Positions 1-64,000 of a stretch of 64,000 nt of DNA are shown here, piece after piece. This DNA comes from Paenibacillus terrigena DSM 21567 (lineage in GTDB: Bacteria > Bacillota > Bacilli > Paenibacillales > Paenibacillaceae). The translations under genes were made by a program, and so were the position numbers. Position 1 is the stretch's first letter. Each line of letters starts with the position of its first letter. Below the pieces are notes generated by a model. That model was not told where the DNA came from, did not search any database, and was given only the letters and a program-made list of their open reading frames with translations. The stretch is from the NCBI RefSeq assembly GCF_000374845.1, contig NZ_KB895417.1, forward strand, positions 1,661 through 65,660, written 5' to 3'.

Positions 1-112
1 ATGAGATTTCCCAATTAGTAAGACCCCTTGAAGACGACGAGGTTGATAGGTTGGAGGTGGAAGCACAGCAATGTGTGGAGCTGACCAATACTAATCGGTC
101 GAGGGCTTATCC
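1..112 (+). rRNA. 23S rRNA, 3' end (partial)
   Basis: The first bases match the conserved 3' end of bacterial 23S rRNA, including the segments GACGACGAGGTTGATAGG and GACCAATACTAATCGGTCGA. The gene starts outside the window. The 3' boundary near 112 is estimated from the usual end of the terminal helix. Confidence 0.95.
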
Positions 113-147
113 TAAACATAAAACGCAAATTTATTTCGCATCCGGTT

Positions 148-167
148 TTCAGAGATCAAACTCTGAA
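148..167 (+). other. 23S-5S spacer hairpin
   Basis: TTCAGAG and CTCTGAA form a 7-bp stem with a 6-base loop in the 23S-5S spacer. It is probably part of the rRNA processing structure; this is inferred from position only. Confidence 0.4.
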
Positions 168-173
168 CATAAT

Positions 174-296
174 CCGTTTGGTGTCGATGGCGGAGGGGTT
201 CCACGCGTACCCATCCCGAACACGACCGTTAAGCCCTCTAGCGCCGATGGTACTTGGACCGCAGGGTCCTGGGAGAGTAGGACGATGCCAAGCGGA
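174..296 (+). rRNA. rrf: 5S rRNA
   Basis: The sequence has the 5S signature: CCATCCCGAACACG, TTAAGCCCTCTAGCGCCGATGGTA and GGGAGAGTAGGACG. The ends CCGTTTGG and CCAAGCGGAT pair to form helix I. It follows the 23S end by about 60 bases, the usual Bacillota order. Confidence 0.95.
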
Positions 297-297
297 T

Positions 298-319
298 ACC
301 ACTTTTGTGGTTTTTTTTT
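298..319 (+). terminator. hairpin with U tract after 5S
   Basis: ACCAC-TTTT-GTGGT followed by a run of T directly after the 5S end. The stem is only 5 bp, so it may be a weak terminator or processing site ahead of the tRNA cluster. Confidence 0.45.
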
Positions 320-355
320 GCCCATCAGATGGTTCACATAACGAAAGTTAGACAT

Positions 356-430
356 GGCCCGTTGGTCAAGGGGTTAAGACACCTCCCTTTCACGGAGGTA
401 ACAGGGGTTCGAATCCCCTACGGGTCACCA
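356..430 (+). tRNA. tRNA-Glu (TTC)
   Basis: Full cloverleaf: acceptor GGCCCGT/ACGGGTC, anticodon loop CTTTCAC with TTC, T arm GGGGTTCGAATCCCC and an encoded CCA. First of six tRNAs downstream of the rRNA genes. Confidence 0.97.
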
Positions 431-440
431 TGAAGATTAT

Positions 441-517
<77 letters not shown>

Positions 518-540
518 AATTATTACCGAGTTTATACTGT

Positions 541-617
541 GGAGCTGTGGTGTAGAGGCCTAACATGCCTGCCTGTCACGCAGGAGACCGCGGGTTCGAA
601 TCCCGTCAGCTCCGCCA
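541..617 (+). tRNA. tRNA-Asp (GTC)
   Basis: Acceptor GGAGCTG/CAGCTCC, anticodon loop CTGTCAC with GTC, T arm CGGGTTCGAATCCCG, encoded CCA. Confidence 0.96.
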
Positions 618-642
618 TTTTTATTCTTGATCAACTTCATAT

Positions 643-717
643 GCGGACGTGGCTCAGCGGTAGAGCATCGCCTTGCCAAGGCGAGGGTCGCGGGTTCGAT
701 TCCCGTCGTCCGCTCCA
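643..717 (+). tRNA. tRNA-Gly (GCC)
   Basis: Acceptor GCGGACG/CGTCCGC, anticodon loop TTGCCAA with GCC, T arm CGGGTTCGATTCCCG, encoded CCA. Confidence 0.96.
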
Positions 718-731
718 TTACAATTTTATAT

Positions 732-808
732 GCGCCCTTAGCTCAGCTGGATAGAGCGTTTGACTACGAATCAAAAGGCCAGGAGTTCGAATCTCTTAGG
801 GCGCGCCA
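732..808 (+). tRNA. tRNA-Arg (ACG)
   Basis: Acceptor GCGCCCT/AGGGCGC, anticodon loop CTACGAA with ACG (A34 is expected to become inosine), encoded CCA. Confidence 0.96.
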
Positions 809-820
809 TTTCTTTTTTGT

Positions 821-897
821 CGGGATGTAGCTCAGCTTGGTAGAGCACCTGGTTTGGGACCAGGGGGTCGCATGTTCAAATCGTGTCATCCCGACCA
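821..897 (+). tRNA. tRNA-Pro (TGG)
   Basis: Acceptor CGGGATG/CATCCCG, anticodon loop TTTGGGA with TGG, encoded CCA. Last tRNA of the cluster. Confidence 0.96.
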
Positions 898-911
898 TTT
901 ATTTATAAGAT

Positions 912-951
912 AAAGCTTTAATGACATGAAATGTCGTTAGAGCTTTTTTTG
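912..951 (+). terminator. terminator of the rRNA-tRNA operon
   Basis: A long hairpin (AAAGCTTTAATGACAT / ATGTCGTTAGAGCTTT, loop GAA, with a few mismatches) runs into seven T residues, 15 bases after tRNA-Pro. Confidence 0.88.
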
Positions 952-1109
952 TTATCGCAGCTAACGAATTCCAGACACCCTATTGGACCATGAATAGGTC
1001 ATTTTGTACGTCATTACCACCAATAAGGTTACTAGTGTTCGTTACCTTTCGAAGCACCACTCGGCCTACGACCTGCCCCAGCTTAAATCATCACCTAACA
1101 TCATCCAAG

Positions 1110-1152
1110 CTTGCAGCTCCGCTCTAACACAGAGAAGGCTGCAAGTTTTTTT
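1110..1152 (+). terminator. second terminator, just before the Van-like promoter
   Basis: CTTGCAGC (1110-1117) pairs with GCTGCAAG (1138-1145), followed by seven T. The stretch from 952 to 1109 holds no gene I can support. This hairpin insulates the next operon from rRNA readthrough; it lies only about 20 bases upstream of the first promoter repeat. Confidence 0.8.
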
Positions 1153-1172
1153 CGTTATCCTCAACGTTATTT

Positions 1173-1227
1173 CTTATGAAAAACTTTACCTTTTCTTTCT
1201 TTTCTCTTAGTTTCCGTTCTTTATACT
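1173..1227 (+). promoter_or_regulatory. VanR-type regulated promoter 1 (four 11-bp repeats plus -10)
   Basis: Four units beginning CTTA/CTTT start at 1173, 1184, 1195 and 1206, exactly 11 bases apart. They are followed by a -10 box TATACT at 1222-1227. No good -35 hexamer lies 17 bases upstream of it; the repeat occupies that place. Direct repeats with helical spacing are typical of OmpR-family activators, so binding by the VanR homolog encoded at 5578-6267 is the natural inference. A nearly identical array precedes 4682. Confidence 0.7.
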
Positions 1228-1264
1228 ATCGATACGAACAAGAAAAAGAATGGGAGAGATGAAA

Positions 1265-2323
1265 ATGGAGCGAGCGAAGGTAGTAGTTTTATTTGGTGGC
1301 ATGTCCACAGAACATCAGGTGTCATTACAATCTGCAGCGGCAGTGATTGAACATATACCGCATGACAAGTATGAAGTGATGTGTATCGGCATTACAGAGG
1401 AGGGCAAATGGCTTCATTATATCGGTGGCATCGATCAGATTCGGGATGGCAGCTGGCATCAACATACGACATGTCGTCCGGCTAGCATTCTCGTTGATCC
1501 GACCCGACCAGGGATTCTGTTATTAGACGATAACGGGCAATATGAACATGTTCATGTCGATTGCGTGTTCCCTGTCTTACATGGCAAGAACGGCGAAGAC
1601 GGTACAGTTCAAGGCTTACTTCAATTATCAGGGATCCCCTATGTAGGGTGTGATACGGCTTCGTCTGCGGTCTCAATGGACAAGGCATTCACGCAAGATC
1701 TCGTCAAGAGTGCGGGAATCGTTACGACAGAGTATATGTATGTCACGCAGGCTACATATGATGCGAAGCGTATCGATATGTACATCCATGAGAACTTCGG
1801 TTACCCGGTATTCGTGAAGCCTTCGAGCTCCGGTTCCTCGGTCGGCATAACGAAGGTGCGTGATGCAGAAGCATTGGATCGGGCGGTCCAATATGCATTT
1901 ACGTTCGATCGTAAAGTCATTATCGAGAAGGAAGTTCGAGGGATTGAAGTGGGCTGTGCGGTCTATGGCAATGAGGAATTGTCCACGGGTGTGATTGGGG
2001 AGATTGAGCCTAGTCGCGATTTCCTGGATTATGACGATAAGTATCTGCTTGGAGAGATCAAGCAGCATGTACCCGCTAGAGTTCATCCGGAAGTGCTCGA
2101 AGCGGTGAAGCAGCGTGGTATGGAAGTATACCGCGTCTTAGGCTGCAGAGGACTAGCACGTGTAGATTTCTTCATCACGCCAGCAGGCGAAATTATATTT
2201 AATGAGATTAATTCAATGCCGGGGTTCACCGCGTCTAGTCGTTACCCTGCCATGATTGCAGCTGCAGGCCTATCCTATAGCGAATTGATTGATCGGTTGA
2301 TCGAGCTGGCAAGGGAGTCGTAG
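1265..2323 (+). CDS. Van-type D-Ala-D-X ligase, probably D-Ala-D-Ser
   Basis: ATP-grasp ligase of 352 residues that joins D-Ala to a second residue for peptidoglycan precursors. Van-family rather than housekeeping Ddl traits are visible: FGGMSTEHQVS near the N terminus, LHGKNGEDGTVQGL, the YVGCDTASSAVSMDK segment, EVGCAVYGN, and the C-terminal metal/ATP site FNEINSMPGFT. The omega-loop reads DFLDYDDKY. The KY pair is kept, whereas VanA/VanB-type D-Ala-D-Lac ligases have a His there; this argues for Ala-Ala or Ala-Ser chemistry. The downstream serine-racemase genes favour D-Ala-D-Ser (VanC/E/G/L/N group). ATG at 1265 is chosen because GGGAG lies 8 bases upstream; ATGs at 1250 and 1259 are also in frame. 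The next gene starts 3 bases after its stop. Confidence 0.85.
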   Translation: MERAKVVVLFGGMSTEHQVSLQSAAAVIEHIPHDKYEVMCIGITEEGKWLHYIGGIDQIRDGSWHQHTTCRPASILVDPTRPGILLLDDNGQYEHVHVDCVFPVLHGKNGEDGTVQGLLQLSGIPYVGCDTASSAVSMDKAFTQDLVKSAGIVTTEYMYVTQATYDAKRIDMYIHENFGYPVFVKPSSSGSSVGITKVRDAEALDRAVQYAFTFDRKVIIEKEVRGIEVGCAVYGNEELSTGVIGEIEPSRDFLDYDDKYLLGEIKQHVPARVHPEVLEAVKQRGMEVYRVLGCRGLARVDFFITPAGEIIFNEINSMPGFTASSRYPAMIAAAGLSYSELIDRLIELARES

Positions 2324-2326
2324 GAA

Positions 2327-3346
2327 ATGACCAAGCAACGAGACCATGCACTCGATCTTACCAAGCTTATCATGGCCTTTTTGGTGATTTGTATCCATAC
2401 GGACCCGCTGGAATCGTATTCCGATACAGGTAATTTTATTCTAACGAGGGTGATCGCACGGGTGGCGGTTCCCTTTTTCTTTATGACTGCGGGTTATTAT
2501 TTTTTCGTGAAATCAAGATCGATGTCGCAATTCAAGCAGTATATGAAGAAGCTCGGAGTCACCTACGTGCTGTGGAGTGCCATTTACCTTCCGGTGAATA
2601 TGTATGTCTGGATGAACGAAGGCTTTACGAAGGAATGGCTTCTGCACTATATCAAGCAAGTGATCTTCATTGGTACCTATTATCATTTATGGTTCCTACC
2701 CGCTCTTATGTGCGCCATTGCCATCGTCTATTTCTTACAGCAGAGGATGCAGCTTCGATGGATCGCAGCGATTTCAATCCTTCTTTATACGATAGGCTTG
2801 TTAGCTGATTCCTATTATGGACTAGCCGTCCAAGCTCCAGTGCTGAAAGACATCGTTAATGGGTATCTGGCTGTATTTGAGTATAGTCGAAATGGGCTCT
2901 TTTTCGGGCTCCCTTTCGTTGCGCTAGGCGCCTTGATTGCCAAGGAATTACCACAATGGAGGCTGTCAGATGCACTCTGTGAGTTCGGTCTTCTTTTCGC
3001 ATTCGGGTGGATGGTCTTCGAAGCAGCGTTGCTTCGGATCTTAGGGTGGCCGCATCATGACAGTATGTATCTCATGCTCGTCCCAGTGGTAAGTTTGGGA
3101 TTCATTTACCTGCTGAGGCTCGATATTCGAGAAAAATCATTCTATCGATATGCTTCTGAGATCAGCATGGTATTGTATTTGATCCACCCTGCGGTGATCC
3201 TCGCCGTCAGGGTCCTATCTCTTCAGCTTCCGATTTTAAAAGCGAGTAGTCTATTATATTTTTTCGTCATCTTCATCCTATCATTCGCCTTATCACATCT
3301 ATGGGTCAGGAGGAAACGTTATGCTGCAAAGACGAGCTTGGGCTGA
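2327..3346 (+). CDS. membrane component of a split VanT (acyltransferase-3 fold)
   Basis: Integral membrane protein of 339 residues with about ten hydrophobic segments. It resembles the N-terminal half of VanT serine racemases: the start HALDLTKLIMAFLVICIHTDPL and the segment RVAVPFFFMTAGYYFF match the acyltransferase-3-like membrane domain thought to import L-Ser for the racemase. In most VanT proteins this domain is fused to the racemase. Here it ends with its own stop and overlaps the racemase gene by 26 bases, so the pair looks like a two-gene VanT, as known for vanTm/vanTr of the VanL operon. Start ATG has AGGGAG 9 bases upstream. An unrelated acyltransferase is less likely given the neighbours. 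Confidence 0.78.
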   Translation: MTKQRDHALDLTKLIMAFLVICIHTDPLESYSDTGNFILTRVIARVAVPFFFMTAGYYFFVKSRSMSQFKQYMKKLGVTYVLWSAIYLPVNMYVWMNEGFTKEWLLHYIKQVIFIGTYYHLWFLPALMCAIAIVYFLQQRMQLRWIAAISILLYTIGLLADSYYGLAVQAPVLKDIVNGYLAVFEYSRNGLFFGLPFVALGALIAKELPQWRLSDALCEFGLLFAFGWMVFEAALLRILGWPHHDSMYLMLVPVVSLGFIYLLRLDIREKSFYRYASEISMVLYLIHPAVILAVRVLSLQLPILKASSLLYFFVIFILSFALSHLWVRRKRYAAKTSLG

Positions 3347-4445
3347 AATTAATCTAGATCATATCGCTTATAATCTGGAACAAATCCGGTCCATCCTCCC
3401 GGCGAAGACACAGATCATGGCTGTTGTGAAGGGGGATGCCTATGGGCATGGGGCAAGGCGAACCGCTCAATTGCTGACGGAATTAGGTGTGGCGAGGTTC
3501 GCGGTATCCAATCTGGATGAAGCGATCTCCCTAAGGCAGTACGGCATTAGAGGTGAGATCTTGATTCTTGGTGCTACGCCACAGGAAGGATTCGAACAGC
3601 TGGCAGCCTACCAGATTACGCAGACGGTATTTTCACCAGAGTATGCTGAACAGCTGAATCAATACGGGCTGGATCATCAAATTCGGTTTCCGATTCATAT
3701 TAAAATAGATACAGGTATGTACCGGATTGGATTCGCTTATGACGACATGGATGCGGTGAAGGCCTTATTTGCGTATCCAGGGTTACATGTTCAAGGGGTG
3801 TTCACCCATTTCTCTGTTGCGGATCAGTTGAATCCTAAAGATGAGGCCTATACGCGGATGCAAGCGGATCGATTCGATACGTGCTTGTACCAGCTGCGAG
3901 AGTATCCCGTAGGGATGACCCATATCCAGAACAGTGCTGGGATCGTAAATTATCCGGATTTCCACTATGACTTGGTTCGTCCGGGAATGCTGCTATTTGG
4001 TGTTCCTTCTGGAGAAATGAGTCAAGACCTCCAGTTAAAGCCTGTGATGCAGCTCAAGGCCACCATTGTAATGGTAAAGCATGTTCTTAAGGGAGCTGAG
4101 ATCGGGTATGGACGGGATTATGTAGCACAACGGGATATGAAGATTGCGACGATACCGATTGGCTATGCGGATGGGTATCCGCGAAGTGTGTCGGGGAAAG
4201 GCTCACAAGTCCTTATTCATGGACAATATGCTGAGCAAATTGGCAAGGTGTGCATGGACCAGCTTATGGTGGATGTCACGGACATAGATGATGTCCGTCT
4301 TGGCGACGCGGTCGTTCTCGTGGGAGAGGATCAGGGAAATACGGTAACGCTATCCTCTCTAGCGGAATTAGCTGGAACAATCACCAATGAACTGGTATGC
4401 AGTATTTCGGCACGCGTTCCTCGTGTGCATGTTCAGCAGGGGTGA
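3321..4445 (+). CDS. vanT: PLP-dependent racemase, VanTr-type serine racemase candidate
   Basis: Fold-III PLP racemase of 374 residues, full length for alanine racemase. The PLP lysine lies in AVVKGDAYGHGA, the catalytic Tyr in EIGYGRDYVA, and the substrate-site region in KVCMDQLMVD. In alanine racemase the C-terminal motif reads CTISYRVPR, where the Tyr (354 in Geobacillus Alr) limits side-chain size. Here it reads CSISARVPR with Ala364, which enlarges the pocket; VanT enzymes also replace this Tyr. That supports serine racemisation, though a broad Ala/Ser enzyme is possible. It starts inside the membrane gene, with AGGAGGAA 7 bases before ATG, implying translational coupling. Confidence 0.82.
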   Translation: MLQRRAWAEINLDHIAYNLEQIRSILPAKTQIMAVVKGDAYGHGARRTAQLLTELGVARFAVSNLDEAISLRQYGIRGEILILGATPQEGFEQLAAYQITQTVFSPEYAEQLNQYGLDHQIRFPIHIKIDTGMYRIGFAYDDMDAVKALFAYPGLHVQGVFTHFSVADQLNPKDEAYTRMQADRFDTCLYQLREYPVGMTHIQNSAGIVNYPDFHYDLVRPGMLLFGVPSGEMSQDLQLKPVMQLKATIVMVKHVLKGAEIGYGRDYVAQRDMKIATIPIGYADGYPRSVSGKGSQVLIHGQYAEQIGKVCMDQLMVDVTDIDDVRLGDAVVLVGEDQGNTVTLSSLAELAGTITNELVCSISARVPRVHVQQG

Positions 4446-4472
4446 CACTGTCACTAGCAGTAAGGAATCATG

Positions 4473-4500
4473 AACCCACCGTTCACAAGGTGGGTTTTTG
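4473..4500 (+). terminator. terminator after the racemase gene
   Basis: AACCCACC and GGTGGGTT form an 8-bp stem followed by TTTT, 27 bases after the racemase stop. It separates the ligase-racemase unit from the carboxypeptidase-VanRS unit. Confidence 0.85.
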
Positions 4501-4595
4501 CATGTGTTAAATGGTTCCATCGTTTTGGCGGCATGGAGGATGGGTACATGATAGAATGAAGGGGAAATGCGTGTAAATGCAACTTTGAACAATTC

Positions 4596-4649
4596 CTTAG
4601 AAATTCTTAATCTTTTCTTTCTGTTCTCTTAGAATCCGCTCTTTATACT
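4596..4649 (+). promoter_or_regulatory. VanR-type regulated promoter 2
   Basis: Repeat units CTTA/CTTT start at 4596, 4606, 4617 and 4628 (spacing 10, 11, 11), then -10 TATACT at 4644-4649. Over 40 bases ending at TATACTA this promoter matches promoter 1 at 36 positions. The first unit reads CTTAGAAATTCTTAA, close to published VanR box sequences as I remember them. This promoter would autoregulate the VanRS genes. Confidence 0.7.
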
Positions 4650-4681
4650 AGCAGTAATCTGTTAGATAGGAGTGCATGAAA

Positions 4682-5581
4682 ATGATTAAAACTAGAGTGA
4701 TCACAGGAATATCCGTCGTTTCGGCCATTTGTACCGTACTGTTCCTTAAACATATCGTAGAACCTACTATAGAAGCACAAGCCGCATTGCTAATCAATGC
4801 GAAGACAGGTGAAGTTCTGTATGAGAAAAATGCGGACATGTCGCTCCCGGCAGCGAGCATGTCGAAGATGATGACGGAATATCTGGTACTTGAACAATTA
4901 CATCAAGGGAAGATAAGTTGGAACGATGAGGTTTCGATCAGCTCTGATGCGGCGATTACCGACGGGGTAAAAATTGATCTAAGGGTTGGAGATCGCGTGA
5001 CCGTGCGGGATTTGTATGCCGCCATGTTAATTGCTTCAGCGAATAATGCGGCCGTCGCGTTAGCTGAGCATATTGCAGGGTCTGAGGCTAATTTTGCTGC
5101 ACGAATGAATGAAAAAGGGCTTGAGTTGGGGCTAGAGAATTCTTATTTCATCAATGCAACGGGATTAACGGAAGGGGACCAAGCTTCCCAGATGACGGCC
5201 AAGGATCTTGGGAAGTTGGCCCAGGCATTGCTGCGTGATTACCCGGAGGTGCTCAAGACAACGAGCCTACCCGCGTACACATTAAAATTTAGCAGAGAGA
5301 AAGTTCAGAGCACCAATCACATGCTGTTGAAGCCGGAATTAACGGTCGAAGGAATGGATGGGTTGAAAACAGGCTATACGAATAAGGCAGGTTATTGCTT
5401 CACAGGGACAGCATCACGCGATGGGCGTCGGCTCATCTCGGTCGTCATGGGAACGAACGATTCGGATACGCGATTCGTAGAGACCCAGAAGTTAATGGCC
5501 TTGGGATTCGACTCCGTCTATATCCCAACTATTCGTTCCATACTAGTAAAAGTCAAAGCGATAAAGGAGCAATGGGTATGA
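4682..5581 (+). CDS. serine D,D-carboxypeptidase (PBP5/DacA type), VanY role
   Basis: 299-residue SxxK peptidase that would trim terminal D-Ala from pentapeptide precursors. The N terminus has a signal or anchor segment up to about residue 30 (IEAQA followed by ALLINAKTGEVLYEKN). Active-site motifs are visible: SMSK, SAN and KTG (LKTGYTNKAGY). It stops soon after the peptidase domain and lacks the PBP5 C-terminal beta domain and amphipathic anchor. It is unrelated to the zinc VanX/VanXY/VanY enzymes, but VanD-type clusters use a PBP-like VanY too. No VanX homolog is in the window. ATG 4682 has AGGAG at 9 bases; ATG 4676 would leave only 3. The stop overlaps the vanR start by 4 bases. Confidence 0.85.
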   Translation: MIKTRVITGISVVSAICTVLFLKHIVEPTIEAQAALLINAKTGEVLYEKNADMSLPAASMSKMMTEYLVLEQLHQGKISWNDEVSISSDAAITDGVKIDLRVGDRVTVRDLYAAMLIASANNAAVALAEHIAGSEANFAARMNEKGLELGLENSYFINATGLTEGDQASQMTAKDLGKLAQALLRDYPEVLKTTSLPAYTLKFSREKVQSTNHMLLKPELTVEGMDGLKTGYTNKAGYCFTGTASRDGRRLISVVMGTNDSDTRFVETQKLMALGFDSVYIPTIRSILVKVKAIKEQWV

Positions 5582-6267
5582 GTACAACCGTATTAATCGT
5601 CGATGACGACAAAGAAATTGCAGAGCTCATCGAAGTGTACCTTCGCAACGAAGGCTTTACCATTCATAAAGCGCATGACGGCGTAGAGGCCATGAAGAAA
5701 ATGGAGAGCGTGACGTTTCAATTCTTAATCCTTGATATTATGATGCCCAAAATGGATGGGATGGAAGTGTGCAGACAGGTGCGCAAGAAGAGTAATATCC
5801 CGATCCTGATGCTCAGCGCGAAGGTGGAGGATATGGATAAAATTCTTGGTCTTATGACCGGTGCGGATGATTATATGATTAAGCCGTTCAATCCGCTCGA
5901 ATTAACAGCGCGTGTGAAGGCGTTGCTGCGGCGAGCCAATTACCAACAATCTGCGCAGATCGAAGGCAGCGCGATTCAGATTCAGTCGCTCGAGATTAAC
6001 AAGGAAAGTCATACGGTAAGCGTAGAAGGGAAGATTGTGAAGTTAACGTCGCTCGAGTTCGATATTCTGTATTTGCTCGCGAGCAATCCGGGCCGTGTGT
6101 TTAGTTCCGAAGAAATTTTTGAACGCGTGTGGGATGAATTAGGGGTAGGTTCGAACAAAACGGTGATGGTACATATCAGCAACCTTCGCGATAAGCTGGA
6201 AGCGGCTGCGCCTGGCGAGACATTCATCCAGACCGTATGGGGAGTAGGTTATAAAATTGAGAAGTAG
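5578..6267 (+). CDS. vanR: VanR-type response regulator (OmpR family)
   Basis: 229 residues: receiver domain (acidic DDD near residue 10, phospho-Asp in FLILDIMMPKMDG, Lys in GADDYMIKPF) and a C-terminal winged-helix domain ending TVWGVGYKIEK. It sits between the carboxypeptidase and a histidine kinase, as in van operons. ATG 5578 overlaps the previous stop as ATGA and has AAAGGAG 8 bases upstream; ATG 5572 is in frame but only 2 bases from that site. It probably binds the 11-bp repeats before 1265 and 4682. Confidence 0.9.
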   Translation: MSTTVLIVDDDKEIAELIEVYLRNEGFTIHKAHDGVEAMKKMESVTFQFLILDIMMPKMDGMEVCRQVRKKSNIPILMLSAKVEDMDKILGLMTGADDYMIKPFNPLELTARVKALLRRANYQQSAQIEGSAIQIQSLEINKESHTVSVEGKIVKLTSLEFDILYLLASNPGRVFSSEEIFERVWDELGVGSNKTVMVHISNLRDKLEAAAPGETFIQTVWGVGYKIEK

Positions 6268-7357
6268 TCCAATAGCCGTCCTACGGAATATGTCCATTTA
6301 TAGAATACTGTTTTATGTAGTCAGTTCGTTGTTCTTTGCGGGTGCCCTATACTATTTCTTATACTATATCTATAATCATTTGGGTGTCTTTCAAGGTGTT
6401 GCGGATGTGTTCCTGCGCTTTGTTCCGAGGAGTTTTATTTTCATGCTTGTCCTCATTCTCCTCATCGGATTCTGTTTATTCCTATGTTACCGCCATGAGA
6501 AAAAACGATATATTACGATGCGAATCCATCATATGATCGGGGAGATCCGTCATATCGCCGCAGGTAATTTTCATAAGCAGGTAGAAGTTGTGGATTCGTA
6601 TGAGCTGGGTGATCTAGCCATGAGCATTAACAACATTGTCGTTCAAGCGCAGAAGTCTATGGAAGAAGAACGGATGGCTGAGAAAATCAAAAATGATCTC
6701 GTAACCAACGTCTCCCATGATTTGCGTACCCCTCTGACGTCGATTCTTGGTTATCTCAATTTAATTAACGGCGATAAATATCGGGATGAGGTGGAACTTC
6801 GATATTACACCCAAATTGTGCATGAGAAAGCAAAACGTCTGCACGAGCTAATCAATGATTTGTTCGAGTTTACGCGTATGCAGAATAAAGGGATGATCCT
6901 GAATAAAGAACCGATCAATTTGGCCGAAATGCTCGATCAACTGGTCGTTCAGTTCGATCCTCAGCTCAAGCAGGCAGGGATGGAATGCCGGCAGCAATAT
7001 GAAGTGGTACATCCGATCGTCCCGGCCGATGGACGGAAGCTTGTCCGTGTATTCGAGAATCTCATCTCCAATGCGCTGAATTATGGTAAAGAAGGCAAGT
7101 ACGTGGATATTCTCCTGCGGGATACGGAACGATCCGTCATCGTCGAAATTACGAATTACGGCGAAGGGATTCCCGCGATTGATCTTCCTCATATTTTTGA
7201 TCGATTCTATCGGGTGGAGAAGTCTAGGTCCGAATATTCCGGGGGTTCAGGCCTTGGGCTTGCGATTGCCAAAAGTATTATGGATCTCCATGAAGGAGAG
7301 ATCCACGTCAGCAGCGATTCCGAACGTACGACGTTTCAAGTCTGGCTTCCGAAATGA
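6257..7357 (+). CDS. vanS: VanS-type sensor histidine kinase
   Basis: 366 residues: two transmembrane segments in the first 75 residues with a short external loop, a HAMP-like linker (AAGNFHKQVEVVDSYELG), the phospho-acceptor motif VSHDLRTPLT, N box NLISNALNYG, and G boxes around NYGEGIP and GGSGLGLAIAKS. The small external loop resembles VanS of the D-Ala-D-Ser and VanB-like clusters more than large-sensor kinases. The start is uncertain: TTG 6257 overlaps vanR by 11 bases; ATG 6290 is also in frame. The ligand cannot be read from sequence; a glycopeptide or cell-wall signal is inferred from context. Confidence 0.88.
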   Translation: MRSSPIAVLRNMSIYRILFYVVSSLFFAGALYYFLYYIYNHLGVFQGVADVFLRFVPRSFIFMLVLILLIGFCLFLCYRHEKKRYITMRIHHMIGEIRHIAAGNFHKQVEVVDSYELGDLAMSINNIVVQAQKSMEEERMAEKIKNDLVTNVSHDLRTPLTSILGYLNLINGDKYRDEVELRYYTQIVHEKAKRLHELINDLFEFTRMQNKGMILNKEPINLAEMLDQLVVQFDPQLKQAGMECRQQYEVVHPIVPADGRKLVRVFENLISNALNYGKEGKYVDILLRDTERSVIVEITNYGEGIPAIDLPHIFDRFYRVEKSRSEYSGGSGLGLAIAKSIMDLHEGEIHVSSDSERTTFQVWLPK

Positions 7358-7359
7358 TC

Positions 7360-8196
7360 CTAGCGTTGCGACGGGACGTAGCCATACATGCGGCGATGGA
7401 GCCTCGTAAAATAGGTGGGCTCCATTCCGACATAGGCCGCTGCTTGGCGAATCGTAATATCTGTGTGCTCATTTAATAAGGTTAGTGCCGTCTGCATTCG
7501 AATATGCTGCAAATATTGCAAGGGCGTCTGACCCAGCTCATCGCGAAATAAGCGGGTGAGCTGTTTTTGTGAGTAGCCAACATGGGCTGCCAGCTGCGTC
7601 ATCGTAATGGAACGGTTCAAGTGGTCATGCAGAAATCGCACGGCGCTCTCGACGGCAGATTCCCGATAGCGATTCAGTCTGCTGTGGAACATCGGCGTAT
7701 CGCCGACCTGGAACAATTGGTTCTGCCGTTTGATCTCCAGGAAGAGCGAGAATAATACCTCCGTCGTTAACCATGGATCTTCATGCGTGCCAGAGTTTGC
7801 CCAGATTTGCTCAATCAATGGGAAAATCGTGGCGATATCCGCTAGACGGGAATAGGTAGGTGACGCCCCGAACCCCCAGCTTGCCAGCATCCCCTCGCGT
7901 CGCTCTACGAAAGTCACATACCCAACATGCCAAGTTTCTCCCTTCAGGGATACATACTCATGCGGCAAGCCTTCCGGAATGTACAGACAAGAACCGGGAT
8001 CAAGAATGTCCCATTTGTCCTGTCCGAGTCTACGGAAACGGCCGGAGCCTGAGAAGGTGAATAGAATTTGTTTGGCAGAGAATCCACTAAGCCGTGTAAT
8101 CGGAATTTGAATATCTGTGCCGATTGTATAGACGGAAAAGGGGATATCGAATTCAATGTCCCGTCGCATGTTGCTGCGTAAAGGCAGTGTTTGCAT
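7360..8196 (-). CDS. AraC-family regulator of the beta-galactosidase gene
   Basis: 278 residues: an N-terminal cupin-like sensor region (PGSCLYIPEGLPHEYV) and two C-terminal HTH motifs in about the last 100 residues (MTQLAAHVGYSQKQLTRLFRDELGQTPLQYLQHIRM and the second around TIRQAAAYVGMEPTYFTRLHRRMYGYVPS). It is divergent from the GH2 gene across a 125-bp gap that carries a repeated 10-mer, so it most likely activates that gene in response to a sugar. It is convergent with vanS with only 2 bases between the stops and no terminator seen. Confidence 0.85.
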   Translation of the reverse strand: MQTLPLRSNMRRDIEFDIPFSVYTIGTDIQIPITRLSGFSAKQILFTFSGSGRFRRLGQDKWDILDPGSCLYIPEGLPHEYVSLKGETWHVGYVTFVERREGMLASWGFGASPTYSRLADIATIFPLIEQIWANSGTHEDPWLTTEVLFSLFLEIKRQNQLFQVGDTPMFHSRLNRYRESAVESAVRFLHDHLNRSITMTQLAAHVGYSQKQLTRLFRDELGQTPLQYLQHIRMQTALTLLNEHTDITIRQAAAYVGMEPTYFTRLHRRMYGYVPSQR

Positions 8197-8213
8197 GGGA
8201 TTCCTCCTTATAG

Positions 8214-11330
<3,117 letters not shown>

Positions 11331-11345
11331 TCATAGAACAGGAAT

Positions 11346-11377
11346 AAGGCACGCCCTTCGGGCGTGCCTTTATTTTT
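11346..11377 (+). terminator. terminator after lacZ
   Basis: AAGGCACGCCC-TTC-GGGCGTGCCTT followed by TATTTTT. Strong stem. Confidence 0.92.
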
Positions 11378-11458
11378 CGATGCCACATGTTTTGTAGTAT
11401 GATGAGCACAAGGCAGTTACATGGTTGTTTATAGGCTGAGAAGAAAGAGGGTGGCTTC

Positions 11459-11914
11459 ATGTGGTTTTATATGATCGCGATGGTCGTCATCTTGATCGAT
11501 CAGGTCTCGAAAATTTGGATTCGGATGAACCTGGATATCGGAGATAGCTTGTTCTTCGGACGATGGGAGATTACGCATTATGAGAATAGCGGGATGGCAT
11601 TCAGTTTATTCCAAGGTTACGCGTGGTTATTCGGGGTGATCGCCATCTTGTTCGTCATCGGTGTGTTCTATTATCGCAGCATGGGTGCCTGGAAAGGTCG
11701 ATTGGCGGATATGATCGCTGGTTTCTTGGTCGGCGGTGCGGTTGGCAACGGGATTGATCGACTGGTGTTTGGTCAGGTCACGGATTTTATCATGTCTCGA
11801 TCGGGGAGAGGTATTCTCAATCTAGCGGATTATGCGATCAATATCGGGATGATCCTGCTCGTCTTATATATGGCAGTGAGATTCGTGAAGAAGCGGGTAT
11901 GTCACGCGCATTGA
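11459..11914 (+). CDS. lspA: signal peptidase II-like aspartic protease (LspA family)
   Basis: 151-residue four-helix membrane protein that would cleave lipoprotein signal peptides after lipid attachment. The two catalytic Asp motifs are present: GNGIDRLVFGQVTDF and NLADYAIN. The early LIDQVSKIW and HYENSGMAFSLF match the family. It is isolated from the usual ileS/rluD neighbourhood, so it is probably an accessory copy. The next gene encodes a secreted protein without a lipobox, so no direct substrate link is visible. Confidence 0.85.
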   Translation: MWFYMIAMVVILIDQVSKIWIRMNLDIGDSLFFGRWEITHYENSGMAFSLFQGYAWLFGVIAILFVIGVFYYRSMGAWKGRLADMIAGFLVGGAVGNGIDRLVFGQVTDFIMSRSGRGILNLADYAINIGMILLVLYMAVRFVKKRVCHAH

Positions 11915-12022
11915 AGAATGATTCTCTTATCTTTATAGATTCCTTAGAAGTTCCTGTTACGATGTCTCTGCGTGGTAAGAGAACGACGTAATAACGGATT
12001 TCGAAGGAGGAGAACATTCAAC

Positions 12023-13378
12023 ATGCAAGCAACGAAACGATTAACAGGTATCATGGCCCTGGGCCTAGCATTTTCACTATTACTATCGCCAGTGGGCGCC
12101 TCGGCGGCCGCGCAGAAGAATACGGGGTCGAAGGAGAATATCCAAGAGATTAAATCTTTGACGTCATCGGACTATAAAGATTTAGCGTTTCTGAAGCCGA
12201 TCTTGAAAGATAAGACGGTCGTTAGCCTTGGCGAGAACTTCCACCGTGTCGCAGAATACAGCAGCATGAAGACAAGGTTGATCAAATATTTACACGAAGA
12301 GCTGGATTTTGACGTGATTGCATTTGAGTCAGGCCTTGGGGATTCCTTCATGACGTATGAGAATGCAGGAACATGGACATCGCAACAAATGATGGAGCGT
12401 TCCATTTTTCCCATCTGGCATTCCAAGGAGACGCTGAATTTATTCGATTACATCAAGAAGAAGCAGGGGACGAACGATCCCTTATATCTAGCAGGTTATG
12501 ACATGCAGTTCACATCAGGATACTTAACGCAATTTATTGCTGGTTGGATTGCCAAGGTAGACAAGGTTCAGGGCGAGAATTATTTCAACTTCGAAATGCA
12601 AGCGATGACGGATTTCTATAAGGTGCTCAACGAATATGGCATGGACGATAGTCATCCGGAGGCGAAGGCAGAAATCAAGAAGGTGAAGGATGCGTACGAA
12701 CCGAAATACAAGGCGTTGATCCAGTTCATCCAAGAGAACAAAGAACAACTTGCGGCGGCCTACCCTGCGAACCCGCATATGGTGGATATCGCTGTCAAGA
12801 CGTTGGAAGATCGGGTCAAATTCATCGAGATGGGGATGTACGATACGAAGGAAAGCTATGAATTCCGCGATCGGATCATGGCTGACAACGTGGAGTGGTT
12901 AATGAAGGTGATGTATCCCGGCAAAAAAGTGATTTTATGGGCGCATAACGATCATCTGGCGAAGAATACGTCCAAAATCGAAACGAAAGAACAAGGGAAA
13001 TGGATCAACAGCTTTACGAGTATGGGAGAATTGCTGCATAAGAAGCTGAAGGATAAGGTCTATGTGATGGGTCTGTACATGAACAGCGGTAAGGCGAGTA
13101 CAATTACGACACAGAAGACCTTCGATATTCAGCCGATGCCGAAGGGGAGTCTGGAACAGCTGATGATGCAGAGCGGTTATAAGATTGCGTTTGCGGATCT
13201 ATCCAAGCACAAGTCTCCGAACCAAAATAACGCTTGGATGTTCAAGCCGATCTATGCAGCCGAGGATGGCATGACGTCCGAGATCATTATGCCGATGTCG
13301 ATGCGCTTCATTCCGAAAGAGCAATATGACGGGATCATCGTCTTCGATAAAGTCAAAGAACCGACAACGAAGTTCTAA
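12023..13378 (+). CDS. secreted erythromycin-esterase-family protein
   Basis: 451 residues with a signal peptide (MQATKRLTGIMALGLAFSLL, cleavage near ASA-AAQ). The family's conserved residues are all visible: Glu and His in SLGENFHRV, Glu in IAFESGLGD, and the His pair in LWAHNDHLAKN. Members include Ere macrolide esterases but also many unrelated hydrolases. Export argues against a cytoplasmic drug esterase, so the substrate is unknown. GTG at 11972 would extend the frame, but ATG 12023 has AAGGAGGAG at a good distance and starts a clean signal peptide. A weak CTTA-containing promoter region lies at 11920-11963. Confidence 0.8.
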   Translation: MQATKRLTGIMALGLAFSLLLSPVGASAAAQKNTGSKENIQEIKSLTSSDYKDLAFLKPILKDKTVVSLGENFHRVAEYSSMKTRLIKYLHEELDFDVIAFESGLGDSFMTYENAGTWTSQQMMERSIFPIWHSKETLNLFDYIKKKQGTNDPLYLAGYDMQFTSGYLTQFIAGWIAKVDKVQGENYFNFEMQAMTDFYKVLNEYGMDDSHPEAKAEIKKVKDAYEPKYKALIQFIQENKEQLAAAYPANPHMVDIAVKTLEDRVKFIEMGMYDTKESYEFRDRIMADNVEWLMKVMYPGKKVILWAHNDHLAKNTSKIETKEQGKWINSFTSMGELLHKKLKDKVYVMGLYMNSGKASTITTQKTFDIQPMPKGSLEQLMMQSGYKIAFADLSKHKSPNQNNAWMFKPIYAAEDGMTSEIIMPMSMRFIPKEQYDGIIVFDKVKEPTTKF

Positions 13379-13406
13379 CCCGGCTATACCTGAAAATTTA
13401 TTTGTT

Positions 13407-13450
13407 CCCCCTGTCGTGAACACCGTGTGTTACGCTGCAGGGGGATTTTT
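13407..13450 (+). terminator. terminator after the esterase-like gene
   Basis: CCCCCTG and CAGGGGG enclose a longer loop and are followed by ATTTTT. Confidence 0.78.
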
Positions 13451-13518
13451 GCCACGCAAGAAGGTACAATGAGGGGATAAAGCTGCTAGATTGATAGACG
13501 AGAAAGGAAATCCAAGAG

Positions 13519-14205
13519 ATGAGAGAAAAGATATTAATCGCCGATGATGAGCGAGAAATCGTCGAATTTATGCGCGATGCGCTGCAGGATGATGGGTATG
13601 AGGTATCGGTGGCTTATGATGGCAAGGAAGTGTTCGATCGACTGGGAGAGACGCCTGACTTGATCATCCTGGATATTATGATGCCGCATCTCGATGGGCT
13701 CGAAGTATGCCAAGCGATACGTGACCGGGTCTCGTGTCCGATTCTGTTCTTAAGCGCGCGCTCCAATGAAGCGGATCGGATCCAAGGACTCGCCGTCGGT
13801 GGCGATGACTATATCGTGAAGCCTTTTAGCATGCAAGAATTGAAGGCGAGAATAAGAGCGCATCTTCGCCGGGAGCAGCGGAGCCATCTTGATCATCAGC
13901 CGAAGCTGCTGCATCAGGGCGATCTCACGATGGATCTGGACAGCCAGCAGGTATTTTATCAGAACCTCCCGATTCCGCTGACCAGCCGGGAGTTCGAATT
14001 GTTCCGACTCCTCTTCATGCATCCGAATCAAGTATTCTCGCGGGAACAAATCTATGAGAAGATCTGGGGATTCGATGCGGAGGGAGACGCAGCCACAATC
14101 ACCGAACATATCAAAAATATCCGGGCGAAGCTGGCGTGCGCAGCACCGGAGAAGACCTTTGTTACGACGGTATGGGGGGTAGGATACAAATTCGAAAGGA
14201 AGTAA
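13519..14205 (+). CDS. OmpR-family response regulator
   Basis: 228 residues. Receiver: ADDEREIVEF, phospho-Asp in LIILDIMMPHLDG, Lys in GGDDYIVKPF. C-terminal winged helix ends TTVWGVGYKFERK. It heads a two-gene unit with the overlapping kinase. Targets are unknown; the secreted esterase-like gene and the lspA copy just upstream are the closest candidates. Confidence 0.9.
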   Translation: MREKILIADDEREIVEFMRDALQDDGYEVSVAYDGKEVFDRLGETPDLIILDIMMPHLDGLEVCQAIRDRVSCPILFLSARSNEADRIQGLAVGGDDYIVKPFSMQELKARIRAHLRREQRSHLDHQPKLLHQGDLTMDLDSQQVFYQNLPIPLTSREFELFRLLFMHPNQVFSREQIYEKIWGFDAEGDAATITEHIKNIRAKLACAAPEKTFVTTVWGVGYKFERK

Positions 14206-15653
14206 AGGCAAGTCGAAAACCGCTGCGCAGGCAGTTTATGGGCGCATTTACACTCGTCCTATTCTATAGCTTCATCGGCTCGATGCTGGTATGGGGCAGT
14301 ACGCTTTATGTATTGATTAATCAAACGGACAAGAGCATTCTACCAGCCAATTATTATGAGCAGCAAATTCCCCAGATTCTAGGTTATGTGGATCAGCAAA
14401 AAGACGCCTTATTATCTCCCTCGATGCAGAATGCGCTGGAACATGTTATTCCGACGAAAGGTATGCAGTATCAAATCGTGGATCTGAAGGGGCAAATCGT
14501 CTACGGCTGGGAGGGGCAGACCTTCGTCAACAGCCCGGAGGACGTGCTAAGCAAGCTGAACAAGAACGAGAAACAGGGCGGGAAATATATTAACTACCAC
14601 CCGATTCTTGATTCGCAGAAAAAATTAAAGGGGATGCTGGTGCTGCGGTACAGTCTGAGTGTGTCCGCGAATAACCCTGGAAACGGGCTGCTCGTTATGC
14701 TTATTTTGAGCAGTTTGATCGCACCGTTCTTCTTCATCGTCTTGTTCTCCTTTATTTTCGCGAGAAAATTGGGCAAACGGCTCGAGCCGTCGATCGCACG
14801 GATCATCGGGGGAGCTAGACGAATCCAGCAGAATGACTTGAATTTCTCCGTCGCAGGAGCGGGTGGGTCGAAGGAGCTGATCGAGCTCTCCGATGCCTTC
14901 GAAGAGATGCGGATCGCGCTGGAGCAATCCTTGAAGCGGGAGTGGAAGCTGGAGCAGGAGAGACGCGACATGATCTCTGCGATTGCCCATGATTTGCGGA
15001 CGCCGCTGACGATCATTCAAGGTCATGTAGATAATTTAGTCGAGAGCGGTGCACGCCGTCCCGAACGGCTGGAGAAGTACTTGTTAACCATTCAGAACAG
15101 TACGCAGCGTGCGGACAAAATGCTGACGGAATTGCTGTTCCTGAATAAAATCGATACGCCTGATTTTGTCCTCCAGTATATGAGAGCAGATTTACTCGCC
15201 TTCTCTGAGCGGAAAAAAGAAGAATACGCATTGTTATGCCGTGAGAAGGGGATTGCTTTTGACTTCTCTTATGTGAATAGGCGATGCGATCAAGAACAGC
15301 AGTTCCTTCTGGATACATCACGGTTGGAGCAAGTAATCGATAACGTGATTACCAATAGCTTACGATTTACGCCAGCGGAGGGAAGGATCGAGTGGACGGT
15401 CATCGTAGAAGAGACGCAGATTACCTTTGACATGAAGGATACGGGGAAGGGGTTCAGCGCTCTCGATTTGCAGCGGATGTTCGATAAATTCTACTCGGGC
15501 GATCCATCTAGATCTCTAGACAAAGGTCATTCCGGGCTTGGATTGTATACAGCACAGTTGCTTATTGCGAAGCACAGAGGGCGTATCGAAGCAGGAAACC
15601 GTGTCGAAGGCGGCGCACGGGTGATCATTACGGTGCCATGTAAAAAAGCCTGA
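14172..15653 (+). CDS. sensor histidine kinase with extracellular domain
   Basis: 493 residues. A transmembrane segment near residues 25-45 and another near 175-195 frame an external domain of about 125 residues with no family I recognise. HAMP follows, then IAHDLRTPLTIIQGH (phospho-His), the N box NVITNSLRFTP, and the G box GHSGLGLYTAQ. Partner of the upstream regulator, overlapping it by 34 bases. The start is uncertain: ATG 14172 has no clear ribosome site, and ATG 14238 would sit just before the first membrane segment. Confidence 0.85.
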   Translation: MGGRIQIRKEVKASRKPLRRQFMGAFTLVLFYSFIGSMLVWGSTLYVLINQTDKSILPANYYEQQIPQILGYVDQQKDALLSPSMQNALEHVIPTKGMQYQIVDLKGQIVYGWEGQTFVNSPEDVLSKLNKNEKQGGKYINYHPILDSQKKLKGMLVLRYSLSVSANNPGNGLLVMLILSSLIAPFFFIVLFSFIFARKLGKRLEPSIARIIGGARRIQQNDLNFSVAGAGGSKELIELSDAFEEMRIALEQSLKREWKLEQERRDMISAIAHDLRTPLTIIQGHVDNLVESGARRPERLEKYLLTIQNSTQRADKMLTELLFLNKIDTPDFVLQYMRADLLAFSERKKEEYALLCREKGIAFDFSYVNRRCDQEQQFLLDTSRLEQVIDNVITNSLRFTPAEGRIEWTVIVEETQITFDMKDTGKGFSALDLQRMFDKFYSGDPSRSLDKGHSGLGLYTAQLLIAKHRGRIEAGNRVEGGARVIITVPCKKA

Positions 15654-15685
15654 AGAAACTTATCATATGAGTCTTCAGGCTTTTT
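15643..15685. terminator. bidirectional terminator
   Basis: AAAAAGCCTGAAGA and TCTTCAGGCTTTTT form a 14-bp stem with T runs on both strands, between two convergent genes. It includes the ends of both stop regions. Confidence 0.92.
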
Positions 15686-16532
15686 GCTGCAATAATTCGA
15701 TAAATTTATGGAACGCGCTTGTCTTGAAATGATCCCGTCGATAGATGAACTGTACGGTCACATGGCGGTAATGATCGGGAAGGGGATGGACATGCACCGA
15801 GCCTTCCATTTCCTTGCGACGAATGACAGATCGAGGGACGATGGTTGTGCCGAGGCCTGCAGCTACGCCGCCAAGAATCGCCTCCAAGGTTCCAAATTCC
15901 ATGATCTCGGGTACAGGGAGCCCTTCCTCCCGCAGCCAACTCTCCATCGTACCGCGATGATAACAACCCACGCTGAAGAATAGCATGGGCTCCATCAGCA
16001 CATCGCTAAGTTTGTTAGCGCCTGGCTCGGAGATGAGGACAAGCTCCTCGGGGAAAACCGGGATTTGTTCCAGCTCGGCATGGGGCAAGGGTCCGTTCAC
16101 GAAGGCTCCATCCAGCTCATAGCGAAGGACCTTCTCGATCAGATCATTCGTATTCGAGCTAAGCAGCGATAGCTTCACATCCGGGTATTGCCTGCGGTAG
16201 TTCAGCATCAGGGAAGGCAAATGGACGGCAGCTGCCGTCGTAATGGAACCCAGCTTCAGCGAGCCGCTCGGAATATCGTTATCTAACATTTGTTTATGTG
16301 CCACATCGAGCAGCGATAGAATTTTGTCAGCGTGGCCCAGCAAGGTCTGGCCAGCTGTTGTTAAGATCATCCCGCGCTTGCTCCGATGGAATAAGGACGT
16401 ATTCAATTCCTGTTCCAGCTGTTGAATGCGGGCGGTAACGTTCGATTGCACATAGCCGAGTGAACTGGCGGCTTTCGTAATCGTTCCTTCGCGTGCTACA
16501 GCTTGAAATATTCGCAAATCTCCGCTCTCCAT
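15675..16532 (-). CDS. LysR-family transcriptional regulator
   Basis: 285 residues: N-terminal winged HTH (LRIFQAVAREGTITKAASSLGYVQSNVTARIQQLE) and a periplasmic-binding-protein-like effector domain. It is divergent from the EamA-type transporter gene with a 122-bp gap, the standard layout for a LysR protein controlling its neighbour. The effector is unknown. Confidence 0.88.
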   Translation of the reverse strand: MESGDLRIFQAVAREGTITKAASSLGYVQSNVTARIQQLEQELNTSLFHRSKRGMILTTAGQTLLGHADKILSLLDVAHKQMLDNDIPSGSLKLGSITTAAAVHLPSLMLNYRRQYPDVKLSLLSSNTNDLIEKVLRYELDGAFVNGPLPHAELEQIPVFPEELVLISEPGANKLSDVLMEPMLFFSVGCYHRGTMESWLREEGLPVPEIMEFGTLEAILGGVAAGLGTTIVPRSVIRRKEMEGSVHVHPLPDHYRHVTVQFIYRRDHFKTSAFHKFIELLQQKA

Positions 16533-16654
16533 CTGTCTGATCTCTCCTCATCCATCAGAAAAAGTGCTTTTTAACATCTTTTATTTTCATTTTATATGAT
16601 GGTTCTTCGCTTGTAAAATCAAGAAAAATGATGGAACAGAAATGAGGAGTGTTA

Positions 16655-17602
16655 ATGAATAAAGGATTGATTGCGATATGTATTCTACTAACTACGGTGG
16701 TCGGCGGATTGAATTATACGATGGCGAAGCTGGGACTGCATGTAGCTTCTCCGTTCCTCCTGCTCGCGATCCGGTTCATTGGTTCGGGTCTACTCTTGCT
16801 GCCCTTCGTCATTCGCCGGAGACATCCGCGGGCCGCGAAGCAATGGCTGCAAGTGGCAGGGGTAAGTCTCTTCCAGACGATCTTGGTCATGACGTTTATT
16901 TATCTCAGTCTGCACACGATTTCCGCGAGCACATCGGCGATTCTGTCGTCGACGAACCCGATTTGGACGATTCTGTTCGCGTTTCTCTTCTTCGGAGCAC
17001 GTTATCGGGTGGTGCAATGGGCGGGAGTTGTCATCGGGTTTATGGGCGTCATCGTTACACAGAACTTCAACATGCAGATGAATGAAGGGACGATTTATGC
17101 ACTGCTCGCCGGGGTGTTCTGGGGCTTCGGCACATTAGTAGCGTCTCGATGGAGCAAAGCGATGGACACCTGGGTATTAACGGCCTATCAAATGCTGTTC
17201 GCAGGGATCGTACTCTTATTGGCTAGTCTGACTCTTGAACAGCCTTACCTGCACCTTACGAGCAACGGTAACTCATGGGGGTTAACCCTGACCGTGCTGA
17301 TCTGGATGATCTGCTTCAGCTCGATCTTTCAGTTCTTGCCCTGGTTCTACGTGCTCAAGCATTACAGCCCTTCGAAGGCAAGCACGTTTATGTTCCTTGT
17401 CCCGCTGTTCGGTATACTGTCGGGAGCACTCATTCTAGGCGAGACGATTCATTGGTATGTCATTGCGGGAGGGCTCTGCACAGGGATCGGCATTACCTTG
17501 GTGAATCGCCCAGCCAAGCCAGTTCGGGATGCGTTGAAGTTAGGGAGTTCAGGCCAAGCCAAGGGGAAAATAAATGGGGTATATTGTTTCGTGCGTGAAT
17601 GA
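16655..17602 (+). CDS. EamA/DMT-family transporter
   Basis: 315 residues, ten predicted membrane segments as two EamA repeats (the second starting near GTIYALLAGVFWGFGTLVASRW). It probably exports a small metabolite or amino acid. ATG 16655 follows TGAGGAG by 5 bases; the GTG two codons earlier overlaps that site. Its control by the divergent LysR protein is inferred. Confidence 0.85.
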   Translation: MNKGLIAICILLTTVVGGLNYTMAKLGLHVASPFLLLAIRFIGSGLLLLPFVIRRRHPRAAKQWLQVAGVSLFQTILVMTFIYLSLHTISASTSAILSSTNPIWTILFAFLFFGARYRVVQWAGVVIGFMGVIVTQNFNMQMNEGTIYALLAGVFWGFGTLVASRWSKAMDTWVLTAYQMLFAGIVLLLASLTLEQPYLHLTSNGNSWGLTLTVLIWMICFSSIFQFLPWFYVLKHYSPSKASTFMFLVPLFGILSGALILGETIHWYVIAGGLCTGIGITLVNRPAKPVRDALKLGSSGQAKGKINGVYCFVRE

Positions 17603-17630
17603 TGCTTATGTCCGAATCTTTGGGAAATTC

Positions 17631-17659
17631 TTTACACGTGAATCGAAACCATGTATATT
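17631..17659 (+). promoter_or_regulatory. strong sigma-A promoter of the NhaD-type gene
   Basis: TTTACA (17631-17636), a 17-bp spacer, and TATATT (17654-17659). Transcription should begin near 17666, giving a leader of about 120 bases before the ATG at 17788. Confidence 0.72.
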
Positions 17660-17702
17660 TAATAAATCTAAAGACTTAAATTGCACATAGGAATGTTCGG
17701 AG

Positions 17703-17729
17703 GAGCCTGTCACCAACAGGCTCTTTTTG
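17703..17729 (+). terminator. leader terminator upstream of the NhaD-type gene
   Basis: GAGCCTGT-CACCA-ACAGGCTC followed by TTTTTG. It lies between the promoter and the coding region, so most transcripts should stop after about 60 bases. This suggests attenuation. A palindrome ATTATGT-AAA-ACATAAT (17747-17763) follows it, before the ribosome site. Confidence 0.8.
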
Positions 17730-17787
17730 TGTGCATAGAATGGTAAATTATGTAAAACATAATCATGGATAGGGGGAAAAGAAAGAC

Positions 17788-19068
17788 ATGGAGCAACAAG
17801 CGATTTGGGCTATCGGTATTTTCCTAGTGATTTATGCACTTATTATTTCCGAGAAAATTCATCGTACGATCTTGGCGATGATTGGGGCCATCCTCATGAT
17901 CACGCTCGGGATTGTGGACCAGGATACGGCGATCCATCATATTGATTTCAACACACTGGGGTTATTGGTGGGTATGATGATTATCGTCGGTATTACGTCG
18001 AAGACAGGGCTGTTCAAGTATATTGCACTCAAGGCGGCCAAAGTCTCCAAAGGGAAACCGAAACGAATTATGATTGCGCTCGCCGTGATTACGGCGGTGA
18101 GTTCCGCTTTCCTTGATAACGTCACAACCGTATTGCTCATGGTTCCTGTGACGCTTAGCATTACAAGACAGCTTCGGATCAATCCGCTTCCGTTCCTCAT
18201 CACGCAGATTATTGCGTCGAACGTAGGGGGGACGGCTACGCTCATCGGGGATCCACCGAATATCATGATCGGGAGTGCGGTGAAGGAGTTAACGTTCGTC
18301 TCGTTTATCAGCAACTTAGCACCGATTGCCATCATCATTTTAGTTGCTTATCTGCCCATCTTCCTATGGATGTTCGGGAAGAAGATTCAATCAACGCCTG
18401 AACTTCAGCAGCGCATTATGGAGATGGATGAACGGACCATGATTACGGACCGGAAGCTGCTCTATAAATGTCTGACGGTTCTTGGGTTGACGATTATTGG
18501 ATTCTTCCTGCATCAGCTGGTTCATCTGGAATCCGCGACGGTTGCCTTGGCCGGGGCGTTCTTGCTCCTCTTGATCACGGGCGAGCATATGCTCGAAGAA
18601 GCCTTGCAGCATGTGGAATGGACGACACTGTTCTTCTTCATCGGATTGTTCGTGCTTGTATCTGGCCTTGTCGAGACAGGGGTGATTGCGAAGTTAGCGG
18701 AGCAAGCGATTGAACTGACCGGAGGAGACCCGTTGATGACATCAATGCTCATCTTATGGTTAAGCGCCATCGCATCGGCCTTCCTCGATAATATCCCATT
18801 CGTCGCCACGATGATTCCGATGATTCAAGATATGGGGACAATGGGGATTACGAATCTGGAGCCGTTATGGTGGAGTCTAGCGCTCGGAGCTTGCCTCGGC
18901 GGGAATGGTACATTGGTCGGTGCTAGCGCCAATCTAATCGTGGCAGGGCTTGCAGGCAAAGAAGGTTATCCAATTTCATTCATGAAATATTTGAAGATCG
19001 GCTTCCCGCTGATGATTCTATCGATTGTGCTATCGAGTATTTACTTATACGTCAGATATTTAATGTAG
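17788..19068 (+). CDS. ArsB/NhaD-type ion transporter
   Basis: 426-residue membrane protein of the ion transporter superfamily, with about 11-12 segments. The inverted-repeat fold shows as two related motifs: AFLDNVTTVLLMVP in the first half and AFLDNIPFVATMIP in the second, with GGTATLIGDPPNIMIG and GGNGTLVGASANLIV at matching positions. Such proteins include Na+/H+ antiporters, arsenite pumps and P-protein relatives; no ars genes are nearby, so the substrate is open. It has its own promoter and a leader terminator. A small gene follows after 18 bases. Confidence 0.85.
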   Translation: MEQQAIWAIGIFLVIYALIISEKIHRTILAMIGAILMITLGIVDQDTAIHHIDFNTLGLLVGMMIIVGITSKTGLFKYIALKAAKVSKGKPKRIMIALAVITAVSSAFLDNVTTVLLMVPVTLSITRQLRINPLPFLITQIIASNVGGTATLIGDPPNIMIGSAVKELTFVSFISNLAPIAIIILVAYLPIFLWMFGKKIQSTPELQQRIMEMDERTMITDRKLLYKCLTVLGLTIIGFFLHQLVHLESATVALAGAFLLLLITGEHMLEEALQHVEWTTLFFFIGLFVLVSGLVETGVIAKLAEQAIELTGGDPLMTSMLILWLSAIASAFLDNIPFVATMIPMIQDMGTMGITNLEPLWWSLALGACLGGNGTLVGASANLIVAGLAGKEGYPISFMKYLKIGFPLMILSIVLSSIYLYVRYLM

Positions 19069-19086
19069 CGAAAGGACGGATTCGAT

Positions 19087-19368
19087 GTGTTAACCTATAC
19101 GTACGATTCGAGCATCATTGAGATTCGTGAGAGTGCAAATGAACAGGATATGGAATTCCGCATTCGGGCCTTAGGCGGCGATGCGATTGATGCGGCGATC
19201 AGACGGGTTCAACAACGATTCGAGCAGAATGAGATATTGAGTGATGTGTATTCTTATGTGTACAAAAATCACGAGTACCAATTCATTGTGCGGCAGGACT
19301 TCTACGAGGAGTTTATACTGGCGCTGATGAGATATCGATTATTGCAGCGTGTACAATGGGACGAATAA
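19087..19368 (+). CDS. small hypothetical protein, 93 residues
   Basis: Soluble, charged protein with no signal or membrane segment; I do not recognise the family. It starts with GTG 19087 preceded by AAAGGA, 18 bases after the transporter stop and before a shared terminator, so it is probably co-transcribed with it. A role linked to the transporter is only a guess from position. Confidence 0.65.
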   Translation: MLTYTYDSSIIEIRESANEQDMEFRIRALGGDAIDAAIRRVQQRFEQNEILSDVYSYVYKNHEYQFIVRQDFYEEFILALMRYRLLQRVQWDE

Positions 19369-19372
19369 GCAG

Positions 19373-19408
19373 ACGACCGCTCCTTGGATCAAGGGAGCGG
19401 TCGTTTTC
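19373..19408. terminator. bidirectional terminator
   Basis: ACGACCGCTCC and GGAGCGGTCGT form a strong stem followed by TTTT. It serves the small gene and the convergent ABC operon. Confidence 0.88.
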
Positions 19409-19418
19409 TGTATGCAGC

Positions 19419-20144
19419 TTAATCTATTCGTCGCAGGAAGGCGCGAACTAAGCCTTGTAGGAGGATCAGATGCAGCGCCAGCCCGATGACGAAGATGATC
19501 GTGGATCGAACGGGTTCGCCTGCGAGGTCTGTGAGCAGCGCTTTGGCTGGCCAGAATGTCGGTAGCCACGCGGCAGCGTACTGCCACGGGAGTGGAACGA
19601 ACGAGACCACGACAGGTCCGGCGAATAACAGCCCGCACAGCTTGGAGAGTGCCAGCCCTTCCACTTTATTCGCAGCAAAGGCGGCGAGGAATAACGTAAG
19701 GCATGGCGCCTCAAGGGTAAGCAGGATCAGAGCGAATACACTGCCTAGTCCCTTGTCTGCGAGGCTGGAGAATAGATAGAAGGATGCCGTCAACGCAAAT
19801 GCCAATAGGCTGGGCAGGAATAAGCGATAGATGAAGTAGCCTTGGCGGGCAAGCGGCGTTACGGCATAGTAACTGATCATGTTCTCATCGCGTTCATCGA
19901 GCATGAGCAGCCCTGCCATCGTGCCGGGCAAGAGCGGAATGGCGACGACCAGGAATGTCGCAATGAATTCGGTATAGTCCGTTAAGCGAAAGTCATAGTT
20001 CAGCTCAATCCACTCTGATAACGGGAGATAGCCAAATCGAGCGAATAAGATGACGGCAAGGGGGCCGAATAGACTAGCCATCAGCATCGGGTCCTTGAAC
20101 GTCTGCCGGGTATCCTGAACGAGCAGCGGATAATAGTTCCTCAT
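19419..20144 (-). CDS. ABC exporter permease (second)
   Basis: 241 residues with six or so hydrophobic segments (SYYAVTPLARQGYFIYRLFLP in a cytoplasmic loop), like ABC-2-type permeases of drug exporters. Last gene of the TetR-ATPase-permease-permease operon; it overlaps the preceding permease by 4 bases. Substrate unknown. Confidence 0.8.
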   Translation of the reverse strand: MRNYYPLLVQDTRQTFKDPMLMASLFGPLAVILFARFGYLPLSEWIELNYDFRLTDYTEFIATFLVVAIPLLPGTMAGLLMLDERDENMISYYAVTPLARQGYFIYRLFLPSLLAFALTASFYLFSSLADKGLGSVFALILLTLEAPCLTLFLAAFAANKVEGLALSKLCGLLFAGPVVVSFVPLPWQYAAAWLPTFWPAKALLTDLAGEPVRSTIIFVIGLALHLILLQGLVRAFLRRID

Positions 20145-20854
20145 CGTCTATCCCTCCTTTCGCCTATTCTTAGCAAAATCCGGCGTTCGAAGGATCGCTG
20201 CGCCCAGAGGAAGGCGATCCCATTCCATACGATCAGAATGGCTAGGGCATAGACGATCTCCCGCCATGATAGCGGCCTGAGCGCCGATTGAAGCAGAAGA
20301 AGCGATCCGTGCGTCGGGAAGATCAAGTACAAGATCTCTCGGCCGATGCCGAAGAAATAGAGCAGCGGCAATGCAAATGGCAGGACATAGACTTGCGAGA
20401 GCAGGATAAACCCATTAATGGATCGAGCACGCGAGACGACGCCGATGGATAAGAAGGTGAAGAAGCTGGATGAGAGTAGAATACTTAGCGTGAATAGGAT
20501 TGGTGACGCGGGTACACCGATCGAGAAGCCGTGAATCACCCATGCGGCGCTGGCCGATAAGACCGAGATGGACAGGGCTTTGGCAATCAAATATTCCTGC
20601 AGCCGCAGTGGGGTGGCGAAGAGATGGTGGTGTATGCCTTGATCCTTTTCCAGTAAAATGATGCCCCCAGCTAGAATCAAACCGACTGCGCTTGGATCCG
20701 AGAAGGTGAGCAGAACCACGATGGATGCTTGGTTATCTGCAGGAACGAAATGCAACAGTAGCAGGTAAAGAAGGCAAATGAGAATGTATACCCCATAGAA
20801 CCCGTGCCGCCATTGGAACCGAATATCATGTGCAAGTGCGTTGCCCCATCTCAT
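20141..20854 (-). CDS. ABC exporter permease (first)
   Basis: 237 residues, about six membrane segments. The loop HHHLFATPLRLQEYLIAKALS parallels the same loop in the next permease, so the two probably form a heterodimer. It overlaps the ATPase gene by 4 bases at one end and its partner by 4 bases at the other. Confidence 0.8.
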   Translation of the reverse strand: MRWGNALAHDIRFQWRHGFYGVYILICLLYLLLLHFVPADNQASIVVLLTFSDPSAVGLILAGGIILLEKDQGIHHHLFATPLRLQEYLIAKALSISVLSASAAWVIHGFSIGVPASPILFTLSILLSSSFFTFLSIGVVSRARSINGFILLSQVYVLPFALPLLYFFGIGREILYLIFPTHGSLLLLQSALRPLSWREIVYALAILIVWNGIAFLWAQRSFERRILLRIGERRDRR

Positions 20855-21705
20855 ACCAATGTTCTCCCAGTCACATCAATGAAGATCTGATCGAGTGTTG
20901 CTTCCAGGGAATGCAGCGTCTCAATGGGATGCTGTCGAATCAACTGTAGGAATCGTTCATTATTCCCTAGATTATGGGTCGGGAATTCCTCGATATGTTT
21001 CTCTTCTGAAGACGTGTATTCGAGCCGAACCCGCTGCTGCCCATGATGAAGTTTCAAAGCTCGCGGCGAATCAATGAGCGGAATTTGTCCATCCACGATA
21101 AAAGCCACTCGATCACATAGTTCTTCGGCCGCATGCATGTTATGCGTCGTGATCAGCACCGTAGTCCCAGCAGCCTTCTGCTCTAGGATCAGGTCTTTCA
21201 TGATCTTGGCATTGAGCGGATCGAGCCCCGAAGTCGGTTCATCAAGGAATAGGATATCGGGATGATGGAGAATGGAACGGCAGAAGTTCAGCCGCATTTT
21301 CATGCCTTTCGAGAATTGGGACACCTTCATATGGGCAGCCTGATCGAGTCCAACTTTACCCAGTAAATCCATCGGATCGTCTTTGGATGCTCGGTACAAC
21401 GATTGGAACAGCTTCAGATTCTCAAGTGCTGTAAATTTACTGTAGAAATTAGGGAATTCGAAAGCGACGCCGATCCGCTCATAATAATCGGAACCTAGAT
21501 GACGTATTTCTTGACCTTGGATTCGCACGCTCCCTGTGTAGTTGCGCAGCGCGCCGATTAATATTTTCTGGGTTGTGCTCTTGCCCGCCCCGGAAGGCCC
21601 GAGAAATCCGAAAACTTCACCACGGGCAATCGAAAAATCGATGCCTTGCAGGGTCTTTTTGCTGGTCCCCGGATAGCTGTATTCCAATTGTTCGACGTCA
21701 ATCAT
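20851..21705 (-). CDS. ABC exporter ATP-binding protein
   Basis: 284 residues. Walker A GPSGAGKST, signature FSKGMKMRLNF, Walker B ILFLDEPTSGLDP, H-loop TTHNMH. It powers the two downstream permeases. ATG 21705 follows AAAGGA and overlaps the TetR stop by 8 bases; an upstream in-frame start at 21738 lies deep inside the TetR gene and is less likely. Confidence 0.9.
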   Translation of the reverse strand: MIDVEQLEYSYPGTSKKTLQGIDFSIARGEVFGFLGPSGAGKSTTQKILIGALRNYTGSVRIQGQEIRHLGSDYYERIGVAFEFPNFYSKFTALENLKLFQSLYRASKDDPMDLLGKVGLDQAAHMKVSQFSKGMKMRLNFCRSILHHPDILFLDEPTSGLDPLNAKIMKDLILEQKAAGTTVLITTHNMHAAEELCDRVAFIVDGQIPLIDSPRALKLHHGQQRVRLEYTSSEEKHIEEFPTHNLGNNERFLQLIRQHPIETLHSLEATLDQIFIDVTGRTLV

Positions 21706-22330
21706 CTTGTGATCCGTCCTTTCTTGCACGTCTCGCAACCATGCCTTCCGCTAATACGTCCACAAGAAGCTCAATGGTGGGGGTATAGCTGTGCTCGCCG
21801 ATTTCCTTCTTATGCAGGGATAAGAGAACAATCGCCCGGAACATGCTGACGATGAGTTCAGGCTCTACATCCGTTAGAATGCCGCTATCCTGCCATTTCT
21901 GAACGACGGGCATCATCGCATCTTGATCATCGCGATAGTTCTGCTCGAGCAGTTCATGCGGCAGCTTGCGGATGAGGTATTCGAATTCTCCTTCGAGATA
22001 CATTTGGCGAATGAGCGGGTTCTCGCTCATGAGGCGAAATCCGTCTAACATAAAGTCGCGAATACTCTCTTTGGTTACCGCAGGATTCGAAGCGATCGAT
22101 TGAAGCAGCTGTTCTCGAATCGTGGCTTCTTCCATCAGCAGAATCTCATAGCAGAGCTCTTCTTTGGATTTATAGAATAGATAAAAAGATCCCTGAGCAA
22201 TCCCGGATGCCTTCGTTAAATCTTCAACACTTGTTTTTTTGAGACCTAAGGTTTGGAAGCTGGTTTGCCCTGCCTTGAGCAGCTTCTGTTGGATGAGCTC
22301 TTTTTCTTGATCATTGAATTTTTTAGGCAT
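21698..22330 (-). CDS. TetR-family repressor of the exporter operon
   Basis: 210 residues. The N-terminal HTH reads SFQTLGLKKTSVEDLTKASGIAQGSFYLFYKSKEELCYEI; the C-terminal ligand domain is variable. First gene of the operon, so autoregulation is expected. An inverted repeat (22362-22384) lies upstream of its start. Confidence 0.88.
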   Translation of the reverse strand: MPKKFNDQEKELIQQKLLKAGQTSFQTLGLKKTSVEDLTKASGIAQGSFYLFYKSKEELCYEILLMEEATIREQLLQSIASNPAVTKESIRDFMLDGFRLMSENPLIRQMYLEGEFEYLIRKLPHELLEQNYRDDQDAMMPVVQKWQDSGILTDVEPELIVSMFRAIVLLSLHKKEIGEHSYTPTIELLVDVLAEGMVARRARKDGSQDD

Positions 22331-22361
22331 AGATGGAATTTCACCTCAAATTATGATTCTG

Positions 22362-22384
22362 TGAATAATTTTATTTTATATTCA
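22362..22384. promoter_or_regulatory. candidate TetR operator
   Basis: TGAATA and TATTCA arms flank an 11-base AT-rich centre, about 30 bases upstream of the TetR start. Short arms make this tentative. Confidence 0.4.
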
Positions 22385-22427
22385 TAAAAAGATCATAGGA
22401 CGATTGGATGGAATTGTCAAGCGCACC

Positions 22428-22468
22428 AAAAAGACCGAAGAACTTCACGATCACGTGGGGTTCTTCGA
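22428..22468 (-). terminator. terminator of the metallophosphoesterase unit
   Basis: On the minus strand GAAGAAC pairs with GTTCTTC around an ACGTGATCGT-containing inner loop, then TCTTTTTGG. It lies just after the gene ending at 22478. Confidence 0.7.
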
Positions 22469-22477
22469 TCTCTGTTG

Positions 22478-23440
22478 TTATTTCGTTCCGATTTGTACCT
22501 GGCGTCCTTCCGGTTGATGTGCAGGCTGATTGCGTACAATCGAGCCATCCTCCAAATGCAGCCACGTATCGAACGCACGCGCTCCAGCAGTCAATTGAAT
22601 CACCCTCACACCGGTCAAGAATGGTTGATCCAGATCGGCGTAGCGTGAAGTACGACCATAACAGAGCCGGATGCCGTGCAGCGTCCCCCAGAAATCATTG
22701 GCGTGGTCATGGCCGACGAACGTACCCATGATATCACCCATCTCGATCATTGCGGCGAAGAAGCCCGTATTGATCCATGGCGCACAGATGTCTTTTTCCA
22801 GCTTCTGGCCGTAACATACCGAGAAGTCCCACACGTCGTTGTACTCCGGAAGCGGGATGTGGAAGAATCCGAGTGACGGCAGCGGTTCGCCGCCATGCTG
22901 AGCGGTTAAACGATACGATTCGTTCGTGTACCAGTCTATCTGGCTGCGGCGAATCCAATCGTAGAAGCCAAGGCGCGAATACTCGAGCGGCGAATAACTG
23001 CCGGAATCGAGAAAATACAGCGCAGCAGCAGGCTGCTGGGTATCATCGTGAACCGTCAGGACATAATTGCCTACGCCGTGCACATTCGGCGGATCTGGCT
23101 TGGCGTAACAATATTTATGTGTCAATTGCAGCGCATGGAGCTGCTCGCGCGTCACATTCGCGGCTTCGGAATCATGGTTGCCGAACACAGCTGCCCACGG
23201 AATCTCCATCTCCTCGGGAATGGCTGCAGCATTGCGAAAAGCTTGAGCGACATCCGCACATCCTCCGCTTGCAATGACATCACCGGTATAGACGACCAGA
23301 TCCGGCTGTTCATCTGCTAATACCCGCCGCATCATGGCTTCCATTTTGATCTCGTCTTCACCGCCATTACAGAACTCGGTATCTGTGAACTGTACAATTT
23401 TGAAAGTCCCGTCCTCGCGGAACTTGAGTTGTTTGCGCAT
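22478..23440 (-). CDS. calcineurin-like metallophosphoesterase
   Basis: 320 residues, no signal peptide. Metal-site motifs: FTDTEF (the usual DxH reads DTE), VVYTGDVIASGG, VFGNHDSE and VGHDHAND. It probably hydrolyses a phosphomono- or diester. Its start shares bases with the stop of the GH123-like gene (TAATG), so the two are coupled. The pair is divergent from an LplABC-type uptake operon, which suggests action on an imported carbohydrate or phosphorylated glycan. Confidence 0.85.
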   Translation of the reverse strand: MRKQLKFREDGTFKIVQFTDTEFCNGGEDEIKMEAMMRRVLADEQPDLVVYTGDVIASGGCADVAQAFRNAAAIPEEMEIPWAAVFGNHDSEAANVTREQLHALQLTHKYCYAKPDPPNVHGVGNYVLTVHDDTQQPAAALYFLDSGSYSPLEYSRLGFYDWIRRSQIDWYTNESYRLTAQHGGEPLPSLGFFHIPLPEYNDVWDFSVCYGQKLEKDICAPWINTGFFAAMIEMGDIMGTFVGHDHANDFWGTLHGIRLCYGRTSRYADLDQPFLTGVRVIQLTAGARAFDTWLHLEDGSIVRNQPAHQPEGRQVQIGTK

Positions 23441-25062
23441 TACACTCGCTCCTCCACATTAGAATCCTGCTGAATATAGGAGGACAGTGTCTCGAGGAGT
23501 TTCCGATAGGCCTCATCGAACACGAACAAATCGGTATTCACTTCCGTGAAGCTGGTCATGCAGGTGTTCAAGATTTCATCGGCCGCCTCGCGGTTATATG
23601 CCGCAAGCTGCTGGAGCAACTCATAATCTTCAACACCCGATCGCATCGCTTCGAGACGCATACTGAGCAGCGGCCCGTCTGCACCAGGATAGACAATATG
23701 CGTATCCCCTGCAGGGACGCGGCGCGAATGGACGCTCGGCGCAAGGAATGGACAAGTCAATTCATACGGGTCTTGGTCACCCAAATATTGATTGAAGCCC
23801 CAATGGAGATAGCCTGTTAGGCCATACTTGTAATTCCCCCAGTGCAGATAGCGCGTCTTCAAGAGATGCAGGTCCATGAAGCGGTTCAAATAGTTGCCGC
23901 CTGGATTCCAGCAGGTGTAGAACCAGACGGTATCGCCTAGCTTCTGAACGCGTTCGAAGTGTTCGCGGTGCTTATCAAAGCCCTCATTCGTCGGCACCCA
24001 AATATCCATGGAGCCTTCGATCGCCGGATAGATCATCGCTTCAATCAGCGGGACCCCTGGCATGAACTTGCGTACGATGCCGGACAATATCCGGAAATCG
24101 GCAGCGGATTCTTCGATCGGCTCATCCGCGATATGCTGGATGGTCAGCCCCAACCAGCCATGCTCGCTTAGGAATTGATACCATGCTGTCAAGAACTGCG
24201 CGAGGTAGGCGAATCCTTCGGTTCCCGTCGCGTCGATCTTGTTGTCATAGGACAAGACGAAATTCGGCGCATTCCAATCTGTCCGTCCGGCGACATGTCC
24301 GCCCTCGATGCCTGTGAATCCAAGCTCGAGGAACAGGCGGATCAACCGCTCAGCACGTGAGAAATCGAAGGTATATTGTCTATCTGCGGCATGAATTTGA
24401 ATGAATTCGAGGCCCACGAGGAAGTGGGTCTGCTTGGCTCTGCGCATGGCTTCTCCGTACTTGCGAACCATCGCCCAGAAGGGCTCTGACCATAATTCGA
24501 GCTGATGCTTCTTCGCGATATTATGGATTGACATCCAATTCGTCGTTGCGAGTGTAGCTTGCACGGGAACGCTCGCATGAACAACCTGAAGCGTCACGGG
24601 AATCGTGAGCCGTTCATCGCCAATCCACAATTCTATTACACCCGAATAGTCCGCTGCTGTTAGCGATAGAGGAATGTCCCAGCTAACATAAAGCACTTCC
24701 GTAGCCGACCGTGACGAGAACGCAGGACCGACAGGCTGCAGCGCATCATAGACGCGGAACGGAGCGAGGCGAGTCGCGTAATCCGCAGGGGTGCCCACCG
24801 GTACTGTTGAGACATCCGGACCTGTATTCTCGTTCACGAGGACATCGATCATTTGGTAGAGTTCCACATCGAGTCCAGCCTGAGACGACGGTCTATAGAT
24901 CCAACGAATCTCTGTCTCCGCAGGTACGTGATTGATGAGAATCTGGCAGCTGGCACGGCTCCCGCGCGCAGCTATCAGGGAAATGCTGCGGGTTCCATCG
25001 CTCGATACTTCACTATCCGAGAACAACCATTCATTCGTACGAACGACTTGATAGTTTAACAT
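23440..25062 (-). CDS. GH123-like (DUF4091) glycoside hydrolase
   Basis: 540 residues, no signal peptide, so likely cytoplasmic. An N-terminal beta-sandwich region is followed by a TIM-barrel with HIADEPIEE, the Asp-Glu pair typical of GH123/DUF4091 enzymes, and the family's characteristic C-terminal stretch VWFYTCWNPGGNYLNRF ... LHWGNYKYGLTGYLHWG. Known GH123 members are beta-N-acetylgalactosaminidases; DUF4091 members are broader, so the substrate is open. It is coupled to the metallophosphoesterase and divergent from the ABC operon at 25332. Confidence 0.78.
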   Translation of the reverse strand: MLNYQVVRTNEWLFSDSEVSSDGTRSISLIAARGSRASCQILINHVPAETEIRWIYRPSSQAGLDVELYQMIDVLVNENTGPDVSTVPVGTPADYATRLAPFRVYDALQPVGPAFSSRSATEVLYVSWDIPLSLTAADYSGVIELWIGDERLTIPVTLQVVHASVPVQATLATTNWMSIHNIAKKHQLELWSEPFWAMVRKYGEAMRRAKQTHFLVGLEFIQIHAADRQYTFDFSRAERLIRLFLELGFTGIEGGHVAGRTDWNAPNFVLSYDNKIDATGTEGFAYLAQFLTAWYQFLSEHGWLGLTIQHIADEPIEESAADFRILSGIVRKFMPGVPLIEAMIYPAIEGSMDIWVPTNEGFDKHREHFERVQKLGDTVWFYTCWNPGGNYLNRFMDLHLLKTRYLHWGNYKYGLTGYLHWGFNQYLGDQDPYELTCPFLAPSVHSRRVPAGDTHIVYPGADGPLLSMRLEAMRSGVEDYELLQQLAAYNREAADEILNTCMTSFTEVNTDLFVFDEAYRKLLETLSSYIQQDSNVEERV

Positions 25063-25227
25063 GGCAATTGGCCTCCTTTTATTGTTTTGATGAATAGAGA
25101 TTCGTGTAGCTTCGCTTCTACTGTAAGTGTTTTCGTGTTTCCGTAATCTGGATGTAATCTATTTCGCCTATAGCATAATGAGTCGCGTAACCGCTGTCAA
25201 TACAACAATCGATGGCCGTTACAACAT

Positions 25228-25292
25228 GTCACCATTGTTGCAAAAGGAAGTCACCATTCTAGTGGTGAGCAGGTCTATCGGAGGATTACAAT
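25228..25292 (+). promoter_or_regulatory. candidate YesN-type operator and promoter
   Basis: GTCACCATT occurs at 25228-25236 and 25250-25258, 22 bases apart on the same face of the helix. A -10-like TACAAT follows at 25287-25292. This fits an AraC-type response regulator (30778-32361) activating the ABC operon. Confidence 0.5.
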
Positions 25293-25331
25293 GACGGAGT
25301 ATACGATTGAGATGAGCGAAAGGGTGAGGTC

Positions 25332-26312
25332 ATGAAAGCTGCAGAGACGGCTCCGTTACTGAACAAGTCAGCACACCAAGCGGTGGCTAAGAAGCAAGGT
25401 CATTTCATCAGAAGCCTGAAAAAATACAAATGGCTGCTGCTAATGACGCTCCCAGGGGTTGTGTATTTATTCATCAATAACTATATTCCGATGTATGGCG
25501 TCATTCTCGCATTTAAGAACTTGAATTATGCGAAGGGCATCTGGGGAAGCGATTGGGTGGGACTCGATAACTTCAAATTCCTATTCAACTCGGACACGGC
25601 CTATGTCATTACGAGGAATACATTCCTGTATAACTTTGCCTTTATCATCTTAAATCTAGTTCTTGCATTATTCGTGGCATTGACGATTAACGAGATTAAA
25701 GATAAAGTCATCTCTCGTTTCTATCAAAGTACATTTTTGCTGCCGCATATTATCTCGATGGTTGTGGTTGCTTATTTGGTGTATAGCTTCTTAAATGCCG
25801 AGAGCGGCCTCGTGAACAGACTTCTGGTCAAATGGTTCCACGTCGATCCGATCTCTTGGTACAGCGAGGCAGGCTACTGGCCGTATATCCTCATTATTGT
25901 AAATGCGTGGAAAAACGTCGGTTACTTATCGATTATCTATTTCGCATCGATCATCGGGATCGACAAGGAATTCTACGAAGCGGCCACGATTGACGGGGCG
26001 AGCAAATGGAAGCAGATGACTCGCATTACGCTGCCGCTCATTGCGCCGATCATCACGACGATGACATTGCTCTCGGTCAGCGGCATTCTCCGCTCCGATT
26101 TCGGACTTTTCTATCAAGTGCCGATGAATACGGGTGCGCTCATTCCAACGACGAATACGATCGATACGTTCGTGTATCGGGCGATGATTAGTTCTGGCGA
26201 TATAGGGATGTCAGCGGCGGCAGGATTCTATCAATCGGCTGCGTGCTTTGTCTTGATCTTGGTTGCGAATGCAGCCGTAAGGCGTGTGAATAAACAGGAT
26301 GCACTATTCTAG
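25332..26312 (+). CDS. LplB-type sugar ABC permease
   Basis: 326 residues, six membrane segments after a basic N-terminal tail. The EAA loop reads EFYEAATIDGASKWKQMTRITLPLIAP. It pairs with the LplC-type permease that follows for uptake of an oligosaccharide. No ATPase gene is in the operon, as is usual for these systems, which share an MsmX-type ATPase. Confidence 0.9.
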   Translation: MKAAETAPLLNKSAHQAVAKKQGHFIRSLKKYKWLLLMTLPGVVYLFINNYIPMYGVILAFKNLNYAKGIWGSDWVGLDNFKFLFNSDTAYVITRNTFLYNFAFIILNLVLALFVALTINEIKDKVISRFYQSTFLLPHIISMVVVAYLVYSFLNAESGLVNRLLVKWFHVDPISWYSEAGYWPYILIIVNAWKNVGYLSIIYFASIIGIDKEFYEAATIDGASKWKQMTRITLPLIAPIITTMTLLSVSGILRSDFGLFYQVPMNTGALIPTTNTIDTFVYRAMISSGDIGMSAAAGFYQSAACFVLILVANAAVRRVNKQDALF

Positions 26313-26331
26313 GAGAAGGGACGGATCTATC

Positions 26332-27222
26332 TTGCAGCAGAAAAATATATTTAGCACCTCGATGATTCATCTGTTCTTCTGGCTCTTTACGATCGTATCA
26401 TTGATTCCTTTTGCCTTGATCTTTATGGTCTCCATTACTGATGAAGATTCGATTGCCATGAATGGTTATTCCTTATTTCCGAGTAAAATCAGCTTTGCCG
26501 CCTATACGTTCTTATTCAATGATTTCTCTGAGATCGCGAAGGCGTATGGGGTCACGATGATCACGACGGTGATTGGAACGGCAGTAAGCTTGCTGATTAC
26601 AGCGCTATTCGCTTACCCGCTGTCCAGATCGGGCCTGCCCTTTAGACGTACATTGTCCTTTTACATTTTCTTTACGATGTTATTTAGCGGTGGTATGGTA
26701 CCTTGGTACATGACCTACGTGAATATGTTCGATATGAAAAATACATTGCTCTCGATGATTATTCCGAACCTGTTATTAAGCGCATTTAACGTGCTGCTCA
26801 TGCGAAGCTTCTTCGCGAATTCGATCCCGGAATCGGTGGTAGAGTCGGCGACGATTGATGGGGCCAGTGAGATTATGATTTTCTTCAAAATTGTCGTACC
26901 GCTATCACTCCCAATCATGGCGACGATTGGTCTATTCAATACACTGTCGTATTGGAATGATTGGTATAATTGCATGCTCTTCATCGATAAGCCGGAGCTC
27001 TATAACATCCAATACCTCATGACGAAGACACTCACCAATATTCAATATCTGATTATGAAATCAAGCAGTTCGGCACAGGCCGGAGATTTGCTCGCCAAGA
27101 TGCCGCGAGAGACGGTTCGAATGGCACTTGCCATCGTTGGGATCGCGCCATTACTATTTGCATACCCGTTCTTCCAGAAATATTACATCAGCGGCATAAC
27201 GAGTGGTGCTGTCAAAGGGTAA
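26332..27222 (+). CDS. LplC-type sugar ABC permease
   Basis: 296 residues with the EAA loop ESVVESATIDGASEIMIFFKIVVPLSLP and the family ending QKYYISGITSGAVKG. TTG 26332 is chosen because AGGAGAAGGG lies just upstream; an in-frame ATG at 26299 is inside the previous gene. Partner of the upstream permease. Confidence 0.88.
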   Translation: MQQKNIFSTSMIHLFFWLFTIVSLIPFALIFMVSITDEDSIAMNGYSLFPSKISFAAYTFLFNDFSEIAKAYGVTMITTVIGTAVSLLITALFAYPLSRSGLPFRRTLSFYIFFTMLFSGGMVPWYMTYVNMFDMKNTLLSMIIPNLLLSAFNVLLMRSFFANSIPESVVESATIDGASEIMIFFKIVVPLSLPIMATIGLFNTLSYWNDWYNCMLFIDKPELYNIQYLMTKTLTNIQYLIMKSSSSAQAGDLLAKMPRETVRMALAIVGIAPLLFAYPFFQKYYISGITSGAVKG

Positions 27223-27365
27223 GACAGTTCACAACGAGTTCGCTGAAAGGAGGGGATGGTGCGCAGCAAGATAGCGCGCTATGAACAATTTTGCAGCAAT
27301 AGGAAATGCGAATCGATTTCGAGCCTTGCTATAGAAATGATCAGATGAGAGGGGATTCATAAGCT

Positions 27366-28865
27366 ATGAAGAAATCTTTTAAAATCGCGATGTTAACGAT
27401 GTTAGTTAGTATGATTGCACTCGCAGGCTGTGGTGCGAAGGGGACGGATGAGCAAGCAGCAGCAGGAGGCAAGTCGGAAGACGGGAAGTTAAAACCATAC
27501 AAAATTACGCTCGTCTACCCAGGTACAGCGCAGAAGGATCTAGCAGTCGTGCAAGAAGAGATGAGCAAATATTTGACGGAGAAAATCAATGCAACGATTG
27601 AACTGAAGCCGATTGAGTGGGGTTCATGGGACGATAAAACGAATTTGATGAAAATCTCCAATGAACCGTTCGACCTGATGTTCACGGCGAGCTGGTACTA
27701 CTATCCTCGGGATGCGGCGAAAGGCCAATATCTTGAGCTGGATGACTTGATGAATCAATACGGTAAAGATATTCCAGACGTGCTTGGCCCGGATTTCATC
27801 AAAGGTTCGCGCATCGGCGGTAAATTGTACGCATTGCCGACCAAGAAAGAATTCGGACAAGGCTTCGGACTCTTACTCAGCAAGAAGCTGGTCGATAAAT
27901 ATAAATTCGATGTTAACGGGGTTAAATCGATTGAAGATGTAGAGAAAATGCTCGGCACAATCAAAGCGAATGAGCCAGGCGTAACACCGATCATTAGCCG
28001 TAAATTCACGAATGTCTGGGAAGCGGCTAACTACGACAATATTATTGCGCACATCGCTGTGGCGCGCGGCAGCAAAGAGATCAAAGCGATCGATAAGCTG
28101 GAAGATCCGAAGTATATCGATTTCTACAAACGGATGAATGTCTGGTATAAGAATGGATGGTTCGACAAAGATATTCTGACATCCGACACGGATCAAGCGA
28201 TGAATATGATTAAAGCTGGTAAAGGGTTCGCCGTTGCATCATCCCTCAAGCCTGGCAAAGATAAAGAGATGAGCCTCACGTCGGGGACTGAAGTTGTCCA
28301 AATGGAGACAGCCGGTCCGTTCACAACAACAGGGGATGCACAAGGCGCGATGCTCGGCATTTCCCGTACTTCAGAAGATCCAGCAAGAGCGATGATGTTC
28401 TTGAACTTGCTCTATACGGATAAGAAGCTCCTGAATATGCTCGATTGGGGCGTGGAAGGCAAGCACTACGTGAAGAAATCTGAGAATGTCATTGATTACC
28501 CAGAAGGCGTCACGGCTGATACACAAGCTTACCCAAGCCCAGGCGGCTGGATGTTCGGGAACCAATTCAATTCTTTCCTATGGGCTAATGAAGATCCACA
28601 GAAATGGGAGCAATTCCAGAAGTTCAATGACAGCGCAGAGCGTTCCATTATTCTAGGCTTTGCCTTCAATCAAGAGCCTGTCAAAGCCGAGATGGCCGCG
28701 ATCGAGAACGTCAACAAGGAGTTCGAGGCATCGCTTGGAACCGGTGCGGTCGATGCAGAGAAGACGATTGCGAAATGGAAAGAAAAGCGCGATGCGGCTG
28801 GATTTGACAAAGTCAAAGCCGAGGTCGACAAGCAGTTGCAAGAGTGGGCTGCCGCGCAAAAATAA
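27366..28865 (+). CDS. sugar-binding lipoprotein (LplA-like)
   Basis: 499 residues. Lipoprotein signal peptide with lipobox LAGC near residue 20, then a family 1 extracellular binding-protein fold. It delivers the substrate to the two permeases upstream. The 140-bp gap before it may allow separate expression. Confidence 0.9.
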   Translation: MKKSFKIAMLTMLVSMIALAGCGAKGTDEQAAAGGKSEDGKLKPYKITLVYPGTAQKDLAVVQEEMSKYLTEKINATIELKPIEWGSWDDKTNLMKISNEPFDLMFTASWYYYPRDAAKGQYLELDDLMNQYGKDIPDVLGPDFIKGSRIGGKLYALPTKKEFGQGFGLLLSKKLVDKYKFDVNGVKSIEDVEKMLGTIKANEPGVTPIISRKFTNVWEAANYDNIIAHIAVARGSKEIKAIDKLEDPKYIDFYKRMNVWYKNGWFDKDILTSDTDQAMNMIKAGKGFAVASSLKPGKDKEMSLTSGTEVVQMETAGPFTTTGDAQGAMLGISRTSEDPARAMMFLNLLYTDKKLLNMLDWGVEGKHYVKKSENVIDYPEGVTADTQAYPSPGGWMFGNQFNSFLWANEDPQKWEQFQKFNDSAERSIILGFAFNQEPVKAEMAAIENVNKEFEASLGTGAVDAEKTIAKWKEKRDAAGFDKVKAEVDKQLQEWAAAQK

Positions 28866-29008
28866 GCATGAATTAACAATATAACAGGGAATCCTTCACG
28901 GGGCGCTTGCAAAAGTGAACCGAGAGGGGTTCCTTATGTGCTATCATCACATTAGTATCGATTACGTGTCTAATGAAGAAGATCCATGACCGAAGCGGGA
29001 GGAAATCT

Positions 29009-30775
29009 ATGAGTATACGCCAATCTCTTCGATTTAAGCTAATTATCGGATTTATTACCCTCGCGATTCCGTTGATGGTGCTGTTGCTCTATAACAATTT
29101 CTATGCATCCAATACAGTGAGAGAGCAGGTCGCTGAATCGAATAAGAATATGATTATTCTCTATTCGAATCAGATTCAGACGCTACTTAACCGTGAGGTA
29201 AATTTGCTCTATAACCTTGCGATTGAAGATCCGAATATTATCGCGCTGCCTCGGTCGATTCATGACCCGGATGAATATTTCCTCAATAAAGGACGTGTTC
29301 TGAATATATTGAACCGTGACCATCGGTTCAATAGTGGCGTTGATTTTGAATTTATCTATACGATTCAGAACAAAGATTTCTTTAATACGGCGATGAAGGC
29401 GACCAGCTATGAGGAAATGGAAGCGCTGCAATCGACGTTAGGCAGCCTGCTGCAGGATGCCAAGCCCGACAGTCCATATTTTCGTGAATGGAAAGTCATC
29501 CCGGTTCTTAACGAATATGCATTGGTCCGCATTGTGGATACGGGGTCGGGTGTCTATCTAGGAGCCTGTGTACGATTACGAAACCTGATGATTCCGCTAG
29601 ACTTCATTGGCCTCGGACAAGAGGGGTTCTCGGCATTCCTGACAGAACAAGGCGACATTATGACGAACAAAGAGGGCATTCAGCAAGCCAAGCTAGATGC
29701 CTCGCTCCTTGCCGGGATGAATGACACCTATCAACGGTTTCGGCTGCAGCAAGAGGATTATATCGTCGTCAGCAATCCAATTAAGGATACGGATATGATG
29801 TTAAGCGCCTTTATCCCGGAAGAGAAACTATTGCAGAATCTAACGAAGTTCCGCAGTTTTATTTTTATTATCCCGATTCTGGCCGGATTCCTGTTGATTA
29901 TTTATCTGATCTACCTGAATGACATCATGCTGAAGCCGATGAATAACCTCATCCGCGGGATGCGTAAGATCAAGCAAGGCGAGTGGTCCTTCCGTTTGCA
30001 TAATCCGAAGACGAGAGAGTTCACGATTATTAATGATGCTTATAACGATATGGCTTCTGAAATTCAGGCGCTTAAGATTAACGTCTACGAGGAGCAAATT
30101 AAGGCGCATAAGGCAGAATTGAAGCATCTACAGCTCCAGATCAATCCGCATTTTCTGCTGAACTCGATCAACATCATCTACAACTTGGTTGAGATTAAGA
30201 ATTACAAGCTGATTCAGGTCATGTGCGTGAATCTGGTGAAATATTTCCGATTCGCGACAAAGACGAATCAGGTCGTTGTGATGATTGCGGAGGAAATGGA
30301 GCATATGGAGAGCTATATCCGGATTCAGCAGCTGCGTTTCCCTGAGCGGGTTACGTATTCGTACCATATTGCGGAGGGGCTGGAGAGAGCCTGTATTCCG
30401 CCGCTGCTAATCCAACCTTTCATTGAGAATTCGATCAAATATGGGTTTGATTTTATGGATCGTCCGTTTCACATGGAGATTCGTATAGCTCCCTTAGCAG
30501 AGCCAGATTTATATGAAATCGTCATTATGGATAATGGAAGCGGCTTTCCTGAAGAGGCGCTTGAATCGCTGCAGAATGGAAGTTACTTCACGCAGCCGCA
30601 GGATGAGCATCTCGGCATCTGGAATGTGCATCATCGATTGAAACATATTTTCGGGCAAGTGGCAGTTCTTGAATTCGCAAATGAGCCGGGTGCCGGCGCG
30701 AAAGTGAGGCTTGTACTTCCTTATCGCACGCTTACGCAGTTCAGTTCTTATGATAGTGAACCTTGGGAGGGGTAA
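29009..30775 (+). CDS. YesM-type sensor histidine kinase
   Basis: 588 residues: two membrane segments framing an extracellular sensor of about 260 residues, HAMP, then the His_kinase region with QINPHFLLNSINIIYNL (phospho-His) and a C-terminal ATPase domain (NSIKYGF, DNGSGF). ATG 29009 follows GGGAGGAA by 6 bases. It lies with the next gene downstream of the ABC genes and probably senses the transported sugar. Confidence 0.9.
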   Translation: MSIRQSLRFKLIIGFITLAIPLMVLLLYNNFYASNTVREQVAESNKNMIILYSNQIQTLLNREVNLLYNLAIEDPNIIALPRSIHDPDEYFLNKGRVLNILNRDHRFNSGVDFEFIYTIQNKDFFNTAMKATSYEEMEALQSTLGSLLQDAKPDSPYFREWKVIPVLNEYALVRIVDTGSGVYLGACVRLRNLMIPLDFIGLGQEGFSAFLTEQGDIMTNKEGIQQAKLDASLLAGMNDTYQRFRLQQEDYIVVSNPIKDTDMMLSAFIPEEKLLQNLTKFRSFIFIIPILAGFLLIIYLIYLNDIMLKPMNNLIRGMRKIKQGEWSFRLHNPKTREFTIINDAYNDMASEIQALKINVYEEQIKAHKAELKHLQLQINPHFLLNSINIIYNLVEIKNYKLIQVMCVNLVKYFRFATKTNQVVVMIAEEMEHMESYIRIQQLRFPERVTYSYHIAEGLERACIPPLLIQPFIENSIKYGFDFMDRPFHMEIRIAPLAEPDLYEIVIMDNGSGFPEEALESLQNGSYFTQPQDEHLGIWNVHHRLKHIFGQVAVLEFANEPGAGAKVRLVLPYRTLTQFSSYDSEPWEG

Positions 30776-30777
30776 CG

Positions 30778-32361
30778 ATGTATAGAGCGCTGATCGTGGA
30801 TGATGAGATTTATGCTGTGCTGGGGATTAAGAGCGGTGTGAATTGGGAGGAGCTACAAGTATCGGAAGTCTATGAAGCCTATAACATGCGGGAAGCGATG
30901 AAGGTATTCGAACGTACACCGATCGATATTCTCATCTGCGATATCGAGATGCCGAAGGGGACGGGTATTGAGCTGCTTGAATGGGTGAATGCACACTCGC
31001 CTGTGACCGAGACGGTGTTCTTGACAGCACATGCCGATTTCAGTTTCGTGAAACGAGCGGTCCAGCTCGATAGCTTCGATTATTTGCTCAAGCCTGTGGA
31101 GTATGAAGTGCTGCAGTCGACCTTGGCCAAGATGCTGCAATCGATTGAGCAGGAGAAGGAATTGCTGCAGCTGCGCGAACAATACAAGCCCTATTATGAT
31201 CTCTGGACGAAGAAGAAGCCGCTCATTGCCGATAAATTCTGGAATGACGTGCTCTCCAATCGCATTACCTGTACACCGACCAATGTGCAGAGTTTGCTCG
31301 AGGAGCATGATCTGACGATCAAACCGGATATCAAGATTTTACCTCTTCTTATTAGTGTTGAAGCATGGCAACGGGAGTTCAGTACAAGAGATGAAGAAAT
31401 GATGGAGTATGCGATTCGGAAGGGGGCGTCCGAGCTGCTGCTGCATGAGGCGAATGGGGTTGTCATTCAGACACGTCAGGGCGTGAATGTCGTGATTCGT
31501 TATTTGGACGAGGGGCATCGCGGAATTGCAGGGCTGTCCGAGTCGTGCCAGGAGTATATTCAGTCTTGTCAGCAGTACTTCAATTGTCAAATCTCTTGCT
31601 ATATTGGGGAAGTCACTTCGTTATTTAACGTGAGCGAGATGTATCATGAATTGCTCGAGCTGGAATACAACAACTTGCATAAATCCAATCAAGTGTACTT
31701 CTTGCGCAACCGGGAGAAGACCGGCATGATGAAGCTGCCGCTCTTCTCTGCTTGGACGATTCTGATCGAGCAGGGGAAGCGGGAAGAGATCGAGAGGGAG
31801 CTGGCGCGGTGTATTGCAGCGTTCCGGTCGGACGCAAGACTATCTGCGAACGCACTGCAGGCATTCAATCATGGATTTCTTCAGATGATTCATTACATTC
31901 TTCATAAGAACGGATTGTCCGCCCATGAACTGCTGTATGAGGGGCAGGGGCAATTGAACGGGGCCGCACCTCGAACGCTGGATCAGATGCATGCTTGGGC
32001 ATTGAAGCTCATCGGGCTGGTGTCCCATTCCTTGCATCAGAACGATTCAGTAATTGAACAGGTTCAACGTTACATCGCCGATCATCTGAGCGAAGTGATT
32101 ACAAGAGAACAGCTCGCGGAGTATGTGCATCTGAATCCTGCGTATTTATCCAGGCTATTCAAGCGCGAAGTGGGCGAATCGATCACGGATTACATTCTGA
32201 ATGAAAGAATGAAAGTAGCAAAGGAATTGATCGCGACTTCGTCGATGCCGATTTCGGATATTGCCAAATCGCTTGGATACAGCAACTTCTCCTATTTTGC
32301 GAAAATGTTCAAGAAGGTCTACCATGCGACACCGCAGCATTTCCGGCGCCAATTAGGTTGA
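30778..32361 (+). CDS. YesN-type response regulator (AraC output)
   Basis: 527 residues: receiver (DDEIYAV, phospho-Asp in ILICDIEMPKGTG, Lys in LLKPVE), a long middle region, and a C-terminal double HTH of AraC type (REQLAEYVHLNPAYLSRLFKREVGESITDYILNERM, then SDIAKSLGYSNFSYFAKMFKK). It starts 2 bases after the kinase stop. It is the likely activator of the ABC operon and possibly of the divergent GH123-like unit. Confidence 0.9.
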   Translation: MYRALIVDDEIYAVLGIKSGVNWEELQVSEVYEAYNMREAMKVFERTPIDILICDIEMPKGTGIELLEWVNAHSPVTETVFLTAHADFSFVKRAVQLDSFDYLLKPVEYEVLQSTLAKMLQSIEQEKELLQLREQYKPYYDLWTKKKPLIADKFWNDVLSNRITCTPTNVQSLLEEHDLTIKPDIKILPLLISVEAWQREFSTRDEEMMEYAIRKGASELLLHEANGVVIQTRQGVNVVIRYLDEGHRGIAGLSESCQEYIQSCQQYFNCQISCYIGEVTSLFNVSEMYHELLELEYNNLHKSNQVYFLRNREKTGMMKLPLFSAWTILIEQGKREEIERELARCIAAFRSDARLSANALQAFNHGFLQMIHYILHKNGLSAHELLYEGQGQLNGAAPRTLDQMHAWALKLIGLVSHSLHQNDSVIEQVQRYIADHLSEVITREQLAEYVHLNPAYLSRLFKREVGESITDYILNERMKVAKELIATSSMPISDIAKSLGYSNFSYFAKMFKKVYHATPQHFRRQLG

Positions 32362-32433
32362 AATGTGACTTCTTGAAATATACGATAATTTAATATTTGA
32401 CTATCTAAGATAAATTGTTGTAAAATGGAAATA

Positions 32434-32552
32434 CGCTTAATTTCCGGATATGAGATCGGAAAGCGGGGGAACCAATTTTTTGGGGCGAATCAAGGATGTA
32501 TTGTAGGGAACCATCTTTCCCGAGCCCGACAGCTAACCTCGTCAGCAGTGGA
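32434..32552 (+). ncRNA. c-di-AMP riboswitch (ydaO-yuaA class)
   Basis: The class signatures are present in order: CCGGATATGAGATCGG, AGCGGGGGAACCAATTTTTTGG followed by GGGCGAATC, a GGGAACC...CCCGA arm, and the highly conserved 3' part GCCCGACAGCTAACCTCGTCAGC. c-di-AMP binding normally turns such riboswitches off by favouring a terminator, and two terminator hairpins follow (32586 and 32625) before a KamA-family gene. Boundaries are approximate. Confidence 0.9.
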
Positions 32553-32585
32553 TGGGTCAATCATAGACACTTTTGCCGCACCCCT

Positions 32586-32608
32586 GACCCGTTGAACCGG
32601 GTCTTTTT
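32586..32608 (+). terminator. riboswitch terminator 1
   Basis: GACCCG-TTGAAC-CGGGTC followed by TTTTT, about 35 bases after the aptamer. Probably the expression platform. Confidence 0.8.
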
Positions 32609-32624
32609 GCGTCTAATCGAGAGA

Positions 32625-32686
32625 GGCCCGGTTGCCTGCAAGGACGAAGCACATGCTTACGCTTGCAGACTGCGGGTCATTTTTTA
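32625..32686 (+). terminator. riboswitch leader terminator 2
   Basis: GGCCCG (32625-32630) and CTGCAAG (32636-32642) pair with CTTGCAG (32662-32668) and CGGGTC (32673-32678), followed by ATTTTTT. Its CGGGTC strand could also compete with terminator 1. Confidence 0.65.
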
Positions 32687-32751
32687 TGTTGATGAGCGAG
32701 AGGAGGGACACAGCGTTACCATAAATCTGACTTTCAAGGAGGAACAACAAT

Positions 32752-33957
32752 ATGGCACAGCCGAAATATATCACGAATATCGATAAAATTGTGGAGATCC
32801 CGGAGCAAGAACGGGCGAAGTTGAAGCAAATAACGGAGAAGTTCGTATTTCGCGTGAATGATTATTACTTGAAGCTGATTGACTGGAACGACCCGAATGA
32901 CCCGATTAAGAAATTGGTAATCCCGAATGAGGGAGAATTGTCCGAATACGGTAGATGGGATGCGTCCGATGAGGACACGAATTACGTGGTTCCGGGTTGT
33001 CAGCATAAGTATAAGACGACGGCACTTCTCATCGTATCCGAGGTATGTGGTGCGTACTGCAGGTACTGCTTCCGTAAACGTCTGTTCCGTAATGATGTAA
33101 AAGAAGCGATGTCGGATGTGAGTCCGGGCATCGAATATATTCGGCAGCATCCGGAGATTAACAATGTGCTCCTGACAGGCGGAGATAGCTTGATTCTGGC
33201 AACACCCAAATTGAAAATGATTATTGAGCAATTGCGAGACATTGAACATGTGAAGATTATTCGGCTTGGCTCCAAAATTCCCGTGTTCAACCCGATGCGC
33301 ATCTATGAGGATGAGGAACTGCTCGATACCATTCGGACATTCTCGAACAGTGATCGCAGGATCTATGTGATGGCCCATATCAATCATCCGCGTGAAATAA
33401 CGCCTGAAGCAAGACGAGGGTTTGAGGCGTTACATCAAGCTGGAGCGATCGTCGTGAATCAGACCCCGATCCTTCGGGGCATTAATGATAACGCTGATGT
33501 CTTAGCGGAATTGCTCGATAAGTTGTCTTGGGCGGGGGTCACGCCATATTACTTCTTCATTAACCGCCCTGTTGCGGGCAATCGGGATTTTGTCCTGCCG
33601 CTCGAACAGGTGTATCGCCTCGTTGAAGAAGCCAAAGCGAAGACATCCGGCCTCGGCAAAAGAATCCGACTATCGATGAGTCATACGTCTGGTAAAATTG
33701 AAATTCTCGCGATTGAGAATGGGAAAGCCTACTTGAAGTATCATCAATCGAGAGATGACCATTACGGTAAATTTATGGTGCTGCCTTGTCCGAAGGATGC
33801 ATCATGGTTCGATGACTTGCCGGGGAATGAAGCGTATTGGAAGAAGCCGAAGAAGAAGACGGATGCGATTGTCTCGGTGAATGAGCTGCCGCAATTCCCA
33901 CAGAAGGCAAGCCGTTCGGCGGCGTCGCAGCCAGCGATGAAGGCTGTGAACCAATAA
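32752..33957 (+). CDS. KamA-family radical SAM protein (lysine 2,3-aminomutase-like)
   Basis: 401 residues. The radical SAM cluster motif is CGAYCRYC, within VSEVCGAYCRYCFRKRLF typical of KamA. True lysine 2,3-aminomutases bind PLP through a Lys in a PGGGGK motif; the matching region here is MSHTSGKIEI, so a Lys is kept but the Gly-rich context is lost. It is therefore a divergent family member, with substrate unknown. No ablB-type acetyltransferase is adjacent. The c-di-AMP riboswitch upstream suggests a link to osmotic homeostasis. Start ATG follows AAGGAGGAAC. Confidence 0.82.
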   Translation: MAQPKYITNIDKIVEIPEQERAKLKQITEKFVFRVNDYYLKLIDWNDPNDPIKKLVIPNEGELSEYGRWDASDEDTNYVVPGCQHKYKTTALLIVSEVCGAYCRYCFRKRLFRNDVKEAMSDVSPGIEYIRQHPEINNVLLTGGDSLILATPKLKMIIEQLRDIEHVKIIRLGSKIPVFNPMRIYEDEELLDTIRTFSNSDRRIYVMAHINHPREITPEARRGFEALHQAGAIVVNQTPILRGINDNADVLAELLDKLSWAGVTPYYFFINRPVAGNRDFVLPLEQVYRLVEEAKAKTSGLGKRIRLSMSHTSGKIEILAIENGKAYLKYHQSRDDHYGKFMVLPCPKDASWFDDLPGNEAYWKKPKKKTDAIVSVNELPQFPQKASRSAASQPAMKAVNQ

Positions 33958-33977
33958 CATCATAGTAAATGGAAAAG

Positions 33978-34026
33978 AAAAGACGGGTGGCTTCTCAGCG
34001 TGATGCTGGGAAGCGGCCCGTCTTTT
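33978..34026. terminator. bidirectional terminator
   Basis: AAAAGACGGG and CCCGTCTTTT arms with inner pairing between TTC and GAA, between convergent kamA-like and tetR genes. Confidence 0.85.
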
Positions 34027-34027
34027 G

Positions 34028-34696
34028 TTAAGGTGCCAACCCTTTCATAATAAATTGGATCGTGGCTTCACGTTCGAGAGCATCATCCCAGTCTGATCCT
34101 GCTTGGGGCTCCAAAATGGAACGGAACAGCACATAACCCAAGATAGAGAAGGCGCTGAGCCGCATAATCGTGAAGGAGGGGAGATCAATCAGCTTTCCTT
34201 CGCCTTGCAGCTTATGAATAATTCTCTCGAATCGTCCCTTCATCTCGTTGAATACGAGCTGCTGTAGCTGCTTCTGGAGATCGGGGTGGAAGGGCAATTC
34301 CTGTACCACAATTTTGAACAACCTGCGATTCTGCTGCAGGAAAGTAATGCGATTGTCGATCAGTGCCCGAAGGAGCTGATCGAAGCTATCGTAATCTCTG
34401 GAGAGTACATCTTTGAACTCTCGGAGGAGAAAGGGGGCGAGCAGCTTCACCATGGCCGGCGTGACGATCGAGAGCAGCAGGTCCTTCTTGGTCTTAAAGT
34501 GGCGGAATATCGTTCCCTCTGCGACGCCAGCCCGCTGGGCGATCTCGCTCGTTGAAGATGCCGCATAGCCTTTTTCCGCGAATATCTCAATCGCTGCTTC
34601 GAAGATTCGCGCTTGCTTGGCGGTTCGTGGAGCGGTAGGATCGCCTTGCAAGAGCTCCTCCATCCATGGCTCCAGCGATTTGGTCATATAGGTCAA
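34028..34696 (-). CDS. TetR-family regulator of the second exporter operon
   Basis: 222 residues; HTH AEKGYAASSTSEIAQRAGVAEGTIFRHFKTKKDLLL at residues 35-70. Third gene of the ATPase-permease-tetR operon, 12 bases after the permease. Two matching palindromes upstream of the operon (36471 and 36531) are its likely operators. Confidence 0.88.
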   Translation of the reverse strand: MTYMTKSLEPWMEELLQGDPTAPRTAKQARIFEAAIEIFAEKGYAASSTSEIAQRAGVAEGTIFRHFKTKKDLLLSIVTPAMVKLLAPFLLREFKDVLSRDYDSFDQLLRALIDNRITFLQQNRRLFKIVVQELPFHPDLQKQLQQLVFNEMKGRFERIIHKLQGEGKLIDLPSFTIMRLSAFSILGYVLFRSILEPQAGSDWDDALEREATIQFIMKGLAP

Positions 34697-34708
34697 CTCC
34701 TTGCTAGA

Positions 34709-35728
34709 TTAGATCGCGCGCTGTTTCTTCAGCGCTGCGATATTGAGTAGTGCGAAGACGATCGAGAATCCAAGCAGGATATAGATATCAAGCTGAATGT
34801 CGCCAATACTTTCCCCGCGAATCATAATCCCTCGCATGGCATCAGCCCCGTAATAGAGCGGCATGATATAACTCAGCTTCTGCAGCCAAGGCGCCATTGC
34901 ATCCAGATTGAAGAGTCCGGAGAAGAACACTTGCGGGACGATGACGAGCGGAATGAACTGAATGATCTGGAACTCGCTGCTGGCAAAAGAGGAGAGCAGC
35001 GTGCCGAGTGTCAGTGCCGTCAAGGTGAGCAGCAGGTTAATCAGGAGCACGAGCCCAAAATTGCCGACCATATACATGCCGAGCACTTCAATGGCGAACC
35101 ACGTGATAAGCGTGGCTTGCAGCAAGGTGAATATGCCGAACCCTAATAGATAACCGCCGACGACTTCAGAGCGCCTAATCGGTGTAGCGAGCAGCCGTTC
35201 AAGCGTTCCTGTGGTGCGTTCGCGCAGGAAGGAGACGCCGGCGATCATGAATACGAAGAAGAAGGAGAAGAATCCGATCAGAACAGGTCCGAAGTAGTCG
35301 AAGGAGGACATGCCTTCTTTTCCATGCAAATAGGTAATGTTCGGTTGTATGGTCGGCGTGTTCGCTTGCATCACCTTCTGAAGCCGAAGGAGAATCGCTT
35401 GATTCATAGAGGGGTCGCTGCCTTCGAGTATCAAGTCAGGCTTGCCGTCTGTAAGCGATAGGATCGCATCGAGATCTCTAGCTTCTAGGGCTTGCTTCGC
35501 TTCCGCTTGATTGGTATAGGTTGTAACATTCGCATCTGTGCTATTTAACCGCTCGATGATCGGGGCGGGAAGCTGGACAGTACCGATATTCGGTGTAATC
35601 GGTTGACCGTTGAAGATGAAGTTCAGCAGCGTTAAGATAAGCAGCGGCGCTAGGAAAATAAGCGCGAGTGTCCGCTTGTCGCGAAGGAACTGGCGAATGA
35701 TTCGTAAGGCTAATGCACGCGTTCTCAT
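34709..35728 (-). CDS. ABC-2-type exporter permease
   Basis: 339 residues: one N-terminal membrane segment, an extracellular loop of about 130 residues, then five membrane segments including FLRERTTGTLERLLATPIRRSEVVGGY, typical of ABC-2/YhgE-like drug exporters. It overlaps the ATPase gene by 4 bases. Substrate unknown. Confidence 0.87.
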   Translation of the reverse strand: MRTRALALRIIRQFLRDKRTLALIFLAPLLILTLLNFIFNGQPITPNIGTVQLPAPIIERLNSTDANVTTYTNQAEAKQALEARDLDAILSLTDGKPDLILEGSDPSMNQAILLRLQKVMQANTPTIQPNITYLHGKEGMSSFDYFGPVLIGFFSFFFVFMIAGVSFLRERTTGTLERLLATPIRRSEVVGGYLLGFGIFTLLQATLITWFAIEVLGMYMVGNFGLVLLINLLLTLTALTLGTLLSSFASSEFQIIQFIPLVIVPQVFFSGLFNLDAMAPWLQKLSYIMPLYYGADAMRGIMIRGESIGDIQLDIYILLGFSIVFALLNIAALKKQRAI

Positions 35729-36450
35729 GCGAGGACACCTCCCCCAAGGACAATGAACGCATTTTCGAGCGTCGTTGTACCGCTTCGTTCTTTGAGTGCT
35801 GCAGGTGAATCGACAGCGGTTAAGTGACCATCACGAATGAGGCCAATACGGTCGCATTTGTCTGCCTCATCCATGACATGTGTGGTGAGGATAATCGTCG
35901 TTCCCTGATCGCGCAAGGCGAGCAGCTCTTGCCAAATCGATTGCCGAAGCACGGGGTCAATACCGACTGTCGGTTCGTCCAGAATGAGCAATTCTGGTTC
36001 ATGCAGGAGAGAGATCGCGAGTGATAGCCGCCGCTTCATTCCGCCGGAGTACGCTGCAACGGTCTTATCTTTATGATCGAGCAAATCGACGACACGCAGT
36101 ACCGCATCAATCCGTTCGTTCCGTCTAACCCCGCTCAGTCCATAGAGGGAGGCGAAAAATTGCAGATTCTGACGAGCGGTTAGCTCATTATACAGTGCAT
36201 CCGATTGCGCCATGTAACCGATACGCTTCAGGAGGGAGAGCTTCGGGACTTTCTCGCCAAGGATATGAATTTCCCCGCTGTCGGAACGGTCCATGCCGGT
36301 CATTAACTTGATTAAGGTTGTCTTCCCGGAGCCGGATGGCCCGAGTAAGCCGAAAAGCTCGCCGCGCTCGACCTGAAGATGGATCGACTGCAGGACGGTT
36401 CGCCCGTGAAAAGAACGGGATATATCGCGAATTTCTAAGATGTTGGACAA
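35725..36450 (-). CDS. ABC exporter ATP-binding protein
   Basis: About 241 residues. Walker A GPSGSGKTT, signature YSGGMKRRLSLA, Walker B LLILDEPTVGIDP, H-loop TTHVMD. TTG 36450 is preferred because AGGAG lies 10 bases upstream. An in-frame ATG at 36468 precedes that site and has no ribosome site of its own, so the protein may be 6 residues longer if that start is used. First gene of the operon. Confidence 0.88.
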   Translation of the reverse strand: MSNILEIRDISRSFHGRTVLQSIHLQVERGELFGLLGPSGSGKTTLIKLMTGMDRSDSGEIHILGEKVPKLSLLKRIGYMAQSDALYNELTARQNLQFFASLYGLSGVRRNERIDAVLRVVDLLDHKDKTVAAYSGGMKRRLSLAISLLHEPELLILDEPTVGIDPVLRQSIWQELLALRDQGTTIILTTHVMDEADKCDRIGLIRDGHLTAVDSPAALKERSGTTTLENAFIVLGGGVLA

Positions 36451-36470
36451 GGAATTCACGCTCCTCATAA

Positions 36471-36490
36471 AAGTGAGTGATCACTCATTT
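36471..36490. promoter_or_regulatory. TetR operator 1 (palindrome)
   Basis: TGAGTGATCACTCA is a perfect 14-bp palindrome in a 20-bp AT-flanked site, just downstream of the operon's -10 box. Confidence 0.75.
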
Positions 36491-36503
36491 TCAATACACC
36501 CCT

Positions 36504-36532
36504 ATTATATGTTACTTCTGTCATCTTGAGAA
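36504..36532 (-). promoter_or_regulatory. promoter of the second exporter operon
   Basis: On the minus strand TTCTCA, 17 bp, TATAAT. The -35 touches operator 2 and operator 1 lies downstream of the -10, so both sites would block transcription. Confidence 0.65.
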
Positions 36533-36550
36533 GTGAGTAATCACTCATTT
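36531..36550. promoter_or_regulatory. TetR operator 2 (palindrome)
   Basis: TGAGTAATCACTCA differs from operator 1 in one base and lies exactly 60 bases away, overlapping the -35 region. Confidence 0.72.
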
Positions 36551-36585
36551 TAATGTTCGAGCGGATTACCTATTCGCATGATTTC

Positions 36586-36772
36586 GCTAACGAATCGTAC
36601 GGTTCTTATTTCTCGAGAAATGAGGCCTTATCTCATCTAACGAACTTCAGCATCGTTATTTCTAGAAAAAGCACCTCAAACTACCCAATTTAGGCCCAAT
36701 AACGCTGCTGTGGTTCGTTAGTTCGAAAAACGGGTCACTTTTTCGCAAATAAGCACGCAACGATTCGTTAGC
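36586..36772. repeat. inverted pair of 75-bp repeat units
   Basis: Unit A (36586-36660) and the reverse complement of unit B (36698-36772) align without gaps over 75 bases with 54 identities by hand count. Both start GCTAACGAATCG, carry TAACGAAC 50 bases later and end CGTTATT. Unit B ends on the stop of the gene at 36772. Apart from this repeat, I see nothing between 36551 and 36771. Confidence 0.7.
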
Positions 36773-37095
36773 TACTGATTCTGTTCGTACCATTCCTGCA
36801 GCTTGAAGCGCTCGATTTGATCCCATAGCTGCTCCTGCTTCAGAATTTCGTATTGTCTTGGTCCAATCAGATCGAAATGCGGGAAGGCATCCCGTTGATG
36901 AATACGCTCTGGCGGTAATTTGTGCGTTATACACCATGCCCGCAATCGATCCAGATCCGCACAGCCGACCTTCGTGATCGTCGTGATCCCAGGGAAACGC
37001 GGCTCCACCCAATAATGGGTGATATACGCTATCTCACCACGCGAGACAGAAGCTTTCCATTGCTCCAATTCTTTTCTTTTTATGCCAAATGCCAT
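36772..37095 (-). CDS. hypothetical protein, 107 residues
   Basis: Soluble protein without signal or membrane segments; family not recognised. It has a regular codon pattern and a GGAAAG-like site upstream of ATG. The conserved-looking block ERIHQRDAFPHFDLIGPRQYEIL suggests a real protein. Neighbours give no clue to function. Confidence 0.6.
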   Translation of the reverse strand: MAFGIKRKELEQWKASVSRGEIAYITHYWVEPRFPGITTITKVGCADLDRLRAWCITHKLPPERIHQRDAFPHFDLIGPRQYEILKQEQLWDQIERFKLQEWYEQNQ

Positions 37096-37280
37096 TGTTA
37101 TCGCTTCTTTCCATTAGGCTCTATCTTCCACCATGTTACTTGAAAGTAGCAAAAATATCTCTGGATTTTTCGAAAAGCACTTGAACCCCTATCCCAATTC
37201 TGATAAATTATGATAACAATTTGTGGAAATAATAGATTACCACAGTTTAATAGAATCTTATCATTATAAGGAGGGATCGT

Positions 37281-38498
37281 GTGAATCGAATCATTCAATT
37301 ATTGACCAATAGTTATAACACACTTCGTTCGCAGCATCCCATCGTCAATTCATTGCTTGTCGGAACGGTCTTAGCACGAGCGGCTTCATCCATGAGTATG
37401 CCGTTCCTGGCGATTTATTTATCGAAAACAACGTCCATGAGTGCTGTTATGATTGGACTCGTCATCGGTGCCGGATCCTTAGCCGGCATGTTCGGCGGTT
37501 TTATTGGCGGTGCATTATCCGATCGATTCGGGAGACGGGTCATTATGATGGCTGCTTTATTTGGCTGGGTCTTCGCGTTCGTCGGGTTCTCCATCTTCAA
37601 GACACCGCTCATTATTATGTTGTTAAATATGGTGAACGGATTATGCCGATCGTTCTATGAACCGGTCTCTCAGGCGTTGATGGCTGATTTGACACCGAAG
37701 GAACGACGGTTCCAGATGTTCTCGCTTCGCTATTTAGCTATTAATATCGGTGTTGCGGTGGGGCCTCTGCTGGGAGCATATTTCGGCATGCGCAGCGGAA
37801 CAACACCTTTTCTGATTACAGGATTTATTTATTTCATCTATGCGGTGGTATTATACGGATTGCTCATGACTTTTGGTATTAAGCAGATTGAAGGAGACAA
37901 GAAACCGAAGGTCACAATTACGGCAACATGGCATGTTATTAGGAAAGACGTTACGCTGAGATACTACTTGATTGGTGGAATAATCGGCGCAATCGGATAT
38001 TCACAGATGACCGTTACGTTGTCACAGTACGTGAATAATAGCGTTGCGAATGGGGTGACGCTGTTCGCGCTACTCATGAGCGTGAATGCGATTGTTGTTG
38101 TCGCCTTCCAGCTTCCGCTGGCGAAGTGGGCGGAGAAACGCTCTCCACTTGTTGCTATCACGGCGGGCAATATTCTCTTCGCGCTTGGCGATATCGGGTT
38201 CGCCTTCTCATGGAATGCCGTAACGTTCTTGCTGTCTATGGCCGTATTTACGCTTGGCGAAGTATTGAATTTCCCATCTTCAAATCTACTCGTGGACGAA
38301 TTGGCACCGGATGAGATGCGAGGAGCTTATTATGGGGCACAATCGTTTAATAGTCTTGGATTTTTCCTTGGACCATGGGTGGGCGGGATGCTGCTCATGT
38401 ATTTCGGCGGTGCAACCTTGTTTACGGTCATGGCGGTGATTACGGTTATGAGCACATCCTTCTATCGCTTCGGCATGCGAAGGTTTGAGAGAAGCTGA
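37281..38498 (+). CDS. MFS transporter
   Basis: 405 residues, 12 membrane segments. The loop between segments 2 and 3 has GGALSDRFGRRVIMM, the MFS signature. It resembles multidrug efflux proteins of the DHA1 type. GTG 37281 follows AAGGAGG by 6 bases. An inverted repeat TGTGG/CCACA (37222-37244) lies in the promoter area. Substrate unknown. Confidence 0.87.
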   Translation: MNRIIQLLTNSYNTLRSQHPIVNSLLVGTVLARAASSMSMPFLAIYLSKTTSMSAVMIGLVIGAGSLAGMFGGFIGGALSDRFGRRVIMMAALFGWVFAFVGFSIFKTPLIIMLLNMVNGLCRSFYEPVSQALMADLTPKERRFQMFSLRYLAINIGVAVGPLLGAYFGMRSGTTPFLITGFIYFIYAVVLYGLLMTFGIKQIEGDKKPKVTITATWHVIRKDVTLRYYLIGGIIGAIGYSQMTVTLSQYVNNSVANGVTLFALLMSVNAIVVVAFQLPLAKWAEKRSPLVAITAGNILFALGDIGFAFSWNAVTFLLSMAVFTLGEVLNFPSSNLLVDELAPDEMRGAYYGAQSFNSLGFFLGPWVGGMLLMYFGGATLFTVMAVITVMSTSFYRFGMRRFERS

Positions 38499-38509
38499 GA
38501 CATCGTAAA

Positions 38510-38562
38510 GGGCTGCCGCAAGTCATTCCAGAAAATTGACTTGCGGCAGCCCTTGTTGTGTC
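38510..38562 (+). terminator. terminator after the MFS gene
   Basis: A 16-bp perfect stem: GGGCTGCCGCAAGTCA (38510-38525) and TGACTTGCGGCAGCCC (38537-38552), then a T-rich tail. Confidence 0.82.
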
Positions 38563-38671
38563 TTAATACGAGTTTACTGGATTCCAGATAGCCCTCCTAT
38601 AATTACTAGAAATATAAAGTTCTACTACGCTGCTATCGAAAGGCTTACGGGACAAGGGTTTCAGATTTTAT

Positions 38672-38700
38672 TTGTGTCTGTGAGAGGTGTATGCTACAAT
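38672..38700 (+). promoter_or_regulatory. promoter of the hflX leader
   Basis: TTGTGT, 17 bp, TACAAT. The -35 is weak. It lies 33 bases before the leader peptide start. Confidence 0.5.
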
Positions 38701-38733
38701 CGAAATTAACGAATAATGAACGGAGGGTTTCCT

Positions 38734-38784
38734 GTGAACAATATTTACGCAGTCAGATTACGTTTCAATGCTTTGTGCCGCTAA
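38734..38784 (+). CDS. hflX leader peptide with RLR arrest motif
   Basis: A 16-residue open frame, MNNIYAVRLRFNALCR, starts with GTG 6 bases after a strong AACGGAGGG site and ends in TAA. It contains VRLRF; the macrolide/ketolide-responsive ErmD leader peptide contains MRLRF, and the +x+ motif RLR is a known drug-dependent arrest motif. A hairpin CTCTGC/GCAGAG (38803-38820) and two terminators follow before hflX. Ribosome stalling here could change leader folding and let transcription reach hflX. No protein product role is proposed. Confidence 0.68.
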   Translation: MNNIYAVRLRFNALCR

Positions 38785-38896
38785 CTGAATAGTGCTCAAA
38801 GACTCTGCGTGTGTGCAGAGCGAACGGGATTGGTCTGCCTTGTAACAGGGAATCAATTGTAACAACAATGGACAAATCAATAATCCTTACCCGAGG

Positions 38897-38935
38897 AGCA
38901 AATGTGCTGGTTGTGAACCAGGGATGTGCTTTTTT
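38897..38935 (+). terminator. hflX leader terminator 1
   Basis: AGCAAATGTGCTGGTT pairs imperfectly with AACCAGGGATGTGCT (loop GTG), followed by TTTTTT. Confidence 0.75.
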
Positions 38936-38991
38936 GCGCATGTCCTGAGATTCCGATCGGTTTCTTTGCTGAACTCCACCCGTTAGCGATG

Positions 38992-39023
38992 AACACAGGC
39001 GATGAGTCTGTGTTTTTTATTTT
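38992..39023 (+). terminator. hflX leader terminator 2
   Basis: ACACAG and CTGTGT (loop of 9) followed by TTTTTTATTTT, 25 bases before the hflX start. Confidence 0.72.
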
Positions 39024-39048
39024 GTGTGAATAATGGAGGAATAAATAT

Positions 39049-40314
39049 ATGGAACAACTCATTCAAAGAGCAATTTTGGTCGGAGTCAATTTGAATCACC
39101 AGACAGATTTTGAATATTCCATGGAAGAGCTCGGGAACTTGGCCGAGGCATGTGATGTCGAGGTTGTAGGTTTAGTCACGCAGAATTTGCAGAGGGTTAC
39201 GTCTTCCCATTACATTGGTACAGGTAAAATCCAAGAAGTTATCGCGCACATGGAAGCACATGAGGCCAATATGGTGATTTTCAATGATGAACTATCGCCA
39301 TCGCAAATTCGGAATCTGGAAGCGGACCTGCAGTGCAAGGTCATTGACCGTACGATTCTCATTCTGGATATTTTCGCCCAGCGGGCCAAAACGAAGGAAG
39401 CGCAGCTTCAGGTTGAAGTTGCACAATTGCAATATATGCTGCCGCGATTAGTTGGTCTGCGTGAATCGCTAGGTCGGCAGGGCGGCGGCGGTGTCGGTAC
39501 GAAGAATAAAGGGGCCGGGGAGACGAAGCTCGAGCTGGATCGTCGTCGGATTGAAGAGAAGATTAATGTCCTTAATAAAGAACTAGAGTCATTAGTCGCT
39601 CACCGTCAGACGCAGCGCAAGCAGCGGAAGAAGAACGATGTGCCGGTCGTCTCGCTCGTAGGGTATACGAATGCGGGGAAATCGACGATTATGAATGCGC
39701 TCGTGGAACGGTTTAATCCAACCGCCGCGAAGCAGGTCTTCGAGAAGGATATGCTGTTCGCAACCTTGGAAACGTCCATTCGGAACATTCCGCTGCCGGA
39801 TAATAAGTCGTTCCTGCTTACGGATACTGTCGGGTTCGTCAGCAAGCTGCCGCATCATCTCGTCAAGGCGTTCCGATCGACTTTGGAGGAAGTGGCCGAG
39901 GCAGATCTCCTCATTCATGTCGTGGATAACTCGAACCCGAATCATGAGCAGCATATCGAGATTACGAACAATACGCTCAAAGACATCGGCGTGCAAGACA
40001 TTACAACCATTTATGCGTATAACAAATCCGATCTGATTGACTTCCCGATTCCAAGCGTTCAAGAAGATCGTATATACCTTGCTGCCAAGCCGCGGATTGG
40101 GATTGATGAGCTGGTGCAGGTGATCCGTCAGCATATTTTCAAAGACTACATCAAGTGCGAAATGGTCATTCCTTATGATAAAGGAAATCTGGTGTCCTAC
40201 TTCAATGAGCATGCGAATATTCTGGAGACCAGCTATGAGAACGAGGGGACGAAGTTAGTCCTAGAATGTCGTACGGTGGATTACGAGCGTTATCAAGACC
40301 TCATTATTCGATAG
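39049..40314 (+). CDS. hflX: HflX ribosome-associated GTPase
   Basis: 421 residues. N-terminal HflX domain, the Gly-rich linker RQGGGGVGTKNKGAGETKLE, and a G domain with G1 GYTNAGKST, G3 DTVGFVSKLP and G4 NKSD. HflX splits stalled 70S ribosomes after stress, and HflXr homologs protect Listeria from macrolides and lincosamides. The 270-base leader with a peptide and two terminators (38734-39023) suggests antibiotic-inducible expression. Start ATG follows GGAGGA. The oxidoreductase gene downstream may be co-transcribed (18-base gap). Confidence 0.95.
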   Translation: MEQLIQRAILVGVNLNHQTDFEYSMEELGNLAEACDVEVVGLVTQNLQRVTSSHYIGTGKIQEVIAHMEAHEANMVIFNDELSPSQIRNLEADLQCKVIDRTILILDIFAQRAKTKEAQLQVEVAQLQYMLPRLVGLRESLGRQGGGGVGTKNKGAGETKLELDRRRIEEKINVLNKELESLVAHRQTQRKQRKKNDVPVVSLVGYTNAGKSTIMNALVERFNPTAAKQVFEKDMLFATLETSIRNIPLPDNKSFLLTDTVGFVSKLPHHLVKAFRSTLEEVAEADLLIHVVDNSNPNHEQHIEITNNTLKDIGVQDITTIYAYNKSDLIDFPIPSVQEDRIYLAAKPRIGIDELVQVIRQHIFKDYIKCEMVIPYDKGNLVSYFNEHANILETSYENEGTKLVLECRTVDYERYQDLIIR

Positions 40315-40332
40315 GACGGGAGTATAGACAGC

Positions 40333-41301
40333 ATGAGAGCATTGGTATTTGAGCAATTTGGCGGACCAGAGGTCTTGCATTATGCAGAGATTGCGGATCC
40401 GGTGTTGTCGCCGGGAACGGTGATCGTGCGGACGTGTGCTGTTGGTCTGAATTTCGCAGACGTCTATCGCAGGCGCGGGAACTATCATCTGGCAGGGCAG
40501 CCGCCCTATATACTCGGCTACGAGGGAGCCGGAATCGTGGAACGTGTGGCTGACGATGTGCAGGGCATTCGGCCCGGTGACCGAATCGCTTTCGCTGATG
40601 TACCTTATGCCAATGCGGAGCTGGTTCAAGTTCCTGTGGATCGAGCGATTCCGCTGCCTTCCGATATTACCTTCGATCAAGCAGCATCCGTGCTGCTGCA
40701 AGGGATGACAGCGCATTATCTGGTGAATGACAGCTATGCGGTACAGCCGGGCGATGACATGCTGGTCCATGCGGCTGCAGGCGGTGTGGGGCAGCTCCTC
40801 ATCCAATTGGGTGTCAGCAAAGGGGCGCGCGTCTTGGGACTGACCTCCTCGGCTGCCAAACGTGAGATCGCGCTGCAAGCAGGAGCGGATGAAGTCCTGC
40901 TGTATGACACCGACTGGGTGGAGGAGGCGATCCGTTGGTCGCAAGGGGGGAACGGCGTTCGAGTGGCTTACGACTCCGTCGGTTCGACCTTAATGGACAG
41001 CTTCGCGGCGGTACAGATTAAAGGGCATGTCGTCTTCTACGGTATGGCTGGTGGCGATCCGGTACCTGTCGATCCTCGGATGCTCATGGATACGTCGAAG
41101 TCGTTGACTGGCGGAGATTTGTGGAATCATGTGACGTCGCGGGAAGACCGGATTCGACGGGCAAATGCCTTGTTCGAAGAAATCAGCAAAGGTCGGCTGC
41201 ATCTCGAAGAGCCGAAGCGATTCGCCTTATCCAAGGGTGCGGAAGCGCATCGACTACTCGAAAGTCGCATGAGCACGGGAAAAATATTACTTATACCGTA
41301 A
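40333..41301 (+). CDS. zinc-independent quinone oxidoreductase (MDR family)
   Basis: 322 residues. N-terminal GroES-like domain and a Rossmann NADPH site (HAAAGGVGQLLIQL). Like QOR it lacks the zinc-binding Cys/His set of alcohol dehydrogenases. It would reduce quinones or related enones with NADPH. It follows hflX after 18 bases and ends before a terminator. Confidence 0.88.
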   Translation: MRALVFEQFGGPEVLHYAEIADPVLSPGTVIVRTCAVGLNFADVYRRRGNYHLAGQPPYILGYEGAGIVERVADDVQGIRPGDRIAFADVPYANAELVQVPVDRAIPLPSDITFDQAASVLLQGMTAHYLVNDSYAVQPGDDMLVHAAAGGVGQLLIQLGVSKGARVLGLTSSAAKREIALQAGADEVLLYDTDWVEEAIRWSQGGNGVRVAYDSVGSTLMDSFAAVQIKGHVVFYGMAGGDPVPVDPRMLMDTSKSLTGGDLWNHVTSREDRIRRANALFEEISKGRLHLEEPKRFALSKGAEAHRLLESRMSTGKILLIP

Positions 41302-41319
41302 ACGTCATAACGTGCAACG

Positions 41320-41362
41320 GGCACGGGCTAAGAGAGGGAACTCTTTCGGCTCGTGCTTTTTT
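41320..41362 (+). terminator. terminator of the hflX-qor unit
   Basis: GGCACGGGCTAAGAGAG and CTCTTTCGGCTCGTGC pair imperfectly around GGAA, followed by six T. Confidence 0.8.
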
Positions 41363-41542
41363 CTGCTCATAAGGGGCTCGCATGGGGATTCCATAATTTA
41401 GACGGTCTTCTTCCATACATCGAAGGGTTGGATGAATTTCTGATCCCTTTACAATAAATAGTAGCGATACATGAACGAGTCGATCTTGGGGGCATCGTAA
41501 TGAAATCGCTTACCTGAACAATCGAAAGGGGAGCTAGAGAAA

Positions 41543-43174
41543 ATGGAAAAGTATACAGCAATGCTGTTATCCCTCGTGATGGTGCTCGTATTACTATCGG
41601 GATGCGGTGGTTCGAAGACAGACGGAGAGTCCGCTTCATCGGGTCAGGTTACAACATTTACGATGAACTCGACGACGCCTAACGCTACATTCGACACACC
41701 GATCGGCAAGATCATTACGGAGAAGACGGGCGTGAAATTTGATTATATGACGGTTGTGGGCGGTTCGGATGAAGCGACTCAGAAGTATGATGTATGGCTC
41801 GCTTCTGGCGATTTCCCGGATGTCCTCGCATTCAGTCCGGCTTCTATGGCGAAATACCGTGATGCTGGTGCTATTATTCCGCTGGAAGATTTGATCGATC
41901 AATACGGTCCGAACATTAAGAAGAAATTCGGTAAATTCTATGATCTGCTGCGCGATCCAGACGGACACATCTATTCAATCTTTGCTCCGAATTTGGTAGA
42001 GAAGATTCCAGATATTCAAGCAAGCTTCGTCGTTCAATACGCGGTATTGAAAGAGGCGGGCTATCCCGAAATCAAGACATTGGATCAATTGCACACCATC
42101 CTGAAGGATTACGTGAAGAAGCATCCGAAGCTCGATGGACAAGATGTGATTCCTTTCTCCAGCCCGGACCCGGCGCGTACGTACCTGAATGCACCGATTG
42201 CGGCACAAGGTCAACCGGATCACGGCGAATTCATCATCGATAAGGATCAGAACGTTCACTTGGCGGCGACGGAACCGTTAACGAAAGACTTCTACAAATT
42301 CTTAAACAATTTAAATAAAGAAGGCATGCTCGATAAAGAATTGTTCAGCTTGACGTGGGAGAGCTTCTCCGCCAAAGCAGCACAAGGCCGTATCTTATCA
42401 GGCTTCGTTCCGCAATGGATTATGGGCGGAATTGAGAATTCCTTGACAGCAGCTGGCAAGTTCGATCAATTGTATGCGAAGTTCCCGATCCATATTCAAG
42501 ATGGCATTGAGGATCATGTGAACACGATTACGCCAACGAACTCAACGAACAACTGGTCGATCACGAATAAAGTGAAGAATCCGGAGAAAATCATTCAGTT
42601 CATCGATTATTTCTTCACGGATAAAGGGCAAGAACTGACACGTTGGGGGATTGAAGGCAAGCATTTCGAGAAGGTGGATGGCAAACGTGCCGTCAAACCG
42701 GAATATGCCAAAGAACGCGCTGAGAATCCAACCGTGGATGCACAAGAAGGATATGGTTCATACTCTTGGTTCACGTTCGGTAACGGTTCGAAGCTAGAGG
42801 ATGGCGACTGGGCTACACCTGTGAACCCGGATACAGTTGAGCAATTGTACAACCCGGCTACCAAGGAAGTGTTGGCCAAGTATGGCAAGCAGGTATGGGC
42901 TGATTTCTTGCCAGCACCTGAGTATATCCCAGCGTACACATGGCAGCTGAATGCACCGAGCGAATATAAAGGGCTCTGGAAGAAGATCGAGCAAGTGCTG
43001 TATCGTGGCGCACCGCGTGTTATTTTAGCGGAAAATGATGCTCAGTTCGAATCGTCTTGGAATGAGCTCGTGACGCAGCTGGATCAAGCGGGACAGAAGA
43101 AAGCCGAAGATCTGTGGACGAAGACGTGGAAGAACTATCTCGAGACTTACAACAAGGCGGTCCAATCGAAGTAG
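41543..43174 (+). CDS. sugar-binding lipoprotein (second LplA-like)
   Basis: 543 residues. Lipoprotein signal with lipobox LSGC, then a family 1 extracellular binding-protein fold. It opens the second LplABC-type locus, with both permeases downstream; in the first locus the binding protein comes last. Start ATG follows AAGGGGAG. Confidence 0.9.
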   Translation: MEKYTAMLLSLVMVLVLLSGCGGSKTDGESASSGQVTTFTMNSTTPNATFDTPIGKIITEKTGVKFDYMTVVGGSDEATQKYDVWLASGDFPDVLAFSPASMAKYRDAGAIIPLEDLIDQYGPNIKKKFGKFYDLLRDPDGHIYSIFAPNLVEKIPDIQASFVVQYAVLKEAGYPEIKTLDQLHTILKDYVKKHPKLDGQDVIPFSSPDPARTYLNAPIAAQGQPDHGEFIIDKDQNVHLAATEPLTKDFYKFLNNLNKEGMLDKELFSLTWESFSAKAAQGRILSGFVPQWIMGGIENSLTAAGKFDQLYAKFPIHIQDGIEDHVNTITPTNSTNNWSITNKVKNPEKIIQFIDYFFTDKGQELTRWGIEGKHFEKVDGKRAVKPEYAKERAENPTVDAQEGYGSYSWFTFGNGSKLEDGDWATPVNPDTVEQLYNPATKEVLAKYGKQVWADFLPAPEYIPAYTWQLNAPSEYKGLWKKIEQVLYRGAPRVILAENDAQFESSWNELVTQLDQAGQKKAEDLWTKTWKNYLETYNKAVQSK

Positions 43175-43185
43175 CAGGAACTGGA

Positions 43186-43243
43186 GAGTCTGCCTGATCG
43201 AAGCATCGGTTCAAGGACCGGATTGGCTTCCGACAGGCGGACT
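43186..43243 (+). other. intercistronic stem-loop after the binding-protein gene
   Basis: GAGTCTGCCTG and CAGGCGGACTC form an 11-bp stem (one G-U) around inner loops, with a poor T tail. It may stabilise the upstream message so the binding protein is made in excess. Confidence 0.55.
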
Positions 43244-43287
43244 CTTGTCCATAATAGGCACGAAGTTCAATCAAGGGAGGGCTGAGG

Positions 43288-44253
43288 ATGCAGCAAACCG
43301 TACAAATTCCGCCTCATACTGTCAAGAAGACACAAACCCAGCGCAAATCATGGATTCGGCGATTGGGGGGGCAATATCAGCTCGTATTGCTATCGATTCC
43401 ATTCGTCCTGCTCGTTATTCTATTTAACTATGTGCCGCTCTGGGGATGGCTTGCGGCTTTTCAAGACTATAAGCCTTTCAAAGGAGTGACGGGCAGCGAG
43501 TTCGTAGGACTTGCGAATTTCAAAGTGCTGTTCGCGGACCCGCATTTCCTCGTGGTGCTGCGAAATACGCTCGTGATGAGCGGTATGAGCCTGGTTACCG
43601 GCTTCGTCGGTGCGATCACACTGGCGCTATTTCTGAATGAAATTCAGGTTCGCTGGTTCAAGCGGATCGTGCAGACGGTCACGTATATTCCGCATTTCGT
43701 CTCCATGGTCGTTATCGCGAATATCGTATTGATGTTTCTGTCGCCGGACGGCGGATTTATTAATAACTTACTGATGAATTTGGGATGGATTGATAAGCCG
43801 ATTTATTTCATGGGCAAAGGGGAATGGTTCTGGGTTATTCATACAATCACAGGCCTCTGGAAAGAGCTCGGTTGGAGCACCATCATCTATTTGGCTGTGC
43901 TCGCGGGCATTAATTCCGAGCTGTATGAAGCGGCTGCTGTGGATGGGGCAAGTCGACTACGGAAGATGCTGCATATCTCCATTCCTGGTCTGATGCCTAC
44001 AGCGACGCTGCTGCTCATCATGTCGGTAGGTTCCTTGATCAATACCGGCTATGAATCACAGATGCTCCTGGGTAACCCGCTAGTTATCGACTATTCGGAA
44101 GTATTGGATTTGTATGCTTTGTCGGTTTCGTTCGGTGGGGGAGATTATTCCGTCGGTGTCGCGCTTAGTATGTTCAAAGGCTTTGTAAGTATCATGCTCG
44201 TCGTCATTGTGAATTTTATCGCTCGTAAATTGAGTGATACGAGACTGTTCTAG
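43288..44253 (+). CDS. LplB-type sugar ABC permease (second locus)
   Basis: 321 residues, six membrane segments, EAA loop ELYEAAAVDGASRLRKMLHISIPGLMP. Works with the next permease and the upstream lipoprotein. No ATPase gene in the operon. Confidence 0.9.
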   Translation: MQQTVQIPPHTVKKTQTQRKSWIRRLGGQYQLVLLSIPFVLLVILFNYVPLWGWLAAFQDYKPFKGVTGSEFVGLANFKVLFADPHFLVVLRNTLVMSGMSLVTGFVGAITLALFLNEIQVRWFKRIVQTVTYIPHFVSMVVIANIVLMFLSPDGGFINNLLMNLGWIDKPIYFMGKGEWFWVIHTITGLWKELGWSTIIYLAVLAGINSELYEAAAVDGASRLRKMLHISIPGLMPTATLLLIMSVGSLINTGYESQMLLGNPLVIDYSEVLDLYALSVSFGGGDYSVGVALSMFKGFVSIMLVVIVNFIARKLSDTRLF

Positions 44254-44266
44254 GAGGGATACCGCG

Positions 44267-45157
44267 ATGAATCCAAGACGAAGTGTACCTGATGTCACCT
44301 TTCAACTACTCAACTATGTATTGCTGTTCATCCTGGGCTTTGCAACGTTGTATCCGTTCTGGAATTTGCTCGCGATTTCGTTCAATGATTCACTCGATAC
44401 GATGCGGGGGCAGGTGTACTTTTGGCCCAATGAGTTCACGCTGAACAATTACGCGATCATATTTCAGAATGATTCCTTGCTCGGCGCCGCACTTCGCTCC
44501 ATTGCCCGTACGGTGATCGGCACCGTGTTATCTGTCGGATGTACAACGATGCTGGCTTATACGCTATCGCGCCGGGAATATTTGCTTCGCAAGCCGATCA
44601 ATGTGATCCTGGTTGTGAGTATGTATGTGAACGGCGGTCTAATACCGATCTATATGCTGATCAAGGATCTTGGCTTAACGAATACGTTCGCCGTCTATAT
44701 CATTCCTGGGCTTATCGGTGTGTTTAACGTGATCATTATGCGGTCCTATTTCGACCAGCTGCCGGAGGCGCTCGTGGAGTCCGCACGGATTGATGGGGCG
44801 AGCGACATCGGTGTGCTGTTCCGCATTATTATTCCATGCAGCTTGCCGGTGCTGGCGACGGTTACGTTATTCGTAGCGGTAGGTCACTGGAATTCGTGGT
44901 TCGATAATTATCTCTACAATAGTAAAGATAGCCTGAGTCTACTGCAATATGAGCTGATGAAAATTATGACGAAGTCGACGAGCGAAGTGACGAGCAATGC
45001 GCAGGCTGCGCTCAATCATGAGACATTGCGGCAGACATCGCCACAATCGATTCGCGCGACGATGACGATTATCGTCACGTTCCCGATTCTGTTCGTCTAT
45101 CCGTTCCTGCAGAAATATTTCATTCAAGGGATAACGGTGGGCGCAGTCAAAGAATAA
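44267..45157 (+). CDS. LplC-type sugar ABC permease (second locus)
   Basis: 296 residues, EAA loop EALVESARIDGASDIGVLFRIIIPCSLP, ending QKYFIQGITVGAVKE. ATG 44267 follows AGGAGGGA; the in-frame ATG at 44234 lies inside the previous gene. Confidence 0.9.
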   Translation: MNPRRSVPDVTFQLLNYVLLFILGFATLYPFWNLLAISFNDSLDTMRGQVYFWPNEFTLNNYAIIFQNDSLLGAALRSIARTVIGTVLSVGCTTMLAYTLSRREYLLRKPINVILVVSMYVNGGLIPIYMLIKDLGLTNTFAVYIIPGLIGVFNVIIMRSYFDQLPEALVESARIDGASDIGVLFRIIIPCSLPVLATVTLFVAVGHWNSWFDNYLYNSKDSLSLLQYELMKIMTKSTSEVTSNAQAALNHETLRQTSPQSIRATMTIIVTFPILFVYPFLQKYFIQGITVGAVKE

Positions 45158-45170
45158 TAGCTAATCATTG

Positions 45171-45210
45171 ACCCCTGGTATCGGCGTAAATTGTGCTAAT
45201 TGCCAGGGGT
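45171..45210 (+). terminator. weak terminator after the second ABC operon
   Basis: ACCCCTGG and CCAGGGGT form an 8-bp stem with a long loop and only a short T tail, so termination may be partial. Confidence 0.45.
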
Positions 45211-45297
45211 TTGGCGCAGTTATAGAACTAATGAGTCCTAATCCGTGTGCTATGATAGGATGACATAACACTTGGAGAACATCAGGAGCTCCCATCG

Positions 45298-47115
45298 ATG
45301 AAGAAGACAGGTGAGAATATGCGGATACGAACGAAATTGGTTATGGTGAACGCACTGATCGCGACACTCTTGCTCGGCTCCTTAACCTATGGGTTGAGTG
45401 TTTATACGAGCCGGGCTTTTTATAATAAAACCGTACAGGATGTGCATTTCTCCGTCTCGCAGCTGGCGCAGAATGTGGACAATATGCTGCTGTCATATGA
45501 ACAACTGGTCGACTCCTTGTATTCGAATGTGGAGCTTCAGCATCGGTTCTTCATTCATTACCCGTCGCAGCTGGCGGCGCAGGAGGCGTATTTTAATTAT
45601 TTTGTACCGTTTACGAAATGGATCAAGGCGAACCATAACTTAATTCGGTTAACGATCTATACGGATAATCCGACCTTCCAATTCGCGGATGTGAAGCTGC
45701 TTGATTCGGAAATGGTCAAGAGCGAATGGTACGACCGCAGTCTGAAGAGCGACATGGACATTTATAGCGAGTGGATTTATAACGGTTACGACACATTTTT
45801 CAAGCTGAAGACGTTCCGACTGATTAAGCGCATTAAGGTGGAATCGGATCATAATCTATTCGTCGCCATCGATTTGAGCGAGAAGGAGCTGTACAATCTC
45901 ACGAATTGGGAGAACCAGAACAAACGGTTCATGATGGTGCTGCCGAATGGGCAGATTGCTGTCGATAACTTCGATCAAACCCACAATATTAGGGAGCTCA
46001 CGGATGAACCGGAGCTCGAGCAGGCGCTGAAGAACCAGGGTGACAGCTTCGAATATACGGATCCTGCAAGCGGTGATCGCTTTTGGCTGTCGCAGCGTAC
46101 CTTGCATTCCCGCGGCAGTGTCCAAGGCATGCGCATCCTCGTCATGACGCCGCTTGAAGAGCTATCAGCGAATGTGCATGAGATGGAGCGGATCGCGGTG
46201 GTATTATGTGTCATTGCGATTGGATTATCGGCACTACTCATCTATTCGAGTACTTCACGGCTGACGAAGCGACTGATGACGCTGGCTAGGCATATGCAGA
46301 AGGTGGATGACGGTCGGCTGACGGAACGGATGGCGGATACCGACGGACGGGACGAGATCAGTGTGCTGGGAACGAGATTTAACAATATGATGGGTCGCAT
46401 TGAAAGTCTCATCTCGGATGTTTACGTGGCGGAACTCCATCAGAAGGAATTAGAGCTTCGGCGCAAAGAAGCCGAGATGTACGCGCTGCAGACGCAGGTG
46501 AACCCGCATTATTTGTTCAATACGCTTAATGCGATTCGCGGCAATCTGCTCGAACGCGGGGATCGCGACAACGCCCGAATCGTCATGCTGCTCGCGGATT
46601 CGTTCCGCAATGTACTGCGGCAAGCGGGACATCTGATTCCGCTCAAGGAAGAACGGAACATTGTGGAGACATACCTCGAGATTCAGCGGTTCCGTTATGG
46701 GGAGCGGATGCAATATGAGATTGAGATGCCGGATGCTCTACAGGAAGTGTTGATCCCGAGGCTCGCGCTGCAGACGGTCGTCGAGAATGCCGTTATTCAT
46801 GCGGTAGATCGCAGTAAGACACCGATACGAATCCTGCTTGAAGCACGTGAAGATGATGAAGAGAACTATATGTTGTCCGTCACGGACAACGGTCCAGGGA
46901 TGACTGAGCAGCGGCTGGAGGAAGTCCGTACGCACATTGAAGAACGAAGCGATGCGGAGGCGCTGCATCTCGGCATTCGGAACACACATCAGCGTCTACT
47001 CTCGATTTATGGGGAGAGCTATGGCGTGATAGTGAACAGTGAGTTTGGAGCTGGAACGAAGGTAACGCTTCGACTACGGAAATATCCCGTTCAAGAACAT
47101 ATGAAGGATGAATAA
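45298..47115 (+). CDS. YesM-type sensor histidine kinase (second locus)
   Basis: 605 residues: two membrane segments framing an external domain of about 270 residues, HAMP (RLMTLARHMQKVDDGRLTERM), phospho-His region QTQVNPHYLFNTLNAIRG, and ATPase domain (ENAVIHAV, DNGPGM, LGIRNTHQRL). ATG 45298 follows AGGAG by 9 bases. Its probable partner regulator is convergent, not downstream. Confidence 0.9.
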   Translation: MKKTGENMRIRTKLVMVNALIATLLLGSLTYGLSVYTSRAFYNKTVQDVHFSVSQLAQNVDNMLLSYEQLVDSLYSNVELQHRFFIHYPSQLAAQEAYFNYFVPFTKWIKANHNLIRLTIYTDNPTFQFADVKLLDSEMVKSEWYDRSLKSDMDIYSEWIYNGYDTFFKLKTFRLIKRIKVESDHNLFVAIDLSEKELYNLTNWENQNKRFMMVLPNGQIAVDNFDQTHNIRELTDEPELEQALKNQGDSFEYTDPASGDRFWLSQRTLHSRGSVQGMRILVMTPLEELSANVHEMERIAVVLCVIAIGLSALLIYSSTSRLTKRLMTLARHMQKVDDGRLTERMADTDGRDEISVLGTRFNNMMGRIESLISDVYVAELHQKELELRRKEAEMYALQTQVNPHYLFNTLNAIRGNLLERGDRDNARIVMLLADSFRNVLRQAGHLIPLKEERNIVETYLEIQRFRYGERMQYEIEMPDALQEVLIPRLALQTVVENAVIHAVDRSKTPIRILLEAREDDEENYMLSVTDNGPGMTEQRLEEVRTHIEERSDAEALHLGIRNTHQRLLSIYGESYGVIVNSEFGAGTKVTLRLRKYPVQEHMKDE

Positions 47116-47156
47116 AGAACGCCTCCCGTCCGCATAGGACGTTGGAGGCGCTTCTC
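47116..47156. terminator. bidirectional terminator
   Basis: GCCTCC and GGAGGC arms with inner GTCC/GGAC pairing, between the convergent kinase and regulator genes. T tails are modest on both strands. Confidence 0.65.
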
Positions 47157-47158
47157 AT

Positions 47159-48736
47159 TCATCTGGACTGGTTGCGATATTCATTGGCGCTGACACCGAA
47201 TGTTTCCTTGAATTTCTTATAGAACCAATCGAGCTGCTTGTACCCGACGGATAAGGCGACCTCATAGACTTTCATGTCCGTGCTAGCGAGCAGGGCGCAG
47301 GCTTTGTTCATCCGCAGATGCAGGAGATAGTCGTTGAAGGTGGTCCCTTCGGAAGCCTTGAACAATTGGCCTAGATACGCGGCGTTCATATGAATTTGCT
47401 CGGCGATACTCTTCAAGCTGATCTGTTCCGAATAATGCGCTTCTACAATCTGTTTCAGTTCGAAGACGGGATTCGAAGGCTGCTTCCATTTGGCTGCCTC
47501 CAAGAAATCTACCCATTCTTCACCGGTCTGACGGGCAATACGAATGAGCTGGTCGAAATTGCGGCAGGCGAGGATACTCCGGTAGGAAGCAGCGGCTCTG
47601 CTGCGGAAGAACAGTTCGCCTTGTTCGCCGTATTGGCTTGCATAATGGTAGAGGCCGACCATCCATTCGACGATGATGGCTTGGACATCGGACTTGGACA
47701 TCCCATTTCGCTTCCAGATCTCCGCTTGTTCATGGAGACGCAGCGTAGCGTATTCATTCTTCCCATGCTTAATGGCCTCCAGCATGTCTGCGACGAATTG
47801 CCGATTCGCATCACTGATATCGTCGCTATCCATCTGCAGCGTCGTGGGGGTCATGACGGATTGTGCTCCGAGCAAAAACTTGCGCTCCAGCGTCGCCAAC
47901 GCGCTCTGATAGGACACGGGTACCTCTGTCGGATGATGAACGGGGGTCCCTATGCCGAAGGTGAGCGGGATCTTGGTATATTTCAGCGCGGTATCGTGGT
48001 AGGAGCGCACTAACTCAGTAATCTGGGTAAGCGATGCGTGACCTGAGGCGAGCACGAGACCGATGCGGCCTTGTTCATCTTCGAAGACGCCACCTGCCGG
48101 CATGATGAGCTCCTCCAGCACGTTGCGTATGGCAAAGGTGGCGGTCTGCCATTCCCTTGCCGTCCAGCTTGAATCATCTAGATCCAGCGCATCCATCTCA
48201 ACGGTCACGGCGGTCCATGTGGCGCTGGACGGTAGGATGATACCGCAGGAACGGAGCATGCGATCTGCCTCTGTAAAAGGGATTCGCCCTTGCGCCCATT
48301 GCTTGATTGCATCGTTACGAATGGCTTGAATGCCGAGGATACGCTGCTTGTCCAGCATCCGATCGGATTCAATTTCGGTTTTCAATTTGCGGACGAGGGT
48401 TAACAGGTCTTCTTCTTTGACGGGTTTGAGCAAATAATCTTTGACGCCGAGCTTGAGACATTGCTTCACATATTCGAATTCGTCGTAGCCGCTAATCGCG
48501 ATGGTCTGCGTATGCGGATAGGATCGCAGTTCTTTGAGGAGTGTGAGACCATCCATTCCGGGCATACGAATATCGCTGAGGATGACGGCGTAGTTGTGCT
48601 CCTTAATCATTTCAAGAGCTTGGTCGCCATCCGTCGCTTCCCCTGCAATGCGGAATCCTTCCCGTTCCCAGTCTATGGCATATTTTAACGCTTTGATTGC
48701 GCCGGGTTCATCATCGACGAGCAGTACATTGAGCAT
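47159..48736 (-). CDS. YesN-type response regulator (AraC output, second locus)
   Basis: 525 residues: receiver (VDDEPGAIK, phospho-Asp in VILSDIRMPGMDG, Lys in LLKPVKEE), middle region, and C-terminal AraC HTH pair (LKSIAEQIHMNAAYLGQLFKASEGTTFNDYLLHLRM, then YEVALSVGYKQLDWFYKKFKE). It probably receives phosphate from the convergent YesM-type kinase and activates the ABC genes at 41543. Confidence 0.9.
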   Translation of the reverse strand: MLNVLLVDDEPGAIKALKYAIDWEREGFRIAGEATDGDQALEMIKEHNYAVILSDIRMPGMDGLTLLKELRSYPHTQTIAISGYDEFEYVKQCLKLGVKDYLLKPVKEEDLLTLVRKLKTEIESDRMLDKQRILGIQAIRNDAIKQWAQGRIPFTEADRMLRSCGIILPSSATWTAVTVEMDALDLDDSSWTAREWQTATFAIRNVLEELIMPAGGVFEDEQGRIGLVLASGHASLTQITELVRSYHDTALKYTKIPLTFGIGTPVHHPTEVPVSYQSALATLERKFLLGAQSVMTPTTLQMDSDDISDANRQFVADMLEAIKHGKNEYATLRLHEQAEIWKRNGMSKSDVQAIIVEWMVGLYHYASQYGEQGELFFRSRAAASYRSILACRNFDQLIRIARQTGEEWVDFLEAAKWKQPSNPVFELKQIVEAHYSEQISLKSIAEQIHMNAAYLGQLFKASEGTTFNDYLLHLRMNKACALLASTDMKVYEVALSVGYKQLDWFYKKFKETFGVSANEYRNQSR

Positions 48737-48940
48737 GTCTGGTGCCTCCTGATGTCGTATTTGCCCCTATTATAGACCGGATTCTTGCCTTAGGAAAGCA
48801 TGGTTTAAGAAGTTCTGCAATTCTTGAAATGACCTGTAGTTACAAGGGGTTTTCTCTATAAATACAACGGTTGAAGGATTGGATAAATGTGCTAAAATAG
48901 CGGTGACAATCGTTGTGAACGAGAAGGGCGGGGGATAAAT

Positions 48941-50425
48941 ATGGTCCATCGGGATGAAATAATCGGGAATGAAAAGCCTCGCTGGCAAGTGACTTATGAG
49001 CAAGCTGAGGCCACACGAGGAGAAGGGAACCATGGGCAGGCGCTCGACTTCAGTCTGAATGCCGCGATCCGAAAAGCAGTCGCTCAGCCGAACCCGCTGA
49101 AGACGTATGTGGGGGATTTTACCGTTAGCGTATGGGTGAAGGGTGATCCATTGCTTGGGTTTGGGCATAGATCCTATGATATGGTATCGGCGGCGTATAC
49201 GGAAGACGTCAGGGAGATAGGCTGGAAGTTTAGTGTTCAGCCGAGCGGCGCCTGGAGTTGGCGAACGTTAGGTGAGGAATCCCATGTCTATGAACCAACG
49301 GCAGCAAGGCAGTCGATTCGGGATGGCGCATGGCATTTACTCGCATTTACATACTCGTCACGGCAGCCGGAAGTTCGGCTGTATTATGATGGATTGAATG
49401 TGGGGATCTATAGTGTATCGCTACCGCCGACCGGAGCATGGAATCGGGCGGATACGCTGTGGATCGGCGGCGAGCCCCAGAACGATTGCGACCGAGAGAC
49501 TTTCCCGGGTTGGATCGATGAGGTATGGATTGACGACCGGGCATTGACGGCGGATGAGATCGGTGAGCGTTATCGGAAGAACGGGGCTGTGGAGCCGACA
49601 TTGGCGTGGGCAGAGGATGTATCTTCATTGAAGGTCATGACCTTCAACATCTGGAACGGCGGCCGCGAGATGGGCGCACAGATTGGCGTGCAGCGCGTGA
49701 TTGATGTCATTCGCGACAGTGGCGCCGATGTCATCACGATGCAGGAGACGTATGGTTCCGGGCCCATGATTGCCGACGCGCTGGGTTATTATTTCTACTT
49801 GCGCAGCTCGAATCTATCGATTATGAGCCGGTATCCTATTGGGGACACGTATCCCTACTATCAAGCGTTCCATTGCGGAGGCGCGCGGCTGCAACTGAGC
49901 GAGGATCTTCACGTCAACGTGTTCTCGATCTGGCTTCATTACCTCGCGGATTATTGGGGTGAGTTGTACCGGGATGCCGGGATGTCTCAGTCGCAATTAC
50001 TCGAGGGCGAGCAGGAACGGACGAAGGAGCTCACGGAGATCATGAAGGCATTGGGCCCGCTCGCTGCGAAGTCTGAGCAGGAGCCGCTGCTCTTATGCGG
50101 GGACTTCAACAGCGGCTCGCACCTCGACTGGATCGACGCCACGCGCGCGCTGCACAATGGGTACGTCTTTGCGTTCCCGCAGTCGATGGCGCTCGCGGAA
50201 GCGGGTTATCGCGATTCTTACCGCGAGGTGTGCCCGGATCCGGCGGCCAATCCTTGCGTGACGTGGCCGGCAGAAGAGCAGTGCGGGTGCATCGGCGACC
50301 GCATCGATTACATCTATGCGCATGGTGCGAAGCTTGAACCGCAGGCCGCGCGGAGGATCAACACGCATGCGGTTCGCTATCCTTCGGATCATGCGGCGGT
50401 GATGGTGGAGTTCAAGATTCGGTAG
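48941..50425 (+). CDS. LamG domain plus EEP-family phosphohydrolase
   Basis: 494 residues. An N-terminal laminin-G/concanavalin-like fold (TVSVWVKGDP ... WHLLAFTYSSRQPEVRLYYDG ... WIGGEPQND ... GWIDEVWIDDRALTADEI, to about residue 220) is followed by an endonuclease/exonuclease/phosphatase domain with LKVMTFNIWNGG, MQETYG, CGDFNSGSHLDW and YPSDHAAVM. The combination suggests hydrolysis of phosphoesters on a carbohydrate-linked target. No signal peptide is visible, which is odd for a LamG protein. It is divergent from the YesN-type regulator. Confidence 0.82.
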   Translation: MVHRDEIIGNEKPRWQVTYEQAEATRGEGNHGQALDFSLNAAIRKAVAQPNPLKTYVGDFTVSVWVKGDPLLGFGHRSYDMVSAAYTEDVREIGWKFSVQPSGAWSWRTLGEESHVYEPTAARQSIRDGAWHLLAFTYSSRQPEVRLYYDGLNVGIYSVSLPPTGAWNRADTLWIGGEPQNDCDRETFPGWIDEVWIDDRALTADEIGERYRKNGAVEPTLAWAEDVSSLKVMTFNIWNGGREMGAQIGVQRVIDVIRDSGADVITMQETYGSGPMIADALGYYFYLRSSNLSIMSRYPIGDTYPYYQAFHCGGARLQLSEDLHVNVFSIWLHYLADYWGELYRDAGMSQSQLLEGEQERTKELTEIMKALGPLAAKSEQEPLLLCGDFNSGSHLDWIDATRALHNGYVFAFPQSMALAEAGYRDSYREVCPDPAANPCVTWPAEEQCGCIGDRIDYIYAHGAKLEPQAARRINTHAVRYPSDHAAVMVEFKIR

Positions 50426-50502
50426 TGTGCGTAGTGGCGAGGCATGTGGCCTAACGGCTAGTTCCTCGTGATGGGCTGCAGTTCGTATCTATGTTGGATT
50501 TC

Positions 50503-50681
50503 ATCCATGATAGCTGGCGAAATATCGGTCATTCGGCGCACGATAGTGGATTTTTGCAGGATAGCCGACTAGAATTCTCGCTTTTTGGCCCGAACTATGC
50601 AGAGTTACTACAGATATCCACGATAGCTTGTGATGTGTGGCGTTTGAGGTGCAAGTTACTGCGATAATCCATTATAGCTGG
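50503..50681 (+). repeat. short dispersed repeats, ATCCAyGATAGCTgG type
   Basis: Three copies of a 15-mer: ATCCATGATAGCTGG at 50503, ATCCACGATAGCTTG at 50616, ATCCATTATAGCTGG at 50667. The last two sit in longer related units (50599-50630 and 50651-50681) each starting GCA-GTTACT, 51 bases apart. No gene lies between 50426 and 50788. Confidence 0.6.
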
Positions 50682-50738
50682 TGGGTAGACGTGCGGCGGG
50701 TGCGCCGGTGCACAGACATTCTAGTTGCTTTTCAATAA

Positions 50739-50784
50739 AACAAGCCAAGAAGGATGCATGACGAATGCGCCCCTCTTGGCTTTT
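50739..50784 (-). terminator. terminator of the sigma/anti-sigma operon
   Basis: AAGCCAAGA and TCTTGGCTT arms with an inner GCAT-containing stem; on the minus strand TTGTTTTATTG follows. Confidence 0.8.
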
Positions 50785-50788
50785 CTTG

Positions 50789-52213
50789 TTATTTCGTTGG
50801 TACGGTGAAAGGGATGGACCAGTTCAACTTGTAGTAATGCGGGAAACTGGAGAGAACAAGCGTAAATTGCTTCGTATTCGAATCCTTCGGCAGATTGCGG
50901 AAAACGATAGATTGATTTAGTTCATAGAACCCGTCTTCACCTGTCTGCCTCAGTCCAAGCGGGGTTTCTGGATGCGCATCCATCAGGTAATGATTGCCCT
51001 CATCGTCTACAAGTTCCCATTTTCGCAATCCTATATAGGGATGTGTTATTCGGTCAGCGTGAACTTGAAGCTTGGCAGTATAAGCTTTCTGATTGTCAGG
51101 ATCCTTTTCAAGTGCGAAACGCTTGACTTGAAACGTCGTCTCCTCATACTTCTTCTCCAAGGGCTTCTGTTGTAGCGCCCCTCTATCTATCGGAAAAGCA
51201 AAATGAACAGGTTCGACGATCCATATGCCGTTTGCTTGAAAGGCATATTCTCTTCCTTGTTGAAGTGGGTCCATACTAATAAAGTATTTGTTCGAATGAA
51301 TCTTGGCCTGCTGCTGGGGTTGTGGAGCATACGAGAGCATATTATTGTGCTTAGAATTGGCATTATACAACAGAATGATATTTCCATCGCCATCTTTAAT
51401 GATGTAATCGATTGACAGGATTCGTTGGGTTGTACCGTCAAATTCAAACCGTGTCATGCTAGGGGAGAATGTAATCTGCTGAAGCGCAAACGAATCTCCC
51501 TGCGGGATAGTAAAATCCGTGTTCTGAGGGATTGCTACATGCTTTGTAGCGGACTTACTGTCGCTAATATCGATAGGAATACGAATATCCCATTTCCCAT
51601 ACAGATACTGATACGATTTGTTGCCAGTCGCAGGAATTTGAATTTTATTGATATGAAGCTGAAGAGTAAGCTTCTGGGGCGATTCAGGCAGGTCAAACGT
51701 TAAATAGCCATACTCGCTTTGTACATCACGCTGCCATTTAGAGAATCTGTTCGTCAAGGTACGACTTGTAGCGTCCATAACGGATAGATCACCATGTAAA
51801 TAATCTGCGAATCTCCCGCCATCCCGTTCTACGTAATACGATACGACTAACTGAGTCGAGTCGGCTAATACATCGACAATATGTAAGGTGATATTGTTGT
51901 CGCTGACAGAAGCGTCGACATTCACGCTATACCCTTCCTTAGCAGCAGAGGTTACACCTGAATCGAGGAGGGTTGGGTCTGTTAGGGTCGAGAACCAGCT
52001 CGCAATCGAAGGGAAACTGCTCACCATAATACAGCCGCTAAGAACAACTGCTGTTAGGGTCGTAAGAATCATTTTACGACGGGTGGACCAATGCCCAACA
52101 CCCCTACGCCCTCCTTCAGCCCGCACGCGCTCCACCAACCGCTGCTTAAACGCGACCATATCGATCGTTCCTTCTTCATGACAGCTTTTCGATTGACGAA
52201 TGGGATTGTTCAT
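50789..52213 (-). CDS. DUF4179-type membrane anti-sigma factor
   Basis: 474 residues. A short cytoplasmic N-terminal part (about 45 residues), one membrane segment (MILTTLTAVVLSGCIMVSSF), then a large extracellular region including the DUF4179 domain. This layout is typical of anti-sigma factors for ECF sigmas in Bacillota. It overlaps the sigma gene by 38 bases with its own AGGAG site. It probably holds the sigma factor at the membrane until an envelope signal arrives. Confidence 0.83.
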   Translation of the reverse strand: MNNPIRQSKSCHEEGTIDMVAFKQRLVERVRAEGGRRGVGHWSTRRKMILTTLTAVVLSGCIMVSSFPSIASWFSTLTDPTLLDSGVTSAAKEGYSVNVDASVSDNNITLHIVDVLADSTQLVVSYYVERDGGRFADYLHGDLSVMDATSRTLTNRFSKWQRDVQSEYGYLTFDLPESPQKLTLQLHINKIQIPATGNKSYQYLYGKWDIRIPIDISDSKSATKHVAIPQNTDFTIPQGDSFALQQITFSPSMTRFEFDGTTQRILSIDYIIKDGDGNIILLYNANSKHNNMLSYAPQPQQQAKIHSNKYFISMDPLQQGREYAFQANGIWIVEPVHFAFPIDRGALQQKPLEKKYEETTFQVKRFALEKDPDNQKAYTAKLQVHADRITHPYIGLRKWELVDDEGNHYLMDAHPETPLGLRQTGEDGFYELNQSIVFRNLPKDSNTKQFTLVLSSFPHYYKLNWSIPFTVPTK

Positions 52214-52703
52214 CGTACTCCTCCTCTAACATATGACGTAATCTTGCACGTCCTCGCCATAGGCGGGATTTGACGGTGCCTGCGGGCTTGGCGAGAATGA
52301 ATGCGATCTCTTCCACGGATAAATCTTCATAATAGTGCAGGACGATAGGCGTTCTTAGGAACTCTGGCAGTTCAAGAACGGCTTGATAGACAAGCTGTGC
52401 GCTTACGTTCGATAGGTACATTTCTTCCGTACTCTCGGTAGCGCGCTCAGGAAGGATCTCCATCACTTTCTCGCGCCAGCTGCGGCGATAGGCCATTCGG
52501 CATTCATTAATGACGATTTTGGCGAGCCAGGAGAAGAGGGTGCCGCGTTCCGATCTGTATTGGTGCTGCATCGTATACGCTTTGAGAAAGGCATCCTGTA
52601 CACGATCCTCGGCATGTCCGTAATCACGCGCGTATGTATAAGCTAATCGAACCAAGCGCTGAGCGTAGAGATCAGCCCATTGCTCTAATTCATCGGGCAG
52701 CAT
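52176..52703 (-). CDS. ECF sigma factor
   Basis: 175 residues with region 2 (YTYARDYGHAEDRVQDAFLKAY ... GTLFSWLAKIVINECRMAYRR) and region 4 (ELPEFLRTPIVLHYYEDLSVEEIAFILAKPAGTVKSRLWRGRARLR). ATG 52703 follows AAAGGATGG; a longer frame to 52790 would include the promoter and is unlikely. It probably drives its own operon and the divergent gene at 52892. Confidence 0.9.
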   Translation of the reverse strand: MLPDELEQWADLYAQRLVRLAYTYARDYGHAEDRVQDAFLKAYTMQHQYRSERGTLFSWLAKIVINECRMAYRRSWREKVMEILPERATESTEEMYLSNVSAQLVYQAVLELPEFLRTPIVLHYYEDLSVEEIAFILAKPAGTVKSRLWRGRARLRHMLEEEYDEQSHSSIEKLS

Positions 52704-52729
52704 GTATCCACCATCCTTTCTGACTCTAC

Positions 52730-52755
52730 TATGCAGAATATCATGTTTTGGTTCC
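52730..52755 (-). promoter_or_regulatory. ECF-type promoter of the sigma operon
   Basis: On the minus strand GGAACC, 16 bases, CATA. It matches the form of ECF promoters and the one at 52807. Confidence 0.6.
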
Positions 52756-52806
52756 CATCTTTTTGCAATCTTTATAAAAATGACAAACAATTTTCATATA
52801 ATTCTT

Positions 52807-52832
52807 GGAACTTTTACAGGGTGTACTGCGTC
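52807..52832 (+). promoter_or_regulatory. ECF-type promoter of the surface protein gene
   Basis: GGAACT, 16 bases, CGTC: a close match to the common ECF consensus (AAC in the -35, CGTC in the -10). A small hairpin CATGT-TTCG-ACATG (52846-52859) lies in the leader. Confidence 0.7.
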
Positions 52833-52891
52833 AAACTTCTTAGACCATGTTTCGACATGTCGTTTTGAAATGTGATTGGGAGGATGAAAAT

Positions 52892-55800
52892 GTGAGAAAG
52901 TTATTGTCTGCAATACTAGCTGGCGCGCTGGTTGTTACGTTCACGCCACAGGCAAACGTCAAAGCGGCGCCTACGAATTCAATTAGTATTTATATCGATG
53001 GGAATCAGTTGTATACAGATCAGCCGCCCGTCTCGATCGGGGGCAGAACGCTGCTGCCGCTGCGGGCGATCTTTGAAGGATTGAACGCTAGTGTCGATTG
53101 GAATGAGCGGACCAAAGTGGTTACGGCAAAACGGGATGACACAACAGTCGTTCTGAAGTTAGGATCCAAAACGGCGATGGTTAATGGGGAGTCGGTAGCG
53201 TTGGATGTTCCCGCACAGAGCATCAAGAACCGTACAATGATCCCAGTTCGTTTCGTCAGCGAAGCGATGGGGGAAGAGGTGGATTGGAACCCTTCGTCCA
53301 AAGCAGTATACATCAAGACATCTTCAGGCGGAGTAACGTCTGTACCGAACGTCAATGCACGGATTACCGGGCAGAATGGTGACGGTCGCGATATCGAGGT
53401 GAGCTTCTCCAAAGCTGCGAAAGAGTCGAACGTGGATCATTACCGTGTCATGCTCGTGAAGTCAGAGAAATCCAGTTATTTCTCAACATCGACGGCACAA
53501 TCTGTATCTTCGAAAAACTATACGACGGTACTCGGTATTGGCGGGGATCAATATATCTCGCTAACATCGCAAACAAGGGATGTGGACGGCGATTTAATTC
53601 GTGCGAACCAATCATACGTTGCTTATGTTCTAACAGCTAGCAAGAGCAATCAATTCGCGCTCTCCAGCGGCTCACAGAAGGTTACGGTAACGGCAAGTAC
53701 GCCTGTATCGGCCGTGACGAATGTGAAAGCAAGCGATGTGAGCGACTACGGCGACGGACGCGATCTATACGTTAGCTTCACGAAGCCTGACAACGAGACG
53801 AGTATTGCGAACTATCGTATTCTTGTAGTGAAGACGAAGGACGCGTACAAATTCGATCTTACGGCTGCGAATGCGGTATCCTCGCAGAACTCGACCCTTG
53901 TGGACAAATCAGGGAAGAACGTATCGACGACACTAAGCTCCACAGCGCGCGATACGTCTGGCGAATATATTAAAGACGGTGTGTCTTACACGGTGTTCGT
54001 GCTTGCGGAGGGCAACAATTCGAAGAATACGAACCGATTGTCTGCCGCATCGACTTCGATCACGTTAGGCAGCACTGTTGGTGCACCTGTCATTACTAGC
54101 GTTGCAGATGTGAACAACTATAATGACGGACGTGACTTGCAAGTGAGCTTCAACAAATCATCGAATGAATCGAAGATCAGCCATTATCGCATTTTTATAG
54201 TGCGTGTAAGAGATGGGTTGAACTTCTCGCAATCCGATGCGAATGCCGTCGCTTCCGGTAGATACTATGACGTAGCGAAGACAGGCTACAATATCGTCAC
54301 GACGCTGCCGTCGAATGCAAGAGAAGTGAATGGCTCTAGTATCGGCAATGGCGAAGACTACCGCGTCTACGTCATGGCGATCTCGAACGATAAGAACGCC
54401 TATAACAATGCATTATCTTCGTCGTCATCGACGATTCGCCTATCGAATAACGTCGGTGCAGGTGCAACGAATGTCAGTGCGAGCGACGTGAGCGACTACA
54501 ACGACGGCCGCGACATGTCCGTATCGTTCACGCGTGCAACGGATGAGTCTTCCATTAACCACTACCGGATTCTGGTTGTCAAATCTTCGGATGCTAGCCG
54601 ATTCAGTTTATCCGATGCGAATCGGGTATCGAGCTCCAATTACACGTCTGTCAGCAAAACAGGCCGCAACATCAGCACGAATCTGGCTTCCAATGCCCGT
54701 GACGTGGACGGTGCTGCGATCCGCAACGGCGTGAATTATCAAGTTTTCGTACTCTCGGTAGGGAACTACGGCGACAATACGTTATCGAATGCATCCTCGA
54801 CGATTCGCCTAGCGGACAATTACAATATTACCGCGCCGACATATGTCGTAGGTACGGACGTAGCGGACTATAACGATGGACGCGACCTGCAGGTGGTGTT
54901 CAACCGTTCGAACGATGAATCTAACATTGATCACTATCGCGTGATGGTCGTGAAGGCTGGTAATGCATCGAGCTTTACTCTGTCCCGCGCAAGCTCCATT
55001 TCGAGCTCGAACTATACGTACGTAAGCAAGACAGGCGGCAACTATAGCTTGACGCTTGATCGTAATGCGCGTGATGTAGATGGCGCAGCCATCCGCAACG
55101 GCGTTTCCTATCGGATCTTCGTGCTGGCTGTAGGGCGAGGCAGTTATACAGGTAGCTACGCATTATCTCCGTTCTCTTCGGAAATTACGCTTGCAACGAA
55201 CGTAACGATTGACGGCGCATCGAACTTGACAGGCAATGTCGTGAACAATCAAAGCGGTGGCAGCGACATTGAAGTGACCTTCACGAAATCGTCCAATGAG
55301 ACGAACGTGGCGGAATATCGCATTATGTTCGTGCCGGTAGATTTGGCCAGCAGCTTCAACTTATCGGCAGCCAATGATGTGAATGCATCGAATTATACAA
55401 GAGTTACGAAGCAAAACTCGAACATCAGACAATTGATATCGGATCAAACGCGAGATGTGAGAGGCAACCAATTGATCAAAGGGGTACCTTACCGCGTATA
55501 CGTGCTTACGACGGCGGATAGTAGGATTGGCGCGAATAACGTGCTGTCTACTCCTTCCAGAGAGTTCACGCTGATTGATCAGTCGGTTCCGGCAGTAGGC
55601 AAAGTATACAGCAACGTTGAAGCAGACGGACAATCGGTTCGAGTAACCTATGATCGCGCAGCCAACGAGAGCAACATTGCATACTATGAAGTGATGTTGG
55701 TACCAGTGAACAGCAACTGGAACTTATCCGTGGCGAACCAAGTCAGTCCAGCCAACTATAAAATCGTCAATCCTGGAGGCAACTCCGCTACGCTAACGAT

Positions 55801-55993
55801 GGCGGATAACGATGCTTTTGGCAACAAACTTGCCTATGGTGTCGAGTACCAGGCTTACGTGTTGTCGGTTGCGAACGGAAAAGTCGTGTCAATTAACAAC
55901 TTATCCACTTCTTCCAATGGATTTAAGTTCGTGATGCCAAACAACCCGAACTCGATTCCTATTCCTGATCCGGTGAATCCACCGCAATCATAA
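52892..55993 (+). CDS. secreted seven-repeat protein with copper-amine-oxidase-like N domain
   Basis: 1033 residues. GTG 52892 follows GGGAGG by 8 bases and begins a signal peptide (MRKLLSAILAGALVV, cleavage near VKA-APT). Residues about 30-150 are a copper amine oxidase N-terminal-like domain (GRTLLPLRAIFEGLNASVDWNERTKVVTA; PVRFVSEAMGEEVDWNPSSKAVYI), common in Paenibacillus cell-surface proteins. Then come seven repeats of roughly 115-125 residues sharing DGRDLxVSF, HYRIxVVK, ARDVxGxxIxNGVxYxVFVL and LSxxSxxIxL; they look like a variant beta-sandwich. The C-terminal tail is Pro-rich (IPIPDPVNPPQS) with no LPXTG. Expression by the divergent ECF sigma is likely. Function unknown; adhesion or wall association is a guess. 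Confidence 0.82.
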   Translation: MRKLLSAILAGALVVTFTPQANVKAAPTNSISIYIDGNQLYTDQPPVSIGGRTLLPLRAIFEGLNASVDWNERTKVVTAKRDDTTVVLKLGSKTAMVNGESVALDVPAQSIKNRTMIPVRFVSEAMGEEVDWNPSSKAVYIKTSSGGVTSVPNVNARITGQNGDGRDIEVSFSKAAKESNVDHYRVMLVKSEKSSYFSTSTAQSVSSKNYTTVLGIGGDQYISLTSQTRDVDGDLIRANQSYVAYVLTASKSNQFALSSGSQKVTVTASTPVSAVTNVKASDVSDYGDGRDLYVSFTKPDNETSIANYRILVVKTKDAYKFDLTAANAVSSQNSTLVDKSGKNVSTTLSSTARDTSGEYIKDGVSYTVFVLAEGNNSKNTNRLSAASTSITLGSTVGAPVITSVADVNNYNDGRDLQVSFNKSSNESKISHYRIFIVRVRDGLNFSQSDANAVASGRYYDVAKTGYNIVTTLPSNAREVNGSSIGNGEDYRVYVMAISNDKNAYNNALSSSSSTIRLSNNVGAGATNVSASDVSDYNDGRDMSVSFTRATDESSINHYRILVVKSSDASRFSLSDANRVSSSNYTSVSKTGRNISTNLASNARDVDGAAIRNGVNYQVFVLSVGNYGDNTLSNASSTIRLADNYNITAPTYVVGTDVADYNDGRDLQVVFNRSNDESNIDHYRVMVVKAGNASSFTLSRASSISSSNYTYVSKTGGNYSLTLDRNARDVDGAAIRNGVSYRIFVLAVGRGSYTGSYALSPFSSEITLATNVTIDGASNLTGNVVNNQSGGSDIEVTFTKSSNETNVAEYRIMFVPVDLASSFNLSAANDVNASNYTRVTKQNSNIRQLISDQTRDVRGNQLIKGVPYRVYVLTTADSRIGANNVLSTPSREFTLIDQSVPAVGKVYSNVEADGQSVRVTYDRAANESNIAYYEVMLVPVNSNWNLSVANQVSPANYKIVNPGGNSATLTMADNDAFGNKLAYGVEYQAYVLSVANGKVVSINNLSTSSNGFKFVMPNNPNSIPIPDPVNPPQS

Positions 55994-56006
55994 TAAAAAG
56001 CACAAC

Positions 56007-56034
56007 AAAAGAGCCGATTCATTCGGCTCTTTTG
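56007..56034 (+). terminator. terminator after the repeat protein gene
   Basis: AAAGAGCCGA-TTCAT-TCGGCTCTTTT, short and strong. Confidence 0.88.
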
Positions 56035-56114
56035 CATTCTCATCCCAAACCTAGCAATCTCACAATTTATTCCTATTAAATGGATTGGAATATAAGGTGA
56101 TTCACGTTATAATC

Positions 56115-56144
56115 TTGATTGTAATGGAAGTGGTACGTTATACT
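56115..56144 (+). promoter_or_regulatory. promoter of ppaC
   Basis: TTGATT, 18 bp, TATACT, about 38 bases before the start codon. Confidence 0.6.
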
Positions 56145-56182
56145 TTGAACATAATAAAATTCGATCAATAAGGAGTACGATG

Positions 56183-57115
56183 ATGGAAAAAGTATTGATT
56201 TTCGGACACAAAAACCCTGATACAGATACGATTTGCTCTGCAATTGCTTATGCAGACTTGAAGACGAAGCTTGGCGCGAACGTTGAGGCTATTCGTCTAG
56301 GTGAAGTGAACGGCGAGACAGCGTACGCGCTCCAGCATTTTCAGGTGGAAGCGCCGCGTCTTGTAGAGAATGTTGCGGATGGAGCGAAGGAAGTTATCCT
56401 CGTCGACCATAATGAGCGTCAACAAAGTGCGAACGACATTGAGAAGGTGCGTGTCATCGAAGTTATCGACCACCACCGTATCGCGAACTTCGAGACAAGC
56501 GGTCCGATCTACTATCGTGCTGAGCCGGTAGGATGCACAGCGACGATCTTGAACAAAATGTACAAAGAGAACGGCATTGCCATCGACAAGCAAATCGCAG
56601 GGTTGATGTTGTCCGCGATTATCTCGGACTCCTTGTTGTTCAAGTCCCCGACTTGCACAGCGCAAGACGTAGCTGCAGCGCGTGAGCTTGCTGAAATCGC
56701 AGGTGTGGATGCAGACGCATATGGTCTTGAAATGTTGAAAGCTGGTGCAGACCTAAGCGACAAGACGATTGCGCAACTGATCTCTCTGGATGCGAAAGAA
56801 TTCCAAATGGGTAATGCAAAAGTCGAAATCGCGCAAGTGAATGCGGTTGATGTGAACGATGTTCTTAGTCGTCAAGTCGAGCTGGAAGCGGCGCTGAACA
56901 CAATCATCGCGGACAAAGGATTAGACTTGTTCCTGCTTGTGGTAACAGACATCTTGAACAATGATTCCGTTGGTCTAGCCCTAGGCGCATCGGCACACAT
57001 CGTGGAGAAAGCTTACAACGTAACGTTGTCGGACAACAAAGCAGTTCTAAAAGGCGTTGTATCTCGTAAGTCGCAGATCGTACCTGTATTGACAGATACA
57101 TTCAATGCGCAATAA
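56183..57115 (+). CDS. ppaC: manganese-dependent inorganic pyrophosphatase (family II)
   Basis: 310 residues of the DHH family. Metal and active-site motifs: [33 protein letters not shown] and the C-terminal SRKSQIVP. It hydrolyses pyrophosphate in the cytoplasm. ATG 56183 has AAGGAG at 7 bases; ATG 56180 is one codon earlier. Single-gene unit with promoter and terminator. Confidence 0.95.
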
Positions 57116-57137
57116 TTAATATTTTATATTTGAAAAT

Positions 57138-57181
57138 AAGCGGCCATTCCGGAGATAACTTCGCGAATGGGTCGCTTTTTT
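57138..57181 (+). terminator. terminator after ppaC
   Basis: AAGCGGCCATTC and GAATGGGTCGCTT with TTTTTT. Confidence 0.85.
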
Positions 57182-57303
57182 GATGTGTTAGAGCATGTAC
57201 GATATATCGAGTTGGAAGGTGCTATTGGATCTAGATGTGCGCTAATTGATCGACTTGCGGTTCGAGGAAGTCGGAGCGTGTACTCGTACAAAGTAATATA
57301 AAA

Positions 57304-57349
57304 AAACAAGCCAGAGCGCATGTTGGGCAGCGCTCTGGCTTGTTTTTAT
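57304..57349. terminator. orphan bidirectional terminator
   Basis: AACAAGCCAGAGCGC (57304-57318) and GCGCTCTGGCTTGTT (57329-57343) form a 15-bp perfect stem with T runs on both strands. No gene I can support lies between ppaC and the next TetR gene (57116-57477), so what it terminates is unclear. Confidence 0.8.
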
Positions 57350-57421
57350 TTGTGAAGTTTCATCCTACTTATGAGTAAGATGAAATTCACGCTTGCAATA
57401 ATTCGTAATTAAAGATATATT

Positions 57422-57451
57422 ATTAATTAAATGATTGATCATTTAATTAAT
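57422..57451. promoter_or_regulatory. TetR operator, long palindrome
   Basis: ATTAATTAAATGAT and ATCATTTAATTAAT are perfect 14-base arms separated by TG, 27 bases before the TetR start. Likely the operator for that repressor. Confidence 0.75.
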
Positions 57452-57477
57452 TACAAATAAATCTATAGAGAGTGGGA

Positions 57478-58113
57478 ATGAATTTGGCAAGACCAATCAA
57501 TGAAGAAAAAAGACAGGAGCGGCGTAGTTGTATCCTAAAAGAAGCCGTTGTCCTGTTTGCAGAAAATGGATATTCTAATACCACAACAGCTCTTATTGCG
57601 CAGAGTGTGGGAGTGACTGCTGGAACCATCTTTCAATATTTCCCAAGCAAAGAAGCCTTATTCTACGCCGCTGTCCTTGAGCCGCTTGCTGATATTCAGG
57701 AGAAGTCACTTGCTTGTCTAAAACAAGAGGGGACGCCGGGCGTATTAATTAAGAACATGGTAGAAGAACAATTCAATCATATCTATTGCTATACAAATGA
57801 ATTGCGGCTTGTTCAATATGTCTTAGGACAACGGATAAGATTTCCTGAACTTACACAGAAGGTCCTTGAAAGTACAAAAGTCATGACAGATACTATCGAA
57901 TGCGTCTATGCCAAGGGACAGTTAATGGGAGAATTCAACAAAAACTTTTCACCAGCTATGATCTCTCGTGCCTATATCTCTTTCTTAAATGGGATAGGCT
58001 TAACTCTTGGAGAAAGTATTATTCATCACCCCGAGTGGGGAAATTTGAAGGAGCATGCCTTATATTTGTTCGCACCTACACAACCTAAAAAAAATGCGAG
58101 GGAATCTGAATGA
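57478..58113 (+). CDS. TetR-family regulator (AT-rich pair)
   Basis: 211 residues; HTH LFAENGYSNTTTALIAQSVGVTAGTIFQYFPSKEALFY near residues 28-65. First gene of a two-gene unit with the hydrolase, overlapping it by 4 bases (ATGA). Base composition and codon choice are visibly more AT-rich than the neighbours, suggesting transfer. A long palindrome just upstream implies autoregulation. Confidence 0.87.
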   Translation: MNLARPINEEKRQERRSCILKEAVVLFAENGYSNTTTALIAQSVGVTAGTIFQYFPSKEALFYAAVLEPLADIQEKSLACLKQEGTPGVLIKNMVEEQFNHIYCYTNELRLVQYVLGQRIRFPELTQKVLESTKVMTDTIECVYAKGQLMGEFNKNFSPAMISRAYISFLNGIGLTLGESIIHHPEWGNLKEHALYLFAPTQPKKNARESE

Positions 58114-59087
58114 GTGAAACATCATTACAACCAAATTTGACATTAAACGTTCGTTCGAAAAAACGGGGGAAAATTTTATTGATCCTAGGGATCGTGCTAT
58201 TGCTTGTGGTGGGTTTAGTATTTTTCATATCCTATAAAGTAATGGATACCTTGATGCACCATCCTAGAGACACGAATGTCAGCTACGACTTGAATATCGA
58301 TAAAACTCCCTACGAAGAGGTTGAGTTCAAGAGCTTGAAAAATGATAATACGATTAGAGGTTCCTTCTTTCATGCAAATGGTCTTTCCAATAAGGCAAGT
58401 GATAAGACGATTATTGTCGTCCATGGATATACAAGCAATCGTTTAGTCAAAGGGCGGACCAAAAAGTTAGTAGAGCATTTCGTTCCGAAAGGCTATAATG
58501 TATTGGCATTTGACCTCAGTTCGCAAGGTAAATCCGATGGTAATATGATTACACTTGGCCTCAATGAAAAATATGATTTGCTTGGAGCTGTAAGCTATTT
58601 AAAATCCAGAGACCATGCTGGTGATAACATTGGAGTTATTGGTTTTTCAATGGGTGCTGCTACTACTTTGCTAGCCGCAAGTGAAAGTGATGACATCAAA
58701 GCTGTAGTTGCAGATAGTCCTTTTCGTAATGCAGGTCTATTTCTGAGAGAGGGTTTGCCCTTCTTCTCAGGTTTACCTTCTTTTCCATTTAGTTATACAT
58801 CGACATGGGTGGGTAAATGGGTCTTAAAGGTTGATCTTGATTCCGTATCTCCAATGGATGCAGTAAAGAAGATGAAAGACAAGCCAGTTATGCTGATTCA
58901 TGGAACTGGAGATCAGCAAATTAGTTATAAAAATACAGAAGCAATTTGGGAGTCATTAAAAGACGACCCGTATGCAGAAGTATGGTACCCGCATAATACG
59001 GAGCATATCGATGCCATCAATCATTACCCCACTGAATATTTCCAAAAAGTAGATCGCTTTATGGATAAGTATATAGGAAAAGAGTAG
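58110..59087 (+). CDS. membrane-anchored alpha/beta hydrolase
   Basis: 325 residues. One N-terminal membrane segment (ILLILGIVLLLVVGLVFFI) and an alpha/beta hydrolase domain: oxyanion region VVHGYTSNR, nucleophile Ser in GFSMGAATT, Asp near HGTGDQQ and His in NTEHIDAINH. The active domain probably faces outside. It is similar in layout to B. subtilis YqkD-type proteins. Control by the co-transcribed TetR protein is likely; substrate unknown. Confidence 0.85.
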   Translation: MSETSLQPNLTLNVRSKKRGKILLILGIVLLLVVGLVFFISYKVMDTLMHHPRDTNVSYDLNIDKTPYEEVEFKSLKNDNTIRGSFFHANGLSNKASDKTIIVVHGYTSNRLVKGRTKKLVEHFVPKGYNVLAFDLSSQGKSDGNMITLGLNEKYDLLGAVSYLKSRDHAGDNIGVIGFSMGAATTLLAASESDDIKAVVADSPFRNAGLFLREGLPFFSGLPSFPFSYTSTWVGKWVLKVDLDSVSPMDAVKKMKDKPVMLIHGTGDQQISYKNTEAIWESLKDDPYAEVWYPHNTEHIDAINHYPTEYFQKVDRFMDKYIGKE

Positions 59088-59097
59088 AAACGACATG

Positions 59098-59137
59098 AAA
59101 GCCGGTGTTCCCTATATTAGGGGAAAGCCGGCTTTTC
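59098..59137 (+). terminator. terminator after the hydrolase gene
   Basis: AAAGCCGG...TTCCC pairs with GGGAA...CCGGCTTT, followed by TTT. Confidence 0.8.
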
Positions 59138-59197
59138 TGCTGTTACTTGATAAAATGATAGCGTCGGATGACGGCTTCATGACCTGAACACGAATCA

Positions 59198-59236
59198 AGG
59201 GGAACATCACGGATCAAGTCCGTTGATGTTCCCCTT
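59198..59236. terminator. long hairpin at the end of the lipoprotein gene
   Basis: AAGGGGAACATCA and TGATGTTCCCCTT with inner CGGA/TCCG pairing. T tail is poor on both strands, so it may stabilise the mRNA end as much as terminate. Confidence 0.6.
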
Positions 59237-59240
59237 GCTG

Positions 59241-59852
59241 TTATTGGTCCTCGATGCGCAGCGTGAAGAGGATCGCCGCTTCCAGTCTGCTTAAGGATTC
59301 AGGCGACAAGTCAGCCGTCCGAATGGTATTCGTGCTCGTTGCTTGCGTGCCCCATACAGGCACCGCGTCATCTTTGTGGAAGGTACGTGGTTCAAACTCG
59401 CTGAGCAGTCCCAGCGCAGTGTATTTTTTATCCCATGGGATGGTAAAGGTCATTAGGCTGGATCCAGTTGCATGGGTGATTCCGACTTTCACCTTGATCA
59501 TCTTTTCTTGTCCTTCGGATGCGTAGTAATCCGTATCCATTGATATCATGACTTCCATTTCGTTATCTTCTTCGTTCGGGCTAAAGAACAAATCCCCAAT
59601 AGAGCCGGAGGAGGCTGTTTTTTTCCCGTCTTTCCATAGATCGATATCTAGACTAGCATTAGGCCTTTTCCCCTCATAACGCAGTTTGAATGCGCCGGAC
59701 ATGGTGCCAAGAAATGGTTTCAATTTCGCAGCGTTACCGCTGAACATGTCGACAGGTGTTAATGTGATGGTGGTAGGCCCGTTCTTGCCAGAGTTTGATG
59801 CACAGCCTGTTAATAAAAACATAATGATTAGAAAGCATGATATATACCGCAT
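59241..59852 (-). CDS. hypothetical lipoprotein
   Basis: 203 residues. Lipoprotein signal peptide MRYISCFLIIMFLLTGCASN with lipobox LTGC. The rest is a probable beta-rich extracellular domain without a family I recognise. ATG 59852 follows GAGGTG; an earlier in-frame ATG at 59873 is less likely. Single-gene unit. Confidence 0.75.
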   Translation of the reverse strand: MRYISCFLIIMFLLTGCASNSGKNGPTTITLTPVDMFSGNAAKLKPFLGTMSGAFKLRYEGKRPNASLDIDLWKDGKKTASSGSIGDLFFSPNEEDNEMEVMISMDTDYYASEGQEKMIKVKVGITHATGSSLMTFTIPWDKKYTALGLLSEFEPRTFHKDDAVPVWGTQATSTNTIRTADLSPESLSRLEAAILFTLRIEDQ

Positions 59853-59948
59853 ATCCTCACCTCTCTCCGTCATATTTTACCATTTCAAATCTATGTTTTC
59901 TATTTATTGTTTGACTTTGATCGCACTTACCAATCTTCTCTCGCCATG

Positions 59949-59969
59949 CGATCGTATGTTTGCTATAAT
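59949..59969 (+). promoter_or_regulatory. LexA-like box overlapping a promoter
   Basis: CGATCGTATGTTTG (59949-59962) matches the Bacillus LexA/DinR consensus CGAACRNRYGTTYG except for one base, directly before -10 TATAAT (59964-59969). Confidence 0.5.
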
Positions 59970-60026
59970 GAAGTACTCCGTTAGGAGAATACAATACATC
60001 ATAGCAGAAACGCGGAGGATGGAATT

Positions 60027-60533
60027 ATGCTTCAGAAAACACACAGCCTAGCCGGCGTGCTTGCCGCCGAAGGTGTTATGATTTATTTTCAGCAGCCGCT
60101 CATCTCTTGGGAATCTGGTGCAGCGCTGCTGATCGGATGTCTCGCCGGGCCGTTAGCGGATATCGATAAGAAAGGGTCGACGATGGCCAAGGTTTTCTTG
60201 CCTTTATCTTATTTGCTGCAATTCCTCGGCGTGAAGCATCGAACCTTAACGCACTCGATTGTTGCACTCATTGCACTCGGTTTTCTTTTATCGCCCTTAC
60301 CGGACTTTTTCTATTGGACCTGTCTCTTAGCGTATGCATCCCATCCCCTCATTGACTTGTTGAATGAACAGGGTGTAGCATTATTCTGGCCATGGAAGAA
60401 GAAATTCCGTATTCTGCCGAAGTTTATGGCGATCGACACGGGGTCTTTTGGCGAAAGTGTATTCTGTATGATCTTACTGGTTGCGGTCATTGTCATCCCG
60501 TTCGTATATTTGTTACCTAAGGGTATGCTATAA
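60027..60533 (+). CDS. ydjM: YdjM-type membrane-bound hydrolase
   Basis: 168 residues, four hydrophobic segments. The family's metal-type residues are visible: an early THSLAG, LAGPLADIDKKGS, HRTLTHS and ASHPLIDLLNEQG. The E. coli YdjM gene is LexA-regulated, and a LexA-like box overlaps this promoter. Biochemical role unknown in the family. Confidence 0.85.
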   Translation: MLQKTHSLAGVLAAEGVMIYFQQPLISWESGAALLIGCLAGPLADIDKKGSTMAKVFLPLSYLLQFLGVKHRTLTHSIVALIALGFLLSPLPDFFYWTCLLAYASHPLIDLLNEQGVALFWPWKKKFRILPKFMAIDTGSFGESVFCMILLVAVIVIPFVYLLPKGML

Positions 60534-60560
60534 CTGAGTGAGGAGTCAGGAGGTTGAATA

Positions 60561-61049
60561 ATGATTACAAATGAACAAATCAAAGCGTCGGAAGTGAAGC
60601 TGACCGGTGTGAATGGCGAGGATCTTGGAGTCGTAGCGACGGCCGAAGCGCTTCGGATGGCGAGAGAGCTGAAGGTCGATCTCGTCTGTCTCTCGTTAAT
60701 GTCGAGCCCGCCGCCGTGTAAGCTCGTAGCGAAGAACGTACATAAGCAAGAGAAGAATCAACAGAAGCAGCAAGAGCGCAAGGCGTCAGTCCCTGCCAAA
60801 GTCAAAGAAATTCGTGTTACGGCGGCGATCGAGGAACATGACTACGACACGAAGAAACGCCAAGCGGAGCGTATTCTCAGCACCGGGAACAGTGTGCAGC
60901 TGACGGTACTCGTCGATCGCAAGCAGACGGACCCTGCGAAGCGGGTTGCCGAAGAGATGGTCCGCGACTTGTCTGAATCCGGCCAGTTAGAGCGGGGGAT
61001 CCAAGTAAGCGGCAAGCAAGTGATTGCGATCATTAAGCCAAGAGCCTAA
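60561..61049 (+). CDS. paralog of translation initiation factor IF-3
   Basis: 162 residues covering both IF-3 domains: N domain NEQIKASEVKLTGVNGEDLGVVATAEALRMAREL and C domain KEIRVTAAIEEHDYDTKKRQAERIL. The linker after PPPCK lacks the usual MDYGKYKYE and is rich in Lys/Gln; the RGRE-type 30S contact in the C domain reads VDRKQ. It is not next to rpmI/rplT, so it is unlikely to be the main infC. Probably an accessory or regulatory factor acting on 30S subunits. Possibly co-transcribed with ydjM (27-base gap) and with ywbE. Confidence 0.82.
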   Translation: MITNEQIKASEVKLTGVNGEDLGVVATAEALRMARELKVDLVCLSLMSSPPPCKLVAKNVHKQEKNQQKQQERKASVPAKVKEIRVTAAIEEHDYDTKKRQAERILSTGNSVQLTVLVDRKQTDPAKRVAEEMVRDLSESGQLERGIQVSGKQVIAIIKPRA

Positions 61050-61065
61050 GAAGGAAGTGACAGCG

Positions 61066-61263
61066 ATGAGTGGACAGTTACGCGCGAATATTCGCCCGGG
61101 TCTCGAAGTGGAGATCGTGTTGAAGCAGGATCAGCGGACAGGTGCCTTGACAGCAGGGACGGTGAAGGACATTCTAACGAATTCCCCGCAGCATCCGCAT
61201 GGGATTAAGGTGCGACTCACGAGCGGACAAGTTGGACGCGTGAAGAACATTATATCGAAGTAA
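61066..61263 (+). CDS. ywbE: YwbE family protein
   Basis: 65 residues of the YwbE/DUF2196 family (NIRPGLEVEIVLKQDQRTGALTAGTVKDILTNSPQHPHGIKVRL), an SH3-like small basic protein of unknown function. ATG 61066 follows AAGGAAG and lies 16 bases after the IF-3 paralog, so a shared role around RNA or ribosomes is plausible. Confidence 0.85.
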   Translation: MSGQLRANIRPGLEVEIVLKQDQRTGALTAGTVKDILTNSPQHPHGIKVRLTSGQVGRVKNIISK

Positions 61264-61266
61264 GGC

Positions 61267-61301
61267 ATGGAGCATGGACCGAGAGGTCGATGCTCTTTTT
61301 A
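61267..61301 (+). terminator. terminator after ywbE
   Basis: GAGCATGGACC-GAGA-GGTCGATGCTC, one mismatch, then TTTTTATTT. Confidence 0.85.
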
Positions 61302-61344
61302 TTTGACGTGCGAACATAACCCATTTCCATTTGCGTGATCATGC

Positions 61345-61372
61345 AGTGAAGGTGATCCTTCACTTTTTTTTG
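61345..61372 (+). terminator. second terminator, no gene between
   Basis: AGTGAAGG-TGAT-CCTTCACT followed by eight T. It lies about 45 bases after the previous terminator. The rest of 61373-61642 is AT-rich and holds only the upstream region of the next gene. Confidence 0.85.
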
Positions 61373-61642
61373 CTCCGATAGATAGAATTATTGTTGAACC
61401 TACCGCAATTTTGCGATAACATCAAAAAAGAAACAAACATAAACAACAAGAAACAACATAAATAAATTGTAATACCTGTTTTAATCAGAAATTCATGAAT
61501 ATTGAAGAACAAGCACGCTTATAGTGAAATAAGTCTCGCATACGAGAGTCGCAGCACCCGATCCAGTTACCGCTCTGATTCCGGGATTCACGGAGTTGGG
61601 TTGTATAGATTTAATCCTAGCGATATGGGGAGAGGTGGAAGT

Positions 61643-62764
61643 ATGAAGTCTTGGAGAGGCATGAGGTTCTTTACAATTCTTGCACTTACAGCGGCGCTAA
61701 CGAGCATGACTTTACTCGCAGCTTGTTCATCAGGTACGAAGACGGGGGATGATTCGGGTTCGAACGGAAACGGAGGCAAGACGCTAACGCTGCAAGAACT
61801 GGTACCACTCGCGCAGAAGGAAGGAAAGTTAGCCAGCGTAGGGATGCCGGACTCTTGGGCGAACTGGAAAGGGACATGGGATGACTTGCTCAGCAAATAC
61901 AAAATTGAGCACACGGATACAGACATGTCCAGCGCGGAAGAGCTAGCCAAATTCGAGACGGAGAAAGGCAATCCGCCCGATATTGGCGACGTTGGCATTG
62001 CCTTTGGTCCGGTCGCGGAAGAGAAAGGGTTAACGCTCAAATATAAAACGGAATTCTGGGATGAAGTCCCGGCATGGGCGAAGGATGATGACGGAGACTG
62101 GATGGTGGGATATACCGGCACGATCTCGTTCCTCTGCAACAAGACTTTGGTCGATAAGTGCCCGACGAGCTGGGCCGATCTGAAGTCAGGCAACTACAAG
62201 GTTGCCCTCGGTGATGTGGGCAAAGCAGCGCAAGCGCAGCATGTCGTGCTCGCCGCGGCGATGGCGTTCGGCGGGGATGTGACCAACCTGAAGCCTGGAC
62301 TCGATTACTTCGCGGATCTGGCGTCGAAGGATCGGATCTCCAAGGTGGATGCGACCGTGCCGAATATTCAGAAAGGCGAGATCCAAGTGGTTACGCTATG
62401 GGATTTCAACTCCTTGGGGTATCGGGATCAGATCGATCCGGCAAAATTTGAGATTCATATCCCCAAAGAGGGCAGCGTAACGAGCGGTTATGCTTCCGTC
62501 ATTAACAAAAATGCGAAAAATAAGAATGCGGCGATGCTGGCACGGGCTTATATTTTTAGCGATGAGGGTCAGATTAACCTAGCCAAAGGGTATGCGCGTC
62601 CGATCCGTTCCAGCGTGAAGCTGCCGGACGATGTCGCCTCCAAATTGATTAGCAGCGATGAATATGCGAACGCCAAACCGATCAGCGACTTCAAGGCTTG
62701 GGAGAAATCGATTAAGGAGCTGCCGCAATTATGGCTAGAACAGGTCCAATCCAAAATAAAATAA
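61643..62764 (+). CDS. ABC transporter substrate-binding lipoprotein (PotD/AfuA-like)
   Basis: 373 residues. Lipoprotein signal with lipobox LAAC followed by SSGTKTGDDSG, then a two-lobed binding domain (DIGDVGIAFGPVAEEKGLTLKY, TISFLCNKTLVDKCPTSWADLKSG). The fold resembles iron-, phosphonate- or polyamine-type binding proteins, not the LplA type. ATG 61643 follows AGAGGTGG and begins the signal peptide; longer frames are unlikely. It overlaps the permease gene by 34 bases. Confidence 0.87.
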   Translation: MKSWRGMRFFTILALTAALTSMTLLAACSSGTKTGDDSGSNGNGGKTLTLQELVPLAQKEGKLASVGMPDSWANWKGTWDDLLSKYKIEHTDTDMSSAEELAKFETEKGNPPDIGDVGIAFGPVAEEKGLTLKYKTEFWDEVPAWAKDDDGDWMVGYTGTISFLCNKTLVDKCPTSWADLKSGNYKVALGDVGKAAQAQHVVLAAAMAFGGDVTNLKPGLDYFADLASKDRISKVDATVPNIQKGEIQVVTLWDFNSLGYRDQIDPAKFEIHIPKEGSVTSGYASVINKNAKNKNAAMLARAYIFSDEGQINLAKGYARPIRSSVKLPDDVASKLISSDEYANAKPISDFKAWEKSIKELPQLWLEQVQSKIK

Positions 62765-63588
62765 TGCTGCTCGTCTGTCTTCCGTTATTGATTTGGATTG
62801 CCGCGTTTGAATTGCTGCCGATTGCTGGCATGCTCGTGATGAGTTTCCAAGATGATAGCGGCCAAGGGTTCTCCCTTGGCCAATACATAAGAGCCTTCAC
62901 AAGCGATATCTATCTGCAGGCGATATGGAACAGCTTGAAGGTGGCGCTCATCTCGAGCATTGTCGGAATCATCATTGCCTTGGTCTGTGGGTATGCCATT
63001 ACCCGCCTCTCCGAAGGGTTTCGCGATCGGATTTTGATGGTATCCAACATGATTACGAATTTCGTCGGGGTGCCGCTTGCCTTTGCATATATGATCATGC
63101 TCGGCAACAACGGAGCATTTACCCTGCTGTTTCAGAAGCTGGGGCTGGATTCACTTGCGAAGTTCGATCTCTATACCGAGAACGGGCTTCTCATGCTATA
63201 CATCTACTACCAGATTCCGCTCGCGATACTGCTCGTCTATCCCATCTTTCACGGGATTCGTGAGGAGTGGAAGGAAGCATCGGCGCTGCTCGGCGCTTCC
63301 GCATGGCGGTTCTGGCGGCATATCGGAATTCCGATGATGCTTCCTAGTATTCTAGGAACATTCAGTATTCTGATCGCGAATGCGTTAGGCGCCTATGCGA
63401 CAGCTTATGCCTTGACCGGCAGCAACTTCAATCTCCTGTCGATTCGGATCGCAGCACTTGTATCGGGGGATATCTTCCCGAACTTCCAGCTCGGCAGCGC
63501 ACTTGCGGTCATCTTGGCGCTGATTATGCTGCTCGCGATGTTCCTCAATGAGTGGATGACACGGTATTCGAGGAGGAGAGGCTTATGA
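62731..63588 (+). CDS. ABC transporter permease 1 (PotB/PhnU-like)
   Basis: 285 residues, six membrane segments, EAA loop EWKEASALLGASAWRFWRHIGIPMMLPS. AAGGAG lies 11 bases before ATG, within the end of the binding-protein gene. It forms a heterodimer with the next permease. Confidence 0.88.
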   Translation: MARTGPIQNKIMLLVCLPLLIWIAAFELLPIAGMLVMSFQDDSGQGFSLGQYIRAFTSDIYLQAIWNSLKVALISSIVGIIIALVCGYAITRLSEGFRDRILMVSNMITNFVGVPLAFAYMIMLGNNGAFTLLFQKLGLDSLAKFDLYTENGLLMLYIYYQIPLAILLVYPIFHGIREEWKEASALLGASAWRFWRHIGIPMMLPSILGTFSILIANALGAYATAYALTGSNFNLLSIRIAALVSGDIFPNFQLGSALAVILALIMLLAMFLNEWMTRYSRRRGL

Positions 63589-64000
63589 GGCGATCTTCGC
63601 AACCGGTGGCTCGCAGGAAGGAAGCTGGGCCTACGATCATCATTGCTGTACTCTTACTCTATCTATTTCTGCCGATCGTTGCGACGCTGCTCTTCTCCAT
63701 CGCGAAGGATTGGCAATCTAGCATCTTGCCGACGAGCTATACGCTGTCGTGGTATGGGCATATTTTCAGTGATCCGAGATTTCTGTTCGCTGTGCTGCGT
63801 ACGCTGCTCGTTGGCGTATTGACCGTATCCTTGGGGCTAGCGGTAATGGTGCCGGTGATTTTCGTCCTCGCCGTGTACTTTCCGAAGTGGGAGAAGCTGC
63901 TTCAGATTTCTGTGCTGCTGCCGTTCGCCTTTCCACCTGTTGTAGCAGCGATTGGGCTGATCAAGCTCTATTCCGGCGGTCCGGTCCCGTTAACCGGTAC
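63585..64000 (+). CDS. ABC transporter permease 2, cut by window end
   Basis: Starts with ATGA overlap after AGGAGGAGAGG. The visible 138 residues have a basic N-terminal tail, a first membrane segment (IIIAVLLLYLFLPIVATLLFSI) and two or more further segments (LLPFAFPPVVAAIGLIKLY). Second permease of the importer. The ATPase gene is expected beyond the window. Confidence 0.85.
   Translation, partial: MRRSSQPVARRKEAGPTIIIAVLLLYLFLPIVATLLFSIAKDWQSSILPTSYTLSWYGHIFSDPRFLFAVLRTLLVGVLTVSLGLAVMVPVIFVLAVYFPKWEKLLQISVLLPFAFPPVVAAIGLIKLYSGGPVPLTG

Follow-up and report, generated by a model that had tools for sequence, protein, structure and literature searches.

Several described systems resemble parts of the locus reported here. 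D-Ala-D-Ser operons of the VanG type, found in Enterococcus faecalis and as vanG-like clusters in the Paenibacillaceae and clostridia, carry a VanT-type racemase, VanRS and a ligase with KY in the omega-loop. The VanC and VanN operons (E. gallinarum, E. faecium) are arranged as ligase, XY, fused VanT, VanR and VanS, and follow a low-level D-Ala-D-Ser logic. In the VanL operon of E. faecalis N06-0364, the membrane and racemase parts of VanT are separate genes (PMC9404765). The VanYD of the VanD operon is a D,D-carboxypeptidase of the penicillin-binding-protein type (PMC8698665), and VanYD-like genes have been reported within vanHAX clusters (PMC9689679). Clostridioides difficile dacJRS, a carboxypeptidase with a two-component system, lowers vancomycin binding and acts in synergy with a vanS mutation (PMC11326576).

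The window analysed here is a stretch of 64,000 nucleotides from Paenibacillus terrigena DSM 21567. Six intact open reading frames at 1250–7357, in the order given by the preliminary description, encode a Van-type ligase, the VanT membrane part (Tm) and the VanT racemase (Tr), followed by an S11 D,D-carboxypeptidase, VanR and VanS (Table 1). The terminator-like hairpin between Tr and the carboxypeptidase agrees with the two transcription units proposed before. The folds of the cluster proteins are certain as read from the sequence. The best NCBIfam models are all Van ones, the carboxypeptidase excepted, and none of these scores lies above its curated cut-off. It adds a new and deep variant to the known van kind. 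The combination of a split VanT with a carboxypeptidase of the penicillin-binding-protein type had been called unfamiliar; a search of 295 genomes of the family met it in only 4. A literature search, with most subscription papers outside its scope, found no description of the cluster.

Table 1. Features of the cluster and its upstream flank, in window coordinates.
Feature	Position	Strand	Remarks
3′ end of 23S rRNA, 5S rRNA, six tRNA genes	1..897	+	directly upstream of the cluster; outside its mechanism
Promoter block 1 (TTTCTTTCTTTTCTCTTAGTTTCCGTTCTTTATACT)	1192..1227	+	TATACT -10, no sigma-70 -35; before the ligase-VanT unit
Van-type D-Ala:D-X ligase	1250..2323 (probable start 1265)	+	NCBIfam, tree, residues
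VanT membrane subunit (Tm), AT3/TmAT fold	2327..3346	+	PF01757 Acyl_transf_3; vanT-CELN model
AGGAGG ribosome-binding site for the racemase	3308..3313	+	within the 3′ end of the Tm gene
VanT catalytic subunit (Tr), PLP serine/alanine racemase	3321..4445	+	Ala_racemase N+C; vanT-G-Cterm
Rho-independent terminator-like hairpin (GAACCCACC/GGTGGGTTT + T run)	4472..4499	+	end of the ligase-VanT unit
Promoter block 2, near-copy of block 1	4614..4649	+	before the carboxypeptidase-VanRS unit
Exported S11 (PBP5-like) D,D-carboxypeptidase, domain 1 only	4676..5581	+	PF00768, 244 bits
VanR-like OmpR-family response regulator	5572..6267	+	overlaps the carboxypeptidase gene; NCBIfam, tree
VanS-like histidine kinase	6257..7357	+	NCBIfam HK_VanS

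Unlike a VanG-type operon, the cluster has no VanXY, its VanT is split and an S11 carboxypeptidase is added. As in the VanC and VanN operons, the ligase and VanT come first and VanR-VanS lie downstream, but XY is absent, VanT is in two pieces and the S11 enzyme stands ahead of VanR. The order had been set apart from that of the enterococcal operons. Since VanR and VanS also follow VanT in VanC and VanN, it is less odd than was said. The two units are also probably co-regulated. With VanL the cluster shares only the split layout: the window proteins score 160.7 bits against a cut-off of 675 for vanT-L-mem and 240.2 against 750 for vanT-L-cat, so far below that the split is not VanL's by descent. 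The S11 enzyme is of the same type as VanYD, also found in a van cluster; however, it scores 75.4 bits with the VanY-D model NF000471 (cut-off 625), and VanD makes D-Lac. The likeness to dacJRS, whose carboxypeptidase is proposed to remove D-Ala from vancomycin targets, is one of gene content. In C. difficile, vanG and dacJRS are synergistic but unlinked (PMC11326576), whereas a comparable pair appears to be joined in the window.

The ligase is composed of the Ddl N- and C-terminal domains (Pfam), and its top NCBIfam model is VanG (NF000091, 453.9 bits, cut-off 495). The VanC/E/L/N-type model NF000207 gives 366 bits (cut-off 520) and the best Ddl equivalog 338 bits. As it lies under every curated Van cut-off, it is not an ortholog of VanG, VanC or VanL. 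Its start is probably at 1265 rather than 1250. Meziane-Cherif and colleagues reportedly linked, in 2012, the D-Ser selectivity of VanG to three positions, which we take to be 243, 252 and 324. The equivalent positions 250, 259 and 331 were used as diagnostic. Asp, Phe and Arg occupy them in 55 of 55 other Van ligases of the alignment, VanC1 and VanN likewise, and Gly, Tyr and Met in 89 of 90 Ddl-type ligases. The window ligase has G250, L259 and R331, together with Y265, and Gly, Leu and Arg recur in all five members of its lineage. Where VanG has D243 and F252, the window thus has G250 and L259. The active site is, as judged by these residues, a hybrid in which the Arg is of the Van type, the Gly of the Ddl type and the Leu unique. 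The statement that the ligase carries Van rather than Ddl signatures therefore holds for R331 and fails for G250, which is Ddl-like, and for L259.

These residues also bear on the substrate. The KY of the omega-loop is present, as noted before, and VanH is not present in the cluster. For these two reasons D-Lac is an unlikely substrate, in line with the preliminary description. D-Ser is the substrate that we infer, with one of the three VanG-type selectivity residues in place, and mixed use of D-Ala and D-Ser is likely since only that one is found. With Asp and Phe absent, the substrate may also be D-Ala or another D-residue. The same genome encodes two further Ddl-type ligases (L055, L056).

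The ligase tree, which took in VanA, B, C, G and N, a Sedimentibacter-type group and Ddl and left VanE, VanL and most D-Lac types outside, joins the window ligase to the Van ligases with support 100/100. The VanC1 and VanN sequences came from plasmid records. The five-member window lineage is sister to VanA/B, VanC/N, VanG and the Sedimentibacter-type group jointly (those 95.8/100). Forcing the ligase outside the Van clade was rejected (AU 1.2e-6), as was forcing it together with the genome's own Ddl (AU p=0.0018). The latter value is from a fast constrained search, and those for VanG, VanC/N and the outside-Van placement are from fuller searches. The ligase thus groups in the Van clade in the phylogeny that had been proposed as a check; trees, AU tests and residues other than Gly-Tyr-Met all speak against a Ddl identity. 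For the ligase alone, grouping with VanG was rejected (AU 0.017), and grouping with VanC/N was borderline (AU 0.054) in a set without VanE and VanL. In the racemase tree, with VanT-C, -G and -N as the comparison set, Tr is sister to all VanT racemases sampled (supports 97.9/99 and 99.7/100). The concatenated ligase and racemase are likewise sister to the other D-Ser modules sampled, and grouping with VanC/N (AU 0.012) or VanG (AU 0.017) was rejected. The membrane-domain tree is compatible with this placement. Long-branch attraction to the outgroup is unlikely to explain why the lineage comes out as basal, because the long branch is that of VanC/N and not that of the window lineage. On these trees, the window ligase and racemase branch more deeply than all other Van ligases and VanT racemases in the sample. 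The cluster had been described as a possible ancestor or parallel lineage. The congruent ligase, racemase and membrane trees bear out an early or parallel lineage, but "ancestor" is too strong a word for a sister lineage.

The two genes after the ligase together equal VanT, as had been claimed. Tm matches the vanT-CELN model with 210 bits over positions 4–328, which is half of the model (cut-off 900). Its closest plasmid-borne relatives are VanT proteins at 32–39% identity; other acyltransferases over full length fall below 29%. Tr reaches 452.1 bits with vanT-G-Cterm (cut-off 460). It has the PLP lysine at position 37, and its Asn356 aligns with an Asn of VanT-C, -N and -G. In the Alr of this genome the residue is Tyr, in a few divergent Paenibacillus racemases it is Gln, and the racemases of all five lineage members keep the Asn. 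According to a 2015 report by Meziane-Cherif and colleagues, Asn696 of VanTG is said to be the serine-selecting residue, and Asn356 is presumably its equivalent. The AT3 membrane part and the Asn-bearing racemase, which mark the VanT of a D-Ala-D-Ser operon, are both found, in two genes. In the window the genes lie in different frames and overlap by 26 nt. An overlap and the AGGAGG before Tr are common to all four genomes with the full cluster, and the split is therefore real and not an assembly or sequencing frameshift. The Tm tree fits either an ancestral split or a later fission of VanT.

The carboxypeptidase retains all three catalytic motifs (SMSK61, SAN121, KTG231) and has a single membrane segment at its N terminus; a counterpart of the second PBP5 domain is missing. 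No VanX or VanXY lies within the cluster. Across the whole genome PF01427 (VanX) is absent, and of the two matches to PF02557 one resembles an exported lipoprotein and the other an endolysin of the CwlK type, neither of them looking like VanXY; no cytoplasmic VanX/VanXY candidate was found in the genome. A PBP5-like enzyme in place of VanX/VanXY, as proposed, is thus what the genome contains.

The VanRS pair named in the preliminary description is present as homologues, with scores under the curated cut-offs: 280.9 bits for VanR with vanR_ACDEGLN (cut-off 350) and 266.6 bits for VanS with HK_VanS (cut-off 400). VanR probably starts at 5572 or 5578. VanS has membrane segments at 13–31 and 59–77, an outer loop of about 27 residues and the H-box SHDLRTPLT. 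VanR groups with the VanR of ligase-free modules of VanR, VanS and carboxypeptidase, in a clade that also contains VanR-C/N and the L054 and L125 regulators. Such modules occur in G230 and G047, and their regulators are the closest relatives of VanRS outside the window lineage. From both observations, the cluster resembles two modules joined together, one for D-Ser and one with the carboxypeptidase.

Block 1, which a consensus sigma-70 scan missed, is a candidate promoter through which VanR would control the ligase-VanT unit. Both blocks span about 36 bp and carry TATACT without a -35 element. With up to three mismatches allowed, the block matches twice across the 6.36 Mb of the genome, each time within the cluster, and the reversed control has no match, which dismisses a chance similarity. 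The block before the ligase is conserved in L035, L036 and L037 and partly in L038. It precedes both units in all four genomes with the full cluster and is partially present before the Cohnella ligase; block 2 aligns to block 1 in the relatives as well (blastn). The published VanR consensus is (T/C)CGTANGAAA(T/A)T, and the block does not match this enterococcal sequence (PMC4405338). Since the near-identical block is unique to the cluster, both units probably belong to a single VanR regulon. The hairpin between them has a fold z-score of -2.3 and was absent from the output of a simple terminator scan.

The complete set was found in G001, G002 (Paenibacillus selenitireducens ES3-24) and G185, with 61–94% identity per gene to the window. 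The first two are both other genomes of the genus, with a tRNA array like that of the window upstream of the cluster, and G185 belongs to another genus. Recurrence in three other genomes makes the set neither a chance arrangement nor an assembly error. In Cohnella caldifontis (G148) a related but reduced cluster, ligase-Tr-VanR-VanS, lacks the carboxypeptidase. The remaining Paenibacillaceae examined have VanG-like clusters, mostly ligase-XY-VanT, with VanT fused or racemase-only and some without XY. In G185 the cluster ligase is 80% identical to that of the window and the housekeeping Ddl 65%. In the other genomes the relation is reversed or about equal (ligase vs Ddl: G001, 89 vs 94; G002, 84 vs 88; G148, 67 vs 69). 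This suggests that the cluster moved horizontally, into G185.

Taken together, we consider it rather probable that the locus is an early-branching, VanRS-controlled cluster for cell-wall remodelling of the D-Ala-D-Ser type, in which the S11 carboxypeptidase takes the role of VanXY. VanS would detect a glycopeptide or the resulting damage, and phosphorylated VanR would activate the two near-identical promoters. Tr, by its sequence, would make D-Ser in the cytoplasm, with Tm as the putative membrane subunit. The ligase would couple D-Ala and D-Ser, and MurF would put the dipeptide on the precursors. Because VanX and VanXY are absent, cytoplasmic D-Ala-D-Ala would not be cleared. The exported carboxypeptidase would then remove the terminal D-Ala from precursors left with a D-Ala-D-Ala end. 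The resistance predicted from this is inducible and low-level, and without VanXY would be weak by the enterococcal yardstick. It should be weakened further by beta-lactams, because S11 enzymes are penicillin-sensitive. A precedent for the proposed role of the carboxypeptidase is C. difficile dacJRS.

Alternatively, the locus can be regarded as an ordinary but divergent operon of the VanG/VanC type that lost vanXY, had its vanT broken and recruited the carboxypeptidase while still making D-Ala-D-Ser. VanG is the top single model for both ligase and racemase, some Paenibacillaceae clusters of the ligase-XY-VanT kind lack Tm or XY, and the ligase alone is not firmly rejected from VanC/N. Nevertheless, ligase and racemase lie outside all sampled VanG, VanC/N and VanA/B sequences, and the concatenated AU tests reject both groupings. 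Gly-Leu-Arg would also require that one position went back to Gly and another changed to Leu, where none of the 55 other Van ligases varies. We regard this origin as unlikely.

Resistance could also come mainly from the carboxypeptidase-VanRS unit, in the manner of dacJRS, with the ligase and racemase supplying D-Ala-D-Ala or D-Ser for wall repair and not for target replacement. The ligase-free modules that hold the closest relatives of VanRS outside the lineage fit such a division, as does the Ddl-like position 250 of the ligase, and overexpression of dacJ alone strips vancomycin binding sites in C. difficile (PMC11326576). However, the Van-only Arg of the ligase and the VanT-type Asn of the racemase are kept in five of five lineage members, and Cohnella retains ligase, Tr, VanR and VanS without a carboxypeptidase, so that this division of labour appears improbable. 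Very improbable is an operon for editing the wall with D-amino acids, for instance in sporulation, stationary phase or signalling, that uses Van homologues for purposes other than resistance. The vanG clusters of C. difficile have indeed been called cryptic or disputed in resistance (PMC11326576, PMC4405338). Yet the regulators are of the VanR/VanS families, the promoter architecture is conserved, the gene content is like that of resistance operons, and there are signs of horizontal transfer into G185.

The remodelling cluster that we favour suggests that a D-Ser cluster can do without VanX or VanXY through a penicillin-type carboxypeptidase, and that two routes of vancomycin escape, separate in C. 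difficile, are combined in one regulon. Few intermediates are on record for the transition from Ddl to a vancomycin-resistance ligase. It is possible, if doubtful, that the lineage preserves a stage on the way from Ddl to the whole set of known Van ligases, at which the Arg and a serine racemase, not yet fused, had been gained and Asp and Phe were still to come. D-Ala-D-Ser ligation would in that case be older than D-Ala-D-Lac ligation, VanT would originally have been encoded by two genes, and a serine carboxypeptidase that trims the target would offer another solution in place of VanXY. With a hybrid-site lineage at the base of the Van ligases that carries its own racemase, the kinetics of one or two proteins could order these events. 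Because its ligase and racemase branch off before all the resistance enzymes in the comparison and the active site of the ligase is hybrid, this cluster from a soil relative of Paenibacillus may show how the resistance originated.

Immediately after the six-gene cluster lie genes for a putative AraC-type regulator and a putative LacZ-type beta-galactosidase in divergent orientation, names that were assigned by reading the sequence. The AraC gene likewise adjoins the cluster in G001, one of the two other same-genus genomes with the full gene order. Further downstream, some 4.6 kb past the cluster, is the erythromycin-esterase family gene.

Coordinates of features in the window and of two comparison loci
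Sequence	Position	Feature
Window	7360-11330	AraC-type regulator, LacZ-type beta-galactosidase
Window	11972-13378	Erythromycin-esterase family protein (PF05139)
Window	32424-32562	c-di-AMP riboswitch (ydaO/yuaA leader), 84.6 bits
L113	7569-10056	Van-type ligase locus
L084	7614-10062	Van-type ligase locus

VanR-VanS-S11 carboxypeptidase modules also stand alone, without a ligase (L195 in G230, L198 in G047); both genomes have a second, separate cluster of ligase, VanXY and VanT-like racemase. Ligases with the complete Van-type set, D-F-R and the omega-loop KY, occur in Sedimentibacter / Tissierellia (L113, L084, L082, L108) with neither VanT nor VanXY adjoining. In L113 the ligase is located immediately 3′ of a Mur-ligase gene, in the MurF position, and L084 is arranged alike; by this layout, the Van-type ligase looks like the local housekeeping enzyme.

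In four rearranged clusters (L053, L064, L047 and L191, a Paenibacillus amylolyticus plasmid), ordered racemase-VanXY-ligase, the upstream racemase is divergent, and Gln replaces the VanT-type Asn. This Gln-bearing racemase may differ in specificity.

Follow-up and report, generated by a model that had tools for sequence, protein, structure and literature searches.

A predicted ribosome-dependent attenuator before an HflXr-type gene of Paenibacillus terrigena and related leader RNAs before other resistance genes

Drug-bound ribosomes stall on peptides with a +x+ motif when its middle residue occupies the P site; for ErmDL, this macrolide-dependent arrest occurs at the Leu of RLR (PMC8298421). 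Several leaders that encode such peptides have been described. The Listeria monocytogenes hflXr leader (rli80) is an RLR attenuator induced by lincomycin and erythromycin (Duval 2018, PMC6310831), and induction there is lost upon mutation of the uORF start codon. A second candidate, uORFC-6-1, is a Bacillales uORF with 51 representatives, located mainly before hflX (Brewer 2021, PMC8632094). The Bacillus erm(D)/erm(K) attenuators comprise the leader peptide MTHSMRLRFPTLNQ and two tandem terminators (PMC4335068). In pneumococcus, mef(E)L (MTASMRLR) acts by transcription attenuation; the Mef(E)L and Erm(K)L peptides were found to be similar, with no other leader homology discernible (Chancey 2015, PMC4335068). 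Lastly, the Bacillus subtilis tlrB (yxjB, RlmAII) leader encodes an RYR +x+ peptide and combines transcription and translation attenuation in the control of an RlmA-type methyltransferase (PMC6851288).

The hflX leader described here lies in a 64,000-nucleotide stretch of P. terrigena DSM 21567 (the window). Like rli80-hflXr, it combines an HflXr-type gene, a short RLR uORF and alternative terminator and antiterminator folds, although its uORF has 16 codons instead of 14, and the likeness is drawn from the published description. With uORFC-6-1 it shares a uORF before hflX, a conserved Arg-Leu-Arg (38755–38763) and, beyond the uORF start, covarying RNA; going by the published text description, it is almost certainly the same element. 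The window element is thus of a known kind (PMC6310831, PMC8632094), and the idea of an attenuator is not new. The new part lies in how widely the family extends and in the mechanism drawn for it: beyond the text description of uORFC-6-1, matches occur before seven gene classes and in 88 of 349 Bacilli genomes, the RLR codons are predicted to pair, and a predicted antiterminator opposes T2.

The comparison extends to the other leaders. The erm-type leaders with MTHSxRLRFPTLNQ match a model built from hflX leaders, and the window shares their RLRF and the two tandem terminators, while its target gene, hflX, differs from that of erm(D)/erm(K). As in mef(E)/mel, an RLR peptide is found before Mef-like genes, which here carry MTASxRLR leaders together with the same RNA core. 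In contrast to the view of Chancey 2015 on the mef(E) and erm(K) leaders, RNA homology is seen among the erm and Mef-like leaders examined here. In tlrB the RYR stands at the very end of a 9-residue peptide and is accompanied by a NusG pause, whereas four RlmA-like genes here carry the RLRF-type element. Within the literature searched, which left subscription papers outside (including the original erm(K) structure, Kwak 1991), we found no report of a single RNA spanning gene classes, and none of pairing by the silent positions of the RLR codons.

Organisation of the leader and its gene

The features of the locus, in window coordinates, are as follows.

38672–38700 (+): candidate promoter, TTGTGT-17-TACAAT with an extended -10 (TGC); from sequence, held with moderate confidence
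38722–38727 (+): uORF Shine-Dalgarno GGAGGG, within the conserved GAACGGAGGGUU; from sequence and conservation
38726–38735 (+): closing helix P0, 5′ strand GGUUUCCUGU (Shine-Dalgarno/start region); predicted by the MFE fold
38734–38784 (+): leader uORF with GTG start, peptide MNNIYAVRLRFNALCR; read from sequence, conserved in relatives
38755–38763 (+): RLR (+x+) arrest codons AGA UUA CGU, also the 5′ strand of helix PA (about 38755–38764)
38771–38801 (+): hairpin P1, CUUUGUGCCGCUA (last uORF codons and stop) with UAGUGCUCAAAG; from folding and covariation
38803–38820 (+): hairpin P2, CUCUGC GUGUGU GCAGAG; in the ON fold, its loop and 3′ strand are paired to T2
38823–38837 (+): PA 3′ strand of the OFF fold, AACGGGAUUGGUCUG; its AACGGG begins the antiterminator in the ON fold
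38845–38854 (+): closing helix P0, 3′ strand ACAGGGAAUC; predicted by the MFE fold
about 38893–38934 (+): T1, weak terminator-like hairpin GAGGAGC...GUGCUUUUU; from folding
38979–38999 (+): antiterminator 3′ strand CCCGUUAGCGAUGAACACAGG, overlapping the T2 5′ arm
38991–39015 (+): T2, intrinsic terminator GAACACAGGCGAUGAGUCUGUGUUU followed by a U-run; from a consensus terminator scan and folding
39049–40314 (+): hflX, the gene under control of the leader, coding for a ribosome-splitting GTPase of HflXr type; TIGR03156, by homology
40333–41301 (+): NADPH:quinone reductase-like gene, 18 nt 3′ of hflX

Read directly, the uORF has its GTG at 38734–38736, 16 sense codons and a TAA at 38782–38784. 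Among 2000 mononucleotide-shuffled versions of the leader, 0.55% contained a short ORF with a +x+ motif of any kind behind a Shine-Dalgarno sequence, and 0/2000 contained one with RLRF. The candidate promoter, which was missed by a 9-of-12 promoter scan, recurs with identical hexamers and spacing at loci L032 and L034. A preliminary description of this DNA had placed here a 16-codon frame with a good ribosome site, followed by a hairpin and two terminators before hflX. The frame, its GGAGGG, the hairpin (P2) and the second terminator all stand, T2 being clean, the only intrinsic terminator returned by the consensus scan and located 33 nt before the hflX start. T1 fares less well: its stem contains internal loops, reaches about -14 kcal/mol and is followed by U6, and from folding it is judged a genuine hairpin but a diverged, weaker terminator. 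Its position is occupied in other species by AAAGAGGG...CCCUCUUU.

HflX is single-copy in this genome. Matches to HflX within Paenibacillaceae fall into two groups, with E below about 1e-145 and about 1e-80 to 1e-93, and the window protein belongs to the former. Its identity to the chain of PDB 8a57, which we take to be Listeria HflXr, is 55.5%, compared with 39.9% for the second HflX (a paralogue) of a congener. Because of this grouping and these identities, we place it in the HflXr clade and not with canonical HflX, in line with the earlier likening to the Listeria protein. In Listeria the HflXr type is linked to antibiotic protection (PMC6310831), and hflX here is likely an inducible macrolide/lincosamide protection gene. 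Judging by the 18-nt gap, the quinone reductase-like gene is probably co-transcribed and co-regulated with it.

Directly upstream of the leader lies an MFS transporter gene (YdeE-like, 37281–38498) with a strong inverted repeat at its end, GGGCTGCCGCAAGTC...GACTTGCGGCAGCCC. Elsewhere the window contains a c-di-AMP riboswitch (ydaO type) at 32424–32562 (84.6 bits) and, at positions 1–894, the end of a 23S rRNA gene, a 5S rRNA and six tRNA genes. Paenibacillus radicibacter has two HflXr-type genes on one contig (L032 and L033), about 14 kb apart; each is about 90% identical to the window hflX and has its own near-identical RLR leader.

Conservation and alternative folds

A covariance model, R1, built from 38 hflX leaders only, located the element upstream of 65 of 80 HflXr-type loci in public genomes, on the coding strand in every case; more than half of these 65 had trained the model and the rest are independent. 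No element was found by R1 at the other 15 of the 80, nor at the one canonical hflX paralogue locus examined. The element-less HflXr loci L070, L073–L076, L079, L082 and L084–L086 are mostly from Peribacillus, where regulation may differ. Most of the 80 loci have an upstream uORF of 12–20 residues with K/R-x-R, in variants such as RLRFxALCR, KFRFxTLRG, RIRLxALCR and RLRFQTLNR. The nucleotides that follow the uORF, CUAAYUGAAUAGUGCUCAAAGRCUCUGC...GCAGRGCRAACGGGAUUGGUCUGCC, are more conserved than the peptide itself. The (K/R)xR peptide and surrounding RNA are kept in Paenibacillus, Peribacillus, Heyndrickxia, Brevibacillus, Shimazuella and one Sporotomaculum, while at L035, L080, L107 and L108 the RNA is conserved and a strict +x+ peptide is absent. 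The conservation of the peptide across related leaders, proposed earlier as a check, is thus borne out in several genera, and at the level of sequence comparison it confirms the leader as real.

In the MFE fold of the window leader, P0 closes a domain that contains PA, which in turn encloses P1 and P2. PA, the pairing of the OFF fold, joins the RLR codons to AACGGGAUUGGUCU. The third base of the Leu codon is Watson-Crick matched to its downstream base in 36 of 57 sequences, compared with 20 expected (0/10,000 permutations; the shuffle leaves sequence relatedness in, and the sequences span many genera and seven gene classes). In a 98-leader alignment made without PA in its model, double changes in PA numbered 61 cells, compared with 25 in shuffles and 12–21 with the partner slid. 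Covariation is strongest at two synonymous positions, the third base of the Leu codon and that of the second Arg codon. For P1 and P2 the corresponding count is 135 compared with 30, in an alignment that itself leans toward their structure.

The pairing proposed for the ON fold joins AACGGG and P2 to CCCGUU...ACACAGG, taking in the 5′ arm of T2. The preliminary description had not been able to pick out an antiterminator by eye; one exists, and its strands covary, with AACGGG/CCCGUU in the window, AAAUGGG/CCAUUU at L103, GCGAAC/GUUCGC at L049 and GUGAAC/GUUUAC at L053. Since an unguided MAFFT alignment of the two strands did not bring CCGUU into register, the pairing was assessed by swapping T2 strands between species, with strands taken only from outside the P2 loop and outside the T2 stem. 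Own strands gave a mean of -13.4 kcal/mol, compared with -10.9 ± 0.35 after swapping (0/5000), and the window pairing is the best among 54 leader positions. Computationally, the leader therefore holds mutually exclusive terminator and antiterminator pairings, with an anti-antiterminator inside the uORF. A candidate antiterminator for T1, GUCUGCCUAUUUUU with AAAAAGAGGG, was noticed by eye in other species.

We then placed a ribosome on 30 leaders in a simple equilibrium partition-function calculation of T2 probability. The median was 0.96 for free RNA, 0.28/0.17 with the ribosome on RLR and 0.89 with it at the stop codon; the window gave 0.98, 0.66/0.17 and 0.97, respectively. With stalling at A-site Arg, only 15 of the 30 leaders drop by more than 0.2; the probability also falls, to a median of 0.65, when the ribosome sits at the start codon. 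At L080 and L106, T2 is misassigned or missing. When the window leader was folded at equilibrium through the end of T1, a stalled ribosome did not clearly relieve T1, and the switch model therefore rests on T2.

A wider family of leader RNAs

Matches to the hflX-built R1 occur once in this genome; the 88 matching Bacilli genomes, many of which carry two or three copies, represent 41 of 135 genera. In a phylum-wide sample, 17 of 398 genomes matched, nine of them outside class Bacilli. At the loci examined, the first downstream gene encodes an Mph macrolide phosphotransferase in 20 cases, HflX in 18 (the window counted once), Erm in 17, an Msr-type ABC-F protein in 12, a Mef-like protein in seven, and an RlmA-like protein and LmrB in four each; the remainder are one Tet-like MFS gene and a few weak matches. 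These names are homology-based, from NCBIfam on cluster representatives together with cluster cohesion, and those of the other regulated genes belong to MLS-resistance families. The peptides of the family include MTHSxRLRFPTLNQ and MTASxRLR, which have been published as the leader peptides of Erm(K)/Erm(D) and Mef(E)/Msr, respectively (PMC4335068).

A profile of the 62 post-stop columns alone finds nearly all members, mostly with E from 1e-5 to 1e-16 and a handful weaker, and so it is the RNA, and not only the peptide, that is common to the family. Built from hflX leaders, this post-stop profile matches 17/17 erm leaders (E from 6e-5 to 1e-15); the earlier comparison with the ErmD peptide was right, and it extends to homologous RNA beyond the stop codon. 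T1-like GAGGG...CCCUC and T2-like CACAGGC...GCCUGUG hairpins recur, with some terminator present in 54 of 64 relatives of other gene classes.

At L154, L155, L158 and L169, from relatives of a single genus in the same taxonomic family that lack an HflXr-type gene, the leader precedes an Msr-type ABC-F gene. At L130, L145 and L161 the leader matches and the first gene nearby is unassigned, the locus being truncated or the gene farther off; an RlmA-like frame lies about 1 kb downstream at L145 and an ABC-F-like frame about 1.3 kb downstream at L161. Weak R1 matches at L201, L206, L207 and L209 precede genes of the SDR oxidoreductase family and an alpha/beta hydrolase, which, if the matches are real, are weak candidates for unrecognised resistance genes; having no convincing uORF, these four were excluded from the family count.

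The proposed switch and its alternatives

The hflX leader is very probably a ribosome-dependent transcription attenuator, in which a drug-stalled ribosome would bring about readthrough. Comparison across species supports the uORF and its +x+ motif, P1, P2, PA, the antiterminator pairing, T2 and the HflXr-type protein; drug stalling, readthrough and protection would be the expected behaviour in this organism. The earlier proposal of attenuation of hflX thereby gains good support in silico, from conservation and from the covarying OFF and ON pairings. In the absence of drug, ribosomes would translate the 16 codons fast and leave, the RLR codons would pair with AACGGGAUUGGUCU as PA, enclosing P1 and P2, and T1 and T2 would form before hflX. 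With a macrolide, ketolide or similar exit-tunnel drug, a ribosome would stall once Leu9 occupies the P site and Arg10 the A site; covering the RLR codons, it would keep PA from forming. The freed AACGGG, with P2, could then pair with CCCGUU...ACACAGG and remove the 5′ arm of T2, so that RNA polymerase would continue into hflX and probably the next gene too. HflX would then split stalled ribosomes. The RLR codons may therefore serve twice, as arrest sequence and as anti-antiterminator, which would explain why their silent positions covary with downstream RNA.

The three Arg codons and one Cys codon of the uORF, set within an attenuator architecture, would also suit amino-acid/tRNA attenuation, with pausing at these codons, and not a drug, controlling hflX. 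We consider this very unlikely, since the family's downstream genes are for macrolide/lincosamide resistance rather than biosynthesis, in many species Lys stands in for Arg (KFRF) without a change in the +x+ spacing, and the terminal LCR codons are kept as RNA, in P1, being read in another frame as CAAN at L053 and L100. We give just as little credence to translational attenuation or mRNA stabilisation, rather than termination, as the main mode. P0 does join the ribosome site of the uORF to sequence farther downstream, translational control operates in many erm systems, and stalled ribosomes are known to stabilise erm and mef mRNAs (PMC4335068); however, the hflX ribosome site, at about 39036, lies outside the conserved leader structures, the antiterminator targets the T2 arm with covariation, and terminators recur in the relatives of other gene classes. 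Least probable is a ligand riboswitch or protein-binding leader with an incidental small ORF, for although the unpaired stretches AAUAGUG and CGGGAUUGGU are more conserved than is usual in a simple attenuator, they are explained as strands of PA and the antiterminator, the GGAGG site and +x+ peptide are kept in nearly every member, and Rfam, searched with the leader at the gathering threshold and at E up to 10, gave nothing credible.

Returning to drug-dependent attenuation, we think it likely that one homologous attenuator RNA, its arrest codons doubling as anti-antiterminator, has been shuffled before at least seven unrelated resistance families (hflX, mph, erm, msr-type ABC-F, mef, rlmA and lmrB) in Bacillota. 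The need for the same nine bases to arrest the ribosome and also to pair with RNA 60 bases downstream would account for the recurrence of RLR in a constant codon context. The leaders of erm, mef, msr, mph, rlmA, lmrB and hflX, which have been studied separately, look like copies of one RNA module. If so, its covariance model, which can be searched with, could serve in the annotation of drug-inducible resistance, and the leader itself could be used to discover resistance genes so far unrecognised.
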